NCBI RefSeq assembly: GCF_014701195.1
Contig: NZ_AP018712.1
Location: forward strand, 372,001-436,000
DNA: 64,000 nt
Origin: Tepiditoga spiralis
GTDB taxonomy: Bacteria > Thermotogota > Thermotogae > Petrotogales > Petrotogaceae
Direction: 5' to 3'
Below are positions 1 through 64,000 of the stretch, one piece after another; the stretch's first letter is position 1; every line of letters begins with the position of its first letter. Made by a program: the position numbers and the translations under genes. The notes under the pieces were generated by a model. That model saw only the letters and a list, made by a program, of their open reading frames with translations, ran no database searches and was not told where the DNA came from.

Positions 1-239
1 GTTAATCTTAAAACTTGATCTTTTATAGCTTCTTCTCTTAATTTTGCTATTTTAGAATCATTTGTTAAAATTATGTTTGTAATTTTATCAACAGATTTTT
101 CCATTATTTTATTTTTTATTAAGTCATTGGAAAGATTTGTTATCTCCCTTGCAGAAAAAAATCCAATTACTGAAAACGAAACTATCAACACCAAAGACAT
201 CAGTAATATAAACTTAAAACTCAAACTTTTAAATCTCAT
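1..239 (-). CDS. N-terminus of a membrane-anchored sensor-like protein (partial)
   Basis: The gene runs off the left edge of the window; only about 79 residues are visible. The ATG at 239-237 follows a GGAGG ribosome site (forward strand 246-251). The protein begins MRFKSLSFKF, then has one hydrophobic helix (about residues 8-27), then a charged helical stretch beginning around AREITNLSND. One N-terminal membrane anchor followed by an extracytoplasmic helix is typical of methyl-accepting chemotaxis proteins and sensor kinases. No diagnostic domain lies inside the window, so the family is inferred from topology only. Confidence 0.55.
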   Translation of the reverse strand, partial: MRFKSLSFKFILLMSLVLIVSFSVIGFFSAREITNLSNDLIKNKIMEKSVDKITNIILTNDSKIAKLREEAIKDQVLRL

Positions 240-276
240 AAATAACTCCTCCTTTTATTAATCATAATTAAATATA

Positions 277-1392
277 TTATACACTATTTAATAATCGTTT
301 TAGTAAAATTAACGTAAATAAAATAAACATAGGTAAAACGTAAGAATATAATATATTTATGCTTCCTATTAAGGCCATTGAATTAACTATTATTAATTGA
401 CCTATACCAGTTGAACCATAAACTAAACCGCTAAAGAGACCAACTTCTCTATTAGATAATTTTGAATTAGAAAACTTTTGTACTGATGGAAAAATTGGTC
501 CTAAAAATATTCCAGTGGAAATAAAAAACAAATAGTTATGTGTAAATAATAATAAAATAATACTCAATGCAGAAAAGAAAGAGAAAATAGAAATAGTTTT
601 TAACAAACCAATTTTTTTATTAATTTTTTCTGTTAAAATTCTTGCAAAAGTAAAGACAATCCAAAAACCACTCAAAATTAATGAAGCATTTTCCTTGGTA
701 ATATTAAACTTATTAAATAATGTACCACTCCAAGTTACATATCCAATTTCAACACCAGCATACAATACAAAAATAATTAAAGAAATATAAACAAATTTTC
801 TTGACAATATTTTTAAAGCTTCTCGAAATCTTATAGCTTCATATTTTGTATTTTTCATAGTATTAGTTAATAAAACATAAAAAAACAGAACAATTAAAAG
901 AACAGAATAAACAGCATAAATAGTTCTAAAATCTATATTATACTTTAATAAAAAAGCTATAAAAACAGGAGCTAAAATACCTCCAAATCCAAAGCAAGCA
1001 TGAAAAAAACCATAATTTTGATATTTTTCATCTAAATGAGCAAAAAAAGAGGTTAATGTTGTAAAAGCCGTACCCATAGAAACTCCAATAAAAAATATTC
1101 CAAATAAAATCATCAAAAAAGAAGAAGAAATTGCAAAAATACTAGTTCCAATAACTCCAAAAATAATGGTTATTAAAAGAGAAGATTTCAAACCAAGTTG
1201 TGCAATAATCATAGCTCCAATAAAATTAGAAAGCATACTTCCAACAGTACTTAAAGTTGGAACAAAAGACAGCTCAATAATAGAAACATTAAAGGTACTT
1301 TTAATAGAAGTCATAATTGGAGCAAGTGTATTTACTAATATAGAAAATAATAATAAAGATAAAAAAACAAAGTTTCTTTTTTTCAATTCCAT
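277..1392 (-). CDS. MFS transporter
   Basis: This 371-residue protein is almost entirely hydrophobic helices, about 11-12 membrane segments, with the internal pseudo-symmetry and short basic loops of the major facilitator superfamily (for example KNTKYEAIRFREALKILSRK in the central cytoplasmic loop). The helix 1-3 region (STVGSMLSNFIGAMIIAQLG) looks like the MFS motif-A area, though the classical GxLaDrxGrk is not conserved. The substrate cannot be read from the sequence. The start has a GGAGGT ribosome site just upstream. It lies downstream of the EEP-family gene on the same strand but is separated from it by a terminator, so it is probably transcribed on its own. Confidence 0.8.
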   Translation of the reverse strand: MELKKRNFVFLSLLLFSILVNTLAPIMTSIKSTFNVSIIELSFVPTLSTVGSMLSNFIGAMIIAQLGLKSSLLITIIFGVIGTSIFAISSSFLMILFGIFFIGVSMGTAFTTLTSFFAHLDEKYQNYGFFHACFGFGGILAPVFIAFLLKYNIDFRTIYAVYSVLLIVLFFYVLLTNTMKNTKYEAIRFREALKILSRKFVYISLIIFVLYAGVEIGYVTWSGTLFNKFNITKENASLILSGFWIVFTFARILTEKINKKIGLLKTISIFSFFSALSIILLLFTHNYLFFISTGIFLGPIFPSVQKFSNSKLSNREVGLFSGLVYGSTGIGQLIIVNSMALIGSINILYSYVLPMFILFTLILLKRLLNSV

Positions 1393-1439
1393 AAAAATAC
1401 CTCCATTTTTATTAATTGGAAATTATTTAATAAAAAAAA

Positions 1440-1456
1440 TCCCGGCTTTGCCGGGA
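1440..1456 (-). terminator. Rho-independent terminator of the EEP-family gene
   Basis: A GC-rich stem CCCGGC/GCCGGG with loop TTT is followed on the minus strand by a run of eight T. It sits about 50 bases past the stop of the gene at 1506-2549. Confidence 0.85.
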
Positions 1457-1505
1457 ACTGTATTAATTATAACATGATAATTAATTTTTGTAAAGATATT
1501 TTTAG

Positions 1506-2549
1506 TTAATTTAATTTAACTTTTATCATAACTGGATTATGATCAGTATATACAAAGTTCAAATTATAACCATTTATACTCTCAACTACTATATTGGGTG
1601 AAGTTAAAAAACTATCAATTATTGTAGTATAATTTTTTCCAGGAGTATAAGGTATATCATCATTTCGTATTGAAGGTGTTTTTATATCATAATTCCATTT
1701 CCAGCCTTTGTCTGGCCAATCTTTTGATATTTCAATAATCCAAGAAGGAATTTTTTGTTCGCTTTTAAAGTTATTTAAAGGTACTCCTGGTGGAACCATA
1801 TTCCAATCTCCACCTATGATTACATAATTCCCTTTTTTATACTCACTCAATAATTTATCTTTTAAGAATCCCATTTGAGTTTTTCTCAAACTTCCATCAT
1901 CAAAAGCAGAGTTATGAGTATTAATTATTACTAACTCTTTATCTTTATAAGGAAATCTCCATTCCTGTATACATCTATCAAGTTGAACCAATTTTATAGG
2001 CCATCCATATTCACCAGGAAGGGCATAACGTGTAGCAGAAGATGGTGTATACTTACCCAAAGTAAATAATCCAGAAAGAACTTTTCCCATTGGATCTGAT
2101 AAAGGCACTGGAACATAAGGGTTTTTATAATTAACAGCAAAAGAATATGCATAATTATTTAAAGCTTTTGCTATTTCTTTTGATTCGTCTATATGATAAG
2201 AACGTTTTGAATTTTTATCTACTTCTTGTAATAAATAAAAATCAGCATTGTGAGTAGATATAAAATTGAGTATTCCTTTCAAATTTCTTTCTACATTTTC
2301 TTTTTTAGGATTAGATTGAGTTCCACCATCCATAAAAAAATCAATTTCTTTACCCATACCCATATAACCCAAGTTCCAAGTCATTAAAGTAAGTTCATTT
2401 TTATCAATGGATTTTCCATTTGAAGTAACATTTAATTTTATTACTTTATTTGGTTTGAAATCCACAGCTGTATAAAAACCAAAAAACGCAATAACCGCAA
2501 CAACAAGTATAGATAAAATCCAAAGTGATACTTTTAAAACTTTTTTCAT
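1506..2549 (-). CDS. Endonuclease/exonuclease/phosphatase (EEP) family protein, membrane-anchored
   Basis: This 347-residue protein starts with a basic N-terminus and a hydrophobic helix (residues 5-27), so it is probably anchored or exported. The EEP fold motifs occur in order: LTLMTWNLGYMG (metal/Asn site), DFYLLQEVDKNSKRS (catalytic Glu), VIINTHNSAF, IIGGDWNMVPPG (Asp/Asn pair) and the terminal YTDHNPVMI (catalytic Asp-His). Enzymes of this fold cleave phosphodiester bonds in DNA, phosphoinositides or sphingomyelin; the substrate here is unknown. A GGGGGAG ribosome site precedes the ATG. The gene is monocistronic with its own terminator. Confidence 0.8.
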   Translation of the reverse strand: MKKVLKVSLWILSILVVAVIAFFGFYTAVDFKPNKVIKLNVTSNGKSIDKNELTLMTWNLGYMGMGKEIDFFMDGGTQSNPKKENVERNLKGILNFISTHNADFYLLQEVDKNSKRSYHIDESKEIAKALNNYAYSFAVNYKNPYVPVPLSDPMGKVLSGLFTLGKYTPSSATRYALPGEYGWPIKLVQLDRCIQEWRFPYKDKELVIINTHNSAFDDGSLRKTQMGFLKDKLLSEYKKGNYVIIGGDWNMVPPGVPLNNFKSEQKIPSWIIEISKDWPDKGWKWNYDIKTPSIRNDDIPYTPGKNYTTIIDSFLTSPNIVVESINGYNLNFVYTDHNPVMIKVKLN

Positions 2550-2823
2550 ATAACTCCCCCTTTGAAATATATTGAAACTTAAATTCTATTACTCAGTTAT
2601 AATAATTAATATAATTTAATAAAAAAATAAATAAAAATATTTTTTTATTTACCATTATATCACATTTATTAATTTTTGTTTTCAAAAAAAACATTAATAT
2701 TACAAATTAATTAGCTTTGCATACTTATTTTATTTATGTACCTAAAATTACATTGAATATTTTATTTTTATTGCTTCAAATTAATTATAAAATATTTATA
2801 TTTCTTTATTATTAAATAAAAAA
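2550..2823. other. AT-rich intergenic region between divergent genes
   Basis: No open reading frame with a ribosome site and no strong hairpin was seen here. It separates the divergent EEP-family and DegV genes and leads into the DegV promoter. Confidence 0.6.
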
Positions 2824-2852
2824 TTGATAAAAAAAGCAAAATGTTGTATAAT
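2824..2852 (+). promoter_or_regulatory. Sigma-A type promoter for the DegV/RNase H operon
   Basis: TTGATA at 2824-2829 and TATAAT at 2847-2852 are separated by exactly 17 bases. The pair lies 55 bases before the DegV start, which has a GAGGTGAT ribosome site. Confidence 0.8.
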
Positions 2853-2906
2853 GTAAAATGAGAAAAATAATATATTTTAATAATTAAAACGAGGTGATTA
2901 AAAAAA

Positions 2907-3770
2907 ATGTCGGTAAAGATAATAACAGATAGTACATCGTATATTCCCGAAAACATAAAAAAAGAATTAGATATTTCAATATTATCATTAAATATTTCTT
3001 TTGATACAGAAGAATACAAAGAAATTGAATTGAAAAATGAAACATTTTATAAAAAAATGGAAGAATATGATGAGTTACCAAAATCTTCGCAACCTTCTAT
3101 AAAAGATTTTTACACAGCTTTTGAAGAAATAGTAATAGCAGGCCATGAAATAGTTGGAGTTTTTTTATCATCTAAAATGAGTGGAACATATTCAACAGCA
3201 TTAATGGTAAAAAATATGATACTTGAAAACTACCCAGAAGCAAAGATAGAAATAGTAGATTCAACATCAAACTCAATGCAACTTGGATTTGCAGCAATAA
3301 CTGGTGCAAAACTTGCAAAAGAAGGAAAAAATATTGAAGAAATAGTATCAGAAATAAATAAAAATATAAAAAGAAGCAAATTTATATTCATACCAGACGA
3401 TTTCAAGTATTTGAAAAAAGGAGGAAGAGTAGGAACTGCACAAGCAATTATAGGATCTGTGCTAAAAATAAAACCAATATTGACAGTAATAAATGGAAAA
3501 ACAGCCGTTTTAGAAAAAATCAGAACTAGAAAAAAAGCAATTGAAAAGATGATAGATATTTTTGCAAAAGACATTGAAAAATATGGATTTGGAGACGCAG
3601 TTGTACATCATATTAACTGTGAAGAAGAAGCATTGAAATTAGCAGACTTATTAAAAGAAACGACTGGAAAAATAATTAAAATAGTTCCAATAGGTCCAGT
3701 AATAGGAACACATGTTGGACCTGGATCAATAGGAATAGCCTACTTTACTAAAGAAACATTAAATTCATGA
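2907..3770 (+). CDS. DegV family fatty-acid-binding protein
   Basis: This 287-residue protein opens with VKIITDSTSYIP, the DegV signature around the ligand-binding Ser/Thr. It also carries the family motifs VGVFLSSKMSGTYSTA (about residue 90), KYLKKGGRVGTAQA, LKIKPILTV and the C-terminal IGTHVGPGSIGIAY. DegV (FakB-type) proteins bind a fatty acid and, where a FakA kinase is present, hand it over for phosphorylation. No fakA is in this window. The last four bases overlap the start of the RNase H gene, so the two are translationally coupled. Confidence 0.92.
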   Translation: MSVKIITDSTSYIPENIKKELDISILSLNISFDTEEYKEIELKNETFYKKMEEYDELPKSSQPSIKDFYTAFEEIVIAGHEIVGVFLSSKMSGTYSTALMVKNMILENYPEAKIEIVDSTSNSMQLGFAAITGAKLAKEGKNIEEIVSEINKNIKRSKFIFIPDDFKYLKKGGRVGTAQAIIGSVLKIKPILTVINGKTAVLEKIRTRKKAIEKMIDIFAKDIEKYGFGDAVVHHINCEEEALKLADLLKETTGKIIKIVPIGPVIGTHVGPGSIGIAYFTKETLNS

Positions 3771-4372
3771 ATAAAAAAATATATGCCGTAAAAAAAGGTA
3801 GAAAAACTGGATTATTTAGTAGTTGGAAAGAATGTGAAGAACAAACAAAAGGCTATTCAGGAGCAATATATAAAAGTTTTACAAATAAAGAAGAAGCAGA
3901 AAAATATTTACAAAATTCTTCTTTAAATAAAAAAACTAAAAATGTTGATATTAAAAATACAATAATAGCATACATAGACGGAAGTTTTAATTCAAAAACA
4001 AAAGAATACTCAGCGGGAATAGTAATGTTTTATAATAACACAAAAAAAACCTTTAAATACAAAGATAAAGATCCAAAATTTTCAAAAATGAGAAATGTTG
4101 CAGGAGAAATAATGGCATCACAATTAATAATGCAATATGCAGTAAAGAATCATGTAAAAAACTTAGAAATATACTATGATTATGAAGGAATAGAAAAATG
4201 GTGTACTGATGAATGGAAAGCAAATAAAACAGGCACAAAACTATACAAAAAATATTATGACCAAATAAAAGATAAAGTAAATATAAAATTCATAAAAGTA
4301 CAAGCACATACAGGAAACAAATATAATGAAGAAGCTGATAAACTTGCAAAAAGTGCTTTAGGGTTACTTTAA
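3767..4372 (+). CDS. Ribonuclease H family protein with N-terminal hybrid-binding (viroplasmin) domain
   Basis: This 201-residue protein has two parts. Residues 1-48 (YAVKKGRKTGLFSSWKECEEQ then KSFTNKEEAEKYL) match the viroplasmin/HBD domain that binds RNA-DNA hybrids. Residues about 65-201 form a type 1 RNase H domain with the acidic residues in order: D in AYIDGSF, E in VAGEIMAS, D in YYDYEGIEKW and the final D in EEADKLAKSAL. It should cleave the RNA strand of RNA-DNA hybrids. It overlaps degV by 4 bases (ATGA). It ends before a bidirectional terminator. Confidence 0.92.
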   Translation: MNKKIYAVKKGRKTGLFSSWKECEEQTKGYSGAIYKSFTNKEEAEKYLQNSSLNKKTKNVDIKNTIIAYIDGSFNSKTKEYSAGIVMFYNNTKKTFKYKDKDPKFSKMRNVAGEIMASQLIMQYAVKNHVKNLEIYYDYEGIEKWCTDEWKANKTGTKLYKKYYDQIKDKVNIKFIKVQAHTGNKYNEEADKLAKSALGLL

Positions 4373-4388
4373 AAATAATTGATAAATA

Positions 4389-4413
4389 AAAAGCCAAACT
4401 AAGTTTGGCTTTT
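4389..4413. terminator. Bidirectional terminator between convergent genes
   Basis: The stem AGCCAAAC/GTTTGGCT has a 3-base loop, with A-rich sequence to the left and T-rich to the right. It serves the RNase H gene (plus) and overlaps the stop of the minus-strand gene at 4413. Confidence 0.85.
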
Positions 4414-4904
4414 TATCTACGCATTAAACCTATTGAATAATATATTATTATTAAAGAATATGCAATATAAGCTATAGATGGAAAATAAAATAATTTATTT
4501 AAACCTATTGAAGTTTTACCAAACAAACTAACTCCGAACCAATTTAATGAATATTTAACTATTAAAAAGGTGATTAAACCAGTCATTACAAAACCAAGCA
4601 AAAAAATAAAAAAACCATACAACTTATATTTTTTATTTGCAACTCTTTCAAGAGAGTAAATATGTAAAAGAATACCAAAAACTAAAATAGGTATGTTTAT
4701 TATTATTAAATTTTTAAAATCTAAAGTAAATTGAGTTCCAATTAATTGAGTTAATTCTTCTCTAAAAATTTGAACAATACCACTGAACAATAAAACTATT
4801 GTAGAAACTAATATATTTAAGGTCCCTAAAAACATTTCAAAATAAACAGAAGATGGCTTTGCTATTTTATTTATCTTAACATCACCCATATTTTCTTCAT
4901 TCAT
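4413..4904 (-). CDS. Small integral membrane protein of unknown function
   Basis: This 163-residue protein starts MNEENMGDVKINKIAKPSSV and has four hydrophobic segments (about residues 20-45, 65-85, 95-118 and 135-160), with a short basic loop VANKKYKLYG. I do not recognise the family. An in-frame ATG 48 bases further upstream (4952) is rejected because it lies inside the -35 element of the gene's own promoter, and because a GGGGGTG ribosome site sits directly before the ATG at 4904. It is monocistronic and shares a terminator with the convergent RNase H gene. Confidence 0.65.
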   Translation of the reverse strand: MNEENMGDVKINKIAKPSSVYFEMFLGTLNILVSTIVLLFSGIVQIFREELTQLIGTQFTLDFKNLIIINIPILVFGILLHIYSLERVANKKYKLYGFFIFLLGFVMTGLITFLIVKYSLNWFGVSLFGKTSIGLNKLFYFPSIAYIAYSLIIIYYSIGLMRR

Positions 4905-4923
4905 TCTTACACCCCCACAATAT

Positions 4924-4952
4924 ATTATATCACTTAAAAACAATGTATTCAA
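4924..4952 (-). promoter_or_regulatory. Promoter of the small membrane protein gene
   Basis: Read on the minus strand, TTGAAT (4952-4947) and TATAAT (4929-4924) are 17 bases apart, ending about 20 bases before the chosen ATG. Confidence 0.75.
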
Positions 4953-4974
4953 TTGTAGGAACTAAACTGTAAAC

Positions 4975-6315
4975 CTAAATTTTTTCAGAATTAAATATAT
5001 TTTTATTATACTTAGAAGAAAAAAATAAAACAAACCAAGTAGTTAAAACTACGCCCTTTAAAATGCTACTAATGCTAATACTCCACCAAAAACCAGTAAC
5101 ATCTTTTGTTATATACTCAGCCAAAAGAACACCAAAAGGAATTCTTAAACCAGTAAAAAGTATACTAACAACAGTTGGAGGAATAGTTTTACCAAAGCCA
5201 TTAAAAGCTCCTTGAGTAGAAATCTCTAAAGTCATAAAAACTTGAGAAATTGCCAATATTTTTAAATATTTAAAACCAAGATCTATAGCACTTTGCTCTG
5301 GAATAAAAAAAGAAAAAATTTGTTTTCCAAAAAACATAAAAGCAAAGGTTGCAGATAAACCAACAATAAAACTCAAAGTTATAGTAGACAAATAACCCTT
5401 TTTTATTCTATTTATTTTTCCAGCACCATAATTTTGACCCGTAAACGTGCCAAGAGCTGTTGAAAAACCTGAAGCAGTCATCCAAGAAACAGATTCAATC
5501 TTAGCTCCAACACTTTGAACAGCAACAGGTAAAGCACCATACTTTGAAATCATAGTAGAAATTATCATAGAAAAAGTTGCAAACAAAGAACTATTTAAAG
5601 TTATTGGAAACCCTATTTTAATAATTTTTTTAAAATTACTAAGGTTAAATTTAAAGACCAAACTCTCTTTAAACTTTTTAAAATCAATTAAAAATACTAT
5701 TAAAACAATTAATTGAGAAAAAACAGTAGCAATAGCAGCACCAGTTTCTCTAAAATTAAAGTTTAAAATTAAAATTGGATCTAAAATCATATTCACAATT
5801 AATCCAATGCCATTTACTAAAAAAGGAATTTTACTATTACCAAGACCATTATAAACACCAGAAAAAGTTGGATTTAAAAATGTAAATAAAATTCCAAAAG
5901 AAATTATTCTAAGATAATTTACAGACATAGAAAAAATACTCTTATCTTCAAATTGAAAAATTGAAATTAAATCATTTGCAAAAAAATACAAAAAAACAGA
6001 ATAAAAAACTCCCAAAACAAAAGCCAAAAATAAAGAAGAAATAATATATTCAAATGCCTTTTTCTTATTTTTTGCACCTATTGATTGAGAAACAGTTACC
6101 TCTGCACCAACTTTAGTCATCATAACTATTGCATTTGCAAACCAAATAAAAAAACCAGCAACACCAACAGCAGCAACAACAGAACTACCAACCCTTCCAA
6201 GCCACATCATATCTGTCATATTATAAGCCATTTGAAAAAACGACGTAGCCATTATTGGAAGTGCTAATTTTGTTAATTTTTTTAATATACTACCTTCAGT
6301 TAAATTCAACTCCAT
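4975..6315 (-). CDS. MATE family efflux transporter
   Basis: This 446-residue protein has the 12-helix, two-repeat MATE organisation. The first repeat begins ILKKLTKLALPIMATSFFQMAYNMTDMMWLG and the second around KKIIKIGFPITLNSSLF. Conserved MATE landmarks include the Asn/Asp-bearing first helix, the VGVAGF segment and the GFSTALGTFTGQNYGAG motif. It is expected to export cationic compounds using a Na+ or H+ gradient; the substrate is not predictable. The ATG at 6315 is chosen over the in-frame GTG at 6324 because the GAGGTGA ribosome site overlaps that GTG. It lies downstream of the parvulin gene but behind that gene's terminator. Confidence 0.9.
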   Translation of the reverse strand: MELNLTEGSILKKLTKLALPIMATSFFQMAYNMTDMMWLGRVGSSVVAAVGVAGFFIWFANAIVMMTKVGAEVTVSQSIGAKNKKKAFEYIISSLFLAFVLGVFYSVFLYFFANDLISIFQFEDKSIFSMSVNYLRIISFGILFTFLNPTFSGVYNGLGNSKIPFLVNGIGLIVNMILDPILILNFNFRETGAAIATVFSQLIVLIVFLIDFKKFKESLVFKFNLSNFKKIIKIGFPITLNSSLFATFSMIISTMISKYGALPVAVQSVGAKIESVSWMTASGFSTALGTFTGQNYGAGKINRIKKGYLSTITLSFIVGLSATFAFMFFGKQIFSFFIPEQSAIDLGFKYLKILAISQVFMTLEISTQGAFNGFGKTIPPTVVSILFTGLRIPFGVLLAEYITKDVTGFWWSISISSILKGVVLTTWFVLFFSSKYNKNIFNSEKI

Positions 6316-6343
6316 TAAATTCACCTCATGTTTCCTATTAAAA

Positions 6344-6363
6344 AGAACGCCATAAGGCGTTCT
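6344..6363 (-). terminator. Terminator of the parvulin gene
   Basis: AGAACGCC/GGCGTTCT with loop ATAA is followed by five T on the minus strand. The 8-bp stem overlaps the first base of the stop codon of the gene at 6363. Confidence 0.85.
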
Positions 6364-7106
6364 TATTTTATTTCAACAGTATATTTTGATTTTAACTCTT
6401 GAGATTTTTTCAAGTAAACTTCACTTTGTTTCATATTCAACATTTGTTTTGTAATACCTTCTTTAACCTCTTCAAAAGAACTCATTTCTTTATCCTTTTT
6501 ATCTGTTACCTTTATTATATGATAACCAAATTGAGTTTTAACAGGATTACTTATTTCATTTAATTCCATATTAAAAACAGCTGAATCAAATTCTGGAACC
6601 ATTTGACCTCTTCCAAAGTAGCCAAGATCTCCACCTTGAGCCTTTGAAGGACAACTTGAATATTTTTTAGCTGCATCTGCAAAATCAGTACCATTTTTTA
6701 ATTCCTCTAAAATTTCATTTGCTTTTTCTTCAGAATCAATTAAAATATGACTTGCCTTAACGCTTTCAGGCTTTACAAAAGCAGCTTTATTTTCTTCATA
6801 ATACTTCTTAACTTCATCATCAGAAACAGTTATAGGATTTAAAAGTTTACCAATTGCATATTGTTTTAAAATATCTTTTTTTACAACATCTAAGTTTATT
6901 TTAAAATCTTCTTCTTCATCTAATTTTTGATCAATTGCATCTAAATAAATTAATTCTTGATTTATAAGCTCATCTAATAATTGTTTTTTACCTTCTGGTG
7001 TCATGAAAGGTGCAGATCTTTGAGGACCAAGCTTTGCAATTAAATCATTTACAGCTCTTTCTGTTATTTCTTTACCATTTACAACAGCTAATACTTTATC
7101 AGACAT
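6363..7106 (-). CDS. Parvulin-type peptidyl-prolyl cis-trans isomerase (SurA/PrsA-like)
   Basis: This 247-residue protein has an N-terminal helical SurA_N-like chaperone region (residues 1-110, VLAVVNGKEITERAVNDLI) and a parvulin domain at about 115-220 (VKASHILIDSEEKAN, SSCPSKAQGGDLGYFGRGQMVPEFDSAVF, FGYHIIKV). All the usual rotamase landmarks (HIL, GGDLGYF, GYHIIKV) are present. There is no signal peptide, unlike PrsA or SurA, so it probably works in the cytoplasm as a folding helper. It has its own terminator and a plain AAGGAG ribosome site. Confidence 0.9.
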   Translation of the reverse strand: MSDKVLAVVNGKEITERAVNDLIAKLGPQRSAPFMTPEGKKQLLDELINQELIYLDAIDQKLDEEEDFKINLDVVKKDILKQYAIGKLLNPITVSDDEVKKYYEENKAAFVKPESVKASHILIDSEEKANEILEELKNGTDFADAAKKYSSCPSKAQGGDLGYFGRGQMVPEFDSAVFNMELNEISNPVKTQFGYHIIKVTDKKDKEMSSFEEVKEGITKQMLNMKQSEVYLKKSQELKSKYTVEIK

Positions 7107-7199
7107 TTTTTTAACTCCTTTTATTTTGAATTATTAAAAGTCTAACATATAAAAATTAATTATTTTAAAATAGAACTTAACAACTTCATTTTTTATTCA

Positions 7200-7835
7200 T
7201 TAAACAACATAAAAATAAATACAAATAAAATGAGAAACACTTCCAGCTAAAACAAAAAGATGCCAAACAGAATGGAAATAAGGTATTTTTTTAACTATAT
7301 AAAAAGCAGTACCAGCTGTATAAAAAAGCCCACCAATTATTAGCCATATCAATCCCCAAAAAGGTAAATTACTTACAACAGGTTTTAAAACAAAAACAAC
7401 CATCCACCCCATAGAAAGATAAATTAATGTTGAAAGAACAACCATTTTCTTTTTTATAAAAATCTCTTTTAATATTCCAAAAATGGCAATACTCCATATA
7501 ATAGCAAACACCCTCCAACCAAGATCTCCACCAATAGTTATTAAAGTAAAAGGAGTATAAGTACCAGCGATTAACAAAAAAATTGAAGAATGATCAAAGA
7601 TTTTAAAAACAGACTTAGCCTTTTTATTTGGTATAGCATGATAAAGCGTTGAAAACAAATACAGAGTAAAAAGAGTTAAACTATAAACCAAAGCGCTAGC
7701 CGCATGCAAGGTGTTTCCTTTAAGAAAGGAACTTACAAGCAATAATATTAAAGCTATTAAACTCAATAAAGCACCAACTCCATGAGTTATACTATTAAAA
7801 ATTTCCTCACCAATTGAATAATCTCTTTTTTTCAT
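7200..7835 (-). CDS. Hemolysin III / PAQR family membrane protein
   Basis: This 211-residue protein has seven membrane helices and the hallmark residues of the HlyIII/YqfA family: GEEIFNSITHGVGALLSL at the N-terminus (Glu and His), YHAIPNKKAK with a preceding STLYH, FDHSSIFLLIAGTYTP, and the C-terminal HSVWHLFVLAGSVSHF. The conserved Asp and His residues form the presumed metal site of this family. Its physiological role in bacteria is not settled despite the name. Ribosome site GGGAGG. Confidence 0.9.
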   Translation of the reverse strand: MKKRDYSIGEEIFNSITHGVGALLSLIALILLLVSSFLKGNTLHAASALVYSLTLFTLYLFSTLYHAIPNKKAKSVFKIFDHSSIFLLIAGTYTPFTLITIGGDLGWRVFAIIWSIAIFGILKEIFIKKKMVVLSTLIYLSMGWMVVFVLKPVVSNLPFWGLIWLIIGGLFYTAGTAFYIVKKIPYFHSVWHLFVLAGSVSHFICIYFYVV

Positions 7836-8021
7836 AAAATCCCTCCCATAAAAATAACTATTATATTTTTTATAAATACTTTTTTTAATTATATCATTAA
7901 ATTAAAAATAAAAATAATTAGCAATTATAAGTAACAAGTAATAAACAAAATAGTATCAAATAAATTTATTATAACTATAATTATTTATTAAAAATAATTA
8001 TAATAAATTTTATAATTCGTA

Positions 8022-8059
8022 TTAGCAACTTGACATATAGAGTGCTAATGTGCTATCAT
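8022..8059 (+). promoter_or_regulatory. CIRCE-like operator overlapping the Hsp20 promoter
   Basis: TTAGCAACT (8022-8030), a 9-base spacer and GAGTGCTAA (8040-8048) reproduce the geometry of CIRCE, the HrcA binding site (TTAGCACTC-N9-GAGTGCTAA). The right half is perfect and the left half keeps the outer six bases. The -35 TTGACA (8030-8035) lies inside the element and a -10 TATCAT (8054-8059) follows after 18 bases. HrcA bound here would block transcription until heat stress. Confidence 0.8.
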
Positions 8060-8123
8060 ATAGGTGTAAATGAAAGAAACACAAAAATAAAACGATAAAA
8101 ACAAAAAGATGGAGGTGTTATGT

Positions 8124-8540
8124 ATGAGTTTATTAAAAGTTTATAACGACGATTTTTTCAAAAAACCATTTGAATTATTTGAAGAATTTGACAATCTATT
8201 AAATGCAGCTCCAACAAGAGACATGAAAATAGACATATATGAAGATGAAAAAAGTTTAAACATTGAAGCAGAACTTCCTGGAGTAACAAAAAAAGACATA
8301 AAAATAAACTTAGAAGACAACGTATTGAGCATAAGATGTGATAAAAAAGAAGAAAAAGAAGAAAAAGGAAAAAATTATTTCAGAAGAGAAAGAGTATTTG
8401 GAACCTTTGAAAGAAGCTTTAAACTACCTGAAAATGTAGATGTAGAAAAAATAGATGCAAACTTTGAAAATGGAATTTTAAAATTAAACATACCAAAAAA
8501 AGAAAAACAAAATAACTCAAAAGAAATCGTTATAAAATAA
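8124..8540 (+). CDS. Hsp20/alpha-crystallin small heat shock protein
   Basis: This 138-residue protein has a short N-terminus (FFKKPFELFEEFDNLL) followed by an alpha-crystallin domain (about 30-125): MKIDIYEDEKSLNIEAELPGVTKKDIKINLEDNVLSI, then YFRRERVFGTFERSFKLPENVDVEKIDANFENGILKLNIPKKE. The A-x-x-x-n-G-v-L signature is present as NFENGILKL. It is an ATP-independent holdase. The ATG at 8124 is preferred to the one at 8109, because the GGAGGTG ribosome site lies between them. The CIRCE-like operator points to HrcA control. Confidence 0.93.
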   Translation: MSLLKVYNDDFFKKPFELFEEFDNLLNAAPTRDMKIDIYEDEKSLNIEAELPGVTKKDIKINLEDNVLSIRCDKKEEKEEKGKNYFRRERVFGTFERSFKLPENVDVEKIDANFENGILKLNIPKKEKQNNSKEIVIK

Positions 8541-8559
8541 ACTGCGCTTAGCGCAGTTT
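8539..8559. terminator. Bidirectional terminator between Hsp20 and the PLD gene
   Basis: AAACTGCGC/GCGCAGTTT with loop TTA and T-rich flanks. It overlaps the stop codons of both convergent genes. Confidence 0.88.
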
Positions 8560-9739
8560 ATTTTTTTGTATACAAAGTCCAAAATCTATTAAATTCCTTT
8601 GTAAAAGAATGAGAAACATCTTGACTATGAATAATTAAAGCATTCTCATCATTTTTAAATTGAGCAGAATTCGTAAAATTATAAGAACCAGTAACGGTTA
8701 TAGAATTATCTATTATCATAACTTTATGATGAAAAGTTCTTGGATTTTTATCTAAAACTGGATTTAAACTTTTAATAAAAGAGTAAACAGACCACGAACT
8801 CTTAGCTTGAAATGTTTCCATAATGATTCTTATCTTTAAACCTCTATTTTTTGCATCTAAAAGAGCATTTGCAATTTCTTTATCAGTAAAAGTAAACATC
8901 ATAATATCTATACTCTGTTGAGCACTATTTATCAATTGAACTAATCTATCCTTTAAATCATCTTCGGGCATAAAAAATGGTTCTATTAAACCAGAATTAG
9001 TCTTTACTTTAACAAAACTCTTTATATTATCATCATACTTTCCAAACATCTTTTTATTAAATTGTTCATTAAATTCCTCCATATAATCTTGTGCAAGTTC
9101 ATTATTAAACACAATAAACATATTATTAGAATTAGAATTTATACCAGTTTCAGTTAAGTTTGTACTACCAGTAACAACACAATAACCATCTATAACACCA
9201 AACTTATTATGCATATATGCACTATTCATATCATAAATAATAGGTATATTATTATTTGGTAATTTAAAATCAGTTTTTGTATTTCTATTTCCAGATTCAA
9301 TTACAACTCTTACATCAACCCCTCTATTTTTTGCAGAAATTAAAGCATTTACAATATCAACATTATCTAAATCATAAACAGAAAGATAAATAAATTTCTT
9401 AGCACCATTTATAAGATTCAAAAAATAAGATAAGTTTTTATTATTTCTATCTTGTGTTGAAATATCATAAAATAAAACTGTTGAATCATTTGTGTTTTTT
9501 GAAATACCTATTTTCCATTTATTCAATCCAATATCAAAAGAATATTCAGAGACACTATTATCTGCTCTAAAAAAAAGTTCATTATTTTGTTCATACATAC
9601 CTGGAATATGGCCGATAATATTATCAGTAAGACCATTTATCCATAGATAATCTCCATTTGACAAATTTAAGTTATAATCAGATAAAAAGACAAGAATAGG
9701 CAATGTTAAAATAATTAAAATACTTAAAAACTTTCTCAT
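8558..9739 (-). CDS. Phospholipase D family protein, probably exported
   Basis: This 393-residue protein has an N-terminal hydrophobic segment (MRKFLSILIILTLPILVFLS) that looks like a signal peptide or anchor. It has two HKD catalytic motifs: HNKFGVIDG around residue 177, with GSTNLTETG after it, and HHKVMIIDN around residue 338, followed by GSYNFTNSAQ. The pairing of HxKx4D with the G-S-x-N tail is the full PLD signature, so both half-sites look active. Relatives include phospholipases, Nuc-type endonucleases and cardiolipin synthases. The export signal and the missing membrane-embedded N-terminus argue against a standard cardiolipin synthase. Confidence 0.88.
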   Translation of the reverse strand: MRKFLSILIILTLPILVFLSDYNLNLSNGDYLWINGLTDNIIGHIPGMYEQNNELFFRADNSVSEYSFDIGLNKWKIGISKNTNDSTVLFYDISTQDRNNKNLSYFLNLINGAKKFIYLSVYDLDNVDIVNALISAKNRGVDVRVVIESGNRNTKTDFKLPNNNIPIIYDMNSAYMHNKFGVIDGYCVVTGSTNLTETGINSNSNNMFIVFNNELAQDYMEEFNEQFNKKMFGKYDDNIKSFVKVKTNSGLIEPFFMPEDDLKDRLVQLINSAQQSIDIMMFTFTDKEIANALLDAKNRGLKIRIIMETFQAKSSWSVYSFIKSLNPVLDKNPRTFHHKVMIIDNSITVTGSYNFTNSAQFKNDENALIIHSQDVSHSFTKEFNRFWTLYTKK

Positions 9740-9820
9740 ACTAACCCTCCAAAAATAAATTTTTTCAATAAATTTTTTTCACCTTCATTATTATATAGTA
9801 TCTTCAACAAAAAATCTAAT

Positions 9821-9849
9821 TTGCATTTGTTTTAAAATTGTAGTAAAAT
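9821..9849 (+). promoter_or_regulatory. Promoter of the barrel-like protein gene
   Basis: TTGCAT (9821-9826) and TAAAAT (9844-9849) are 17 bases apart, about 60 bases before the start codon. Confidence 0.65.
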
Positions 9850-9908
9850 ATTAATGAAGTATATAGTTTATTATTAAAAATCCTTAATATGGGTAAGGAG
9901 TGATGTTT

Positions 9909-10406
9909 ATGAAAAAATTATTGGTATTGATGATCGTTGTTATTTCAGTTTTTGCTTTTTCTGTACAACTATCAGGAGCATTTAGATTTATGCCTAATGG
10001 CGACACCTATCCTGATGGAACACCAAAAGGAGCAAATGGATTTAGAATTTCTAACTTAGACTCGTTTATAGGATTATCTATTGAAGGTTATATGCCTAAT
10101 GACCCTCGCCATCCAGATTTTTTAGAATTTAATGCATTTGTACTAGGTGTATTAAAACTTGGAATAATAGATGTTTATGGTGGAGTTTCACCAATCTTAC
10201 TATTCAATCTTCAAGACCCAAGCACAACAGAAACAACACCATCTGGCGGATTATACCATTCATTAAACCCATTTGTATTAAAAGGTGGAGCTGAATTAAA
10301 CTTAGGTGCAATTAATATAATCGGAGAAGCATACTTTGTAACTAATGATAAATTCAGACACTTTGATCAATTAGGATACGCACTTGGTGTAGGATTAACA
10401 TTTTAA
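9909..10406 (+). CDS. Secreted beta-rich protein with terminal Phe, possible outer-membrane protein
   Basis: This 165-residue protein begins MKKLLVLMIVVISVFAFS, a classical signal peptide with likely cleavage near AFS-VQ. The mature part alternates short hydrophobic strands rich in Gly and aromatic residues (FIGLSIEGYM, IDVYGGVSPILLF, GGAELNLGAINIIGEAYFV, LGYALGVGLTF) and ends in Phe, as many outer-membrane barrels do. About 145 mature residues would suit an 8-strand barrel. The ATG at 9909 is 8 bases after AAGGAG; the GTG at 9900 overlaps that ribosome site and is rejected. No family is recognised. Confidence 0.6.
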   Translation: MKKLLVLMIVVISVFAFSVQLSGAFRFMPNGDTYPDGTPKGANGFRISNLDSFIGLSIEGYMPNDPRHPDFLEFNAFVLGVLKLGIIDVYGGVSPILLFNLQDPSTTETTPSGGLYHSLNPFVLKGGAELNLGAINIIGEAYFVTNDKFRHFDQLGYALGVGLTF

Positions 10407-10416
10407 CTTAAATAAA

Positions 10417-10440
10417 AAATAAAGGCGAAAGCCTTTATTT
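10417..10440. terminator. Shared terminator with GAAA tetraloop
   Basis: AAATAAAGGC/GCCTTTATTT with loop GAAA. It ends transcription of the barrel-like gene (plus) and reaches six bases into the 3' end of the convergent malic enzyme gene. Confidence 0.88.
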
Positions 10441-11574
10441 TTTATTTATAGCTACAATAGCCTCTGCAACTTTATCAGAAATACCTTCATCAAAAGCTTT
10501 AGGCAATATATTATCTTCATTCAAATCATCAACCATAGAAGCAATAGCCTCTGCAGCAGCAACCTTCATATCATCACTTATTTGAGACCGTATTTTTAAA
10601 GCTCCTTTAAAAATTCCAGGAAAAGCAAGAACATTATTAACTTGATTTGGAAAATCAGAACGTCCAGTTCCAATAACTTTAGCTCCAGCCTTTTTAGCCA
10701 AATCAGGCATTATTTCTGGTGTTGGATTTGCCATAGCAAAGATAATAGCATCTTTATTCATTGATTTAACCATATCTTCAGTAACTATATTTGGAGCAGA
10801 AACTCCAATAAATATATCTGATTTTTTTATTGCATCCTTTAAACTACCACTCAATTCTTTTGTGTTTGTCATTAAAGCCAATTCTTTTTGATGATCATTA
10901 ACAGCCGTTTTAGGCGTTAAAATACCTTGTTTATCACAAACCATTATATTTTTAAAACCATACTTTAAAAGCAGTTTTGTAATAGCAGTTCCAGCAGCAC
11001 CAGCACCATTAACAACCACTCTTACATCTGTATTTTTATTAACAACCTTTAAAGCATTGATTATACCAGCAAGAACTATAATAGCAGTTCCATGTTGATC
11101 ATCATGAAAAACAGGAATATTCAACTCTTTTTTTAATCTTTCCTCTATTTCAAAACAACGAGGAGCAGAAATATCCTCAAGATTAATTCCACCAAAACCA
11201 GGAGAAATCAACTTAATTGTTTTAATTATTTCATCTACATCTTTTGTATCCAAACAAATTGGAATAGCATTAATCCCAGCAAACTCCTTAAATAAAACAC
11301 ACTTACCTTCCATAACTGGAAGAGCAGCCTTTGGACCAATATCTCCAAGACCAAGAACAGCTGTTCCATCAGTTATTACAGCAACTGTATTTCCCTTCAT
11401 TGTATACTTATAAACATCATCATTGTTTTGATAAATCTTTTTACAAGGCTCTGCAACACCCGGAGTATATGCAATTGCCAAATCATGAGAATTGTTAACC
11501 TTTGACTTTGAAACTACCTCTAACTTACCTTTCCATTCTTCATGTTTTTTTAAAGAAAGTTCCTTAATATCCAT
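10435..11574 (-). CDS. NAD(P)-dependent malic enzyme (malate dehydrogenase, decarboxylating)
   Basis: This 379-residue, short-form malic enzyme converts malate to pyruvate and CO2. Visible landmarks are LAIAYTPGVAEPCKKI (catalytic Tyr), VAVITDGTAVLGLGDIGPKAALPVMEGK, the metal-binding GGINLEDISAPRCFEIE, VFHDDQHGTAIIVLAG, and the Rossmann motif VVNGAGAAGTAI. It lies downstream of the fumarase genes with a 12-base gap. The operon therefore links fumarate to malate to pyruvate. Confidence 0.95.
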   Translation of the reverse strand: MDIKELSLKKHEEWKGKLEVVSKSKVNNSHDLAIAYTPGVAEPCKKIYQNNDDVYKYTMKGNTVAVITDGTAVLGLGDIGPKAALPVMEGKCVLFKEFAGINAIPICLDTKDVDEIIKTIKLISPGFGGINLEDISAPRCFEIEERLKKELNIPVFHDDQHGTAIIVLAGIINALKVVNKNTDVRVVVNGAGAAGTAITKLLLKYGFKNIMVCDKQGILTPKTAVNDHQKELALMTNTKELSGSLKDAIKKSDIFIGVSAPNIVTEDMVKSMNKDAIIFAMANPTPEIMPDLAKKAGAKVIGTGRSDFPNQVNNVLAFPGIFKGALKIRSQISDDMKVAAAEAIASMVDDLNEDNILPKAFDEGISDKVAEAIVAINKK

Positions 11575-11586
11575 ATTTTCACATCC

Positions 11587-12078
11587 TCATTTAAAGATAC
11601 TATTACCATTACTATCTATTGCAACAAGAAGTGGAAAATCAACCACCTCTAAAAGCTGTATAGCCTCTGTACCCAAATCATTAAAAGCTAAAACCTTTCT
11701 TTTAATAACCTTTTTTGCCATTACTGCAGCAGAACCACTTGGAGTTACAAAGTATACCCTTTTATATTTTTTACACATACTTATTGCAACAGAACTTCTC
11801 TTTCCCTTACCAATAGTACCAAGAACTCCAAGAGAAAACACCATATCAAGAAAAGGATCCATTCTATTACTCGTTGTTGGCCCAATAGAACCAACAGGGA
11901 ACCCATCTAAACTCTTTGCAGGACCCGCATAAAATATTATTTTTTTATTTAAATCAACAGGAAGTTTTTTATTATCATCCATTAACTCTTTTAAACGTTT
12001 GTGAGCAGCATCACGCATTACAATTAATTCACCACTATAACTTATTTCATCCCAAATCTTTAAAGACTCAATATTCAA
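11587..12078 (-). CDS. fumB-like: Class I fumarate hydratase, beta subunit (C-terminal domain)
   Basis: This 163-residue protein is the C-terminal half of a class I (Fe-S) fumarase/tartrate dehydratase: GELIVMRDAAHKRL, IIFYAGPAKSLDGFPVGSIGPTTSNRMD, GKGKRSSVAISMCKKYKRVYFVTPSGSAAVMAKKV. It works with the alpha subunit to hydrate fumarate to malate. I place the start at TTG 12078, eight bases after an AGGGGGA ribosome site. The open frame extends 16 codons further up, but that part lies inside the alpha gene and has no ribosome site. The start overlaps the alpha stop, so translation is coupled. Confidence 0.88.
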   Translation of the reverse strand: MNIESLKIWDEISYSGELIVMRDAAHKRLKELMDDNKKLPVDLNKKIIFYAGPAKSLDGFPVGSIGPTTSNRMDPFLDMVFSLGVLGTIGKGKRSSVAISMCKKYKRVYFVTPSGSAAVMAKKVIKRKVLAFNDLGTEAIQLLEVVDFPLLVAIDSNGNSIFK

Positions 12079-12892
12079 AACAAACTTCCCCCTTTCTGCA
12101 AAGATAACAATCAACAGAAATAGCAAGCGGCAACGTTGCTATATGAGTTGGAAAGTAATTTATATGAACAGAATGAACAGAACTACCTTTTCCAAGACCT
12201 TGAAAGCCTATCTTTAATTCATTTAATTCCTTTATTAATTTATTTTCAAGATTTGCATAAAGTTCATTAGAATTTCTTTCATTAAAATCTTTTAAAAGAG
12301 CCATTTTAGACAAAATAATAGCCTTATCTGAACTTCCACCAACACCAATACCAACATGAAGTGGAGGACAACTCTTTGCACCATTTTCTTTAATAAAAGA
12401 TTTAACTATCTCCACAACATCTTCTTTTGTACTAGAAGGCTTCAACATAAAAAGAGCAGTATTATTTTCGCTTCCTCCACCCTTTATTAAAAACTTTATT
12501 TTTAAAGTACTATCATTAGTTTGAAACAAATGAACAATTGCTGGAGTATTATTATTTAAGTTTTTTCTTTCAAACAAAGGATCATTAACAGTTGAATATC
12601 TAAAAGGATTTTTAGTATAAACCTCTTCAACACAATTATTTAAAAAATCATTTATATTCTCATTAAAACAAAGATCTTTACCAACAAAAACAAAAAATTC
12701 AACCATTCCAGTATCTTGACACAAAGGCATACCAGTATCCTTTGAAACAGAGTAGTTTTCTTTTAAAGTATTGCAAAACAAACCTGAATAATTATCCACC
12801 TTTTCTTTAACCTTTGAGTTTATAAGAACATTTGCATTCTTAATAGCTTCAATTAATTCATTTTTTATACTATTTAAATCAACACTCTCCAT
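12068..12892 (-). CDS. fumA-like: Class I fumarate hydratase, alpha subunit (N-terminal domain)
   Basis: This 274-residue protein carries the Fe-S cluster domain of class I fumarase. The cysteines are in MPLCQDTGMVEFFV, KSCPPLHVGIGVGGSSDKA and near the C-terminus (VDCYLCRKGEVC). GGGSENNTALFMLKPSS is also typical. First gene of a three-gene operon with the beta subunit and malic enzyme; the same order occurs in Thermotoga as far as I recall. The split-subunit form is typical of anaerobes. Confidence 0.92.
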   Translation of the reverse strand: MESVDLNSIKNELIEAIKNANVLINSKVKEKVDNYSGLFCNTLKENYSVSKDTGMPLCQDTGMVEFFVFVGKDLCFNENINDFLNNCVEEVYTKNPFRYSTVNDPLFERKNLNNNTPAIVHLFQTNDSTLKIKFLIKGGGSENNTALFMLKPSSTKEDVVEIVKSFIKENGAKSCPPLHVGIGVGGSSDKAIILSKMALLKDFNERNSNELYANLENKLIKELNELKIGFQGLGKGSSVHSVHINYFPTHIATLPLAISVDCYLCRKGEVCFEY

Positions 12893-12913
12893 AAAATCAC
12901 CCTTTCAATAATT

Positions 12914-12946
12914 AAATAAAACAAGAGCAAAGCTCTTGTTTTATTT
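12914..12946 (-). terminator. Terminator of the Wzz-like gene
   Basis: A perfect 15-bp stem with loop AAA; core ACAAGAGC/GCTCTTGT, followed by T-rich sequence on the minus strand. It overlaps the stop codon at 12941. Confidence 0.88.
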
Positions 12947-14767
12947 AATATATACGTAAACCATATTTTTAATAGACTTTTTAGCTTCAACAACATGATC
13001 TATATTTGTTTCTTTTTCTTTTACTAAAATTATATTAACATCTAAAATATTTTTATACAAAATATAATCTTCAGATTCAAAATCTATAAAGCTCAAAATA
13101 TTTTTATCTTTTCCCTTAACCTCATCAAAAACTTTTATCTTATCTGAAATTGTATGAGTATCATAAAAATCATAATCATTATTTACTTCATACAACTTAT
13201 TATAAACAAATCTACCAATCTTATGAATTTCAGGATCACTAGACAAAGAAATAATACCAATATTATTTCCACCATGCTGATAAATATAATTTGCAAGTTT
13301 ATTAACTTCTTTTTTACTCATTTTAATTTCAGGAACACCAAACAAAGCTTCAAATTCGTTTATATCTTTAATTGTTTTATCCGAAGATTCTTTTAAAAAT
13401 ACTCCAAGAATACCCAAGAAAATTCCCAAAACAATACCAATGGCAAGAGTTAACTTTTTATTTGGTGCAACAGGCTTTAAAGGAACATAAACAGGAGAAA
13501 CAACATCAAACTTTTGCTGATACAAACTCTTTTTCATTTTTTCAGATTCAACAAGGTTCAAAAGAGAGTTATACTTTGTTTCAAGTATCTTTTGATTCTT
13601 TTTCAATTCATAATATTTATACAAAATAGGAGACTTTTTAGAAATTTCAGCATCAATCATGCTTAAAATTTTTTTATTTACATTTTTTAAAACATCAAAC
13701 ATTTCAAGTTGAGTCTTTGTACTTATATAATCATTAAAAGTGTTTTTATCCGTTGCTGCAAGAAAGTTTAAGTTGTTTGAAAGAACCTTATTTAAAGAAG
13801 TTTTAAAATCGTTTTCTTGAACAGATATAACAGCATTTAATTCATCAATTTTTGGAGAGTTTGGCTGAGTTAGCTTTAAAGTTTCTAAGGTCATCTTATT
13901 TTTTTCTAAAGAAACCTTTAAATTATTCAATGCCGAAACAGAGTTAACAGCCAAATATTCTTTCATATCTGGATTCAACTTCAATAAATTTGATTCAATA
14001 GCCTTTAACTTCATTTCTAATTGAGACTTTTGAGAATCAAGCTTTAATAAGTTCATATAAGTTGTTGCATAATAACTAATCATTGGATCATTTTGAACTT
14101 GACTACTTGTTATCTTATTTTTTATCTGATAATCCATTATTTCTTTATTTATTAAATCAAATTGAGTTTCTGTATCATTAAATAATTTATTTATTCCACT
14201 CATGTATTCTGCATTATTTTTATAATAATTATCTTCTGAATACTTCATATAATGTTTATAAAGCAAAGAAACAACAGAAGCAGCAAAGGTTGGATCACTA
14301 TTTTTATAAGAAATATTCAAAAGGCTTGTATCTTTAACATTATTAATGCTTATATCTTCTTTTAATTTATCTATAAAATCTCTTTCAGTATAAGTAATTC
14401 CTCTAAGTTTTGTTAAAAATCCTTTATTTTCATTTGCCTTTTCAACCATATTTAAATCTTTTATTACTTCTTTTAAAACTTCATCGGACTTCATCTTTTC
14501 TATTTCTGTTGAAAGAGAAGAGTTTCCACCTGTTGAAATACCCGCTAAAGAAGCTAAACCACTCAAACTACCAAGTGAAAAAGAAGAACCGCTACTTCCC
14601 TTATACTCAATAGTTTGTTTAACCTCATAAACAGGCTTTGCAAAAGCAAACAAATAAATTAAAGTTAAAACAAAAGTAGAAATTAAAATTATCCAAAAAA
14701 ACTTACTTCTTCTTTTAAAAATTCTTAAAATGTCTGAAAGACTCAACTCCATTTCTTGTTCTTCCAT
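12941..14767 (-). CDS. Wzz-like polysaccharide chain-length/co-polymerase protein with degenerate kinase-like tail
   Basis: This 608-residue protein begins with a cytoplasmic tail, a membrane helix at about 22-42 (FFWIILISTFVLTLIYLFAF) and a Wzz domain (PVYEVKQTIEYKG). A long coiled-coil extracytoplasmic part follows (about 90-410), then the Pro-rich second membrane region PLKPVAPNKKLTLAIGIVLGIFLG. The C-terminal about 140 residues (NKLANYIYQHGGNNIGIISLSSDPEIHKIG and onward) look like a tyrosine autokinase (BY-kinase) fold with no Walker A GxxxxGKT. It should set polymer length for the neighbouring locus, although it is transcribed away from it. Confidence 0.82.
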   Translation of the reverse strand: MEEQEMELSLSDILRIFKRRSKFFWIILISTFVLTLIYLFAFAKPVYEVKQTIEYKGSSGSSFSLGSLSGLASLAGISTGGNSSLSTEIEKMKSDEVLKEVIKDLNMVEKANENKGFLTKLRGITYTERDFIDKLKEDISINNVKDTSLLNISYKNSDPTFAASVVSLLYKHYMKYSEDNYYKNNAEYMSGINKLFNDTETQFDLINKEIMDYQIKNKITSSQVQNDPMISYYATTYMNLLKLDSQKSQLEMKLKAIESNLLKLNPDMKEYLAVNSVSALNNLKVSLEKNKMTLETLKLTQPNSPKIDELNAVISVQENDFKTSLNKVLSNNLNFLAATDKNTFNDYISTKTQLEMFDVLKNVNKKILSMIDAEISKKSPILYKYYELKKNQKILETKYNSLLNLVESEKMKKSLYQQKFDVVSPVYVPLKPVAPNKKLTLAIGIVLGIFLGILGVFLKESSDKTIKDINEFEALFGVPEIKMSKKEVNKLANYIYQHGGNNIGIISLSSDPEIHKIGRFVYNKLYEVNNDYDFYDTHTISDKIKVFDEVKGKDKNILSFIDFESEDYILYKNILDVNIILVKEKETNIDHVVEAKKSIKNMVYVYIK

Positions 14768-15059
14768 AAAAATCCTCCTAATTTATCTTTATTTTTTGTA
14801 TTGAATTTTTTTATTAATTACTCTTATGATTATTTATAGTTATTATTTTTCATATTAACTTTTTTATTTTACCATAAAAAATAAAAAAATAAAACACAAA
14901 CAACAAAGTTTAAACATAAAAAATAAAACGTTTTAAAGACTTGAAAGGTGTAATCAAATCCTCACCTTTAAGTTGTAAATAAAAATTTACACAAATTCAA
15001 TAATAAAAATGGATATTATAAGTGGACGTCCAAAAAACTAAAAAGAGGAGATGAAAATC
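14768..15059. other. Divergent intergenic region with an inverted repeat
   Basis: No gene is visible. AAAGGTG (14944-14950) and CACCTTT (14963-14969) form a perfect 7-bp inverted repeat with a 12-base centre, about 90 bases before the small-protein cluster. It is not followed by a T run, so it looks more like an operator or leader hairpin than a terminator. I could not identify a convincing -35/-10 pair. Confidence 0.4.
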
Positions 15060-15260
15060 ATGGCAAAAAATCTATTGAAAAAAAGTGGAAAAGTAGCATA
15101 CACAGAAACAATAAACGGAAAGGAAAAAAGAACAACAAAAACTTACAATCTCTACACAGATGATGACACATTAATAAAACAAGCCTTAGATGAAGTAGTA
15201 AATCTTTCCTCAAACAAAAATGCTTTTTATGCATACAGAGAGGATTATGAAATAATTTAA
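15060..15260 (+). CDS. Small DUF1659-like protein
   Basis: This 66-residue protein begins MAKNLLKKSGKVAYTETING and continues with KTYNLYTDDDTLIKQALDEVVNLSS. The pattern of a short beta hairpin, a polar turn and a helix with an A-x-x-x-V/L periodicity resembles DUF1659 proteins of Firmicutes, which often neighbour DUF2922 proteins. The ATG at 15060 follows GAGGAG by 9 bases; the ATG at 15051 abuts the ribosome site and is rejected. First gene of a run of small genes. The family assignment is by pattern only. Confidence 0.6.
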   Translation: MAKNLLKKSGKVAYTETINGKEKRTTKTYNLYTDDDTLIKQALDEVVNLSSNKNAFYAYREDYEII

Positions 15261-15308
15261 AGATTAACAAAAATAATAAAAAATAATTAAACTAAGGAGG
15301 AGATTTTA

Positions 15309-15521
15309 ATGAAAAAACTTACAATGAAATTTTATGATGTGAATGCAAAGAAAAATTACACAGTAAACATATCTGACTTTGATGATACAAAAACTCAAGA
15401 AGAAATACAAGCATCAATGGATAAAATGATTGGAGTTCTTGTTCCAACAACAGCAGCAAAAGATGAAGCTTTAATAACCGATACCAATAAAACAGAAGTA
15501 TTCAACTTAATAGAAAACTAA
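15309..15521 (+). CDS. Small DUF2922-like protein
   Basis: This 70-residue protein (MKKLTMKFYDVNAKKNYTVN, then SDFDDTKTQEEIQASMDKMIG, ending ALITDTNKTEVFNLIEN) matches the layout of DUF2922: a beta strand with an F-x-D/N turn, a helix containing a-x-M-d-x-i, and a terminal beta strand after an A-x-I/i-x-D-T segment. A strong AAGGAGG ribosome site precedes it. Its last base is the first base of the next start codon, so it is coupled to the gene at 15521. Confidence 0.62.
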   Translation: MKKLTMKFYDVNAKKNYTVNISDFDDTKTQEEIQASMDKMIGVLVPTTAAKDEALITDTNKTEVFNLIEN

Positions 15522-15712
15522 TGGACATATTAACAGGAATAATACCAACCTTGGTTAAGATGATAGAACATCCAGGAAATGGTGAAATAAAAAAGGAAAT
15601 AGTAATGAATGCAACAAAAGAAGTTTTAAAAGTAAATAATTTGTATAATCCATTATTAGATGCAGCAATATCAGCAATGATAGACGGCATAGCAGGGTTA
15701 TTAAAAAATTAA
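15521..15712 (+). CDS. Unknown 63-residue helical protein
   Basis: The protein starts at an ATG overlapping the previous stop (TAATG) and has no ribosome site of its own, so it depends on translational coupling. It is predicted helical with two mildly amphipathic stretches (DILTGIIPTLVKMIEH and NPLLDAAISAMIDGIAGLLKN). No family is recognised. In Firmicutes the comparable position is often a small YvrJ-type protein, but this sequence lacks that look. A strong terminator follows directly. Confidence 0.5.
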   Translation: MDILTGIIPTLVKMIEHPGNGEIKKEIVMNATKEVLKVNNLYNPLLDAAISAMIDGIAGLLKN

Positions 15713-15715
15713 CAT

Positions 15716-15738
15716 TGCGGGGCAAAAAATGCCCCGCA
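15716..15738 (+). terminator. Strong terminator after the three small genes
   Basis: The GC-rich stem TGCGGGGCA/TGCCCCGCA with loop AAAAA is followed by ACTTTTTGC. It separates the three small genes from the sigma-like gene. Confidence 0.88.
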
Positions 15739-15884
15739 CTTTTTGCTTAAAAAAACAAATTTATGGTATACTTATGTATATATAGATAAAAATAAGTTTA
15801 ATAGTATTTTTTTTCACATATACTAATTTTACAGTTTAGCCTATAGGTATTGTTAAAAAAACAAAATCAAAAGGGGGAGATTTT

Positions 15885-16286
15885 ATGCTGAATCAAAAAA
15901 GATTCACAGATGAACAATTGGTTCAAATGATTCAAAATGAAAAAACACCAAAAAGATTGAAGGAAAAGGCAAAAGAAACATTATTTAACAAGTACATAGG
16001 AATGCTAAAAAACAAAACAAAAAAACTCTGTGAAAACTGTTCAACAGATTTTGATGGAACATATCAATCATTATGTTATTTATTCAACCTTGCAATTAAA
16101 ACATTTAAAATGAAAGGACAATTCAAAGGATATTCAAGCAGATATATAGACCTAAAGGTTATGAATGACATAGGAAAACAAAAAACAAAACTACCCTATG
16201 TTGGAAAAGAAAGCCCATTTTATATACGAAATTGGGATAAAGTTTATTTTTATGAAGAAACATCAGAAGTTTATAACAGAGAGTAA
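15885..16286 (+). CDS. Sigma-70 region-2-like protein without region 4
   Basis: This 133-residue protein is preceded by a strong AAGGGGGAG ribosome site. Residues 8-105 follow the sigma region 2 pattern: an N-terminal helix (TDEQLVQMIQNE), a long helix (AKETLFNKYIGMLKNKTKKL), then AIKTFKMKGQFKGYSSRYIDLKVMNDIGKQ, where F-x-x-Y and the following helix correspond to core-binding 2.2 and the -10 recognition area. No helix-turn-helix region 4 follows. It could act like B. subtilis RsoA, which supplies region 2 to a partner, or be a truncated sigma. Four-Cys metal binding is not evident (only two Cys). Confidence 0.55.
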   Translation: MLNQKRFTDEQLVQMIQNEKTPKRLKEKAKETLFNKYIGMLKNKTKKLCENCSTDFDGTYQSLCYLFNLAIKTFKMKGQFKGYSSRYIDLKVMNDIGKQKTKLPYVGKESPFYIRNWDKVYFYEETSEVYNRE

Positions 16287-16290
16287 GTTA

Positions 16291-16313
16291 AATCCTCCAC
16301 TTTGTGGAGGATT
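16291..16313 (+). terminator. Terminator of the sigma-like gene
   Basis: AATCCTCCAC/GTGGAGGATT with loop TTT, followed by TTTATAT. Confidence 0.88.
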
Positions 16314-16517
16314 TTTATATTAATATACAAATAATGACAATTAAATAATAACATAGTCAATTAAACATTTAAAATTACCCTTTTATCTAAGATTATAAAA
16401 ATTAATAAAAAATGTATTATAATAATAGTACGTTTATTATTTTTTTCAACAGCTTAATAAATCAATCGCACGATATATTAATAATAAAATAATTTTTGGT
16501 AAAAAAAATTAACAAGG

Positions 16518-16584
16518 TTGATTTTCACAAGTTTATATGCTAAAATAATCAATGGTTGATTGAAAGTCTTTTATATGATAAAAT
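16518..16584 (+). promoter_or_regulatory. Two near-identical tandem promoters before the polysaccharide operon
   Basis: Promoter A has TTGATT at 16518-16523 and TAAAAT at 16541-16546; promoter B has TTGATT at 16556-16561 and TAAAAT at 16579-16584. Both have 17-base spacers and both are preceded by GG. The two units are offset by 38 bases and share similar spacers (TTTATATG just before the -10). The rest of the 16314-16618 gap shows no gene. Confidence 0.72.
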
Positions 16585-16618
16585 ATATAATGATTGTGAA
16601 AATAGAATGGGGGACATT

Positions 16619-17938
16619 ATGAGAAAAGCTATAAAGTTACTAGACATGCTTATCATACTTTTATTCAATATATATGCAATGGCTTTGCCAATTTGGTTAT
16701 CATTAATAATAACAGCAGCATTATTCATAGGGCTATATGCATTTAGAACATATGACAGTGAAAACATGAAATCAATAAATGAAAATTTAATAAGAACAAC
16801 AGTTGGAACAATAATAGGTTATATAATAATATTGCTCGTTTATGTATTTATTGAAAAATATATAAACAGATATATATTCTTATATAACCTATTATTTGTT
16901 ATGATAACAATACCTGTTCTTCACAAAATAGAATACATTTTATATTCAAAACACTTTCCAGTAAAAAGATATCTTGTAATAGGAAGAAAAAATGAAATAG
17001 GAAAAATATTAGACGAAATAACAAAAAAATCAATGAACAAACTACAATTTGTAGAATATATAAACCCTTCACCAGTAAGACTTGAAAAGTTAATGACAGA
17101 AAATTATGAAGAAAAAAATCCATTATACTTTTTCAACTTAAAAAAAGAAAAAGAAACAGCAAAAAACAACTTCAACGCAATAATAATAACCGATCCAAAA
17201 TTAGAAGACTTAGTAAAACCGCAACTTCAAGAATACAAAAAAAGAAATATACCAATAGAGTACCTTCCAAACATAGCAGAAAACTATTTAAAAAGAATAC
17301 CACTTGAAGTAGCAGAAAAGTTTAAAGAATATTATGAAGTTATCTTTCAAAATGTTAAAGAATCGCCAGCAAAACGGATTGGAGACATTATAATATCCTC
17401 TGTTTTATTTGCTGTTTTTTCACCGTTTATGCTTATAATTTCTTTTTTTACACTATTTGAAGACGGAAAGCCAATTGTTTTTTCTCAAAAAAGAGTTGGA
17501 AAAAACGAACAATTATTCAAAATGCACAAGTTTAGATCATTAAAAAATCAACCAATAAACAAAGAAAATCCAAATGCTGGAATAGAACAAAGAGTATTAA
17601 AAATAGGGAAAATAACAAGAAAATTAAGAATAGATGAAACGCTACAGTTTTTTAATGTTTTAATTGGAAATATGTCTATAGTTGGTTCAAGACCAGAAAT
17701 GCAAGAGTTTCACAATCAAATGAAGGGAAAAATACTATTTTATCCAAAAAGACTTTTATTAAACCCTGGAATAACAGGCTGGGCACAAATAAACTATAAG
17801 CATACAACAACTTTAGAAGATTACAAAAAAAAGACAGAATATGATTTATATTACATAAAAAACAGAACATCGATAATGGACTTACAAATAATGCTAAAAA
17901 CAGCAGAAACGATGTTGGGAATGAGAGGTTCTAGATAG
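16619..17938 (+). CDS. Polyprenyl-phosphate sugar-1-phosphate transferase (initiating transferase, WcaJ-like)
   Basis: This 439-residue protein has four to five N-terminal membrane helices (to about residue 110), a CoA-binding-like Rossmann region (KRYLVIGRKNEIGKIL) and a C-terminal Bac_transf domain from about 255. The domain shows KRIGDIIISSVLFAVFSP, QKRVGKNEQLFKMHKFRSL, GSRPE (about 357) and NPGITGWAQ (about 380). It transfers a sugar phosphate to the lipid carrier and starts each repeat unit. The ATG at 16619 follows a GGGGGA site; the longer frame from 16556 runs through promoter B and is rejected. Confidence 0.92.
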   Translation: MRKAIKLLDMLIILLFNIYAMALPIWLSLIITAALFIGLYAFRTYDSENMKSINENLIRTTVGTIIGYIIILLVYVFIEKYINRYIFLYNLLFVMITIPVLHKIEYILYSKHFPVKRYLVIGRKNEIGKILDEITKKSMNKLQFVEYINPSPVRLEKLMTENYEEKNPLYFFNLKKEKETAKNNFNAIIITDPKLEDLVKPQLQEYKKRNIPIEYLPNIAENYLKRIPLEVAEKFKEYYEVIFQNVKESPAKRIGDIIISSVLFAVFSPFMLIISFFTLFEDGKPIVFSQKRVGKNEQLFKMHKFRSLKNQPINKENPNAGIEQRVLKIGKITRKLRIDETLQFFNVLIGNMSIVGSRPEMQEFHNQMKGKILFYPKRLLLNPGITGWAQINYKHTTTLEDYKKKTEYDLYYIKNRTSIMDLQIMLKTAETMLGMRGSR

Positions 17939-18933
17939 TGAAGAAATATGAATTACCAATGATTAGTATTATAATACCTTTGTTAAACGAGGAAAAACAC
18001 ATAAAAAAATTATTGAAGTCAATAGATGATCAAACCTATCCTAAAGAAAAAATTGAATTAATTTTAGTTGATGGAAATTCTAGTGATAATACAGTAAAAA
18101 TCATAAACACAGAAAAACAAAAAAGAAAATATGATATTTTATTATTAAATAATCCAAAAAAATTAACACCGATTTCTATGAATATTGGAATAAAAAGAGC
18201 TAAAGGTTCATATATAGTAAGACTAGATGCACATGCCACATATAATAAAGAATATATATATGAAGGAATTATTGAAATGATAAATAATGATTCTTTAATA
18301 TCAGTTGGGGGATATTGGTATACAACACCTGTTTTTGAAACTAAGAGAAGTAAGGTAATTTCAAAAATTTTTAATTCATACTTAGGATCTGGTTTTTCAA
18401 AATATAGAATGAATAAATTAAATAAAGCAAAAAACAAAATAGTTGATACAGTTCCTTATGGAATATTTAGAAAAGAACAATTAATTAAAGTAAATGGTTA
18501 TAATGAAAAATTAATAAGAGGGCAAGATATAGATTTATTTTATAGATTAAAAAAAATTTTTAATGGTAAAATTAAAATTTTAAAAAATATGAAAATTTAT
18601 TATAAACTTAAATCTACAAACGCTATTGAGCTTTATAAAAGGCAATTTAAACAGGGAATATGGCTTTTTAATAGAAAAGAGGGAATATTATTTAGACATT
18701 ATTTTCCTTTATTAGCTGGAATTATAGGTTTAATTTTATTTTTTATTAATTTAAAAATTTATATATATGTTTTGTTATTTTATTTTTTTATTTGTTCAAT
18801 ATCATATTTAATTGAAATAGATAATATAATAGAAATATTTTTGTTGCCTTATGCGCTTTATTCATACTTTATGAACCACTTAGGTTTTTTTTTGGGAGTG
18901 ATAAAATCATTTTTAAAATTATTAAAAAAATAA
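17938..18933 (+). CDS. Glycosyltransferase family 2, membrane-associated
   Basis: This 331-residue protein has a GT-A fold start ([36 protein letters not shown]), a DxD-like metal site (RLDAHATY) and the acceptor motif [14 protein letters not shown]-terminal membrane helices cover about 255-325. This layout matches ExoA-like transferases that extend lipid-linked exopolysaccharide units. Translation starts at a GTG whose first base is the last base of the upstream stop codon (overlap by one base), so it is coupled to the initiating transferase. Confidence 0.88.
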
Positions 18934-18947
18934 GGAGCTTTCATAAC

Positions 18948-20114
18948 ATGAAAATAACAATAGCAGGAACAGGATATGTGGGATTATCATTAGCTATATT
19001 ACTTGCACAACATAATGAAGTAACAGCATTAGATATAATTAAAGAAAAAGTAGAAATGATTAATAATAAAATTTCTCCAATTAAGGATAAAGAAATAGAA
19101 GAATATCTAAAAACAAAAAAATTAAACTTAAAAGCAACTTTAGATAAAAATGAAGCATATAAAAATGCTGAAATAGTAATAATAGCAACACCAACTAATT
19201 ATGATGAAGAAAAAAATTATTTTGATACATCAACAGTAGAAAAAGTAATAGAAGATGTTTTAGAGATAAATCCAAATGCTTTAATGATAATAAAATCAAC
19301 TATTCCAGTTGGATATACAAATAGTATAAAAGGAAAGTATGAAATAGAAAATATTATATTTTCACCAGAATTTTTAAGAGAAGGAAAAGCTTTGTATGAC
19401 AACTTATATCCATCAAGAATAGTAATTGGTGAACAAAGCGAAAGAGCAAAAACATTTGCAAATCTATTAATTGAGGGAGCAATAAAAAAAGATATACCAG
19501 TATTGTATACTAATGAAACAGAAGCAGAAGCCATAAAACTATTTGCAAATACCTACTTAGCAATGAGAGTATCTTTTTTTAATGAATTAGATACATATGC
19601 AGAAATAAGAGGATTAGATACTAAACAAATAATAGAAGGAATAGGACTTGATCCAAGAATTGGAAATCATTATAACAATCCATCATTTGGATATGGAGGA
19701 TATTGTTTACCAAAAGATACAAAACAATTACTTGCAAATTATGAAAATGTCCCAAATAATATAATAAAAGCAATAGTAGATGCAAATACAACAAGAAAAG
19801 ATCATATAGCAAACATGATAATAAAAAGAAAACCAAAAATAGTTGGAGTATATAGATTAACTATGAAAACCAACTCTGATAACTTTAGACAATCATCTAT
19901 TCAAGGAGTAATGAAAAGAATAAAAGCAAAAGGAATAGAAGTGATAGTATATGAACCAACTCTAAAAGAAACTAAATTTTTTAATTCAAGAGTTATAAAT
20001 AATTTAGATGAATTTAAAAACTTATCTGATGTAATAATATCAAATAGAATGCATGAAGAACTTAATGATGTAATTGAAAAAATCTATACTAGAGATTTAT
20101 ATAAAAGGGATTGA
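18948..20114 (+). CDS. ugd: UDP-glucose/UDP-sugar 6-dehydrogenase
   Basis: This 388-residue member of the UDPG/GDPMan dehydrogenase family has the NAD-binding motif AGTGYVGLS (residues 6-14), the Glu motif [10 protein letters not shown], the Lys/Asn-bearing central helix [17 protein letters not shown], the catalytic Cys in [13 protein letters not shown] (Cys253) and the C-terminal domain with [13 protein letters not shown]. It probably oxidises UDP-glucose to UDP-glucuronate. An internally deleted copy of this gene lies at 22666-22998. Confidence 0.92.
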
Positions 20115-20118
20115 TATT

Positions 20119-20424
20119 GTGAAAATTGTAAAATATAAAAGTGGTTTTGGAAATCAACTATTTTGACAATAATTTATTTTGAATGGGTAAAAAACAGTTT
20201 TAAATTAAATGAAAATTTTATTTTTAGAGACAAATATAGTTTTGATTCTCAAGAATTATAGTTAATGATTTTATATAAGAATTCTATAATAGATAAGAGT
20301 AAAATTCATTGGTGTGGAGCTTAGCTAAGAAATCATAACAAATAAAATTGAGATAGTCCCTAAAAAGTGAGTTGTGAATAATACAAATATTGGCATAGCA
20401 CCAAATAATTGGATTAAATTTTAA
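20119..20424 (+). pseudogene. Remnant of an alpha-1,2-fucosyltransferase (GT11)-like gene
   Basis: A GTG at 20119 opens KIVKYKSGFGNQLF, which resembles the G-G-x-G-N-Q-x-F opening of GT11 fucosyltransferases, and is cut by a stop where the family has Gln. Other pieces remain in shifted frames (ENFIFRDKYSFDSQEL), and the last frame reads NNTNIGIAPNNWIKF then stop, like the family C-terminus. The intact GDP-fucose genes immediately downstream support the assignment. The whole is about a third of the normal length, so it is non-functional. Confidence 0.6.
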
Positions 20425-20442
20425 GTAAAGAGAGGTATTTGT

Positions 20443-21522
20443 ATGAAAAAAGCATTAATAACAGGTATTACAGGACAAGATGGTTCCTATTTAGCAGAAT
20501 TTCTTTTAGAAAAAGGATATGAAGTCCATGGAATAATAAGAAGAAGTTCAAGCTTTAATACAGGAAGAATAGAACATTTATATATAGATGAATTAATAAA
20601 AGATATGCATAAAGAGAGAAAGGTAAAACTTCATTATGGAGATATGACAGATTCAACAAATTTAATAAGATTAATAAGAGAAATAGAACCAGATGAAATA
20701 TATAATCTTGCAGCACAATCACATGTTCAAGTTTCTTTTGAAGTTCCAGAGTATACAGCAGATACAGATGGTATAGGAACATTAAGATTATTAGAAGCAG
20801 TAAGATTTTTGGGATTTGAGCAAAAAACAAGAATATACCAAGCATCAACATCAGAATTATTTGGAAAAGTTCAAGAAATCCCACAAAAAGAAACAACTCC
20901 ATTTTATCCAAGAAGTCCTTATGCTGTAGCAAAATTATATGGATATTGGATAATAAAAAATTATAGAGAAGCATACAATATGTTTGCAGTAAACGGAATA
21001 TTATTCAATCATGAATCCGAAAGAAGAGGCGAAACATTTGTAACAAGAAAAATAACATTGGCAGCTTCAAGAATAAAATTAAGAAAACAAGAAAAATTAT
21101 ATTTAGGAAACTTGGATGCAAAAAGAGATTGGGGATATGCTAAAGATTATGTTGAGTGTATGTGGTTGATGTTACAATACGACAAACCAGAAGATTTTGT
21201 AATAGCAACAGGAGAAATGCATACAGTAAGAGAATTTACAACACTTGCTTTTAAAGAAGTTGGAATAGAACTTGATTGGCAAGGAAATGGAATAAATGAA
21301 AAAGGAATAGATAAAGCAACAGGAAAAGTATTAGTTGAAGTAGATCCAAAATATTTTAGACCAACAGAAGTAGAACAACTTTTAGGTGATCCAACAAAGG
21401 CAAAAACTTTGTTAGGATGGAATCCAACAAAAACTTCTTTTAAAGAACTTATAAAAATAATGGTAAAATCAGATATGGAGTTAGTAAAAAAAGAAGATAA
21501 AAGTACAAGAAGTTTTGACTAA
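20443..21522 (+). CDS. gmd: GDP-mannose 4,6-dehydratase
   Basis: This 359-residue extended SDR has the NADP motif [64 protein letters not shown], the STSELFGKV active-site Thr/Glu segment and the [11 protein letters not shown] Tyr-Lys pair, with [18 protein letters not shown]. All are diagnostic of Gmd. It makes GDP-4-keto-6-deoxymannose, the substrate of the next gene product. Confidence 0.96.
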
Positions 21523-21553
21523 AAAATATTGTTTTTAATACTGAGGTGAAATA

Positions 21554-22627
21554 ATGGAAAAAAATTCAAAAATATATGTTGCTGGTCACAGAGGATTGGT
21601 TGGATCTGCAATAATTAGAAAACTAAAATCAGATGGTTATACTAATATAATAACAAAAACGCACAAAGAATTAGATTTAACAAATCAACAAGAAACAAGA
21701 GAATTTTTTGAACAAGAAAAGCCAGAATATGTATTTTTAGCAGCAGCTAAAGTAGGTGGAATATTGGCTAATGATACATACAAGGCTGATTTTATATATC
21801 AAAATATAATGATAGCTTCAAATGTAATTGAAGCATCATATAAGTATGGTGTAAAAAAACTATTAAATCTTGGATCATCTTGTATATATCCAAAATATGC
21901 AAAACAACCAATGAAAGAAGAAGAATTATTAACAGGAGAACTTGAATCAACAAATGAACCTTATGCAATAGCAAAAATATCTGCAATAAAAATGTGTAGA
22001 TACTTTAATGAACAATATGGAACAAATTTTATAAGTGTAATGCCAACAAATTTGTATGGTCCAAATGATAATTTTAATTTAGAAACAGCACATGTTTTAC
22101 CCGCATTAATTAGAAAATTTTATTTAGGAAAGTTATTAGAAGAAGAAAAATATGATAAAATAATAGAAAATATAAAAAAGTATAAAATAGGATTTAATCT
22201 AGATAAAGAAATAGATTTTGATAATAAAGATTCTATACTAAAAGTATTAAAAAAAGTTGGGGTAACAAAAGAAGCAATAACTTTATGGGGAAGTGGAGAA
22301 ATATATAGAGAATTTTTATATGTAGAAGATATGGCTGATGCATGTGTATACTTAATGAAAAATATAGAAGCCAAAGAAATGAAAAAAGTATCTCTAGACT
22401 ACTTCGTAAATATAGGAACTGGAAAAGATATAAAAATAAAAGAATTATCAAATTTAATAAAAGAAATTATTGAATACAATGGAGAAACAATCTATGATAA
22501 AACAAAACCAGATGGAACACCTAAAAAATTACTTGATGTATCTAAATTAAATTCTTTGGGTTGGAAACATAATATAGAGTTAGAAAAAGGTGTGAAGTTA
22601 ATTTATGATTGGTTTAGAGGGAGATAA
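21554..22627 (+). CDS. fcl: GDP-L-fucose synthase (long form)
   Basis: This 357-residue SDR has VAGHRGLVGSAIIRKL, AAAKVGGILANDTY, SSCIYPKYAKQPMKEEELLTG and the active-site YAIAKISAIKMC. It epimerises and reduces the Gmd product to GDP-L-fucose. It is about 40 residues longer than the E. coli type. The extra stretch sits between IRKFYLGKLLEEE and the GSGEIYREFLYVED motif and is rich in Lys and Asp; similar inserts occur in some other bacterial WcaG proteins. Confidence 0.94.
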   Translation: MEKNSKIYVAGHRGLVGSAIIRKLKSDGYTNIITKTHKELDLTNQQETREFFEQEKPEYVFLAAAKVGGILANDTYKADFIYQNIMIASNVIEASYKYGVKKLLNLGSSCIYPKYAKQPMKEEELLTGELESTNEPYAIAKISAIKMCRYFNEQYGTNFISVMPTNLYGPNDNFNLETAHVLPALIRKFYLGKLLEEEKYDKIIENIKKYKIGFNLDKEIDFDNKDSILKVLKKVGVTKEAITLWGSGEIYREFLYVEDMADACVYLMKNIEAKEMKKVSLDYFVNIGTGKDIKIKELSNLIKEIIEYNGETIYDKTKPDGTPKKLLDVSKLNSLGWKHNIELEKGVKLIYDWFRGR

Positions 22628-22665
22628 AGATTTTATAAAAAATAAAATTTTAAAGTTCTTTAATT

Positions 22666-22998
22666 ATGATAAAACCACATAGTTGGATATACAAATAGTA
22701 TAAAAGGGAAATATGAAATAGAAAATAGTATGTTTTCGCCAGAGTTTTTAAGAGAAGGAAAAACTTTGTATGACAATTTATACCCATTAAGAATAGTAAT
22801 TGGTGAACAAAGTAAAAGAGCAAAAATATTTAAACATATCAAACAAAATAATAAAAGCAATAGTAGATGCAAATACAACACGAAAAGAGACCATATAGCA
22901 GATATGATACTAAAAAGAAAACCAAAAACAGTTAGAGTGTATAGATTAACTATGAAAACAAATTCTGATAACTTTAGACAATCATCTATTCAAGGAGA
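22666..22998 (+). pseudogene. Decayed, internally deleted copy of ugd
   Basis: The DNA from about 22680 follows the intact ugd gene from about 19305 ([15 protein letters not shown], then SPEFLREGK). It skips about 290 bases corresponding to 19461-19755 and resumes with the segment equivalent to 19756-19910 ([15 protein letters not shown]). The missing part includes the catalytic Cys253 region. Frames change at the junction. It runs open into rfbH, which makes a spurious fusion frame. Its last bases (AAGGAG) now serve as the ribosome site of rfbH. Confidence 0.88.
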
Positions 22999-23005
22999 GA
23001 AATCA

Positions 23006-24352
23006 ATGAATAAAAAAGAACAATTAAAACAAGAAATATTAGAAAAAACAAAAGAATATTATAATTTAGTTCATAAAAACAAAAGAAAATTTATACCTGG
23101 AGAAACTTTTATTAACTATGGAGGACGTTTTTTTGATGAAAACGAAGTAATTAATTTGGTGGATTCATCATTAGAATTTTGGTTGACATCTGGGCATTGG
23201 GCAGAAGAATTTGAAGAAAAATTTGCAAGATATCTTAATATAAAATATTGTTCTTTGACAAATTCAGGTTCATCTGCAAATCTTTTAGCTTTTATGGCAT
23301 TAACCTCTCCTAAGCTAGGGGAGAAAAGAATAAAAAAAGGCGATGAAGTAATTACTGTAGCAGCAGGTTTTCCAACAACAGTAACTCCTATAATTCAATA
23401 TGGAGCAATACCAGTATTTGTAGATGTAGAGTTACCATCATACAATATAGATGTTACAGAATTAGAAAAAGCATTATCCAATAAAACCAAAGCTATAATG
23501 GTTGCTCATACCTTAGGAAATCCATTTAACTTAAAAGAAGTGAAAGAATTTTGTGATAAAAATAAATTATGGTTAATAGAAGATAATTGTGATGCTCTTG
23601 GTTCAGAATACTTTATAGATGGTGAATGGAAAAAAACTGGAACAATAGGGGATATAGGAACTTCAAGCTTTTATCCTCCACATCATATGACTATGGGAGA
23701 AGGTGGAGCTGTATATACAAATAATTCACTTTTAAATAGACTAATTAATTCTTTTAGAGACTGGGGAAGAGATTGTTGGTGTAAAAGTGGAGTGGATAAT
23801 ACTTGTAATCATAGGTTTAGTAAACAATATGGAGAATTACCTTTAGGATATGACCATAAATATGTATATTCTCATTTTGGGTATAATTTGAAAGCTACAG
23901 ATATGCAAGCATCAATTGGAGTAGCTCAATTAAATAAGTTAGAAAATATTGTTAATAGAAGGAGATATAATTGGAAGAAATTAAATGAAGGATTAAAATC
24001 AGTTTCTGATGTGTTAATATTACCAGAAGCAGAAGCAAATTCCAATCCAAGTTGGTTTGGATTTATAATATCTGTGAAAGAAAATAACAATATAACAAGA
24101 AAAGGATTGGTAGAGTTTTTAGAAAAAAATAAAATTCAAACTAGAAATTTATTTGCAGGAAATTTAATAAAACATCCAGCATTTGATGAAATGAGAAAAA
24201 CAAATACTGGATATAAACAAATTGGGAACTTAAAAAACACAGATTTTATTATGAAAAATACTTTTTGGATAGGTGTTTATCCTGGTATAACAGATGAGAT
24301 GTTAGACTATATGATATTAAAAATAAAAGAATATATTAAAATTAATAAATAA
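23006..24352 (+). CDS. rfbH: CDP-4-dehydro-6-deoxyglucose 3-dehydrase (E1)
   Basis: This 448-residue, PLP-dependent, Fe-S containing sugar dehydrase has [13 protein letters not shown] for PLP phosphate binding and [10 protein letters not shown] for the ring Asp. In [16 protein letters not shown] the usual PLP Lys is replaced by His (226/227), the E1 hallmark. The cysteines Cys257, Cys259 and Cys267 in [18 protein letters not shown] are candidate cluster ligands with Cys195. It removes the 3-hydroxyl on the route to 3,6-dideoxyhexoses. ATG 23006 follows AAGGAG; a longer open frame from 22730 is the ugd remnant. Confidence 0.94.
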
Positions 24353-24364
24353 AAGGGGGTCTTT

Positions 24365-25144
24365 ATGAAAGTAGTACTTTTAGCAGGTGGATTTGGGACT
24401 AGATTAAGTGAAGAAACTGTAAACATACCTAAACCAATGGTAAGAATAGGAGACAAACCCATATTATGGCATATAATGAAGACTTATTCAGAATATGGAT
24501 ATAATGAATTTATTGTTTGTTTAGGATACAAAGGTTATGTAATAAAAGAATGGTTTGCAAATTATATGTTACATACAAGTGATGTAACGATTGATGTAAA
24601 AAGTAATAGTGTAGAAGTTCATAATAATAAAGCGGAACCTTGGAAAGTAACATTGATAGAAACAGGTCAAAATACAATGACGGGTGGTAGAATTAAAAGA
24701 ATAAAAGAATATACAAAAAAAGAACCGTTTATGCTAACGTATGGAGATGGTGTTGCTGATATTAACATAGAAGAGCTTGTAAAACATCATCAAAAATCAG
24801 GAAAAGCTTTAACTGTTACAGCATATAAACCAAAAGGCAAATTTGGATCTTTGGAAATTAATGAAAATAATGATGTTACTGCTTTTACAGAAAAACCAGC
24901 AGGAGATGGAATGTGGATAAATGCTGGATATTTTGTATGTGAACCAGAAGTATTTGATTACATAAAAAATGGAGATAGTACTATATTTGAGAGAGAACCT
25001 CTTGAAAATATAGCAAAAGATGGGAAAATGACATCTTTTAAGCATGAAGGTTTTTGGAAACCTATGGATACGTTAAGAGATAATATAGAATTGAACGAAA
25101 TGTGGGATAAAAATAAAGCTCCTTGGAAAATTTGGAATGATTAG
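24365..25144 (+). CDS. rfbF: Glucose-1-phosphate cytidylyltransferase
   Basis: This 259-residue nucleotidyltransferase begins MKVVLLAGGFGTRLSEETVNIPKPMVRIGDKPILWHIMK, the specific signature of CDP-glucose pyrophosphorylase. Further landmarks are LTYGDGVADINI (metal-binding Asp) and GFWKPMDTLRDNIELNEMW. It makes CDP-glucose from CTP and glucose-1-phosphate. It sits 12 bases after rfbH. Confidence 0.96.
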   Translation: MKVVLLAGGFGTRLSEETVNIPKPMVRIGDKPILWHIMKTYSEYGYNEFIVCLGYKGYVIKEWFANYMLHTSDVTIDVKSNSVEVHNNKAEPWKVTLIETGQNTMTGGRIKRIKEYTKKEPFMLTYGDGVADINIEELVKHHQKSGKALTVTAYKPKGKFGSLEINENNDVTAFTEKPAGDGMWINAGYFVCEPEVFDYIKNGDSTIFEREPLENIAKDGKMTSFKHEGFWKPMDTLRDNIELNEMWDKNKAPWKIWND

Positions 25145-25174
25145 AAATTAATGTTATTTTAATGGAGGATTTTA

Positions 25175-26245
25175 ATGAATTTATTTAATAATATATATAA
25201 AGAGAAACGAGTATTAGTTACTGGTCATACAGGTTTCAAAGGTTCTTGGCTTACTATTTGGCTTAAAGAACTTGGTGCAGAAGTTATAGGATATGCGCTT
25301 GATCCATATACAGTTAAAGATAATTTTGTATTATCTAAGCTTTCTGATAAAATAGTAGATATTAGAGGGGATATTAGAGATAAAAAAAAATTGGAGAAAG
25401 TATTTAATGAATACAAACCTCAAATTGTATTTCATTTGGCAGCACAGCCATTAGTGAGATTGTCATATGAAATTCCTGTAGAAACGTATGAAGTAAATGT
25501 AATGGGAACGATTAATATAATGGAGTGCATAAGAAAAACTCCCGAAACTAAAGTTGGAATAATGATAACAACAGATAAATGTTATGAAAATAGAGAACAA
25601 ATATGGGGATATAGAGAAAATGAAGCTATGGGTGGATATGATCCTTATTCTTCATCTAAAGGGGCAGCAGAAATTGCAATAAGTTCATGGAGAAGATCGT
25701 TTTTCAATACAAAAGATTATGAAAAACATGGTAAGGCTATTGCGAGTGTAAGAGCAGGTAATGTAATAGGTGGTGGAGATTGGGCAAGAGATAGAATAAT
25801 ACCTGATTGTATAAGAGCTTTGGAAAAAGGAAACCCTATTGAAATAAGAAATCCAAAAGCAATAAGACCTTGGGAACATGTTTTGGAACCATTAAGTGGA
25901 TATTTATTATTAGGAGAAAAGTTATTAAAAAATCCTAAAAAATATGCAGAGGGATGGAATTTTGGACCAACTCTTGATTCTATAGTTTCTGTATGGGAAA
26001 TAGGTAAAAAAGTAATCAAAAACTATGGTAATGGAGAATTAAAAGATATATCTAATTCGACTGCAGTACATGAAGCAAAGTTACTTGCACTTGATATATC
26101 AAAATCAAGATTTAAACTTGGTTGGAAGCCAACTTTAAATATAGATGAAACAATAGAGATGACAGTAGAGTGGTATAGAGAATATAAGAATAGAAGTGTG
26201 TATAACATGTGTGTAGAACAAATAGAAAAGTTTATAAACAAATAA
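25175..26245 (+). CDS. rfbG: CDP-glucose 4,6-dehydratase
   Basis: This 356-residue SDR has VTGHTGFKGSWLTIWLKELGAEVIGYALDP, HLAAQPLVRLSYE, ITTDKCYENREQIWGYRENEAMGGYDPYSSSKGAAE (active-site Tyr-Lys) and VRAGNVIGGGDWARDRIIPD. These are hallmark segments of RfbG. It converts CDP-glucose to CDP-4-keto-6-deoxyglucose, the substrate of RfbH. Confidence 0.96.
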   Translation: MNLFNNIYKEKRVLVTGHTGFKGSWLTIWLKELGAEVIGYALDPYTVKDNFVLSKLSDKIVDIRGDIRDKKKLEKVFNEYKPQIVFHLAAQPLVRLSYEIPVETYEVNVMGTINIMECIRKTPETKVGIMITTDKCYENREQIWGYRENEAMGGYDPYSSSKGAAEIAISSWRRSFFNTKDYEKHGKAIASVRAGNVIGGGDWARDRIIPDCIRALEKGNPIEIRNPKAIRPWEHVLEPLSGYLLLGEKLLKNPKKYAEGWNFGPTLDSIVSVWEIGKKVIKNYGNGELKDISNSTAVHEAKLLALDISKSRFKLGWKPTLNIDETIEMTVEWYREYKNRSVYNMCVEQIEKFINK

Positions 26246-26345
26246 ATAAATGCATATTTAAAATGTATAAAATTAGTTTTTTTAGTAATGAAATGTTAGA
26301 TAATTTTACATTTATTAAAAACAAATGTAATTAAAGGAGAAGATT

Positions 26346-27272
26346 ATGGAAAAAATTTTAATTACAGGTGGTTTTGGGTTTATTGGTAAGAACCTAATAG
26401 AGTATTTATCTAAGCAATATAAAATTGTGGTTATTGATAAATATGTTGATGAACAATTTATAAAAAAATATAATGAAATAAAATATTATGAATATAATTT
26501 TTTTGAAAATGATAATATAAAACTAATAATAAGTGATGAAGATCCAGATTATATTATTAATCTTATTTCTATTGTAACTGCTGAAAGGAATATGGATATA
26601 TTTAATGATATGATACAGGCAAATATTAATATATTTTTGAAACTTTATGAAGCATCAAAAGCTCTAAAAAAATTAAAATTATTTTTGCATTTTGGTTCTG
26701 GAGAAGAATATGGCAATATAAAAGCTCCATTTAATGAAAATAACAGAGAATATCCTAATTCACCATATGCTTTAGCCAAACAAATTACTACTAATACTGC
26801 TATGATGCTAAATAAAAATTATAATTTTCCAATAGCAGTTGTTAGACCTGGTAATTTATTTGGAAAATACCAAGAAAAAAATAAATTTATTACTTATATT
26901 ATAAATCAATTACTTGATAATAACAAAATAGAAACAACTTTAGGAGAGCAAAAGAGAGATTTTATTTATGCTTCAGATTTTGCAAATGGAATTAGTTTAA
27001 TTTTAAAAAAATATGATAATTTTTTAGGTGAAATAGTTAATTTATCGTCAGGTAAAAGTATTTCTTTGAAAAAAATCATACTATTTTGTAAAGATTATAT
27101 TAAATCGGATTCAGAAATAGAATTTGGAAAAATTCCTTATAGAGAAAATGAAATAATGGATTTTGAATTGGATATAAGTAAATTTAAAAATAGAATAGGG
27201 CAATATTTTAATATAGATATCAAAGAAGGGCTAAAAAAGTATATAGAATTATTGAAAGGAGAAAATAAATGA
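26346..27272 (+). CDS. rfbS-like: NAD-dependent epimerase/dehydratase family, probable CDP-paratose synthase
   Basis: This 308-residue extended SDR has the NAD motif ITGGFGFIGKNLIEYL, the active-site Ser region HFGSGEEYGN and the Tyr-Lys pair in SPYALAKQ. By sequence alone the sugar is uncertain. Its place between rfbG and the tyvelose epimerase, overlapping the latter by 4 bases, fits CDP-paratose synthase (4-keto reduction after the RfbH step). A CDP-abequose synthase is the main alternative, but an abequose product would leave the following epimerase without a substrate. Confidence 0.72.
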   Translation: MEKILITGGFGFIGKNLIEYLSKQYKIVVIDKYVDEQFIKKYNEIKYYEYNFFENDNIKLIISDEDPDYIINLISIVTAERNMDIFNDMIQANINIFLKLYEASKALKKLKLFLHFGSGEEYGNIKAPFNENNREYPNSPYALAKQITTNTAMMLNKNYNFPIAVVRPGNLFGKYQEKNKFITYIINQLLDNNKIETTLGEQKRDFIYASDFANGISLILKKYDNFLGEIVNLSSGKSISLKKIILFCKDYIKSDSEIEFGKIPYRENEIMDFELDISKFKNRIGQYFNIDIKEGLKKYIELLKGENK

Positions 27273-28309
27273 AATATTTGATAAATGGAGGTTGTGGATT
27301 TTTAGGTTCTAATATGGCTGCACATTATATAAAAAATGGAAATGAAGTTATAGTTTTTGATAATATGTATAGGTTTGGAACAGAAAAAAATCTTGACTGG
27401 TTAAATTCGTTAAAAGGAAATTTTAAATTTATAAAAGGTGATGTTAGAAATATATATGAAATAGGTAAAGTTATTCAAGAAGAAAAACCAGATATAATAT
27501 TTCATTTTGCAGGTCAAGTTGCTATGACAACCTCAATAGAAAATCCATATATGGATTTTGAAATAAATGTAAAAGGAACTATAAATGTACTTGAGAGTGT
27601 AAGAAAATACTCGCCAGAGACAATTGTTTGTTTTTCATCGACTAATAAGGTTTATGGAGATTTAAAATATTTGAATTTTGAGGAAAAAAATTTAAGATAT
27701 GTATCTAAAGATTACCCAAATGGATTTGATGAGACAATATCTTTAGAATTTCATTCGCCTTATGGATGTTCAAAAGGGAGTGCAGATCAATATATGCTTG
27801 ATTATGCGAGAATATTTGGATTAAAAACAATAGTTTTTAGACATTCATCTATTTTCGGTGGAAGACAATTTGCTACAAAAGATCAAGGTTGGGTAGGATG
27901 GTTTTGCCAGAAAGCTTATGAAATAAAAAAAGGAATAGCAGAAGAACCATTTACTATATCTGGAAATGGGAAACAAGTAAGAGATATATTATTTGGAACG
28001 GATTTAATAGAGTGTTATGAGTTAGCTATAGAAAATATTGATAAAACAAAAGGCCAAGTTTATAACATTGGTGGAGGAATGAAAAATAGCTTTTCACTAC
28101 TTGAATTATTTAAAGAACTTGAAAAAAATCTTGATATAAAAATGGAATATAGAAAATTGCCATGGCGTGAATCAGATCAAAAAGTGTTTGTTGCTGATAT
28201 TTCAAAAGCTAAAAAAGATTTTGATTGGGAACCAAAGGTAAATAAATATGATGGATTGAAAAGAATGTACGAATGGGTGGAAAAAATAAATGATGTAAAA
28301 ATAAAATAG
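27269..28309 (+). CDS. rfbE: CDP-paratose 2-epimerase (CDP-tyvelose forming)
   Basis: This 346-residue SDR has INGGCGFLGSNMAAHY and HFAGQVAMTTSIENPYMDFEIN. Two longer landmarks are SSTNKVYGDLKYL and YGCSKGSADQYMLDYARIFG, followed by RHSSIFGGRQFATKDQGWVGWF. The last segments are highly characteristic of TyvE/RfbE rather than of GalE. It inverts C2 of CDP-paratose to give CDP-tyvelose, completing a 3,6-dideoxyhexose pathway encoded contiguously from 23006. The 4-base ATGA overlap couples it to the preceding gene. Confidence 0.88.
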   Translation: MKYLINGGCGFLGSNMAAHYIKNGNEVIVFDNMYRFGTEKNLDWLNSLKGNFKFIKGDVRNIYEIGKVIQEEKPDIIFHFAGQVAMTTSIENPYMDFEINVKGTINVLESVRKYSPETIVCFSSTNKVYGDLKYLNFEEKNLRYVSKDYPNGFDETISLEFHSPYGCSKGSADQYMLDYARIFGLKTIVFRHSSIFGGRQFATKDQGWVGWFCQKAYEIKKGIAEEPFTISGNGKQVRDILFGTDLIECYELAIENIDKTKGQVYNIGGGMKNSFSLLELFKELEKNLDIKMEYRKLPWRESDQKVFVADISKAKKDFDWEPKVNKYDGLKRMYEWVEKINDVKIK

Positions 28310-28317
28310 GAAATAAA

Positions 28318-28568
28318 AAATGATTGAATTAGTGATAGTGACAGGTTGTTTTAAATAGTTTTATAATTAAAGAGTTGATAAGAAAAAATATAAATGTAAC
28401 AATTTTATAAAAGCTGAATGCAAGTAGAAATAGACTAATAAAAGAAATTGAATTATTAAAAGTTTATTATATCGAATAAGCTAATAATGAAATAAAATAT
28501 AGATATAAATTTAGAGGTATTTTTAATTTCAGAAAAATCATTAATAATAGGTAAAAATTATATAAAAT
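28318..28568 (+). pseudogene. Degraded coding remnant, possibly glycosyltransferase
   Basis: An in-frame chain with three stops reads LIKELIRKNINVTIL, KLNASRNRLIKEIELLKVYYIE and ANNEIKYRYKFRGIFNFRKII. The LIKELIRKNINVTIL part resembles the start of a GT-B (GT4) transferase. The flanking ATG frame MIELVIVTGCF stops early. The family call is tentative. Confidence 0.35.
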
Positions 28569-28628
28569 TTGAAGAAGATAGAAAATAAATATTTGTATAA
28601 GAATACAGTTGAAAGGAGTATTATTAAT

Positions 28629-29579
28629 TTGGAAATAAAAAAAGGAAAAGTATCTATATGTATAACAACGTATAATAGGCCTAAGTTATTAAGAGAATTA
28701 TTAGAAAGTATTCTTATTCAGAGTTATCAAAATTTTGAGATAATAATAACTGACAATTCTAATAATACAGATACAAAGGAAATGGTAAAAAAAATAAATT
28801 CAAATAAAATAAAATATATCAAAAATGATAGAAATATAGGAATGGGAAAAAATGCATTAAAAGCATTTAGCTATGTTGATGGAGAATTTATGACATTTAC
28901 TCCAGATGATGATTTGTGGAATGATAAAACTAAAATTGAAAAGCAAGTTAAAGTATTAAATCAATATAAAAATATTAATATTGTTTATTCAAATGCTAAT
29001 TCAATTGATTATAATGGAAATCTTCTAGATGAATTTACTTCTATTTACGATGGAGATGAATTTAAGTTTTTAAAAGGTGAAGAATTACTTCCTGGAAATG
29101 AAACAAATTATTTTTTAAATATACTAACAGCGATGTTAAGAAGTGAAAAATTATTAAATATATTTAAAGAAAGTTATCACTATAATTCTGAAGAATATCT
29201 TTGTTATTATATTGGAGCAACTGAAGAAGAAATAGGATTTATAAGTAAGAAATTAGTGTCGTTAAGAGAAGCAGAGCATTACAGAGAAGTAGAAAAAAAA
29301 GGTAAAATATTAGATTGGAAGAAAGCTAAAGATATAAGAATAAAACAGATATTGGGAATATTTTCAACATTAATCAATCTTCATCCAGAAACTTGTGATA
29401 AGCTTGAAACTCAAAAGGTTGAATTATTTTTAGGGAAACATATTATAAGAACGGCAATTCAGAGTAAAAATATATTTTTAATTTTAAAAACAATATTTAG
29501 TGTATATTTATTTTTTGAAGAATTTTCTCTTATAAAAGCTTTTAAATTAAAAAATAATAAAAAGAAAAGTTTTGGATAG
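28629..29579 (+). CDS. Glycosyltransferase family 2
   Basis: This protein of about 316 residues has a GT-A start (VSICITTYNRPKLLRELLESILIQSYQNFEIIITDNSNNTDTK), a DDD-type metal site (FTPDDDLWND) and a mixed C-terminal part without clear membrane helices. I prefer TTG 28629 after AAAGGAG; an in-frame TTG at 28569 would add 20 residues but has no ribosome site. The last 114 bases before the stop are duplicated exactly at 33689-33802. The sugar specificity is unknown. Confidence 0.82.
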   Translation: MEIKKGKVSICITTYNRPKLLRELLESILIQSYQNFEIIITDNSNNTDTKEMVKKINSNKIKYIKNDRNIGMGKNALKAFSYVDGEFMTFTPDDDLWNDKTKIEKQVKVLNQYKNINIVYSNANSIDYNGNLLDEFTSIYDGDEFKFLKGEELLPGNETNYFLNILTAMLRSEKLLNIFKESYHYNSEEYLCYYIGATEEEIGFISKKLVSLREAEHYREVEKKGKILDWKKAKDIRIKQILGIFSTLINLHPETCDKLETQKVELFLGKHIIRTAIQSKNIFLILKTIFSVYLFFEEFSLIKAFKLKNNKKKSFG

Positions 29580-29628
29580 ATCAGGAAAATAACTGGTAAT
29601 CAGCTAAACAAGATAATTTTTTTTGTTG

Positions 29629-29967
29629 CTAATTGATGTGAAATATGATATCTAGAACGAGTAAATTCTCTAAGAGATTCAAATCGTCTAATTTATCATT
29701 TTTAGGCCAATTAAGAATCTTTCTGGTATTAAAAACATCAGAAGGCGCAAAAAAAAATAATTCATTAAACCCATGAGCTTTAAGAAAAACAAAAATATTT
29801 TTAGAATAAATACCAGTAGATTCTAAAGCAAAAGAAATGTCCTTATCTTTGAAAATAGAAACAAGTTTCTCATAACCATCAATAGAATTATCAACAATAC
29901 CTTTGATAGAATTATCAAAAAAATAATCAAGTTTATCTTTTGAAACATCAATACCAACAAACAACAT
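29629..29967 (-). pseudogene. IS110-family transposase fragment (N-terminal third)
   Basis: A 112-residue frame begins MLFVGIDVSKDKLDYFF and contains ALESTGIYSKNIFVFL and PKNDKLDDLNLLE, giving the first three acidic positions of the DEDD catalytic domain of IS110 recombinases. It then stops (LLVLDIIFHIN). The rest of DEDD_Tnp_IS110 and the Transposase_20 domain with the catalytic Ser are missing. The break lies about 50 bases from the GT2 stop at 29579. Upstream (right) is a structured non-coding stretch. Confidence 0.85.
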
Positions 29968-30003
29968 AGAAACACAACCTTTCAGATTAAAATTATAACT
30001 CTG

Positions 30004-30077
30004 GGTATATAAGAAAAGAGTCTCGTTGTATGTAAGAGCTAAAGCTCATTCTCCGGTAACAATTCAACTTATATACC
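30004..30077 (-). ncRNA. Candidate IS110 bridge-RNA-like structured element
   Basis: Upstream of the IS110 fragment, GGTATATAAG (30004-30013) pairs perfectly with CTTATATACC (30068-30077). Inside is the hairpin GAGCT-AA-AGCTC (30036-30047) and smaller GTTG/CAAC complementarity. In IS110-group elements the region upstream of the recombinase gene encodes the bridge RNA, so position and shape fit. Sequence identity to known bridge RNAs was not tested. The whole 29968-30228 gap otherwise has no gene. Confidence 0.4.
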
Positions 30078-30228
30078 AAAGTTAGTCAGACTTTTTTGGG
30101 CACTTTACATGCAAAAGGTGACGGAATTACTATAGTTAAATAATAACTCAGAGTTAGAATACTTTTTTTAAAATAAATATCAAATTTATTAATTATAAGA
30201 AAATATTATACACGAAGGAGTGAAGGGA

Positions 30229-31164
30229 TTGAATAAATCAAAACCGTTAGTTAGCATTTTGATCCCAGTTTATAATAGAGAGAAAATTATATTAGAAACA
30301 ATACAAAGTGCAAAAAATCAAACATATCAGAATATTGAAATAATTATAGTAGATAATTGTAGTACAGATGCAACTTATGAAGTAGTTTATGATGAGGCAC
30401 GAAAAGATAGCCGTATAAAAGTTTTTCAAAATGAAGAGAACTTAGGACCAGTTAAAAATTTGAAAAAATGTTTAGAACATTCTAAAGGAGAATATATAAA
30501 AATATTATGGTCAGATGATCAAATATTGAAAGACTATATTGAAAAAACCTTACCATTTTTAATGAATGATATGGAAATTGGTTTTGTTTATACTTCCACT
30601 ATTATTTACTTTGAAACTGGAAAAAAAAGAAAAGCTTACAGATTTGGAGAAACTGGAGAATATGAAACTAAAGCTTTTATTAAAGCTCATTTATTTGGAG
30701 AAAAGCACGTTCCAGTATCTCCTGGTAATGCTTTATTTAGAAGAAAAGATATTGAAAAAAATCTATTAATTGATATTAACAATCCTAAAAAATTAGATTT
30801 TTCAAGATATGGTGCAGGAAATGATCTTTTAATTTTTCTTTTTACAGCAGCTTCTTATTCAAAATTTGGTTTTATTGATGAAAATTTGTCGTTTTTTAGG
30901 GCTCATAAAAATTCTTTTTCAATAAGTTATGATTTGGACGAATATTATACTTATTCAAAAGTTTATTTTCTAAATAATATATTTAAATATAAAAAAGATC
31001 GAGAAGTATATTTTCAATATTTGTATTGCCTAAAGAAAAAATATAGATATATGATTGAAGAAGAGCAAAAAAATAAACTTTTGTTTTTTAAATGTAAATA
31101 TTTGTTTATCTATTTATTTAAAAAATTTATACAAAAATTAAATAAAAAAATAAGGAGAAAATGA
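30229..31164 (+). CDS. Glycosyltransferase family 2
   Basis: This 311-residue protein has PLVSILIPVYNREKIILETIQSAKNQTYQNIEIIIVDNCSTDATYEV, then GEYIKILWSDDQIL as the metal site and a C-terminal acceptor-binding part ending in basic sequence. The TTG at 30229 lies 8 bases after the GAAGGAG ribosome site; the GTG at 30220 overlaps that site. It is followed closely by the flippase gene and probably belongs to one transcript with it. Sugar specificity is not predictable. Confidence 0.85.
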   Translation: MNKSKPLVSILIPVYNREKIILETIQSAKNQTYQNIEIIIVDNCSTDATYEVVYDEARKDSRIKVFQNEENLGPVKNLKKCLEHSKGEYIKILWSDDQILKDYIEKTLPFLMNDMEIGFVYTSTIIYFETGKKRKAYRFGETGEYETKAFIKAHLFGEKHVPVSPGNALFRRKDIEKNLLIDINNPKKLDFSRYGAGNDLLIFLFTAASYSKFGFIDENLSFFRAHKNSFSISYDLDEYYTYSKVYFLNNIFKYKKDREVYFQYLYCLKKKYRYMIEEEQKNKLLFFKCKYLFIYLFKKFIQKLNKKIRRK

Positions 31165-31165
31165 T

Positions 31166-32440
31166 TTGAAAAATAAAATCATGCATGATACAAAATGGAA
31201 TATAATAGATTTCGTAACTAGTTTTATAATAACTTTTATAAACATTAAAGTTTTAACAAATGGTTTAGGAATAGAAGGATATGGATTTTATTCACTTTTT
31301 ATTGGACTTATTGCGACATTTGGTTTGGTTGATATTGGAATGGGAATGGCTGTTTCAAAATATTTGAGCGAGTTTATTGGGGAAAAAAAATATAAAGATG
31401 TAAACCAAGTTATTGAAATAGGGATATTGTTTTATTTAACTTTAGGAATAATAGTATTAATTATTACTATTATTTTTAAAGAAAACATTATTAATTTTCT
31501 GAATTTATCTGGCTTTTATTATAAATTAGGATTGAAATTAATAGTATTATTGCCAATTTTAATGACTTTAAATTTCATAATTCAGATATTAAATAATATA
31601 TTAGTTGCATTTGAAAAATGGAAAATAATATCAAAAATTAATATTATTTTTAAAGTAATAAATTTTTTAGGAATATTATATATAATGTTTAACTTAAAAC
31701 AAAAAATACTTAAAATTTTTGTATTAATATTAAATATTTTTATAGTTAAATTGATAGTTTCTATAATTATAATAAAAAGAAATTATAATTTTTTTGAGTT
31801 AACAAAAATAAGAAAAAATTTATTTTTTAAAATAATAAATTTTTTGAAGTATAGTTTACTTCAATATTTATTTTCAATTTTATTAGGACATTTGGATAAT
31901 TTGATTATAGCTAAATTTATTAATCTAAAAACAGTTGGAGTTTATCAGATTAGTTTGAAAGTTATGAATTATTTATATTCTTTTTTAATAAATATATTTA
32001 AAATTATTTTTCCTAAAATATCAAAAATGCATGGGAAAAAAAATTTATTTAAAATAAATCAATATATAAAAAAAAATTTATTTATATGTGAAACAATAAG
32101 TATAGTTCTTTCTTTATTTACAATTGTTACATGGAAATTTTTTATAGGAGCATATTTAGGATCAAAAATAGCAAATAGCACTTATATTTATATTTTAGTT
32201 TTTTTAGTATTTTTAATAATAAGAGCTCCAGAAGTGATTTATTATTACTATTTTAATGCTATAGCAAGACCAAAGGTATTTGCTTATTCAAGTGTAATTG
32301 AAGGATTTTCTAATTTTGCTTTATATATTCTATTAATACCTAAATATGGGGCGTTAGGAATAATATTAGGACATATTATATCTAAATTATTTGGGGTTAT
32401 ATTCTTTTTTATCTATTCAAAAAAATTAAAAGAGTATTAA
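31166..32440 (+). CDS. Polysaccharide flippase, Wzx/PST-like (first of two)
   Basis: This 424-residue protein has about 12 membrane helices. Its N-terminus (KVLTNGLGIEGYGFYSLFIGLIATFGLVDIGMGMAVSKYLSEF) and helix 5-6 region (YSLLQYLFSILLGHLDNLIIAKF) match the polysaccharide transporter family. It should flip lipid-linked repeat units across the inner membrane. Translation starts at TTG 31166, 8 bases after AAGGAG and one base after the previous stop. A second, unrelated-looking flippase gene lies at 41054. Confidence 0.85.
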   Translation: MKNKIMHDTKWNIIDFVTSFIITFINIKVLTNGLGIEGYGFYSLFIGLIATFGLVDIGMGMAVSKYLSEFIGEKKYKDVNQVIEIGILFYLTLGIIVLIITIIFKENIINFLNLSGFYYKLGLKLIVLLPILMTLNFIIQILNNILVAFEKWKIISKINIIFKVINFLGILYIMFNLKQKILKIFVLILNIFIVKLIVSIIIIKRNYNFFELTKIRKNLFFKIINFLKYSLLQYLFSILLGHLDNLIIAKFINLKTVGVYQISLKVMNYLYSFLINIFKIIFPKISKMHGKKNLFKINQYIKKNLFICETISIVLSLFTIVTWKFFIGAYLGSKIANSTYIYILVFLVFLIIRAPEVIYYYYFNAIARPKVFAYSSVIEGFSNFALYILLIPKYGALGIILGHIISKLFGVIFFFIYSKKLKEY

Positions 32441-32453
32441 GGAGACGAAAAGA

Positions 32454-33593
32454 TTGCTAATTATTAAGAATTTTTATAACATATATAATAGAGTATTAAA
32501 AAAGCAGATAAAAAAAAATATATTTAAAACAAAATATAAAAAAAATGTATTAATTTCATATATTATAGATCCTTTTATAAATAAAGAAAAAAATATAAAA
32601 CATTCAAATTGGAAAGAATCTAGGATTATAGCAAAACTATTTTCAAATCATGAGTATAATGTAGATGTTGTACATTATGATTATTTTAAAAAAATTAATT
32701 ATTCTAAATATGATTTAATTTTTGGTTTTGGAGATTTATATGAAAAAAGCTTTTATGTGGAAGATTTTAAAGGAAAAAGAATATACTATGCGACAGGAGC
32801 ACATGTTAATTTTCAAAATAATGCCGAATTATTAAGATTATTAAATTTAAAAAAACGTAAAAATAAAACATTAAGACCAAGAAGAATTGTTGAGAAAAAC
32901 TGGAGTTGCTCTACAGTATTATCGGATGCAATATTTTGCATTGGAAATGATTGGACTATATCAACTTATAGTAATTATTTTAAAGAGAGAATTATGAAAA
33001 TTCCAGTATCATTAGGAGATTTTTCATTTGAAAAAATAGAGAAAAAAGATATCGGTACTGCAAAAAAAAATTTTTTATGGTTGGGTAGTACTGGATTGGT
33101 GCATAAAGGATTAGATTTATGTATTGAGGCGTTTAGTAAAACTAAAGATTTAAATTTACATATATGTGGGGCATTTGAGGAAGATTTTTTTGAGGTATAT
33201 AAGAATGAGCTGAAAAAAGAGAATATTAATTATTATGGTTTTTTGGATATTAATTCTTCTAAGTTTAAAGAAATAATCAGTAAATGTTCTTATTTAATAT
33301 ATCCTACATCCTCTGAAGGACAAGCTGGTTCAGTTATTATTGCGATGGCAAATGGATTAATACCAATAGCAACAAAAGAATGTGGAATAGATATAGATAA
33401 ATATGGAATATTAATTGATGATATTAGTATAAATAAAATTATTGAAATAATTAAAAATGTTTCAATATATAGTGAAAAAAAAATAGAGAAAATGTCAAGT
33501 TTATCGTATGACTACATAAAAAATAATCATACAATTGAAAAATTTGAAAAAATTTTTGATGAAAGCTTAAAATATTTTTTTAAAGAGGAATAA
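32454..33593 (+). CDS. Glycosyltransferase, GT-B fold (GT4-like)
   Basis: This 379-residue protein has a C-terminal nucleotide-sugar half recognisable by FLWLGSTGLVHKGLDLCIEAFSK, LHICGAFEE, INYYGFLDINS and YPTSSEGQAGSVIIAMANGLIPIATKECGI, the GT4-type E-x7-E region (here SEGQAGSVIIAMA). The N-terminal half is less typical and contains VLISYIIDPF and YATGAHVNFQ. The TTG start follows AAGGAGACG by 8 bases. Confidence 0.8.
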   Translation: MLIIKNFYNIYNRVLKKQIKKNIFKTKYKKNVLISYIIDPFINKEKNIKHSNWKESRIIAKLFSNHEYNVDVVHYDYFKKINYSKYDLIFGFGDLYEKSFYVEDFKGKRIYYATGAHVNFQNNAELLRLLNLKKRKNKTLRPRRIVEKNWSCSTVLSDAIFCIGNDWTISTYSNYFKERIMKIPVSLGDFSFEKIEKKDIGTAKKNFLWLGSTGLVHKGLDLCIEAFSKTKDLNLHICGAFEEDFFEVYKNELKKENINYYGFLDINSSKFKEIISKCSYLIYPTSSEGQAGSVIIAMANGLIPIATKECGIDIDKYGILIDDISINKIIEIIKNVSIYSEKKIEKMSSLSYDYIKNNHTIEKFEKIFDESLKYFFKEE

Positions 33594-33596
33594 TGT

Positions 33597-33802
33597 TGAA
33601 AAACAATTTTATTTAGTATTATTACAATATGTTACAATAGTGAGGGCATAATTGAAAAAAAATTAGAATTAGTATTAAATCAAACTTATAAAAATATATT
33701 TTTAATTTTAAAAACAATATTTAGTGTATATTTATTTTTTGAAGAATTTTCTCTTATAAAAGCTTTTAAATTAAAAAATAATAAAAAGAAAAGTTTTGGA
33801 TA
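33597..33802 (+). pseudogene. Chimeric glycosyltransferase remnant
   Basis: The left part (from 33615) encodes SIITICYNSEGIIEKKLELVLNQTYKNI, the N-terminus of a GT2 enzyme with no usable start. From 33689 to 33802 the DNA is identical, base for base as read, to 29465-29578, the 3' tail of the GT2 gene at 28629. The join falls in the A-rich run TAAAAATATA. The result is a 5'-GT2/3'-tail chimera that cannot encode an enzyme. Confidence 0.85.
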
Positions 33803-33859
33803 AATTTTAGTAAAGTAACATTCCTGTAAGTAAAAAAAATAGGAGTTGAAAAAAAGGAA

Positions 33860-33917
33860 CCTCCCAGTAAAATATAAAATGTAGAGCAAAACTACAAATA
33901 TTTTACAAAAAGGGAGG
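33860..33917 (+). promoter_or_regulatory. Hairpin that sequesters the IS110 transposase ribosome site
   Basis: CCTCCC (33860-33865) can pair with GGGAGG (33912-33917), the transposase ribosome site. GTAAAATAT (33867-33875) pairs with ATATTTTAC (33898-33906). Such a structure would limit translation from read-through transcripts. Confidence 0.5.
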
Positions 33918-33925
33918 AACCTCAA

Positions 33926-35128
33926 ATGAATTATACACAAAATGAAAAAATAAAGCAAGTAGATGAAAAAACATTGGTAGTAGGAGTAGATATAGCAAAG
34001 GAAACACATTACGCAAGAACATTTGATAATAGAGGAATAGAGTACGGGAAAGTAATAAAATTCAACTCAACGAGAGAAGGATTTGAAAGTTTTGAAAAAC
34101 AAATAAAAGAAATAGCCGAAATAATAGGAAGAGAGAAAATAATAATAGGAATAGAACTAACAGGGCATTATTGGTATACATTAGCAAATTATGTAAACAA
34201 AAAAGAAATGATGTTAGTACAAGTAAATCCATATCATGTAAAAAGGGCAAAGGAATTAGAGTGCACCAAGTAAAAGTGATAGAAAAGATCCAAAAACAAT
34301 AGCGATGTTAGTGAAAGATGGAAGATATGCAATACCATATATACCAAGAGGAATATATGCAGAGATAAGAAAAGCATATGATATAAGAGAAACAATAAAC
34401 AAAAAACTATTAGTAGTAAAAAACAGGATACAAAGATGGGTGGCAATATATTTTCCAGAATATAAAACAGTATTTAAAGGAATATATGGAAAAGCATCAA
34501 TAATAACACTAGAGGAACTCAGTATACCGCTAGAAATAATAAAATTAAATGCTGAAGAAATAGTAGAAATATGGCAAAAAGGAATAAAAAGAGCGGTAGG
34601 GATAAAAAGAGCAAAAAGTTTAATAGAAGCAGCAAAAGAGACAATAGGGATAAAAGATGGATTTTCAATGGTAAGAAATTAAAGGATTAATAGAAGAATA
34701 TAAAAAATTAGAAAATGATTTAAAAGAAATACAAGAAAAATTGAGTACGATGGTATATACAATACCAAGAATAGAAAATGCACTCAGTATAAAAGGTGTA
34801 GGGATAATAACCATTTCAGGATTTATCGCAGAAGTAGGAGATATTAAAAGATTCAATCATCCAAAACAAATAATAAAATTAGCTGGATTAAATTTGAAAG
34901 AAACTAGCTCAATGAGGTAAAATTACAATAAATAAAAGGGGAAGAAAGAGATTGAGAAGTTTATTGTTTAAAGCAATACTTCCAATAGTAGCAACAAATA
35001 ATGAATTTAAATTAATGCATAACTATTATACAACAAGAGTCAAAAATCCATTGAAAAAGAAGCAATCATTGATAGCGTTAATGGGTAAATTAATAAAAAT
35101 AATATATACGTTAATAACAAAAAAATAA
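33926..35128 (+). pseudogene. IS110-family transposase, full length but frameshifted
   Basis: Reading across frames gives an essentially complete IS110 recombinase. VVGVDIAKETHYART, IGIELTGHYWYTLANY and PSKSDRKDPKTIAMLV form the DEDD domain. GVGIITISGFIAEVGDIKRFNHPKQIIKLAGLNL and GKITINKRGRKRLRSLLFKAILPIVA form the Transposase_20 domain. Frameshifts occur near 34268, 34678 and 34914, so the element cannot move by itself. The non-coding part to the right (35129-35440) is structured, as in IS1111-type members, where the bridge RNA lies downstream. Element ends were not resolved. Confidence 0.88.
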
Positions 35129-35248
35129 AATATGATCCAAAAAACTAATAAATGATGTGCATGGAAACAAAAAAACACAACTTATAGATGCATAAAAAAA
35201 GTATAAATATCATTAACTAAAAAGTGAGTTAAGTCGGCATAAATTTAT

Positions 35249-35418
35249 CCATACTTCGACAATCTCAGTAACCATAAGGGTACGACCCAGCAAAGGAGCA
35301 GAGCCGACAAACCACCTCAAGGATAAGCAGAACGAAGGAATTTTGGCCATTGAGTCAGTGAGATATGGGAGGGTAAGCTACCTGAGATAATGTGGTTACT
35401 GAGCTTGTCGAAGTATGG
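35249..35418. repeat. 170-bp structured element with 26-bp terminal inverted repeats
   Basis: Positions 35249-35274 and 35393-35418 are inverted repeats matching at 25 of 26 bases (ends CCATACTTCGACAA and its complement). Inside are GGGT-ACG-ACCC, GGTA-AGC-TACC and CTCAAGG paired with CCATTGAG. The inside is far richer in G and C than its surroundings. It may be the right end or bridge RNA of the IS110 element, or a MITE. Otherwise 35129-35609 contains no gene. Confidence 0.55.
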
Positions 35419-35609
35419 TTGATACTATGACCTAATATTAATTTATTAATGGTAATTACTACCATATCCATAATTTACTAATTTTTTGAAATACCAAAAA
35501 TTCTTTTATTGTTTGTTATTTTAGTGCATTTTTTTATTGTTTGTATTTCTATGCATTTTCATGAAATATTGGTTTAATCATATTTTATAGAGGGAGTTAT
35601 GAGAATAAT

Positions 35610-36746
35610 ATGTATTTAGTATATGGAATGAATTTTATAAGTTATTATATAGGAAAAATCGGGATTGCTGATTTAGTATTGATATTGTTATGTTTTTTTA
35701 GTTTATATAAAATAAGCTACATAAAAATACAAAAAAAAGATATATATGTTTTTTTCTTTTTGTTTATTAATTTTATGGTTTTCATAATTAATGTGGACGA
35801 AAAATATCTAGCAATAGATAAGTTTTTTTTTGCTTATATGAAGTTAATAATATATTTTATGTCCTACCTAATTATTCCAAATTATTTATCAAAAGATATA
35901 AAACAATTTAATAAAATAATAATTAATTCATTAAATTTCATATGTATATATGGATTGTATCAATTTATAGCGCATTACTTAAATATTGGATTACCATATG
36001 GACTAGATACAAGTATGATTTCATATGGAATATTTAGAATTAGAAGTATTTTTAGAGAGCCATCATTATTCTTATTTCCAGTAATGATGTACTTATATTT
36101 GATAGTAAGTGGAGAAAAATTAAGCAAAAAAAATCATATTATTATAATATCAGCTTTTATTTTATCATTTTCTTTAACTATTTATGGATTATTATTTATG
36201 GGAATATTTACTGTTATAGCAATGAAAAAGCTAAAATTAAAATATAAATCTTTGGTTTATGTGAGTATAGTTATTTTTTCAATAGTTTTATATTTTTCTG
36301 TACCTTTAGTTCAAAATCACATAAGGAATTTGATAGTATTACATCCTTCTTCTTCAACAACTCGATTAGTAGGAGGAATTATATTTGCACTGAAAACACC
36401 GTATTATGGAGTAGGAATAGGAAATTTAGAAAATTACTATAACATAAAAATGAATAATGTAATAATAAAATTATTTACCACAGGAGGAGCTGTTAATAAT
36501 ATTATAGCAGTAATAAAAATTGTTTCTGGTTATTTAGGGTTATTCGTATTTATTTGGTATTTAATAAAAAAATATTCGAAAGTTTGTAAAGATTATTTGA
36601 TTATTTTATTTGTATCATTTTTTACATGGGGAAATTTTAATTCAGCAGGTTCTTTCTTTTTTTTAATTATGTTAGAAATATTGAGAATTAATAGAAAGGA
36701 GAAAATAAAATATGAGAAATGTATTGGTAAGTGTAATAACTGTTAG
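35610..36746 (+). CDS. O-antigen polymerase-like membrane protein (Wzy candidate)
   Basis: This 378-residue protein has about 10-11 membrane helices. A long extracytoplasmic loop near the middle contains SYGIFRIRSIFREPSLFLFPVMMYL and, later, HPSSSTTRLVGGIIFALKTPYYGVGIGNLENYY. R-x-x-x-R-E-P-S and the later G-x-G-x-G-N segment are typical of Wzy/O-antigen ligase relatives. With the two flippases and the initiating transferase it points to Wzx/Wzy-dependent polymerisation. The ribosome site (GGGAG) is about 13 bases away, so the exact start is uncertain. Confidence 0.78.
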   Translation: MYLVYGMNFISYYIGKIGIADLVLILLCFFSLYKISYIKIQKKDIYVFFFLFINFMVFIINVDEKYLAIDKFFFAYMKLIIYFMSYLIIPNYLSKDIKQFNKIIINSLNFICIYGLYQFIAHYLNIGLPYGLDTSMISYGIFRIRSIFREPSLFLFPVMMYLYLIVSGEKLSKKNHIIIISAFILSFSLTIYGLLFMGIFTVIAMKKLKLKYKSLVYVSIVIFSIVLYFSVPLVQNHIRNLIVLHPSSSTTRLVGGIIFALKTPYYGVGIGNLENYYNIKMNNVIIKLFTTGGAVNNIIAVIKIVSGYLGLFVFIWYLIKKYSKVCKDYLIILFVSFFTWGNFNSAGSFFFLIMLEILRINRKEKIKYEKCIGKCNNC

Positions 36747-37491
36747 TTTTAATAGTATAAAGACGATAAAAGATACTTTTGAATCAATTTTACTTCAAAA
36801 TTATAAAAATATTGAGTATATTGTAATAGATGGAAAGTCTAATGATGGTACTGTGGAAATAATAGAAAGCTACAAAGAAAAGTTCATGAATAAAGGAATT
36901 AGTTTTAAATGGGTTAGTGAAGAGGATAAAGGAATCTATGATGCGATGAACAAAGGAATAAAAATGGCAATAGGGGAATTAATAGGAATTATTAATAGTG
37001 ATGATTGGTACGAAAAAGATATAATTGAAAAGATTGTGAATGTGTATGATAAACATAATAAACCTGATATTATTCATGGTAATTTAAAGATATATTCAGA
37101 AAGAATGATTTACAAAGAGACAAGATATCCTAAAGATAAATATTGGAAATTGTGGGAAGGAATGATAATAAAACATCCGACTTGTTTTATTAAAAAATCT
37201 TTATATGAAAAAATAGGATTATACAATACTAAATATAAAATATCTTCAGACTATGATTTTTTACTTCGTGCGTATATAAATAAAGCAAGAATAGTATATT
37301 TTAATAATATAATTTCTCATATGAGACTTGGTGGAGTAAGTAATGAATTTTTAAAGGATTCTTGGGTTGAAGTTGAGAGAATTGCAATTAAAAACGGATT
37401 AAGTAAAATTATGGCAAAATATTATTTTTATAAAAAAATATTAATAAGAAAAATAAAAAAGATGGTGAAAAAATGTGCGTTGAAATATTAA
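36712..37491 (+). CDS. Glycosyltransferase family 2 (WcaA-like)
   Basis: This 259-residue protein has SVITVSFNSIKTIKDTFESILLQNYKNIEYIVIDGKSNDGTVEII, WVSEEDKGIYDAMNKGIKMAIGELIGIINSDDWY (metal-binding DD) and YKISSDYDFLLRAYI. DKGIYDAMNKG is diagnostic for this GT2 subgroup. It overlaps the end of the polymerase gene by 35 bases and has its own AAGGAG site inside that gene. A decayed relative is at 38840-39170. Confidence 0.9.
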   Translation: MRNVLVSVITVSFNSIKTIKDTFESILLQNYKNIEYIVIDGKSNDGTVEIIESYKEKFMNKGISFKWVSEEDKGIYDAMNKGIKMAIGELIGIINSDDWYEKDIIEKIVNVYDKHNKPDIIHGNLKIYSERMIYKETRYPKDKYWKLWEGMIIKHPTCFIKKSLYEKIGLYNTKYKISSDYDFLLRAYINKARIVYFNNIISHMRLGGVSNEFLKDSWVEVERIAIKNGLSKIMAKYYFYKKILIRKIKKMVKKCALKY

Positions 37492-38273
37492 TGTCAACTT
37501 TAAATAAAAGATCAATAAAGGATTTATTTTTAAAAGAAAAAAATATTAATAGAAATATTGTTATTATTAATCAAACAAATCGAAAAGGCAACTATATAGA
37601 TGGAAAAAATAATATTAGGATGTTGAATTATAATGAAATGGGAACTTCAATTAGTAAAAATAGAGCAATAAATAATGCTAATTGTAATCTTTGTATACTA
37701 GCTGATGATGATATTTTTTACGTTAAAAATTATGATGAGATTATAGAAAATCAATTTAGTAAAAATCTGGATGCTGATGTACTTACGTTTCAGATAAAAA
37801 CTCCAGAAAATAAATTATATAAAAATTATATAAAAAAAGAAATGTGGCATACAAAAAGAACAATAACAAAAGTATCAATGATTGAAATAGCTTTTAGAAG
37901 GAATAGAATTTTAGAGAAAAATATTAAATTTGATCTTGATTTTGGAATAAATTGTAGATATAAAAACGGAGAAGAAAATATATTTCTTATGGATTGTATA
38001 AAGGAAGGATTAAAGATAAAATATATTCCTATACCAATTGTAATACATCCAGATGAAAGTTCAGGGAAGATAATTGATGAAAAAGGATTATTTGCAAGAG
38101 GTGCATTATTTTTTAGGTTATTTAGATATAAAGCGTTATTAGTAAATTTAGTTTTTATTTTAAAAAAATATAAAATGATAAATCAAAAATTATCAATATT
38201 AAATGCAATAAAAGCAATTTATAAAGGAACTTTTGATTATATAAAATTAATAAAAATGAGGAAAAAAATTTGA
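37473..38273 (+). CDS. Glycosyltransferase-like protein, GT-A fold (GT2 relative)
   Basis: This 266-residue protein lacks the classic first GT2 strand, but its middle part (NEMGTSISKNRAINNANCNLCILADDDIFYVKNYDEII) has the S-x-x-R/N-A-I-x-x-A and DDD metal site of GT-A transferases. NGEENIFLMDCIKEGLKIKYIPIPIVIHP is a typical C-terminal segment. It overlaps the upstream GT2 gene by 19 bases, so the two are probably co-translated. Confidence 0.72.
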   Translation: MCVEILMSTLNKRSIKDLFLKEKNINRNIVIINQTNRKGNYIDGKNNIRMLNYNEMGTSISKNRAINNANCNLCILADDDIFYVKNYDEIIENQFSKNLDADVLTFQIKTPENKLYKNYIKKEMWHTKRTITKVSMIEIAFRRNRILEKNIKFDLDFGINCRYKNGEENIFLMDCIKEGLKIKYIPIPIVIHPDESSGKIIDEKGLFARGALFFRLFRYKALLVNLVFILKKYKMINQKLSILNAIKAIYKGTFDYIKLIKMRKKI

Positions 38274-38830
38274 ATCAAATTTATGATAATTGGGAAATGA
38301 TTATAGTTGATGATTACTCAACAGACAATGGAGTAAAAATTGTATAAGAATAAGAAAGATAATAGAATTAAATTAATAAAATTGGAAAAAAATAGTGATG
38401 CAACAGTATCAAGAAATATTGCTATAAAAGAAGCGAATGGTAAATATATAGCATTTTTAGATAGTAATGATTTATGGAAGAAAACAATTATGAATTTACT
38501 TTTACTAAATATCAACTAATTAAAGAGAATGGAAAAAAACTAGATAAATATATAGAGGTTCCAAAAACATTAAATTATAAGCCGGTATTATTAAAAAATC
38601 CTATAGTGTAATATATAATGCTGAAAAATTGGGTAATTTATATAGTCCTTAATTAGAAAAAGATAGGATTATGCTTTGTGACTAAAAATTTTAAAAAAAT
38701 GTGTGGTGGGGAATGGATTAAATGAAAATTTGGATTATTATAGATTAAGAAAAAGTTCTATTTCTTCAAATAAAATAGATTTAATAAAATATCAATGAAA
38801 ACTATATAGAGAAATTGAAAACATTAAAAT
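38274..38830 (+). pseudogene. Decayed glycosyltransferase family 2 gene
   Basis: Across shifted frames and stops the DNA encodes QIYDNWEMIIVDDYSTDNGVKIV, then RIKLIKLEKNSDATVSRNIAIKEANGKYIAFLDSNDLW. Later pieces read IKENGKKLDKYIEVPKTLNYK and YYRLRKSSISSNKIDLIKYQ. These are the N-terminal GT-A strand, the S-x-x-R-N-x-A segment, the DxD area (here DSND) and the C-terminal RxxSxS part of a GT2 enzyme. At least five disruptions are present. Confidence 0.8.
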
Positions 38831-38839
38831 AATAATAGA

Positions 38840-39170
38840 AGGAATAGTATTATGTTAGATTGTCCATTTGTAGATAAAGATATAGAAGTGTATTTAATCC
38901 ACAAAAAAATAAATTTATAATAAATATGGACTATTTAATTTGAATTATAAAATAGCAACTGATTATGAAATAATCTTTGACTTTTATTGAAACATAAAAT
39001 ATCAATACAATTTTTAGATAAGTATATTATAAAAATGCGAATTGGAGTAGAAAGCAATCAAAGTATTAAAAATATTATAAAAGTAAACATGGAATGTTAT
39101 AAAGCGTGGAAAGATAGTGGAAGGATAATGGATTAAAAGTTTCAAGCTTCTTTAGTATAAAAAAATAATG
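38840..39170 (+). pseudogene. Second decayed GT2 gene (3' part)
   Basis: YGLFNLNYKIATDYEIIFDFY and FLDKYIIKMRIGVESNQSIKNIIKVNMECYKAWKDSG match the C-terminal third of WcaA-like GT2 enzymes, as in the intact gene at 36712 (ISSDYDFLLRAY, MRLGGVSN). Frameshifts and missing bases interrupt it, and the N-terminal two thirds are gone. Confidence 0.75.
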
Positions 39171-39186
39171 CTTATTTGAATTTAAA

Positions 39187-39976
39187 TTGAAAGGAATAAT
39201 TTTTGCGGGTGGTAGTGGAAACGAGGCTTTATCCTGTAACTAAAGCTATATCAAAACAGATACCCCCTATTTATGACAAGCCTATGATCTATTATCCTTT
39301 ATCTGTATTTATGCGCAAGGATAAATGAGAATTTAATTATATCAACTCAAAAGGATTTGCCTATATTTGAAGAATTATAGGCAAAGAGTTTATTGAAAAT
39401 GATGCTTATGTTTTAATATTAGGAAATAATATATTTTATGGACATGGATTTACTGGTATGATAAAAGAAGTAGTTAACATAAAGAAAGGGGCTACTATAT
39501 TTGGATACTATGTAAACAATCCAAGAGAGTTTGGTATAGTGGAATTTGATGAAAATAACAATGTAATTTCATTGGAAGAAAAACCAGAAAATCAAAAATC
39601 AAACTATGCAGTACCTGGATTATATTATTATGATAATAGTGTAATTCAAAGAGCAAAAAAATTAACTCCATCTGCAAGAGAAGAAATAGAGATAACAGAT
39701 CTAAATAGAGAATATTTAAATGAAGGTAAATTAAAAGTAGAATTACTTGGAAGAGGATTTGCATGGCTTGATACTGGAACATATGATGGGCTATCAAATG
39801 CAAATGAATTTGTAAGAACAATACAAAAAAGAACTGGATTATATATATCTTGTCTTGAAGAAATAGCTTATAAAAACAAATGGATAAGTAAAGAACAATT
39901 AATAAAATTAGGAAAAGAAATGGAAAAAACAGAATACGGTCAATATATTTTGAATATTGCGGGTGAAGTCAAATGA
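39187..39976 (+). pseudogene. rmlA: Disrupted glucose-1-phosphate thymidylyltransferase (rmlA)
   Basis: The gene starts [10 protein letters not shown] and continues in another frame as [30 protein letters not shown] because of an inserted base in the nucleotide-binding loop near 39220. A second frameshift near 39316 and a deletion of about 26 codons near 39378 follow (FEELL joins directly to GKEFIEND). From 39458 the frame is open to the natural end (EFGIVEFDENNNVISLEEKP, GLYYYDN, REEIEITDLNREYLNEG, AWLDTGTYDGL). Loss of the catalytic loop means it is inactive. It overlaps the intact rmlB by 4 bases. Confidence 0.9.
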
Positions 39977-41022
39977 CAATATTAGTAACAGGAGTAGCAG
40001 GATTTATAGGAAGTAACTTTTTGCATTATTATTTATCTAAGTATAAAGATAGAAAGGTAATAGGTGTAGATAGTTTAACTTATGCTGGAAACTTGGAAAA
40101 TATAAGTGGTTTAATGAATAATAAAAATTTTGAATTTATAAAAGCAGATATAACGGATGCACAAAAAATAAATGAAATATTTGAAAAGTATGAAATAGAT
40201 GGAGTAATAAACTTTGCAGCAGAAAGCCATGTAGATAGATCAATTCATGATCCACAAATATTTTTAAAAACAAACATACTAGGAACACAAACTCTTCTTG
40301 ATGCTTGTAAAAAGAGTTGGTACAAAGATGGAAGATGGAGTAAAGATAAAAAGTATCTTCAAATATCAACGGATGAAGTTTATGGAGCATTGGGAAAAAC
40401 TGGATACTTTACAGAAGAAACACCTCTTGATCCCCACAGTCCTTATTCTGCAAGTAAAGCAAGTGCGGATTTAATAGTAAAAGCTTATTATGATACTTAT
40501 AAAATGCCTATGAATATAACAAGATGTTCAAATAATTATGGTCCTTATCAATTTCCAGAAAAGTTAATACCATTAATGATAAATAATGCATTAAATCATA
40601 AAGAGTTACCAATATATGGTGATGGAAAACAAATAAGAGATTGGCTTCATGTTTTTGATACTTGTATTGCAATAGATTTAGTATTTGAAAAAGCAGAAGT
40701 AGGGCAAGTGTATAATATAGGTGGACACAATGAAAAAGAAAATATATTTATAGTAAATAAAATAATAGAAACACTCAGAGAAAAAACTGGTGATGAAAAG
40801 ATAAATGAATCTTTAATAAAACACGTAGAAGATAGACTCGGTCATGATAGACGTTATGGAATAGATCCATCTAAGATAAAAAGAGATTTAGGTTGGGAAC
40901 CAACAATAATGTTTGAAGAAGGAATAGTAAAAACAATAGAATGGTATTTGAATAATCAAGATTGGATGAAGTCTGTAATCTCTGGTGATTATTTGGAGTT
41001 TTATGAAAAGAATTATAAGTAA
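39973..41022 (+). CDS. rmlB: dTDP-glucose 4,6-dehydratase
   Basis: This 349-residue SDR has VTGVAGFIGSNFLHYYLSKY, GVDSLTYAGNLENI, INFAAESHVDRSIHDPQIFLKTNILGTQTLLDA, STDEVYGALG, YSASKASADLIVKAY and RCSNNYGPYQFPEKLIPLMI. All are diagnostic of RmlB. It makes dTDP-4-keto-6-deoxyglucose. The gene supplying dTDP-glucose just upstream is broken, and no rmlC or rmlD is in the window, so its substrate must come from elsewhere or the pathway is lost. Confidence 0.96.
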   Translation: MTILVTGVAGFIGSNFLHYYLSKYKDRKVIGVDSLTYAGNLENISGLMNNKNFEFIKADITDAQKINEIFEKYEIDGVINFAAESHVDRSIHDPQIFLKTNILGTQTLLDACKKSWYKDGRWSKDKKYLQISTDEVYGALGKTGYFTEETPLDPHSPYSASKASADLIVKAYYDTYKMPMNITRCSNNYGPYQFPEKLIPLMINNALNHKELPIYGDGKQIRDWLHVFDTCIAIDLVFEKAEVGQVYNIGGHNEKENIFIVNKIIETLREKTGDEKINESLIKHVEDRLGHDRRYGIDPSKIKRDLGWEPTIMFEEGIVKTIEWYLNNQDWMKSVISGDYLEFYEKNYK

Positions 41023-41053
41023 TTAATAATTTTATGAATAGAGGTATAAATTT

Positions 41054-42475
41054 GTGAATGGTAAAGAAGAAAATAAAAAAGATTTTTTAAAAAGATTGGC
41101 AGGATTTTCAATAGGGCCAATTGTTGGTGCTTTGTTAGGGTTTATAAGCGTTCCCATTCAAACGTGGTTGATTGATCCTTCTCAATTGGGAAAGACTGCT
41201 ATGTATTCCATGGCTTTTGGATTGACTTCTTTGTTTATTTATCTTGGAATTGATCAATCTTTTGTTAGAGAATATAATGTTGAAAAGGATAAAAAAAATT
41301 TGTTGTGGAATAGCTTTTTAATTCCATTTATTTTTTCAATAATAATAATGTTTGTTTATATATTTTTTTATGAAAGTATTTCTAAATTATTATTTAATTC
41401 AATTGAAAGATATATAATAAGAATATTGGCTTTTTCACTGCCTTTTGCCGTTGTTTTTAGATTCAATACGTTGATAATAAGAATGAAAGAAAAGGCAAGG
41501 TTATTTTCTTTCATACAAATAACGAACAGACTCATTGGATTAATTTTATTAATAATAATTCTTTTATTTTTTAATAAAAACTTTAAAGGTATTATACAAG
41601 CGCAGTTTTACACTTTAATCTTATCTGCAGTCATAACAACTTTTATAAATATAGATGATTGGAAGTATAAATTCAAATTAAATAAAGTATTAGTAAAAAA
41701 GATAGTTTTGTTTGGTCTTCCATTAATTCCAACGTCAATAATGATGTGGATATTAAATTCAATGGATAAGATAGCGCTTAGAACGTGGGCAGATTTTAAT
41801 TCTATTGGTTTATATTCAGCGGCATTTAAGATAGCTGGTATTGTAGGAATAGTTCAGCAGGCCTTTGCAACCTTTTGGGCACCAACCGTGTACAGATGGT
41901 ATGAAAATAATGTTTCAACAAAAAAGTATGAAATGGTGAGTAATAAATTAAACAGTATTTTAACTACATTATTTGCATTCATTGTTTTATTTAAAAATCA
42001 AATAATAATGATTTTATCTCCAGAGTATAAAAGTGCAGCAATAATAGTTCCGTTTTTAATGTTTTATCCAATTATGTATACTTTATCTGAAACAACTCAA
42101 ATGGGTATAGGTTTTACAAGAAAAACACATTATAATATATTAATAACTATTGTAGCAAGTGGAATGAATGTTGTTGGGAACTTTATTTTAGTTCCAAAGT
42201 ATGGAGCTGTTGGTGCTTCTGTTTCTACTGGTTTGTCTTATATTGTCTTTTTTTGGTTAAGAACTTTTATTTCAAGATTTTTATGGAAAAAGTTTGATAT
42301 AAAAAAGCATGCAATATCTATATTTTTAATGATTATTATGGCTTTTTTTTCGGTTATTTACAACAATTTTTTTATTGATTTATTTTTATTTATGATTATT
42401 ATTGTTTATAATATAAAAGATATTCTTTGGGGTTTTAGTTTGATAAAAGGAATTTTAATAAAAAATAAAAAGTAA
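41054..42475 (+). CDS. wzx: Polysaccharide flippase, Wzx/MATE-like (second)
   Basis: This 473-residue protein has 12-14 membrane helices. It begins with a cytoplasmic KEENKKDFLKRLAGFSIGPIVGALLGFISVPIQTWLI, followed by the ASP-type segment IDPSQLGKTAMYSMAFGLTSLFIYLGIDQSFVREYN typical of lipopolysaccharide flippases. Later landmarks are LFGLPLIPTSIMMWILNSMDKIALRTW and LVPKYGAVGASVSTGLSY. The GTG start follows GAGGTAT. Bases corresponding to its first 80 codons reappear in decayed form at 49880-50090. Confidence 0.88.
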   Translation: MNGKEENKKDFLKRLAGFSIGPIVGALLGFISVPIQTWLIDPSQLGKTAMYSMAFGLTSLFIYLGIDQSFVREYNVEKDKKNLLWNSFLIPFIFSIIIMFVYIFFYESISKLLFNSIERYIIRILAFSLPFAVVFRFNTLIIRMKEKARLFSFIQITNRLIGLILLIIILLFFNKNFKGIIQAQFYTLILSAVITTFINIDDWKYKFKLNKVLVKKIVLFGLPLIPTSIMMWILNSMDKIALRTWADFNSIGLYSAAFKIAGIVGIVQQAFATFWAPTVYRWYENNVSTKKYEMVSNKLNSILTTLFAFIVLFKNQIIMILSPEYKSAAIIVPFLMFYPIMYTLSETTQMGIGFTRKTHYNILITIVASGMNVVGNFILVPKYGAVGASVSTGLSYIVFFWLRTFISRFLWKKFDIKKHAISIFLMIIMAFFSVIYNNFFIDLFLFMIIIVYNIKDILWGFSLIKGILIKNKK

Positions 42476-42487
42476 AATTTAAAAAGC

Positions 42488-42506
42488 CCAATGACTTTGT
42501 CATTGG
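42488..42506 (+). terminator. Terminator ending the polysaccharide operon
   Basis: CCAATGAC/GTCATTGG with loop TTT followed by TTTTTTTA, 12 bases after the wzx stop codon. Confidence 0.85.
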
Positions 42507-42648
42507 TTTTTTTATTTATGTTTTTAAATTAATATTGAGTGATTATTATTGTTTAGTTTTATTAAAAAATTAAATAATTAACTAAATTTAAGAAATTTAT
42601 GATTAAAATTTGGAATTTTAAATAAAAAGTAGTAATATTGTAGTGTTA

Positions 42649-42677
42649 TTGTAATTTTTAAAATACAATAATATCAT
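42649..42677 (+). promoter_or_regulatory. Promoter of the 105-residue Cys protein gene
   Basis: TTGTAA (42649-42654) and TATCAT (42672-42677) are 17 bases apart and followed by an AAGGAGGG ribosome site. Confidence 0.6.
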
Positions 42678-42696
42678 TATAAAAGGAGGGTTTTTT

Positions 42697-43014
42697 ATGG
42701 AATTAAAATGTGAATATTGTAAAAAAGAATTATTGAAAAAAGGTACTTTATCTTTTTATGGGAAAAAAGATACTAGAACTGTTTCAGAAATAAGAGTAAC
42801 TCATACTGGAACTTGTGATAAAAGCATGGAAGAAAAAATGGTAAAAAATAATTTTATTAATCTTGGAAATTTAGGCTTAAATGAATTTTATGATAAAGAC
42901 AAAGTATTTATTACATTGTTAGATATATTAGAAAGAGTTGTAGTTAGTGGATTAAAAATAGAAGTTCAAGCATTTAATAAATTAAGAGAAATAGTAGAAT
43001 TTTTAAATCATTAA
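42697..43014 (+). CDS. Unknown 105-residue protein with N-terminal Cys pair
   Basis: The protein begins MELKCEYCKKELLKKGTLSFYG, a C-x2-C knuckle as in small zinc ribbons, with one further Cys in THTGTCDKSMEE. The remaining half (FYDKDKVFITLLDILERVVVSGLKIEVQAFNKLREIVEFL) is helical. No family is recognised. It has its own promoter and strong ribosome site and is followed by a terminator-like hairpin, so it is a free-standing unit at the left edge of the nuclease island. Confidence 0.6.
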   Translation: MELKCEYCKKELLKKGTLSFYGKKDTRTVSEIRVTHTGTCDKSMEEKMVKNNFINLGNLGLNEFYDKDKVFITLLDILERVVVSGLKIEVQAFNKLREIVEFLNH

Positions 43015-43098
43015 ATATTAATATTTTAAAAAAATAGTTATATAAAAAGTAAAAAAAGAGGCTACTTAAATAAATATATTTTTTATCCTCTATATTTT

Positions 43099-43133
43099 CT
43101 TTCGATGAGTTCAGTTGTTTTTCTCATCGAAAG
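43099..43133 (+). terminator. Terminator with large loop
   Basis: CTTTCGATGAG and CTCATCGAAAG pair over 11 bp around a 13-base loop, followed by TTTTTTT. It lies 85 bases after the Cys-protein gene. The rest of 43015-43245 shows no gene. Confidence 0.7.
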
Positions 43134-43245
43134 TTTTTTTGGAATTTATTTCAAAATATAATATTATTTTTTTATGATCATTGAGTTTGTTTGTTTAAAT
43201 GTGGTTATTGATTTTGTTAAAATAAAAAAATATGAGAAATTCTAT

Positions 43246-43298
43246 AAAAAACAGGATGAAATCCTGTTTTTTATATTTTAAAGTAGATTTGATATAAT
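43246..43298 (+). promoter_or_regulatory. Fused terminator-promoter block before AAA/nuclease copy 1
   Basis: The hairpin ACAGGAT-GAA-ATCCTGT with A and T flanks (43246-43272) has a T tract that runs into a -35-like TTTATA (43270-43275). This is followed after 17 bases by TATAAT (43293-43298). The same block recurs before the second copy at 47980-48032. Confidence 0.6.
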
Positions 43299-43333
43299 AG
43301 CATATAAAGAATTAGAAATGAGGAGATGATTCT

Positions 43334-45145
43334 ATGAAACGACTGCCAATAGGACAAAGTGATTTTAAAACTATAATAGAAGAAGATATGTACTTTGTAG
43401 ATAAAAGTTTGTTAATTAAAGAAGTTATTGAAAGTGGTAATGTTTTATTAATAACAAGGCCAAGAAGGTTTGGGAAAACTCTCAGTCAATCTATGATGAA
43501 GTACTTTTTTGATATTACTCAAAATAACGATTACCTCTTTAAAAACTTAAAGATATACAAAGAAAAGAACATAATAGAAAAACATTTGAACAAACATCCT
43601 GTTATATACATCACCTTTAAAGATTTAAAGTCTAATAACTTAAAAAAAATGCATGACTTATTAGCTATGGAACTTTCAAGGTTGTATATAAAACATGAAT
43701 ATGTTTTAAAAGTATTAAATAAAAGAGAAAAAGCTGTATTCAATAAAATAATGGATAGAGAAGCTTTAGATGCTGATTATGAAAACTGTATAAGAAGTTT
43801 ATCTGAATATATGGAAAGATATTATGGTAAAAAGGTAATAATATTAATAGATGAATATGATACTCCCATTCAACAAGCTTATTTACATGGATACTATGAT
43901 GAAATAATATCTTTAATTGGTAACTTATTTGGAATGGCTTTAAAAGATAACGTATACCTTGAAAAGGCAGTTCTTACTGGTATAACAAGAGTTTCTAAAG
44001 AAAGTATCTTTACTGGTGTGAATAACTTAAAGGTTTCTACTGTATTGAATGAACTATTCAATGATAAATATGGATTAACTAAAGAAGAAGTAGAAGAAAC
44101 ATTGAAGTATTATGAACTTGAATATGAAGAAGATGAAGTTATAGATTGGTACAATGGATATAACTTTGGTGGTGTTGAAATTTACAATCCTTTTTCTATA
44201 ATAAACTTAGTAGATGAAAAAAAGATAGGTCCATACTGGATGAATACGAGTGGAAATTATTTAATAAGAAAGCTAATAAAAGAAGGAACTGTTAATATAA
44301 AAGATAGTATAGAAAAACTTTTGAATGGAGAAAAGATTGAAAGTAAAATAAATGAAACTATGGTTTATGGTGATTTGCACATAAATTCAAATGAATCAAT
44401 ATGGACATTATTTTTATTTAGTGGTTACTTAAAGTGGATAAAAGAAACAAAAGAAGGTTATAGAAGATACACACTTGCTATTCCAAACAAAGAAGTAAGA
44501 ATGTTTTATGAAGATACAGTATTATTAATGTTTGAAGAAGAAAATATACAATTAGATAATATACTAATAAACTTAATAAATGGACATATAGAAGAGTTTA
44601 AAGAAGACTTTCAAAAACTAACTATGAACACATTGAGTTACTTTGATGTAAGTGGAGAAGAACCAGAAAGGTTTTATCATGGATTAATACTTGGAATGAG
44701 TGTTGGCTTAAAAGAAAAGTACATAATAAAGAGTAATAGAGAAACAGGGCTTGGAAGAGCAGATGTTATTTTAATTCCAAAAGATAAAACAGATAAAGGA
44801 ATAATAATAGAGTTTAAAAAATTTTATAAAAATGAAAAGACACTATTAAATAGCGCTCAAAATGGATTAAAACAAATAAATGAAAAAAGGTATGAAGAAG
44901 AGATAAAAAATTATGGAATAAATGACATAATAAAAGTTTCAATAGCTTTTGATAAAAAAGAGGTTGAAATTGTTAGTAATTTGGATAAAGAAGAAGAAAA
45001 TAATGAAAGAAAAGATTTAGAGTATGAATTAAAGTTAAAATCTATAGAAACAGCAAAAAAATTAAAAGAAATGGGATTAACAAAAGAACAAATAATTCAA
45101 GCAACTGGTTTGTCTATAGAAGAAATAAATATATTGTATAAATAA
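43334..45145 (+). CDS. AAA-ATPase-like / PD-(D/E)XK nuclease fusion protein (copy 1)
   Basis: This 603-residue protein belongs to the AAA-ATPase_like plus PDDEXK_9 family. Residues 1-60 contain LPIGQSDFKTIIEEDMYFVDKSLLI and the Walker A variant TRPRRFGKT (41-49). VIILIDEYDTPI (169-179) is Walker B, and LTGITRVSKESIFTGVNNL follows. Near residues 470-500, GLGRADVILIP then IIIEFKKF give the D...ExK nuclease core. The C-terminal AKKLKEMGLTKEQIIQATGLSIEEINILYK is a small HTH-like tail. The function is unproven; the family is expanded in many anaerobes and is suspected to act in DNA transactions or defence. Confidence 0.88.
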   Translation: MKRLPIGQSDFKTIIEEDMYFVDKSLLIKEVIESGNVLLITRPRRFGKTLSQSMMKYFFDITQNNDYLFKNLKIYKEKNIIEKHLNKHPVIYITFKDLKSNNLKKMHDLLAMELSRLYIKHEYVLKVLNKREKAVFNKIMDREALDADYENCIRSLSEYMERYYGKKVIILIDEYDTPIQQAYLHGYYDEIISLIGNLFGMALKDNVYLEKAVLTGITRVSKESIFTGVNNLKVSTVLNELFNDKYGLTKEEVEETLKYYELEYEEDEVIDWYNGYNFGGVEIYNPFSIINLVDEKKIGPYWMNTSGNYLIRKLIKEGTVNIKDSIEKLLNGEKIESKINETMVYGDLHINSNESIWTLFLFSGYLKWIKETKEGYRRYTLAIPNKEVRMFYEDTVLLMFEEENIQLDNILINLINGHIEEFKEDFQKLTMNTLSYFDVSGEEPERFYHGLILGMSVGLKEKYIIKSNRETGLGRADVILIPKDKTDKGIIIEFKKFYKNEKTLLNSAQNGLKQINEKRYEEEIKNYGINDIIKVSIAFDKKEVEIVSNLDKEEENNERKDLEYELKLKSIETAKKLKEMGLTKEQIIQATGLSIEEINILYK

Positions 45146-45311
45146 CACAAACTATTAAAAAAAGAAAAAATGGATTCATAAATAAAGGATGGTTTTCGAT
45201 GTGAAATAAAGTTCCCTTCGACAAGCACATGGAACGAGAAAAGAAGATAGGGACCTACTCCTACGACACGCTTAGAGGTGGGAAGAAAGTTATAAAAATG
45301 AGGTGCTAAAA

Positions 45312-46820
45312 GTGAAAAAATTACCCATAGGAAAACAAGATTTAAAAAATATAATATTAAATGAATATATGTATATAGATAAAACAAAATATATTTATGA
45401 ATTAGCAAGATCAGATGTGCCAATATTTATATCAAGGCCAAGAAGATTTGGAAAGAGTCTAACCATATCAACATTGTATTATTTATTTAAAGGAGAAAAA
45501 GAATTATTTAAAAGATTATATATATATATGATAAATGGGAATGGAAAGGATATCCTGTAATTAGGCTTAGTATGAGTGAAATGTCGATAAAAAATGAAGA
45601 GGAATTAGAATATGGAATATTATTAAGATTAAGATTAAGAGAAATAGGAAAAGAATATGGAGTAGAAATTAATGAAACAATAATAAAGTATGCTTTTTCT
45701 GAACTAATCCAAAAGTTATCAAGGAAAGAAAAAGTAGTAGTGTTAATAGATGAATATGATAGACCAATATTGAATCACATGAATGATGGAAAAGCAGAAG
45801 TAATGAGAAATATATTAAGAGAATTTTATGTAGTAATAAAAGATTCTGATCCATATTTAAGGTTTGCAATATTAACTGGAATAACAAAATTAACCAAAAC
45901 AGGAATATTTTCATCATTAAATAATTTAAATGATGTAACTATAAATAAAAAGTATTCACAAATGATGGAGATAACCCAAGAAGAGTTAAAAGAAGGTTTC
46001 AAAGATCATATAGAAGAAACAACAAAAGAATTGAATTTAAATAGAAAAGAGTTATTAGAAAAGATAAAAGAACATTACAATGGATTTTCCTTTGATGGAA
46101 TAAAAAGTGTGTACAATCCATATTCATTATTAAAGTTTTTTGATGTTCAAGAATTTAAGAATTATTGGATAGAAAGTGGAACTCCTCAATACTTAATAGA
46201 ATATATTAAAAAACACAAGGTACAAACAGAAGAAATAATAGGAGAATATGTAACAGAAACGAGTTTAACAACTTATGAAATAGAAAATGCTCCTCCAATA
46301 GTATACTTAATACAATCTGGATATTTGACTTTTAAAGAAAAACATGAATATTTGGGATACAAGGTGGATTATCCCAACAAAGAAATAAAAGAAAGTATGT
46401 CAGAATTATTATTAACAGGAACATATGAAATAGAAGAAAATGCACATGTAAGAAAAATATAATATTAGCACTGGAAGAAAAAAAGATAGAAAAAGTAATA
46501 GAAGAAATGAAATTAATAATATCAAAGATACCATATAATTTATTTGAAGAAACAGAAAGATGGTATCACAGCATAATATTAACGATATTATGGTCGTGTG
46601 GATTAAATGTAAGAGGAGAGGTATTAGGGAATTTGGGAAAAAGTGATATAGAAATAGAGTATAGAGGAGAGGTATACATAATAGAATTAAAAAAAGCAAA
46701 ACCAGAAGTGTGTATACAACAAATAAAAGAAAAAAATATAAAAGTGCAAAGATAGTGGGTATAGAAATAGATACAAAACAAAGAAATATAACAAATTATA
46801 TAGTTGAGGAAATACATTGA
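45312..46820 (+). pseudogene. Frameshifted AAA-ATPase-like / PD-(D/E)XK gene
   Basis: The gene starts at GTG 45312 after GAGGTG: KKLPIGKQDLKNIILNEYMYIDKTKYIYEL, then FISRPRRFGKSLTISTL (Walker A). A frameshift near 45530 separates this from the main part, which contains VVVLIDEYDRPILNHMND, ILTGITKLTKTGIFSSLNNL and HYNGFSFDG. Another near 46450 precedes NLGKSDIEIEYRGEVYIIELKKAK, the nuclease core. A third near 46735 precedes the natural end VGIEIDTKQRNITNYIVEEIH. It is a different subfamily from copies 1 and 2. Confidence 0.88.
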
Positions 46821-46929
46821 AAATATAAGTAAAACAGATTAAAAATATTGCTTTAAAATTATTAAAGATTAATAAAAATATGAAAAGGGTAATAACCCTG
46901 TCAAAGAAATATTTTGGAGGTGAATAAAG

Positions 46930-47823
46930 ATGTGTAGAATAAACCCAAGAGTAGATTTTGCATTCAAAAAGTTATTTGGAACTGAATCAAATAAACAATT
47001 ATTAATAGATTTAATAAATTCAATAGTATCAGAAGAAGATAAAGTAAAAGACATAGAAATAAAAAATCCATACAATGAAAAAAACTTTAAAAATGATAAA
47101 CTTTCAATATTAGATATAAAAGCAGTAGATCAAAAGGGACATTGGTACAATGTAGAAATGCAGATAATAGATCAAGAATATTATGATAAAAGAGCACTGT
47201 ATTACTGGTCAAGAGTCTATTCAGGACAACTTTTTGCAGGAATAAACTATGATAATTTGAAAAAAACTATTAGTATAAACATATTAAACTTTAAATGTTT
47301 AGAAGAAGAAAATTACCATAATGTATATAAAATAGTAAATATGGAAAGCAAAAAAGAATTCATTGATCATTTAGAAATACATTTTATTGAGCTAGAAAAG
47401 TATGATGAAAAAATGAGTACCATGTTAGATAGATGGGTAAATTTTCTAAAAAAAGCGGATATATATGAAAAAGATAAATTACCAAAAGAATTAGAAGAAG
47501 TAGAAAGTATAAAAAAAGCTGTAGAATTATTGGATGAAATGTCATTAAATTATGAAGAACGAGAAAGCTATGAAGCAAGATTAAAGTGGCTTCGTGATGA
47601 AGAAGCTGCAATAAAAACAGCTGAAAATAAAGGTTTTAAAAAAGGTTTAACAAAAGGTATTGAACAGGGAATCGAACAAGGGATCGAACAAGGCATTGAA
47701 CAAGGTGTTAAAAAAGGAAAACTTGAAATGGCAAAAAAAATGATAAATAAAGGTTTAGATAAAAACATAATATCCGAACTTACTGGTTTGTCTATGGAAG
47801 AAATAAATATATTGTATAAATAA
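46930..47823 (+). CDS. Rpn family recombination-promoting nuclease / PD-(D/E)XK transposase-like protein
   Basis: This 297-residue protein begins with the family signature NPRVDFAFKKLFGTESNKQLLIDLINSIV. The catalytic region has ILDIKAVDQKGHWYNVEMQ (Asp62, Glu76, Gln78), the D...ExQ form usual in Rpn proteins. After a helical middle comes a run of GIEQ units (about residues 242-258). The tail is AKKMINKGLDKNIISELTGLSMEEINILYK, nearly the same as that of AAA copy 1. Rpn proteins are endonucleases that raise recombination and have been linked to phage defence. Ribosome site GGAGGTG. Confidence 0.9.
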   Translation: MCRINPRVDFAFKKLFGTESNKQLLIDLINSIVSEEDKVKDIEIKNPYNEKNFKNDKLSILDIKAVDQKGHWYNVEMQIIDQEYYDKRALYYWSRVYSGQLFAGINYDNLKKTISINILNFKCLEEENYHNVYKIVNMESKKEFIDHLEIHFIELEKYDEKMSTMLDRWVNFLKKADIYEKDKLPKELEEVESIKKAVELLDEMSLNYEERESYEARLKWLRDEEAAIKTAENKGFKKGLTKGIEQGIEQGIEQGIEQGVKKGKLEMAKKMINKGLDKNIISELTGLSMEEINILYK

Positions 47824-47915
47824 ACCCTTAAATAAACTATTAAAACAAAGAAAAAAAGGCTTCATAATAAAGGATTGTTTTCGATGTAGAATAAAGTCTT
47901 AAAAATATTTGATTC

Positions 47916-47947
47916 GGTCATTGAGCTTGTCGAAATGCGAAATGACA
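47916..47947. repeat. Small palindromic intergenic repeat (TGAGCTTGTCGAA core)
   Basis: TGAGCTTGTCGAA (47922-47934) is flanked by GTCATT and AATGAC, forming a small hairpin. The same core occurs in the terminal repeats at 35249-35418, and in part at about 45215 (CTTCGACAAGC). Confidence 0.55.
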
Positions 47948-47979
47948 GATTAAAAATTAAAAAATATAATAAACTCTAT

Positions 47980-48032
47980 AAAAAACAGGATGAAATCCTG
48001 TTTTTTATATTTTAAAGTAGATTTGATATAAT
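47980..48032 (+). promoter_or_regulatory. Fused terminator-promoter block before AAA/nuclease copy 2
   Basis: Same arrangement as at 43246: hairpin 47980-48006, -35-like TTTATA (48004-48009), 17-base spacer and TATAAT (48027-48032). The block is nearly identical in sequence to the first. Confidence 0.6.
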
Positions 48033-48070
48033 AGTGTAAAAGATATAATTAGAAATGAGGAGATGATTCT

Positions 48071-49861
48071 ATGAAACGATTGCCAATAGGACAAAGTGAT
48101 TTTAAAACTATAATAGAAGAAGATATGTACTTTGTAGATAAAAGTTTGTTAATTAAAGAAGTTATTGAAAGTGGTAATGTTTTATTAATAACAAGGCCAA
48201 GAAGGTTTGGGAAAACTCTCAGTCAATCTATGATGAAGTACTTTTTTGATATTACTCAAAATAACGATTACCTCTTTAAAAACTTAAAGATATACAAAGA
48301 AAAGAACATAATAGAAAAACATTTGAACAAACATCCTGTTATATACATCACCTTTAAAGATTTAAAATCTAACAACTTAAAAAAGATGCATGATTTATTA
48401 ATTTCTGAACTTTCAACTTTGTATATTGATCATAAGTATGTTTTAGATGTTTTAGATAATGAAGAAAAAATTATATATGATAAAATAATGGATAGAGAAG
48501 CTTTAGATGCAGATTATGAAAACTCTATAAGAAACTTATCAAAGTACATGGAAAGATACTATGGTAAAAAGGTAATAATATTAATAGATGAATGTGATAT
48601 TCCTATAAAACAAGCATATTTGTATGGATACTATGATGAAATAACTCCTTTAATTGGAAACTTATTTTCCTCTGCGTTAAAAGATAACGTATACCTTGAA
48701 AAAGCAGTGTTAACAGGTATAACTGGTGTAACAAAAGAAAGTATATTTTCTGGATTAAATAATATTGAAGTTTCAATCGTACTGAGTAATTTATTAAATG
48801 ATAAGTATGGATTTACAAAAGAAGAAGTTGAAGAAACACTTAAGTATTATGAGCTTGAATATGAAGAAAAAGAAGTTATAGATTGGTACAATGGTTATAA
48901 CTTTGGCGGTGTTGAAATTTACAATCCTTTTTCTATAATAAATTTAGTAGATGAAAAAAAGATAGGTCCGTATTGGATGAATACGAGTGGAAATTATTTA
49001 ATAAGAAAGTTAATAAAAGAAGGAAGTGCTGAATTAAAAGATAAAATAGAAAAATTAATAAATGGAGAAGAAGTAGAGTGCGAAATAATAGAAACTATGG
49101 TTTATGGTGATTTAAACTTAAATAGTGAAAGCGCAATTTGGACATTATTTTTATTTAGTGGTTACTTAAAGTGGACGAGTAAAAAAAGAAAAAACAATAT
49201 AACAATGTACAAAGTAAAGATACCAAATGAAGAAGTAAAAGATTTTTTTGTACAAACAGTTAGAAATATGTTGAGAGAATCGAATATAAGTATTGAAAAT
49301 ATGCTTTTGAATTTAAAAGTAGGAAGAATAAAAACCTTTACAGACCAATTTAAAGATTTAACGATGAACACATTGAGTTATTTTGATGTTAGCGGAAAGG
49401 AACCAGAAAGATTTTATCATGGACTAATACTTGGAATGAGTGTTGGTTTAAAAGAAAAGTACATAATAAAGAGTAATAGAGAAACAGGACTTGGAAGAGC
49501 TGATGTTATTTTAATTCCAAAAGATAAAACAGATAAAGGAATAATTATTGAGTTTAAAAAGTACAATAGAGATGAAGATAAAAGTTTAAAAGACAGTGCA
49601 AAAAATGGACTAAAACAAATAAATGAAAAGAAGTATGAAGAAGAGATAAAAAGTTATGGAATAAATGATATTATAAAAGTTTCAATAGTTTTTGATAAAA
49701 AAGAGGTTGAAATTGTTAGTAATTTAGATAAAGATGTTGAATTAACAGAGATAGAAAAAGTAGCAAAGAATATGCTTGAAAATGGAGTTGATATAGAATT
49801 TATATCTAAAATGACAAATTTGTCTATTGAAAAGATAAAAAATATAAAAAATATTTTATAA
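48071..49861 (+). CDS. AAA-ATPase-like / PD-(D/E)XK nuclease fusion protein (copy 2)
   Basis: This 596-residue paralogue of the protein at 43334 has an N-terminal 100 codons identical at the protein level and almost identical in DNA. The middle is divergent (ISELSTLYIDHKYVLDVLDNEEK), and a shared block follows (DWYNGYNFGGVEIYNPFS, then the GLGRADVILIP nuclease core with IIIEFKKY). It differs at notable positions: Walker B reads DECD instead of DEYD (Tyr175 to Cys), and the sensor-like segment has ITGVTKES instead of ITRVSKES (Arg219 to Gly). The tail VAKNMLENGVDIEFISKMTNLSIEKI is a different version of the same small motif. Confidence 0.88.
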   Translation: MKRLPIGQSDFKTIIEEDMYFVDKSLLIKEVIESGNVLLITRPRRFGKTLSQSMMKYFFDITQNNDYLFKNLKIYKEKNIIEKHLNKHPVIYITFKDLKSNNLKKMHDLLISELSTLYIDHKYVLDVLDNEEKIIYDKIMDREALDADYENSIRNLSKYMERYYGKKVIILIDECDIPIKQAYLYGYYDEITPLIGNLFSSALKDNVYLEKAVLTGITGVTKESIFSGLNNIEVSIVLSNLLNDKYGFTKEEVEETLKYYELEYEEKEVIDWYNGYNFGGVEIYNPFSIINLVDEKKIGPYWMNTSGNYLIRKLIKEGSAELKDKIEKLINGEEVECEIIETMVYGDLNLNSESAIWTLFLFSGYLKWTSKKRKNNITMYKVKIPNEEVKDFFVQTVRNMLRESNISIENMLLNLKVGRIKTFTDQFKDLTMNTLSYFDVSGKEPERFYHGLILGMSVGLKEKYIIKSNRETGLGRADVILIPKDKTDKGIIIEFKKYNRDEDKSLKDSAKNGLKQINEKKYEEEIKSYGINDIIKVSIVFDKKEVEIVSNLDKDVELTEIEKVAKNMLENGVDIEFISKMTNLSIEKIKNIKNIL

Positions 49862-49879
49862 ATTTTGGAGAATAAAAAT

Positions 49880-50090
49880 GTATTTTTAAAAATATTGGCA
49901 TAATTTTCAATAGGGCCAATTGTTGGTGCTTTTTTAGGGTTTATAAGCGTTCCTTTCAAACGTGGTTGATTGATTCTTCTCAATTAAAGCTTCTATGTAT
50001 TCCGTGGCTTTTGGATTGATTTCTTTGTTTATTTATCTTGGAACCAAGCTTTTATTAGAGAATATAATATTGAAAAAGATAAAAAAAACA
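49880..50090 (+). pseudogene. Decayed copy of the 5' part of wzx
   Basis: The DNA follows 41081-41298 (residues about 10-82 of the second flippase) with scattered substitutions and small deletions. Recognisable pieces encode FSIGPIVGAFLGFISVPF, then WLIDSSQL and AFGLISLFIYLG. No start codon or 3' part remains. It is in the same orientation as the intact gene. Confidence 0.88.
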
Positions 50091-50120
50091 AAACACAAGA
50101 GTGAATTACTCTTGTGTTTT
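50090..50120 (-). terminator. Terminator of the aminopeptidase operon
   Basis: AAAACACAAGAGT/ACTCTTGTGTTTT with loop GAATT, followed on the minus strand by a long T run. Confidence 0.88.
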
Positions 50121-50121
50121 A

Positions 50122-50559
50122 TTATATCTCGAATTTTTCTTTAAATTCATCTTTTTTAAATACATAATAAGCATGAAATAAAATTTTATTCATTTTTTCA
50201 AAGCATTCCTTTGTTGGTTTTTCAGAAAAAATTAAATATCCTTCATAAACTTCTATATTTTCAATGTAAGCATGAAAATATACTCCGTATTTATCTCCAA
50301 ATGAATAAACTTTTGCAGTTTGATCGTCTGCTCCATCAAAGTTATATTTTTCTACTTCATTTGGTATATTATATCCAATATGTTTAAAAAATTTTTCACT
50401 GTACATAGAATCTCTAAATAAAATAGGGTTTTTTTGATAAATAATAGTTCCTTCTAAAAATTGACTTTTCTTTACAACATCTATTATTTCATTTGCTTTT
50501 TCATGTTGATTAAATATAAAGTTTATATCTTTGGCATGAAAGGTTACTATTGATTTCAT
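50122..50559 (-). CDS. Unknown 145-residue protein
   Basis: The protein begins MKSIVTFHAKDINFIFNQHEKANEIIDVV and is rich in aromatic residues in its second half (VYSFGDKYGVYFHAYIENIEVYEGYLIFSEKP). There is no signal peptide or membrane helix, and I do not recognise the family. It starts 4 bases after the aminopeptidase stop codon, with a GGAGTGAT site, so it is co-transcribed with that gene. Confidence 0.7.
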   Translation of the reverse strand: MKSIVTFHAKDINFIFNQHEKANEIIDVVKKSQFLEGTIIYQKNPILFRDSMYSEKFFKHIGYNIPNEVEKYNFDGADDQTAKVYSFGDKYGVYFHAYIENIEVYEGYLIFSEKPTKECFEKMNKILFHAYYVFKKDEFKEKFEI

Positions 50560-50563
50560 TTTA

Positions 50564-51787
50564 TCACTCCTCTATCCAATTTCCATTTCTAAATATTGGT
50601 TCTATTTTTCCATCTTTTGTTATTCCATCTATATTCATAGAATCACTTCCTATCATGAAGTCAACATGTGTCATGCTTGTGTTTGCACCTTTTTCTTCTA
50701 ATTCTTTTCTTGTCATATTAGGTCCATTTTTTAAACATAAAGGATATGCTGCACCTATTGCCAAATGACAAGATGCATTTTCATCAAACAATGTATTGTA
50801 AAAGATTATGTTTGAGTTTGAAATTGGTGAGTTTTGAGGAACTAAAGCAACTTCACCTATATAATGTGATCCTTCATCTGTTTCTATTAATTTTTTCAAT
50901 GTTTCATATCCATTCTTTGCAGAAAAATCTATTATTTTTCCATCTTTAAAGGTTAATGTGAATTTTTCTATTAAATTTCCACCATAATTTAATGGTTTTG
51001 TTGAAGTAACAGTTCCATTTATTCCTGTTTTTAATGGAAGAGTAAATATTTCTTCTGTTGGCATATTTGGAATAAAGTATACTCCTTTTTCTGTTGTCAA
51101 TCCTCCACCAACCCACACATGATCTTCTGGCAATTCTATTTTTAAATCTGTTCCTGGAGCTTTGTAATGAAGAAACTTATAGTTTTTTGAGTTCATCATT
51201 GCAATTTTATTTTTTAATGTTCCTATATGCTTTTTCCACTCTGATACAGGATCTTCAGTATTTACTCTTGTTACTTCAAATATTTTTTTCCATAGTTTTT
51301 CTTCATCTGTTGTTCCAAAAACTTTTTTACTCCATTCTTTTGTTGGAACGGATACTACTGCCCAGCTAACCTTTCCTTTTTGTGTATATTCTCTAAATTT
51401 ATTCATGGCTTTTGCTGCAGCTTTATTTGCATTGGCAATTTTTTGTGGATCTACATCTTTTAATAAATCTGGGTTTGATGCCGATATTGATAAAAATGCA
51501 GCATTTTGTTTTGCAAATTCTTCAAATCCTTTTGCTTTCCACATTGGAAATTCATTAAAGGCTTCATCTGGTGCCATTTTATATTTTGTATAAGTTATTT
51601 CTTCATCATGCCATTCAATATGCACATTTTTCGCACCATTTTCATATGCTTTTTTTACAACTTCTCTTACAAAATCAACTGCTACTATCGGTGCATTTAC
51701 AACTAATGTTTGATCTTTTTGTATATTAATAGCTGTTCTAACTGATAATTCTGCATATTTTTCTAATAATTCTTTAAAATTTTCCAT
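50564..51787 (-). CDS. M29 family aminopeptidase (AmpS/thermophilic aminopeptidase type)
   Basis: This 407-residue metallopeptidase has the M29 layout: ELSVRTAINIQKDQTLVVNAPI near the N-terminus, IEWHDEEITYTKYKMAPDEAF, LPEDHVWVGGGLTTEKGVYFIPNMPTEEIFTLP (a metal-ligand Glu), GSHYIGEVALVPQNSPISNSNIIFYNTLFDENASCHLAIGAAY (Glu, Tyr and His sites) and THVDFMIGSDSMNIDG (His and Asp). It removes N-terminal residues from peptides, which fits the amino-acid fermenting setting. Confidence 0.93.
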   Translation of the reverse strand: MENFKELLEKYAELSVRTAINIQKDQTLVVNAPIVAVDFVREVVKKAYENGAKNVHIEWHDEEITYTKYKMAPDEAFNEFPMWKAKGFEEFAKQNAAFLSISASNPDLLKDVDPQKIANANKAAAKAMNKFREYTQKGKVSWAVVSVPTKEWSKKVFGTTDEEKLWKKIFEVTRVNTEDPVSEWKKHIGTLKNKIAMMNSKNYKFLHYKAPGTDLKIELPEDHVWVGGGLTTEKGVYFIPNMPTEEIFTLPLKTGINGTVTSTKPLNYGGNLIEKFTLTFKDGKIIDFSAKNGYETLKKLIETDEGSHYIGEVALVPQNSPISNSNIIFYNTLFDENASCHLAIGAAYPLCLKNGPNMTRKELEEKGANTSMTHVDFMIGSDSMNIDGITKDGKIEPIFRNGNWIEE

Positions 51788-51853
51788 AACTCACCCCATT
51801 TATAATTATTATATATATAATTATACATCAAATATTTGGTTTTTAAGTATAAA

Positions 51854-51880
51854 AAAAAGCCTTTCTTTGAAAGGCTTTTT
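51854..51880 (-). terminator. Terminator of the hut operon
   Basis: AAAAAGCCTTTC/GAAAGGCTTTTT with loop TTT and a T run on the minus strand; it overlaps the fchA stop codon. Confidence 0.88.
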
Positions 51881-52496
51881 AAAATCCAACTTTTGATAAT
51901 ATTACTTCTTCTAATTCTCTTGTTTTTTCTTCTAAGTCTTTTACTTCTTTTGAATATTTTTCAACAAAGTCATCGTCTTTTATAGAGTCAAGGTTTATTT
52001 TTACATTGTATAATGCTCCTAAAACTGCTGTTCTTGCAAGCATTGCAGAAACTGCTCCATCTGTTATTGCATTTTTGTTTCCTTTTTCAACAACCACTTC
52101 TGCAAGTTTCATAACTTCAAAACAACTTTTTGCAACATCAAATGGTACTTCTGCTGCTTTTTTCATTGAAGTTTGAATTGCTTCTTTTCTTTTTGCTTTT
52201 TCTTCATCTGTTGATTTTGGCATTCCAAAAGCTTTCATAACTAAATCAAATGCTTCTGAATCTTTTTCAATGTCTTTTAAAAGTTTATCTTTTAATTCAT
52301 CTGCTTTTATCTTTATTTCTTTTATTTCTTCTTCTACTTCGGCATATTTTTTCTTCCCAATCGTTAGTCCTGAAACCATTGAGGATAGTGCTGCTGCTGT
52401 AGATCCAGCCATTGCAGATACACTTCCACCTCCTGGAACGGGATCAGATGAAGCTACTTTGTCAATAAATTCATTTAATTTCATTTCTTCAAACAC
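51879..52496 (-). CDS. fchA: Formiminotetrahydrofolate cyclodeaminase
   Basis: This 205-residue all-helical protein begins EMKLNEFIDKVASSDPVPGGGSVSAMAGSTAAALSSMVSGLTIGKKKY, the family hallmark with the GGG loop, and has FEVMKLAEVVVEKGNKNAITDGAVSAMLARTAVLGA. It releases ammonia from 5-formimino-THF to give methenyl-THF. It is the last hut gene and overlaps hutI by 8 bases. Confidence 0.94.
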   Translation of the reverse strand: MFEEMKLNEFIDKVASSDPVPGGGSVSAMAGSTAAALSSMVSGLTIGKKKYAEVEEEIKEIKIKADELKDKLLKDIEKDSEAFDLVMKAFGMPKSTDEEKAKRKEAIQTSMKKAAEVPFDVAKSCFEVMKLAEVVVEKGNKNAITDGAVSAMLARTAVLGALYNVKINLDSIKDDDFVEKYSKEVKDLEEKTRELEEVILSKVGF

Positions 52497-53727
52497 TTTT
52501 ATCCCTCCTCACTATACCATCTTTTATAACTGTTTCAATTATATTTACACCTGTATGATATGGTAAAAATTTATAAGATGGATATTCTAATATTATTATA
52601 TCAGCTTTTTTGCCTTTATCTATACTTCCAATTTCTTTTTCTAATCCAAGTGCTGCTGCTCCATTAATTGTTAATGCCGTTATAGTTTCTTCTATTGTCA
52701 TATTCATATAGATCGTTGCTAAAGATATCAATAGTGGTATTGAGTTTGAAAAACATGATCCAGGATTCATATCTGTTGCAAGTGCAACACTACATCCAGA
52801 GTCTATCATTTTTCTTGCATTTGCAAAGTTTTCTTTTAAACTAAATGCTGTTAATGGTAATAGTGTTGCTATTGTAGAGCTGTTTGCAAGTTTTTCAATT
52901 CCCGCATCAGATGTTTGTAATAAATGATCGGCAGATACTGCATTTATTTCAGCAGCTAATTTTGCTCCGCCAAGTTCAACTATTTCATCTGCGTGTATTT
53001 TAGATTTTAATCCATATTTTTGTGCTTCAAGTAATATTTTTTTTGATTGTTCTACTGTGAATACATTTTTTTCACAAAAAACATCACAAAACTTTGCCAA
53101 GTTTTCCTCTTTTACCTTTGGCAACATTTCTTTTATGAGTTTTTCTACGTATTCATCTGATTTACCTTTATATTCTTTTGGTATTGAATGTGCTCCTAAA
53201 AATGTTGGAATCACATCAATTGAATGGATTTCATTTAATTTTTTCATTACTCTTAATTGTTTTAATTCTGTTTCTAAGTTTAATCCATATCCACTTTTTC
53301 CTTCTACTGTAGTAACTCCAAAGTTCATCATTGAATCTAAACGTTTTTTACCTAGATTTACTAATTCTTCTTCTGTTGTGTTTCTTGTGTGTTTAACAGA
53401 ACTTGCAATTCCTCCGCCTTTTTCCATTATTTCCATATAGGTTTGACCTTTCAATCTCCAATCAAACTCTTCTTCTCTATATCCACCAAATACAAAGTGT
53501 GTGTGTGAATCTACAAATCCGGGAAGAACACTCTTCCCGGTTGCATCTATAACTTTATATTCTTTTTCATCTACTTTTATGTTTGTTCCAATGTCTGTTA
53601 TTATACCATTTTCAATTACTATTGTTCCATTTTTTATAACTTTAATATCGTTCATTTCTTTTCCTTTTTTAGAACTATATCCGGAACACGTTACTATTTC
53701 TGCAGCATTTTTTATTAAAAGTTTCAT
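52489..53727 (-). CDS. hutI: Imidazolonepropionase
   Basis: This 412-residue amidohydrolase has the metal motif VDSHTHFVFGGYREEEFDWRL followed by GGGIASSVKHTRNTTEEEL (HutI-specific). SKIHADEIVELGGAKLAAEINAVSADHLL and VALATDMNPGSCFSNSIPLLISLA supply the later His and Asp ligands. It opens the imidazolone ring to formimino-glutamate. It starts 3 bases after the ftcD stop codon. Confidence 0.95.
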   Translation of the reverse strand: MKLLIKNAAEIVTCSGYSSKKGKEMNDIKVIKNGTIVIENGIITDIGTNIKVDEKEYKVIDATGKSVLPGFVDSHTHFVFGGYREEEFDWRLKGQTYMEIMEKGGGIASSVKHTRNTTEEELVNLGKKRLDSMMNFGVTTVEGKSGYGLNLETELKQLRVMKKLNEIHSIDVIPTFLGAHSIPKEYKGKSDEYVEKLIKEMLPKVKEENLAKFCDVFCEKNVFTVEQSKKILLEAQKYGLKSKIHADEIVELGGAKLAAEINAVSADHLLQTSDAGIEKLANSSTIATLLPLTAFSLKENFANARKMIDSGCSVALATDMNPGSCFSNSIPLLISLATIYMNMTIEETITALTINGAAALGLEKEIGSIDKGKKADIIILEYPSYKFLPYHTGVNIIETVIKDGIVRRDKSV

Positions 53728-53729
53728 TA

Positions 53730-54626
53730 TTATTCCATTATCCTTGATTCAAGTATTTGGTCGGTTGAGAAGTTTTCTATTCCAAGATAATATTCAGCAA
53801 CATCAATGAGTGCCATCATTGGAACGAGTCCTATTATTTCAGTTCCTACTATACTAACGCCCCATCTTTTTGCTTCAAATTTTATCATTTCAAATGATTG
53901 ATAGAGTGATGTTTTTGAAAAGTCTGTCATGTTCATTGAAATTTGAACTATATTTCTATCTTTTAATTCAACTCCCATTGCTTTTACGTATCTTAATCCT
54001 CCACCTATGTATCTTACTTTTTTTGCTATTTTATCTGCTATTGATAAGTCATTTGTATTTAGGTTTACGTTAAATGCAACGAGTGGTGGTCTTGCTCCTA
54101 TTGCTACTACTCCTGCTGTAGGGTGTATCTTTTCTTCTCCAAAATCTGGATGCCATTTTTCTTCTTTTACCTTTTCAGCCATTCCTTCAAATTGACCTTT
54201 TCTTATTTTAGAAAGGTTTTGTCTGTGTTTTGCACTTGCTGATTTTTCATACAAAAATACAGGTAATTGATATTTTTCCCAAACTTCTTTTGCAACTTCT
54301 TTTGAAAGTTCTATACATTCTTCTGTTGTTGCATTTTTTATTGGTATGAAAGGTACAACGTCTGTTGCTCCCATTCTTGGGTGTTGCCCATGATGTTTTG
54401 TCATATCTATTTCTTTTATTGCAACTCCTATTGCTTCAATTACTGCTTTTTTCAATGGTTCTGGTTCTCCAACTACTGTTACAACTGATCTGTTGTGATC
54501 TGGATCAGATGAGTAATCTAATAGTTTTACTCCTTCTTTTCCTCTAAATGCATCTACTATTTTTTCTACTTTTTTTAAGTCTTGTCCTTCACTAAAGTTT
54601 GGTACACATTCTATTATTTTATTCAT
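53730..54626 (-). CDS. ftcD: Glutamate formimidoyltransferase
   Basis: This 298-residue protein has IIECVPNFSEGQDLKKVEKIVDAFRG, LLDYSSDPDHNRSVVTVVG, DMTKHHGQHPRMGATDVVPFIPIKNATTEECIELSKEVA and VGARPPLVAFNVNLNT-like segments. It transfers the formimino group from N-formimino-L-glutamate to THF, releasing glutamate. Here it is the short, transferase-only form, with the cyclodeaminase as a separate gene. Confidence 0.95.
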   Translation of the reverse strand: MNKIIECVPNFSEGQDLKKVEKIVDAFRGKEGVKLLDYSSDPDHNRSVVTVVGEPEPLKKAVIEAIGVAIKEIDMTKHHGQHPRMGATDVVPFIPIKNATTEECIELSKEVAKEVWEKYQLPVFLYEKSASAKHRQNLSKIRKGQFEGMAEKVKEEKWHPDFGEEKIHPTAGVVAIGARPPLVAFNVNLNTNDLSIADKIAKKVRYIGGGLRYVKAMGVELKDRNIVQISMNMTDFSKTSLYQSFEMIKFEAKRWGVSIVGTEIIGLVPMMALIDVAEYYLGIENFSTDQILESRIME

Positions 54627-54640
54627 TTTATCTCTCCTTT

Positions 54641-56656
54641 TTATAAATCAAAGTCTTTCATTACTTTGTTTATTAAATCTTGATTTGGTATGTATGGTAT
54701 TGTTATGTGATTTTCTGTATATGTTTTATTGTATTCAATACATGTTTCTATTGAGTTTTCATTTCTTGCCCAGTTTCTTCTTGCTACTCCTCCCATAACA
54801 TCCCATGGAATTGACATTTTTAATATGTTGTCTACTCTTTCACTTCCATCTAAAACCATTCCAAATCCACCATTTATTGCTTTTCCAATTCCTACTCCTC
54901 CACCATTGTGAAGTGCAACTAAGCTCATTCCTCTTGCAGCATTTCCTGCAAAACATTGTGTTGCCATATCTGCCATTATATTTGATCCATCTTTTATGTT
55001 TGATGTTTCTCTGTATGGTGAGTCAGTTCCACCTGTATCATGATGATCTCTTCCAAGCATTATAGGTCCAACTTCTCCATTTCTAACCATTTCATTGAAT
55101 TTTAATGCTATGTTCATTCTTCCTATTGCATCTTGATATAGTATTCTTGCTTGTGTTCCAACTACCAATTTATTTTTTTCAGCATCTCTTATCCAAACCC
55201 AGTTATCTCTGTCTTGACTTCTTCTATTTGGATCTATTAAGTCCATAGCTGCTTTATCTGTTTTTCTTAAATCTTCAGGGTTTCCTGATAAACAAACCCA
55301 TCTAAATGGTCCATATCCGTAATCAAAGAGCATTGGTCCCATTATATCTTCAACGTATGATGGAAAGATAAATCCTTCGGTTGTATCTACTCCATTTTTA
55401 GTTATTGTTTTATCTCCTGCATCATAAACTGCTCTCATGAAACTATTTCCATAATCAAAGAAATAAGATCCTTTATCTACAAGTCTTTTTATTACATGAT
55501 AATGTCTTATTAAACTTTCATCGACTTTTTTTCTGAACTCTTCTTTATTTTCTGCAAGCATTTTTGTTCTTTCATCAAATGTCAACCCAGCTGGGCAGTA
55601 TCCTCCATCATATGGTGCATGACATGAGGTTTGATCTGATAATAAATCTATGTGTATATTATTTTTGTCTGCATATTCTAATAAGTCTACTACATTTCCA
55701 TAGTAAGCTATTGCTATACTTTTTTCATTTTTTTGATATTCTTTAGCTATTTTAAATGCTTCTTCGCAGTTGTCTGTTACCTTTGAGATCCATCCTTGAT
55801 CGAGTCTTGTTTGTATTCTTGATCTATCAACTTCTGCTATTATTCCAACTCCATTTGCAATTTCAATTGATTTTCCTTGAGCACCACTCATTCCTCCAAG
55901 TCCTGAAGTTACATATAACTTTCCTTTTAAATCTCCATCTTGAGGTATACCCAATTTTAATCTTCCTGCGTTTAACAATGTGTTGAATGTACCATGAACT
56001 ATTCCTTGCGGTCCTATATACATCCATCCGCCTGCTGTCATTTGTCCATAGTTTGCAACACCCATTGCTTGAGCTTTTATCCAATTTTCTTGATCGTCAA
56101 ACATTCCAACCATTAATGCATTTGTTATTATTACTCTTGGTGCTAATTTGTGTGATTTAAAGAGTCCAAGTGGGTGTCCTGATTCTATAACTAAGGTTTG
56201 TTCATCTGTCATTACTTCTAAGTATTTTTTTATTAATCTGTATTGCATCCAGTTTTGACATACTTGACCAGTTTCACCATAAGTAACTAATTCATATGGA
56301 TAAAGTGCCACATCAAAATCTAAGTTGTTGTCTATCATTACTTGAAATGCTTTACCTTCTATTGTGTTTCCTTTATATTCATCAATAGGCTTTCCATATA
56401 ATTTTCCTGCTGGTCTGTATCTGTATCCATAAATTCTTCCTCTTGTCATGAGTTCTTCCATAAATTCTGGTGCTAATACTTCATGCAATTCTTCTGGAAC
56501 ATATCTTAAAGCATTTTTTAAAGCAATTTCTATTTCTTTTTTTGTTAATGTCAACTCTCTTTTTGGTGCTCTTCTTATTCCTTCTTCAAACTTTGGATAT
56601 TCTGGAAGTACATTGTCTAATTTTATAGTCATAGCTTTTGAAATATCACTATTCAT
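54641..56656 (-). CDS. hutU: Urocanate hydratase
   Basis: This 671-residue protein has an N-terminal extension, then GIRRAPKRELTLTKKEIEIALKNALRYVPEELHEVLAPEF. The NAD-binding core contains YGQMTAGGWMYIGPQGIVHGTFNTLLNAG and GKLYVTSGLGGMSGAQGKS, and LGRDHHDTGGTDSPYRETSN is also diagnostic. It is longer than the roughly 555-residue E. coli-type enzyme and resembles the long form of some anaerobes and eukaryotes. First gene of the hut operon. Confidence 0.95.
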   Translation of the reverse strand: MNSDISKAMTIKLDNVLPEYPKFEEGIRRAPKRELTLTKKEIEIALKNALRYVPEELHEVLAPEFMEELMTRGRIYGYRYRPAGKLYGKPIDEYKGNTIEGKAFQVMIDNNLDFDVALYPYELVTYGETGQVCQNWMQYRLIKKYLEVMTDEQTLVIESGHPLGLFKSHKLAPRVIITNALMVGMFDDQENWIKAQAMGVANYGQMTAGGWMYIGPQGIVHGTFNTLLNAGRLKLGIPQDGDLKGKLYVTSGLGGMSGAQGKSIEIANGVGIIAEVDRSRIQTRLDQGWISKVTDNCEEAFKIAKEYQKNEKSIAIAYYGNVVDLLEYADKNNIHIDLLSDQTSCHAPYDGGYCPAGLTFDERTKMLAENKEEFRKKVDESLIRHYHVIKRLVDKGSYFFDYGNSFMRAVYDAGDKTITKNGVDTTEGFIFPSYVEDIMGPMLFDYGYGPFRWVCLSGNPEDLRKTDKAAMDLIDPNRRSQDRDNWVWIRDAEKNKLVVGTQARILYQDAIGRMNIALKFNEMVRNGEVGPIMLGRDHHDTGGTDSPYRETSNIKDGSNIMADMATQCFAGNAARGMSLVALHNGGGVGIGKAINGGFGMVLDGSERVDNILKMSIPWDVMGGVARRNWARNENSIETCIEYNKTYTENHITIPYIPNQDLINKVMKDFDL

Positions 56657-56687
56657 ACTATTTCCCCCTTTTTTTATTTATATTTTT

Positions 56688-56717
56688 ATTATATCATTCA
56701 TTGAATAAACCTGTAAA
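56688..56717 (-). promoter_or_regulatory. Promoter of the hut operon
   Basis: On the minus strand, TTTACA (56717-56712) and TATAAT (56693-56688) are 18 bases apart and about 30 bases before the hutU ATG. Confidence 0.7.
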
Positions 56718-57018
56718 ATTATGTTTTAACCAATTAATAGTATTTAGCCTTTTTTGATTAAACAAATCATTATTTTACTAAAACTACCATGATTTATACT
56801 ACAAAAAAACATATTTTTATATCTATAATTGTTAAAAGATAGTAATATTGATAATTAATGCAAAAAATTTTAAAAATTGAAATAGATGGCGATTAATCCT
56901 TTTAGAAAGTAATTAATGGGGTTATACTCGTTTAAAATACATTAATGTGGGGTAGAAAATATATTATTAAAAATGTTATTATTTTATTATACAAACAAAC
57001 ACAGAGGGAGGTTTTATT
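56718..57018. other. Intergenic region between the divergent hut and ornithine operons
   Basis: No gene, clear riboswitch or terminator was seen. It must contain the ord promoter, but I found no convincing -35/-10 pair. A GAGGGAGG ribosome site lies at the right end. Confidence 0.5.
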
Positions 57019-58035
57019 ATGTATAGAGTTGCCGTATGGGGCTTCGGTGCAATGGGTAGTGGAATCGTTAGAAACATTATAAGTAAATATGAATTAAAAC
57101 TCGTTGGAGTTCACGATGCAAGAGTAGATTATATTGGAAAAGATGTTGGTACATTATTAGGTTTAGAAGAAGTAGGCGTTAAAGTTCATGATAATCCTAT
57201 GAAAATGATCGATGAAACTAATCCTGATTTAGTTGTTATTGCAACAAACTCTTTTGTAAGTGTTGTAAAGGATCAAATTTTATCTGTAGTAAAGAAAAAT
57301 GTAAATGTAGTGACAATAGCAGAAGAAATGGCTCACTCTTTTTATACACATCCAGAAGAATCACTTGAAATTGATAACACAGCAAGAAGACACGGAGTTA
57401 CTGTTTTAGGAACTGGTGTTAATCCTGGATTTGTTTTAGATACATTGGTAATTGCTTTAACTGGAGCATCATTAAATGTTAAAAAGATAAAAGCTGCAAG
57501 AATAAATGATCTTTCACCATTTGGACCAACTGTTATGCAAACACAAGGCGTTGGTACAACTGTTGAAGAATTTGAAAAAGGTATAAATGATGGTTCAATT
57601 GTTGGACATATAGGATTTGAACAATCAATTCACATGATCGCTGATGCTATGGGTTGGCACATAGATAGAATTGAACAAGAAAGAAAACCAATAGTTTCAA
57701 ATGTATACAGAGAAACAAAGTATGTAAAGGTTGAAAAAGGCATGGTTGCTGGATGTAATCACACTGCAAAGGCTTATATGGGTGATGAATGTGTAATTGA
57801 ACTTGAACATCCTCAACAAGTTCTTCCTGAACTTGAAGATGTAAATACAGGAGATTACATTTGGGTAGAAGGAAATCCTGATCTTTCACTTTCTATAAAA
57901 CCTGAAATTCCTGGTGGAAAAGGAACTATGGCAATAGCAACTAATATGATTCCTGCAGTAATAGAATCAGAAGCTGGATTAATGACTATGTCCGATCTTC
58001 CTGTTCCAAGAGCTTTAATAGGCGAACTTTATTAA
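57019..58035 (+). CDS. ord: 2,4-diaminopentanoate dehydrogenase
   Basis: This 338-residue NAD(P)-dependent enzyme begins [45 protein letters not shown] and has [25 protein letters not shown], typical of Ord. It oxidatively deaminates (2R,4S)-2,4-diaminopentanoate to 2-amino-4-oxopentanoate. First gene of the ornithine fermentation operon; a strong terminator-like hairpin separates it from ortA. Confidence 0.95.
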
Positions 58036-58043
58036 AAAATAAT

Positions 58044-58067
58044 GGGTCGGGAAACCGACCCTTTTTT
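58044..58067 (+). terminator. Terminator-like hairpin inside the ornithine operon
   Basis: GGGTCGG/CCGACCC with a GAAA tetraloop, followed by TTTTTT. It lies between ord and ortA, where it would lower expression of the downstream genes relative to ord. Confidence 0.85.
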
Positions 58068-58087
58068 AAAATAGTGAGGTGAAAAAA

Positions 58088-58393
58088 ATGAGTGCAAAAA
58101 AAGGTGATTGGGTACAAATACACTTCATTGCATTAAAACCTGAAGAAAGATCACCAAGACTTCCTGAAGATACTAAAAAAGTTCCTCTTGAAATAAAAAT
58201 AAAGGGATTTCTTGAAAATGATTCAGCTAATATAGGAGATATAGTTAAGATAAAAACAAATGTTGGAAGAGTTGTTGAAGGTAAATTAATTTCCATAAAT
58301 CCTGTTTATGAACATAACTTTGGCGAACCTGTTCCAGAACTTTTAAAAATTTCAAATCAGTTATGGGACATTTTAGAAGGTGATTCAAAATGA
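58088..58393 (+). CDS. ortA: 2-amino-4-oxopentanoate thiolase, subunit OrtA
   Basis: This 101-residue protein contains KKGDWVQIHFIALKPEERSPRLPEDTKKVPLEIKIKGFLE and TNVGRVVEGKLISINPVYEHNFGEPVPELL, the conserved OrtA features. With OrtB it splits 2-amino-4-oxopentanoate with CoA into acetyl-CoA and D-alanine. The ATG 58088 is 7 bases after a TGAGGTG site; the GTG at 58079 is part of that site. It overlaps ortB by 4 bases. Confidence 0.93.
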   Translation: MSAKKGDWVQIHFIALKPEERSPRLPEDTKKVPLEIKIKGFLENDSANIGDIVKIKTNVGRVVEGKLISINPVYEHNFGEPVPELLKISNQLWDILEGDSK

Positions 58394-59793
58394 ATACTTA
58401 TGAAGAAGTAATGGCAAGAAAAAATAAAATAATGAAAAAGTCTGTTGGAGTGGATTATTCAAAGTATGAACAAGAAGGCATTGCTTTTGATTATGAAAAA
58501 ATGATGAAAGATGCTGGATATACTATTGAAGAAATGAGAAAAATACAAAGTGAAACTGGTGTTGGTAATACACCTTTAGTTGAACTTAAAAATATAAATA
58601 AATTAATAAAAAAACTTGCTCCAAAAGGAAAAGGTGCAAGAATTTTTGTAAAGGATGAAGAAAAAAATCCTTCTGGATCATTTAAAGATAGAAGAGCATC
58701 TATAAGTGCTTATAGAGCAAAAGAACTTGGTTATAAGGGCGTAATGGCTGCCACAAGTGGAAATTATGGAGCTGCTGTTGCTTCACAAGCTGCTAAAAGA
58801 GGTTTGCGTTCTATAATAGTGCAAGAAGCTTTTGATTCAAGAGGTGTTGGTCAACCAGAAATACTTGAAAAAACAAGAGCCTGTGAAGCTTATGGTTCTG
58901 AAGTTGTTCAAATGTCTGTTGGACCTGAATTATTTTATTATTTTTTACTATTATTAGATGAAACAGGATATTTTAATGCATCTCTTTACACTCCTTTTGG
59001 AATTAAAGGTGTAGAAACTCTTGGATATGAAATAGCAATACAATGTAAAGAATTAACAGGAAAGTTCCCAGATGCAGTTGTTTCAACTCATGCTGGTGGC
59101 GGAATAACAACAGGAACAGCAAGAGGTTTACAAATGGCTGGAGCAAACAATACAAAAGTTATTGGGGCTAGTGTTGATTTGAGTGGTTTACACATGGCTT
59201 CCGATACTGCATTCAATAAAAAATCTTTTACAACTGGGCATACAGGTTTTGGAATACCTTTTGCAACCTTCCCAGATAGATCAGATGTTCCAAGAAATGC
59301 TGCAAGAGTTTTAAGATATATGGATAGATATTTATTAGTAACTCAAGGAGAAGTATTCTATATGACTGAAGCACTTGCAAATATTGAAGGTATGCAAAGA
59401 GGTCCTGCAGGAAACACATCTTTAACAGCTGCTTTTGCTCTTGCTATGGAAATGAATGAGGATGAGGTAATAGTTGTAAATGAAACAGAATATACAGGAG
59501 CAGGAAAGTTACCTTCAGCTCAATTAACTTTTGCAAAGAAAAATGGTATAGAAATAAAAGTAGGAGATCCTGTTAAAGAAGATAAACCTGGTGAAAAAAT
59601 AGTAATACCAGAACATCCATCAATGATAAAATACATAGAATATCCTATGGAAAAACTCAAAAAATCTTACTTAAAGAACTTAATAAAGATGGAAAATAAA
59701 ACAGAATTTTCTGATTTTGAATATGAATACCTTGAAAAAGAATTAAAAGCAGATAAAAAAACCATTGAAAATTATATAAATGAACTAAAATAA
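58390..59793 (+). CDS. ortB: 2-amino-4-oxopentanoate thiolase, subunit OrtB (PLP)
   Basis: This 467-residue fold-type II PLP enzyme has the Schiff-base Lys in NPSGSFKDRRAS (Lys99). The phosphate/substrate loop is AATSGNYGAAVASQAAKRG, followed by VVSTHAGGGITTGTARGLQ and GMQRGPAGNTSLTAAFAL. It resembles threonine synthase in fold but lies between ortA and oraS, as in clostridial ornithine operons. It carries out the PLP chemistry of the thiolytic cleavage. Confidence 0.94.
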   Translation: MNTYEEVMARKNKIMKKSVGVDYSKYEQEGIAFDYEKMMKDAGYTIEEMRKIQSETGVGNTPLVELKNINKLIKKLAPKGKGARIFVKDEEKNPSGSFKDRRASISAYRAKELGYKGVMAATSGNYGAAVASQAAKRGLRSIIVQEAFDSRGVGQPEILEKTRACEAYGSEVVQMSVGPELFYYFLLLLDETGYFNASLYTPFGIKGVETLGYEIAIQCKELTGKFPDAVVSTHAGGGITTGTARGLQMAGANNTKVIGASVDLSGLHMASDTAFNKKSFTTGHTGFGIPFATFPDRSDVPRNAARVLRYMDRYLLVTQGEVFYMTEALANIEGMQRGPAGNTSLTAAFALAMEMNEDEVIVVNETEYTGAGKLPSAQLTFAKKNGIEIKVGDPVKEDKPGEKIVIPEHPSMIKYIEYPMEKLKKSYLKNLIKMENKTEFSDFEYEYLEKELKADKKTIENYINELK

Positions 59794-59826
59794 AAACACA
59801 CAACACACACGAACAGGAGGTAAAAA

Positions 59827-60195
59827 ATGAAAGAAAGAATTGATGATTTTAAAGAAAGATCAAAACATCTTCAAAATATGACAGATGAACAACTTGAAAA
59901 ATACTTTTGGGAATTAGTTGAAAAAACTGTAAATCCAATGGTAGAACTTGCAGAAAAACATACAACAAAATCAATAGAAAGATCTGTACTTTTAAGAATG
60001 GGGTTCAATTCATTACAAGCAGCTGCTCTTGTTGACAAAATCTTTGAAAAGAACTTACTTTCAAAAGGAGCAGGACATGTAATATGGAAAGTAGCAAAAA
60101 ATAATAACCTTGATGTAATTGAAGCAGGGAAACAAATGATAGAAGGAAAGTATTGGGAAGAAGCTGTTGAACTTTTCAAAGGGGGCGAAAAATAA
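59827..60195 (+). CDS. oraS: D-ornithine 4,5-aminomutase, small subunit
   Basis: This 122-residue helical protein has RIDDFKERSKHLQNMTDEQLEKYFWELVEKTVNPMVELAEKHTTKSIERSVLLRMGFNSLQAAALV, then GAGHVIWKVAKN. It matches the OraS subunit that completes the adenosylcobalamin-dependent aminomutase with OraE. A clear CAGGAGGT site precedes it. Its stop overlaps the oraE start by one base. Confidence 0.94.
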   Translation: MKERIDDFKERSKHLQNMTDEQLEKYFWELVEKTVNPMVELAEKHTTKSIERSVLLRMGFNSLQAAALVDKIFEKNLLSKGAGHVIWKVAKNNNLDVIEAGKQMIEGKYWEEAVELFKGGEK

Positions 60196-62375
60196 TGGAT
60201 TTAAAACCAAATGAAAAGTTAGATGTAAATGAAATATTAAAAGATTTAGAAAGTTACGTTCCCCGAAGAAAAGGATGGGCATGGAGAAAACATGTTGATG
60301 AAGCAAAAAAACATGATTTTACATACTATCAAACATCTGAAGATTTAAAAAACTCTGTTCCACTACCATCTGCTCATTACTTTGGAAATATTGATCCACA
60401 ACCAGATGAAGTAATAACTTCAGAAATAGCTTCTGGAAAGTTTGAAGAAGACATAAGAAGAATGAGAATGGCTGCATGGCATGGTGCAGATCATATAATG
60501 GTTATAAGAACACTTGGTCAAAGCCATATTGATGGTTTAATAGAAGGAACACCTGAAGGTATAGGTGGAATACCAATAACAAGAAAACAATTGAGAGCTT
60601 CAAGAAAAGCTTGTGATTTAATAGAAGATGAAATTGGTAGACCTATTAATTTTCACAGTTATGTTTCTGGAGTTGCTGGCCCTGAAATAGCTGTATTATT
60701 TGCTGAAGAAGGAGTAAACGCAGCTCATCAAGATCCACAATACAATGTTTTATACAGAGGAATTAATCCTATAAGATCATTTGTTGATGCAGCTGCTGCA
60801 AAACATGTAATGGCATCTGTTGATATGCTTCAAATAGATGGTGCTCATAATGCAAACGCTTCTGCAAAAAAGGCTTGGAATGTTATGCCTGAATTAATAG
60901 TTCAACATGGTATAAACTGTATGTTTTCTGTTAAAGCTGGTATGAAAAAAGATTTAATATCTTTATCAACAGTTCCACCAACAACAGTTCCATCACCAGA
61001 GTTTAGAATGAATTTAATCTATGCATTGACCTTAAGAGAAGTTATGAGAGATTATAAGTTTAGAGCACAAATGAATACAAGATATATAGAAGCTGATTTA
61101 TTTGATGCAACAAGAATTCATACATTGAATACAGTCCTTTCAAGATTAACTTCAGCAGATATACAATCAACTATTACACCAGATGAAGGTAGAAATGTTC
61201 CATGGCATATAAATTCTATAAGAGGTGTAGAAACTGCTAAACATGCTTTAATATCTCTTGATGGAATCAAAAAATATGTAAAGATAGATGAAGAAGCTGT
61301 AAGACCTGAAATAAGAGAATTAAAGATGAGAGCAATATTAATGCTTGAAGAAATTCAAGAAATGGGTGGATACTTTGAAGCTGTTGAAGATGGTATTTTT
61401 GTAGACAATGGTAACTATCCAGAAAGACACGGAGACGGCATTAAAAGGCCTAAGAATGGCGGTATAGGTGCAGGAACAATTGTTCCAAGAGATGAAGATT
61501 ACTTTGCACCTGTTTCAGCACATTTTGGATACAATAAATTACCTGAAGGTATAGAAAAACCAGAAGATGCTATTGGCGGAGATACGCTTCATAAACCAGA
61601 AAAAATACAATATATAGATGAACTTGATGAAAATGACAATGTAAACACAAGACTAAAAGAAGTAAATGAAAATAGAGCAAAAGGTTTAATAAAACCAGAA
61701 GTTGAATGGAGTTATGATGGAGTAATTCAACTCGATATGACAATACCAGATACACCAGAATACGCTGAAGCTGCAGCAATTGAAATATGTAAAAAAATGA
61801 ACCTTGAAGAAATTCAAGTTATAAGTAAAACCGTACTTCATCCAACGGAAGGTACATACGTTGAATTGAGGGCAAAGGTTCCATTCTTTGTAAAAAGAGA
61901 TGAATTAACCTTACCTAAAAAACCAGATTTACTCGAAGAAGATGTATTGTTTGATTTCTTTAAAAAGCATCCAACAAAAGTAGTAGCAGGAACTGTAGGA
62001 AATGATGAACACAACGTTGGTATGAGAGAAATACTTGATATAAAACATGGTGGAATTGAAAAGTATGGAGTTAAATACACATATCTTGGAACATCTGTTC
62101 CTCCTGAAAAAATGATTGACGCTGCAATAGAAACAGGTGCAAGTGCAATACTTGCTTCATTTATAGTAACACACAGCGATGTTCATGTAGAAAATATGAA
62201 AAAACTTCATGAACTTGCAATTGAAAAAGGTATAAGAGATAAAGTTTTAATAATAGTAGGTGGAACACAATTAAATAATGATATAGCCGTAGAAAATCAT
62301 ATGGATGCTGGATTTGGAAGAGGAACAAAAGGAATTCACGTTGCAACTTATTTATGTAAACAATTACAAAAATAA
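60195..62375 (+). CDS. oraE: D-ornithine 4,5-aminomutase, large subunit
   Basis: This 726-residue enzyme depends on adenosylcobalamin and PLP. The N-terminal about 550 residues form the catalytic barrel (VPLPSAHYFGNIDPQPDEVITSEIASGKFEEDIRRMRMAAWHGADHIMVIRTLGQSH). The C-terminal domain has the base-off B12 motif D-x-H-x-x-G (Asp604, His606, Gly609 in GNDEHNVG) followed by LGTSVPPEKMIDAA and VGGTQLNND. It converts D-ornithine to 2,4-diaminopentanoate. No ornithine racemase gene is in the window. Confidence 0.96.
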   Translation: MDLKPNEKLDVNEILKDLESYVPRRKGWAWRKHVDEAKKHDFTYYQTSEDLKNSVPLPSAHYFGNIDPQPDEVITSEIASGKFEEDIRRMRMAAWHGADHIMVIRTLGQSHIDGLIEGTPEGIGGIPITRKQLRASRKACDLIEDEIGRPINFHSYVSGVAGPEIAVLFAEEGVNAAHQDPQYNVLYRGINPIRSFVDAAAAKHVMASVDMLQIDGAHNANASAKKAWNVMPELIVQHGINCMFSVKAGMKKDLISLSTVPPTTVPSPEFRMNLIYALTLREVMRDYKFRAQMNTRYIEADLFDATRIHTLNTVLSRLTSADIQSTITPDEGRNVPWHINSIRGVETAKHALISLDGIKKYVKIDEEAVRPEIRELKMRAILMLEEIQEMGGYFEAVEDGIFVDNGNYPERHGDGIKRPKNGGIGAGTIVPRDEDYFAPVSAHFGYNKLPEGIEKPEDAIGGDTLHKPEKIQYIDELDENDNVNTRLKEVNENRAKGLIKPEVEWSYDGVIQLDMTIPDTPEYAEAAAIEICKKMNLEEIQVISKTVLHPTEGTYVELRAKVPFFVKRDELTLPKKPDLLEEDVLFDFFKKHPTKVVAGTVGNDEHNVGMREILDIKHGGIEKYGVKYTYLGTSVPPEKMIDAAIETGASAILASFIVTHSDVHVENMKKLHELAIEKGIRDKVLIIVGGTQLNNDIAVENHMDAGFGRGTKGIHVATYLCKQLQK

Positions 62376-62397
62376 AAGCGAGCTTATGCTCGCTTTT
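62374..62397. terminator. Bidirectional terminator after oraE
   Basis: AAAAGCGAGC/GCTCGCTTTT with loop TTAT and a following T run. It lies between oraE and the convergent AAA/nuclease gene. Confidence 0.88.
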
Positions 62398-62398
62398 T

Positions 62399-64000
62399 TT
62401 ACTCAACTTCATCAAGATACTTTAGCTCTCTACCAACAAAGACCATCACTACTTTTTTTAATGGACCATTGAACTCTTTGTTTATGGTTTTTTCATACCT
62501 CTTTATTTGATTTACTGCTTCTTTTATCTTTTCTTGATATACTTTTTCTGTATAGTCTTTCTTTTTTATGTATTTTAATTCTATTATTGCATTGTAGGGT
62601 ACTTCTTCATATCTTTTAAACATTGCTAAGTCTATGTATCCACCTTCTACTGGATACTCGCTTTTAACGTATGCCCATGGTGTTAAGATTAAATAACTGA
62701 ATAGTAGCCTCTTTATGTGCTTTTCACTAAAGCTTTGAAAGTCTCTGTCTGATAGCTTTTTCAATACATTTTCTATTTCATTTGCAAATGGGTTTATGTT
62801 TCCATCTATTACTATCCTTTTTACTGCAAGTTCTAACTTTTCTGTATTTATATAACTCTTTGCTCTATCTTCTATTGATTCTACAAAGTACTCTGAATAT
62901 AACTTTTTCATTGAATAGTTTGGTATCTTTAAGTATGTATAGAAGTTTTCTTTTTCAAAGGTTAAAAATCCTAAATAAAAGAGTAAGGTTTTTATATCTT
63001 TTATATCGAGTTTTCTTTCCATGTTAAAAGCTTGAGTTAATACTTCAATTTCTGTTTTTGAGTTTAATAGTATTTCATTCAAAAGTTCATTTACAACTTC
63101 ATGACTATCTTTTTCTGTATTTATTCCAACGATTTCACCAAGTTTAAATAAATTTTGAATCTTTTTATAGTCACTTGCTATGTTCATATCTATTACATCT
63201 TTTGGTTTTCTTTTTTCTCTGTTGTATTCAGAGATGAAGTATAAGACCATATCGCTGTTGTAAACCTTTTCACTTGCACGTTCATTGAACATGTATCCAT
63301 TGTAGCTAAACTTCATGTCTTGTAAAATATCATCATTTATTTGATACTCTTTGAGAATATCTTTGACTTCACTTTCAGTAAATCCCATCATTTCATTTAA
63401 CTCTAAGGTTGTTGACATGTTTTTTGAGATGTTGAATCCACTCGTTAAACTATCTAAGGTTATTGGCGCTACTCCTGTTATGAATAGTCTGTCTATAACT
63501 GATCGTGTTCCTTCTTTTATTACTTCATAAAACTTTCTAACAAAACCTGTTTTACTGACGATATTTTTAAATTCATCGAGTTTAAAACTTAAAAGTTCAT
63601 TTGCAAAGTGGTCGTATTCGTCTATTAATAAGTAGATTTTTGTTTTTAAGTTTAATTCTTTGTATTGATTTATAAAATTATTTAATAAATCAGCAGGTTC
63701 TTTTAAATCTATATTTAATTTTATTTTTAAATTATAATGTTTAATAAAAAAATTCAAACTATTAAAAACCTTATTTTTAAATCCATACTTTAATTCTTCT
63801 TTACTGTCTGTATTTAATCCAGAAAAATTAAACTCTAAAATATGATAACTATTTTTTTTAGGTGTTGGATGTTTTTGTATGTATAAGTCTTTAAAGATAG
63901 TATCAAACTTATCTGAATACTTAACATCATAGTATTTACTCATAGTGTCAAGCCACAAACTTTTACCAAATTTTCTTGGCCTTAAAAATAATATATAGGA
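62399..64000 (-). CDS. AAA-ATPase-like / PD-(D/E)XK nuclease family protein (partial)
   Basis: The gene runs off the right edge. The first ATG in the window (63958) is not the start, because the frame continues upstream as YILFLRPRKFGKSLWLDTM, the Walker A variant RPRxFGKS shared with the genes at 43334 and 48071. IYLLIDEYDHFANEL is Walker B, then LFITGVAPITLDSLTSGFNIS, SYNGYMF, and near the C-terminus EGGYIDLAM and AIIELKYIKKK (the D...ExK nuclease core). It has the same architecture as the island genes but belongs to another subfamily. It lies next to, and convergent with, the ornithine operon. Confidence 0.9.
   Translation of the reverse strand, partial: SYILFLRPRKFGKSLWLDTMSKYYDVKYSDKFDTIFKDLYIQKHPTPKKNSYHILEFNFSGLNTDSKEELKYGFKNKVFNSLNFFIKHYNLKIKLNIDLKEPADLLNNFINQYKELNLKTKIYLLIDEYDHFANELLSFKLDEFKNIVSKTGFVRKFYEVIKEGTRSVIDRLFITGVAPITLDSLTSGFNISKNMSTTLELNEMMGFTESEVKDILKEYQINDDILQDMKFSYNGYMFNERASEKVYNSDMVLYFISEYNREKRKPKDVIDMNIASDYKKIQNLFKLGEIVGINTEKDSHEVVNELLNEILLNSKTEIEVLTQAFNMERKLDIKDIKTLLFYLGFLTFEKENFYTYLKIPNYSMKKLYSEYFVESIEDRAKSYINTEKLELAVKRIVIDGNINPFANEIENVLKKLSDRDFQSFSEKHIKRLLFSYLILTPWAYVKSEYPVEGGYIDLAMFKRYEEVPYNAIIELKYIKKKDYTEKVYQEKIKEAVNQIKRYEKTINKEFNGPLKKVVMVFVGRELKYLDEVE

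Follow-up and report, generated by a model that had tools for sequence, protein, structure and literature searches.

Several described systems resemble parts of the locus reported here. In Clostridium, Bcn5 bacteriocin loci are always found together with genes for the sigma factor UviA, the holin UviB and an amidase (PMC9527704). In Bacillus subtilis, the SigO-RsoA pair, in which sigma region 2 resides on a separate small protein, drives yvrJ (PMC8103513). Thermotoga maritima, to which a genome study attributes four sigma factors (PMC3636130), possesses a proven N-acetylglucosaminidase, TM0633, whose PDB entry is 4QDN (PMC8943055). In the open literature that we searched, DUF2922 is named nowhere, DUF1659 appears in one unrelated paper and no relevant paper names TM0634-TM0637, the numbers expected for the neighbors of TM0633; a description in a closed-access source is possible.

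We analyzed a stretch of 64,000 nucleotides (hereafter, the window) from the closed 2.5 Mb chromosome of Tepiditoga spiralis. A preliminary description of this DNA had pointed to a four-gene unit in what it supposed to be a Thermotogota genome, located between a Wzz gene and the gene of an initiating sugar transferase. All of this was borne out: the organism is a member of Thermotogota, the four frames are on the plus strand, P1, P2 and P4 are preceded by good Shine-Dalgarno sequences, both terminators are present and both neighbors match the respective Pfam families. The features, in window coordinates, are as follows.

12941-14767, minus strand: Wzz chain-length gene, divergent neighbor (PF02706, 2.8e-11; PF13807, 2.9e-9)
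15014-15019, plus strand: probable -10 element of P1-P2-P3, TATTAT, read in the sequence
15023-15032, plus strand: dyad TGGACGTCCA with an A run after it, located where transcription of P1-P2-P3 would be expected to start
15060-15260, plus strand: P1, 66 residues, DUF1659-like, with neither a signal peptide nor a membrane segment
15309-15521, plus strand: P2, 70 residues, DUF2922 (PF11148)
15521-15712, plus strand: P3, 63 residues, holin-related; its start overlaps the stop of P2 (TAATGG)
15716-15738, plus strand: intrinsic terminator 3' of P3, a stem of 9 pairs and a T run
15767-15780, no strand: palindrome TATACTTATGTATA over the extended -10 element (TATGGTATACT) of the P4 transcript
15885-16286, plus strand: P4, 133 residues, sigma-70 region-2-type, lacking region 4
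16290-16314, plus strand: intrinsic terminator 3' of P4, a stem of 11 pairs and a T run
16619-17938, plus strand: initiating sugar transferase gene (Bac_transf, PF02397, 8.6e-53), neighbor

The region contains three terminator-like sites, with 0.8 expected, one of them being the same hairpin read on the opposite strand. When the four proteins were searched individually against Pfam, NCBIfam and PHROGs, the sole match was that of P2 to DUF2922. The nature of P1, P3 and P4, which have no curated match of their own, is thus deduced from their relatives. All four are nevertheless real genes, because they recur together across the phylum.

The module resembles the UviA-UviB-amidase-Bcn5 loci of Clostridium, and also the holin-associated loci of the large clostridial toxins, in that a diverged regulator of sigma type is combined with a murein hydrolase, a small protein resembling holins and a putative cargo devoid of a signal. 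However, P4 consists of region 2 only, and P3 relates to another holin family and has no clear membrane helix. The Thermotogota hydrolase is a GH73 enzyme and is adjacent only in Thermotoga relatives, the candidate cargo comprises two proteins of about 70 residues, and the cassette is chromosomal and located beside polysaccharide genes. The kinds of parts are already known, and it is their combination, its phylum-wide spread and the region-2-only regulator that appear to be new.

Conservation of the module and the DUF1659-DUF2922 pair

DUF2922 is present in 84 of 103 Thermotogota genomes (among the 82 good ones, in 73) and in 34 of 38 genera. Among 14 control genomes, both DUF2922 and DUF1659 were found in T. 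maritima alone, and nearly all DUF1659 matches lie directly upstream of DUF2922. The cassette is thus probably present in T. maritima too. Neither family was detected in the B. subtilis control genome, and phage records contain no DUF2922 match.

The preliminary description had proposed a survey of gene neighborhoods. We called frames and built profiles in 80 stretches around DUF1659/DUF2922 genes and in the studied one (81 in total), and the neighborhood proved to be conserved: 79 of the stretches contain DUF2922, 68 contain P3 and 47 contain P4. The usual order is P1-P2-P3-P4, and successive genes overlap or are a few bases apart. P3 is shifted to the front in part of the family of the studied copy, many P2-P3 modules are devoid of P4, and some Thermotogota genomes carry several copies of the module. 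In one genus (g5; L118-L122), a 73-residue coiled-coil protein and a 67-residue protein that resembles a DNA-binding protein stand in place of P3 and P4.

The assignment of P2 to DUF2922, made earlier from the sequence by eye, is firm (41.6 bits with a Pfam cut-off of 25.5; E 1.1e-10). That of P1 to DUF1659 stands at the level of the family only: P1 alone has no Pfam match and does not reach the cut-off of PF07872, whereas a comparison of the P1 family profile with that of DUF1659 gave an hhalign probability of 89% (E 2.1e-6). Furthermore, in other families the position of P1 is taken by a true DUF1659 protein (PF07872, 1.1e-13). Relatives of the studied P1 sequence occur in 13 of 103 genomes; P1 of the window type is found in 14 stretches, and a complementary second DUF1659 cluster in 49. 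By these profile comparisons P1 is a divergent DUF1659 relative, and we call it DUF1659-like only.

DUF1659 and DUF2922 themselves show signs of a distant relationship (hhalign probability 61%, E 8e-5), and hence they may have arisen by an ancient duplication. Searches of PDB profiles with the DUF1659, P2 and P3 families returned no match, and an AlphaFold2 model of P2, built from a two-sequence alignment, was too poor for use (pLDDT 52.6).

P3, murein hydrolases and the Firmicutes sets

The P3 family has a conserved motif, hVExPGxGxxKKxxV ... ID. The holin family PHROG 6918 was matched by 13 of 24 P3 members (best 7.9e-5), and other members matched four further holin PHROGs and the Pfam family Phage_holin_6_1. 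The studied copy alone matched neither holin nor other profiles. Judging by these moderate matches, the P3 family is probably related to phage holins. The hydropathy of P3 proteins, averaged over 19 residues, has a median of 1.62 across the family and is at least 1.6 in 33 of 66 members, which is borderline for a membrane helix; the studied copy has 1.27. Since it has no clear transmembrane segment, P3 may be a soluble relative of the holin domain. A protein of 92-97 residues encoded downstream of P3 in three stretches (L115, L117 and L132) combines a coiled coil with a hydrophobic segment at its C-terminus and looks XhlA-like by eye, but PHROGs gave no support for these small downstream proteins as holins.

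In Thermotoga relatives, the gene directly after P4 encodes a GH73 glucosaminidase (PF01832, 4.5e-23), whose best PDB match is 4QDN (1.4e-78). Given this match and the DUF1659 and DUF2922 hits in T. maritima, the T. maritima module would adjoin TM0633, a protein known as an enzyme, the orthologue of which ends the module in these relatives. Besides the Thermotoga-type genus (f10 g35), a single relative was seen to have a GH73 gene in the operon; there is no murein hydrolase gene next to the studied module, nor in most lineages.

In Firmicutes plasmids, a DUF1659-DUF2922 pair is followed by YvrJ and often by an amidase. These sets share with the Thermotogota module the first two genes, their order and a holin-like third gene. 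However, this third gene is YvrJ and not P3, the sets are plasmid-borne and there is no adjacent sigma gene. YvrJ, which belongs to another family than P3 and occupies the corresponding position, matches the holin family phrog_4898 (1.6e-6). The order in a Peribacillus plasmid is ComK-like, DUF1659, DUF2922, YvrJ, amidase, and amidase genes are also found near DUF2922-YvrJ in Vagococcus and Paraclostridium. Some of the plasmid copies lie beside integrases and replication genes. The ComK-like gene that heads the Peribacillus set (L173:4055-4561; PF06338, 1.4e-5) hints at a competence link. Paraclostridium bifermentans HD0315_2 carries a DUF1659-DUF2922 pair on each of four plasmids (L166, L170 and their sisters).

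P4 and its promoter palindrome

The preliminary description had read P4 as a sigma-region-2 protein. P4 alone has no sigma-domain match, and the assignment holds for its family: 33 of 38 members scanned singly match Sigma70_r2 (PF04542) at E<=0.1, the best at 1.6e-8. Sigma70_r4 is also present in three of these 38 proteins. A comparison of the P4 family profile with PDB entries placed FliA at the top (2.3e-7), followed by other sigma factors, and beyond the last helix the sequence is similar to region 2.4 of FliA. The family of the studied P4 (A5) is linked to the P4 family as a whole with an hhalign probability of 99.7%, which is partly circular as the studied sequence is in both alignments. 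An alignment made directly with the Thermotoga-type P4 covers 75 residues at 37% identity (E 3e-7). The chain ends shortly past the last region-2 helix and contains the conserved motif DDIGKRKAKMPxVPKxxPFYxRN. An AlphaFold2 model of the studied P4, built from two sequences, has a pLDDT of 66. Sigma factors are among its best Foldseek neighbors with probabilities of 0.94-0.99 and E-values near 1, which are not significant, and we treat the likeness of the model to sigma region 2 as supportive only. P4 has no match in viral contigs.

In three stretches from another genus (g7; L005, L006 and L008, at about 1480-1500), P4 genes have no ATG, GTG or TTG before the conserved region. A ribosome site, GGGGGAAACCACY, is followed there by ATA-AAA-CAT, which suggests a conserved ATA start codon.

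A palindrome, TATAC-N4-GTATA, is present in 26 copies in the modules and up to 400 bp around them (133 kb in total) and in one copy in 679 kb of flanks (binomial p 9e-20, a descriptive value only, because the motif was noticed in the same sequences). The palindrome is tied to P4: it occurs in 22 of 47 stretches with P4 and in 2 of 33 without it (Fisher p 6e-5), so that 22 of the 24 stretches bearing it carry P4. It is located at P4's own promoter where there is one, before the operon in single-operon modules, and in some cases at both places. In many operons, its right half constitutes the -10 element (GTATACTATA). As a standard -10 element is present, the palindrome could also be an operator for another protein.

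The palindrome over the studied P4 promoter is the sole copy in the window, where 0.08 is expected. The entire 2.5 Mb genome contains it in six places, compared with ten for the reversed control; the other five copies are inside genes or near unrelated ones, and no genome-wide regulon is visible. The promoter of genus g5 has a different palindrome, GTCAGCGCTGAC.

Downstream of the -10 element, a GC dyad of varying sequence followed by an A run exceeded our threshold in 20 of 79 upstream regions, compared with 2.75 in shuffles, and in the relatives it may form a 5' mRNA hairpin. The dyad of the studied copy, weaker than those that relatives have at this position, is short and below the threshold. 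Its 5' leader folds no better than shuffled sequences, and hence we do not claim an RNA hairpin for it.

Polysaccharide genes and the possible function of the module

We mapped the initiating sugar transferases (PF02397) of all genomes and counted their linkage to DUF2922 in the 22 complete ones. In 12 of these, a sugar transferase gene lies within 20 kb of DUF2922, compared with 0.67 expected by random placement (p < 1e-4, a value inflated by relatedness, as the statistics count related genomes). The linkage spans 10 of 13 genera. The association with surface polysaccharide genes, at which the preliminary description had hinted, is thus far above chance. It is not one inherited neighborhood, because the arrangement varies between genera.

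Since the list of parts equals that of the Bcn5 loci, we propose that the module is a release cassette for P1 and P2. More generally, the four genes could be the central part of a conserved cassette by which Thermotogota make and release small signal-less proteins at the cell surface under the control of a local sigma-type switch, a tentative reading to which we assign somewhat below an even chance. P1 and P2, two related small proteins, would be the likely cargo, as suggested by their size, the absence of a signal and the gene order. P3 would act on the membrane, and the murein would be opened in some lineages by the GH73 hydrolase encoded by the last gene of the operon, the TM0633 orthologue, and in the case of the studied module by a hydrolase encoded elsewhere. 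P4 would be a diverged sigma factor cut down to region 2, which binds core RNA polymerase and contacts the -10 element of the cassette's own promoters. In P4-bearing modules, with GTATAC-N4-GTATAC over the -10 element, this would create a local, self-amplifying switch. A bolder version, in which P4 is an unrecognized sigma factor across much of Thermotogota (the fifth in T. maritima) that initiates transcription via region 2 alone at GTATAC-N4-GTATAC and the -10 element, and the cassette serves as a novel route of holin type by which DUF1659/DUF2922 proteins are exported into the exopolysaccharide layer, appears to us unlikely.

The probable relation of P3 to holins, the murein hydrolase in the operon of relatives and the phylum-wide occurrence of the unit go beyond what had been described for this DNA. 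They give DUF2922 and DUF1659, two Pfam families of unknown function, a concrete, testable context, and T. maritima probably has a fifth sigma-type protein beside a known muramidase. If a region-2-only protein does initiate or redirect transcription, this would be relevant to how little a bacterial sigma factor needs. Should the cassette indeed export proteins, the range of release by a sigma factor, a holin and an endolysin would no longer end with bacteriocins and clostridial toxins but include a deep-branching phylum.

For the regulatory half, the analogy with SigO-RsoA provides a serious rival: P4 could be the region-2 subunit of a split sigma factor that controls an envelope regulon, its region-4 subunit being encoded elsewhere, and P1-P2-P3 would be stress-induced targets that are not released. 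The comparison, already drawn in the preliminary description, is apt because SigO-RsoA drives yvrJ (PMC8103513), a member of the family found after DUF2922 in several Firmicutes plasmids; the absence of region 4 from P4 and its presence in some relatives fit as well. However, the dedicated region-4 partner that P4 had been thought to need was not found in the T. spiralis genome. There are five other sigma-type frames, and all Sigma70_r4 (PF04545) hits over the cut-off share frames with region 2 (of the two region-4 families, PF04545 and PF08281, the scan covered the first, and weaker hits exist below the cut-off). P4 is closest to the region 2 of FliA type. The four recognized sigma factors of T. 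maritima (PMC3636130) include no known candidate partner, and the B. subtilis control lacks detectable DUF1659 and DUF2922. This explanation is improbable in our view. We find it similarly doubtful that P4 is a sigma mimic, which, like PhyR, would bind an anti-sigma factor or occlude core polymerase while an unrelated dimeric repressor occupies the palindrome. Region 2.3/2.4 of the studied P4 is much diverged, its C-terminal motif PxVPKxxPFYxRN is foreign to sigma factors, the palindrome has the perfect symmetry of sites for dimeric repressors, and the genus that lacks P3 and P4 combines the 67-residue DNA-binding-like protein with another palindrome. On the other hand, no anti-sigma gene was recognized in the module, and both the likeness to FliA region 2.4 and the region 4 kept in some relatives speak for a sigma factor.

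Two further explanations were considered. A fixed remnant of a mobile element, such as a lysis or partition module of a plasmid or prophage, would agree with the plasmid copies of Firmicutes, several per strain and some beside integrases and replication genes, with the holin relation of P3 and with the multiple copies in some Thermotogota genomes. It is very unlikely, as 73 of the 82 good genomes have the module, its gene order and promoter motif being conserved, and neither phage records (for DUF2922) nor viral contigs (for P4) gave a match. It is also quite improbable that P1, P2 and P3 are cytoplasmic accessory proteins of Wzz/transferase complexes with a superficial similarity to holins. 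Such a role is favored by the fact that genes of sugar transferases and glycosyltransferases are strongly linked to the module in a variety of arrangements, but in 10 of the 22 complete genomes the module is more than 20 kb away from any sugar transferase, and the Firmicutes modules are on plasmids, in several cases beside integrases or amidases, and away from polysaccharide genes.

The T. spiralis chromosome has a second initiating sugar transferase gene (chromosome positions 364587-365132), about 25 kb from the copy adjacent to P4, and the module is located between the two.
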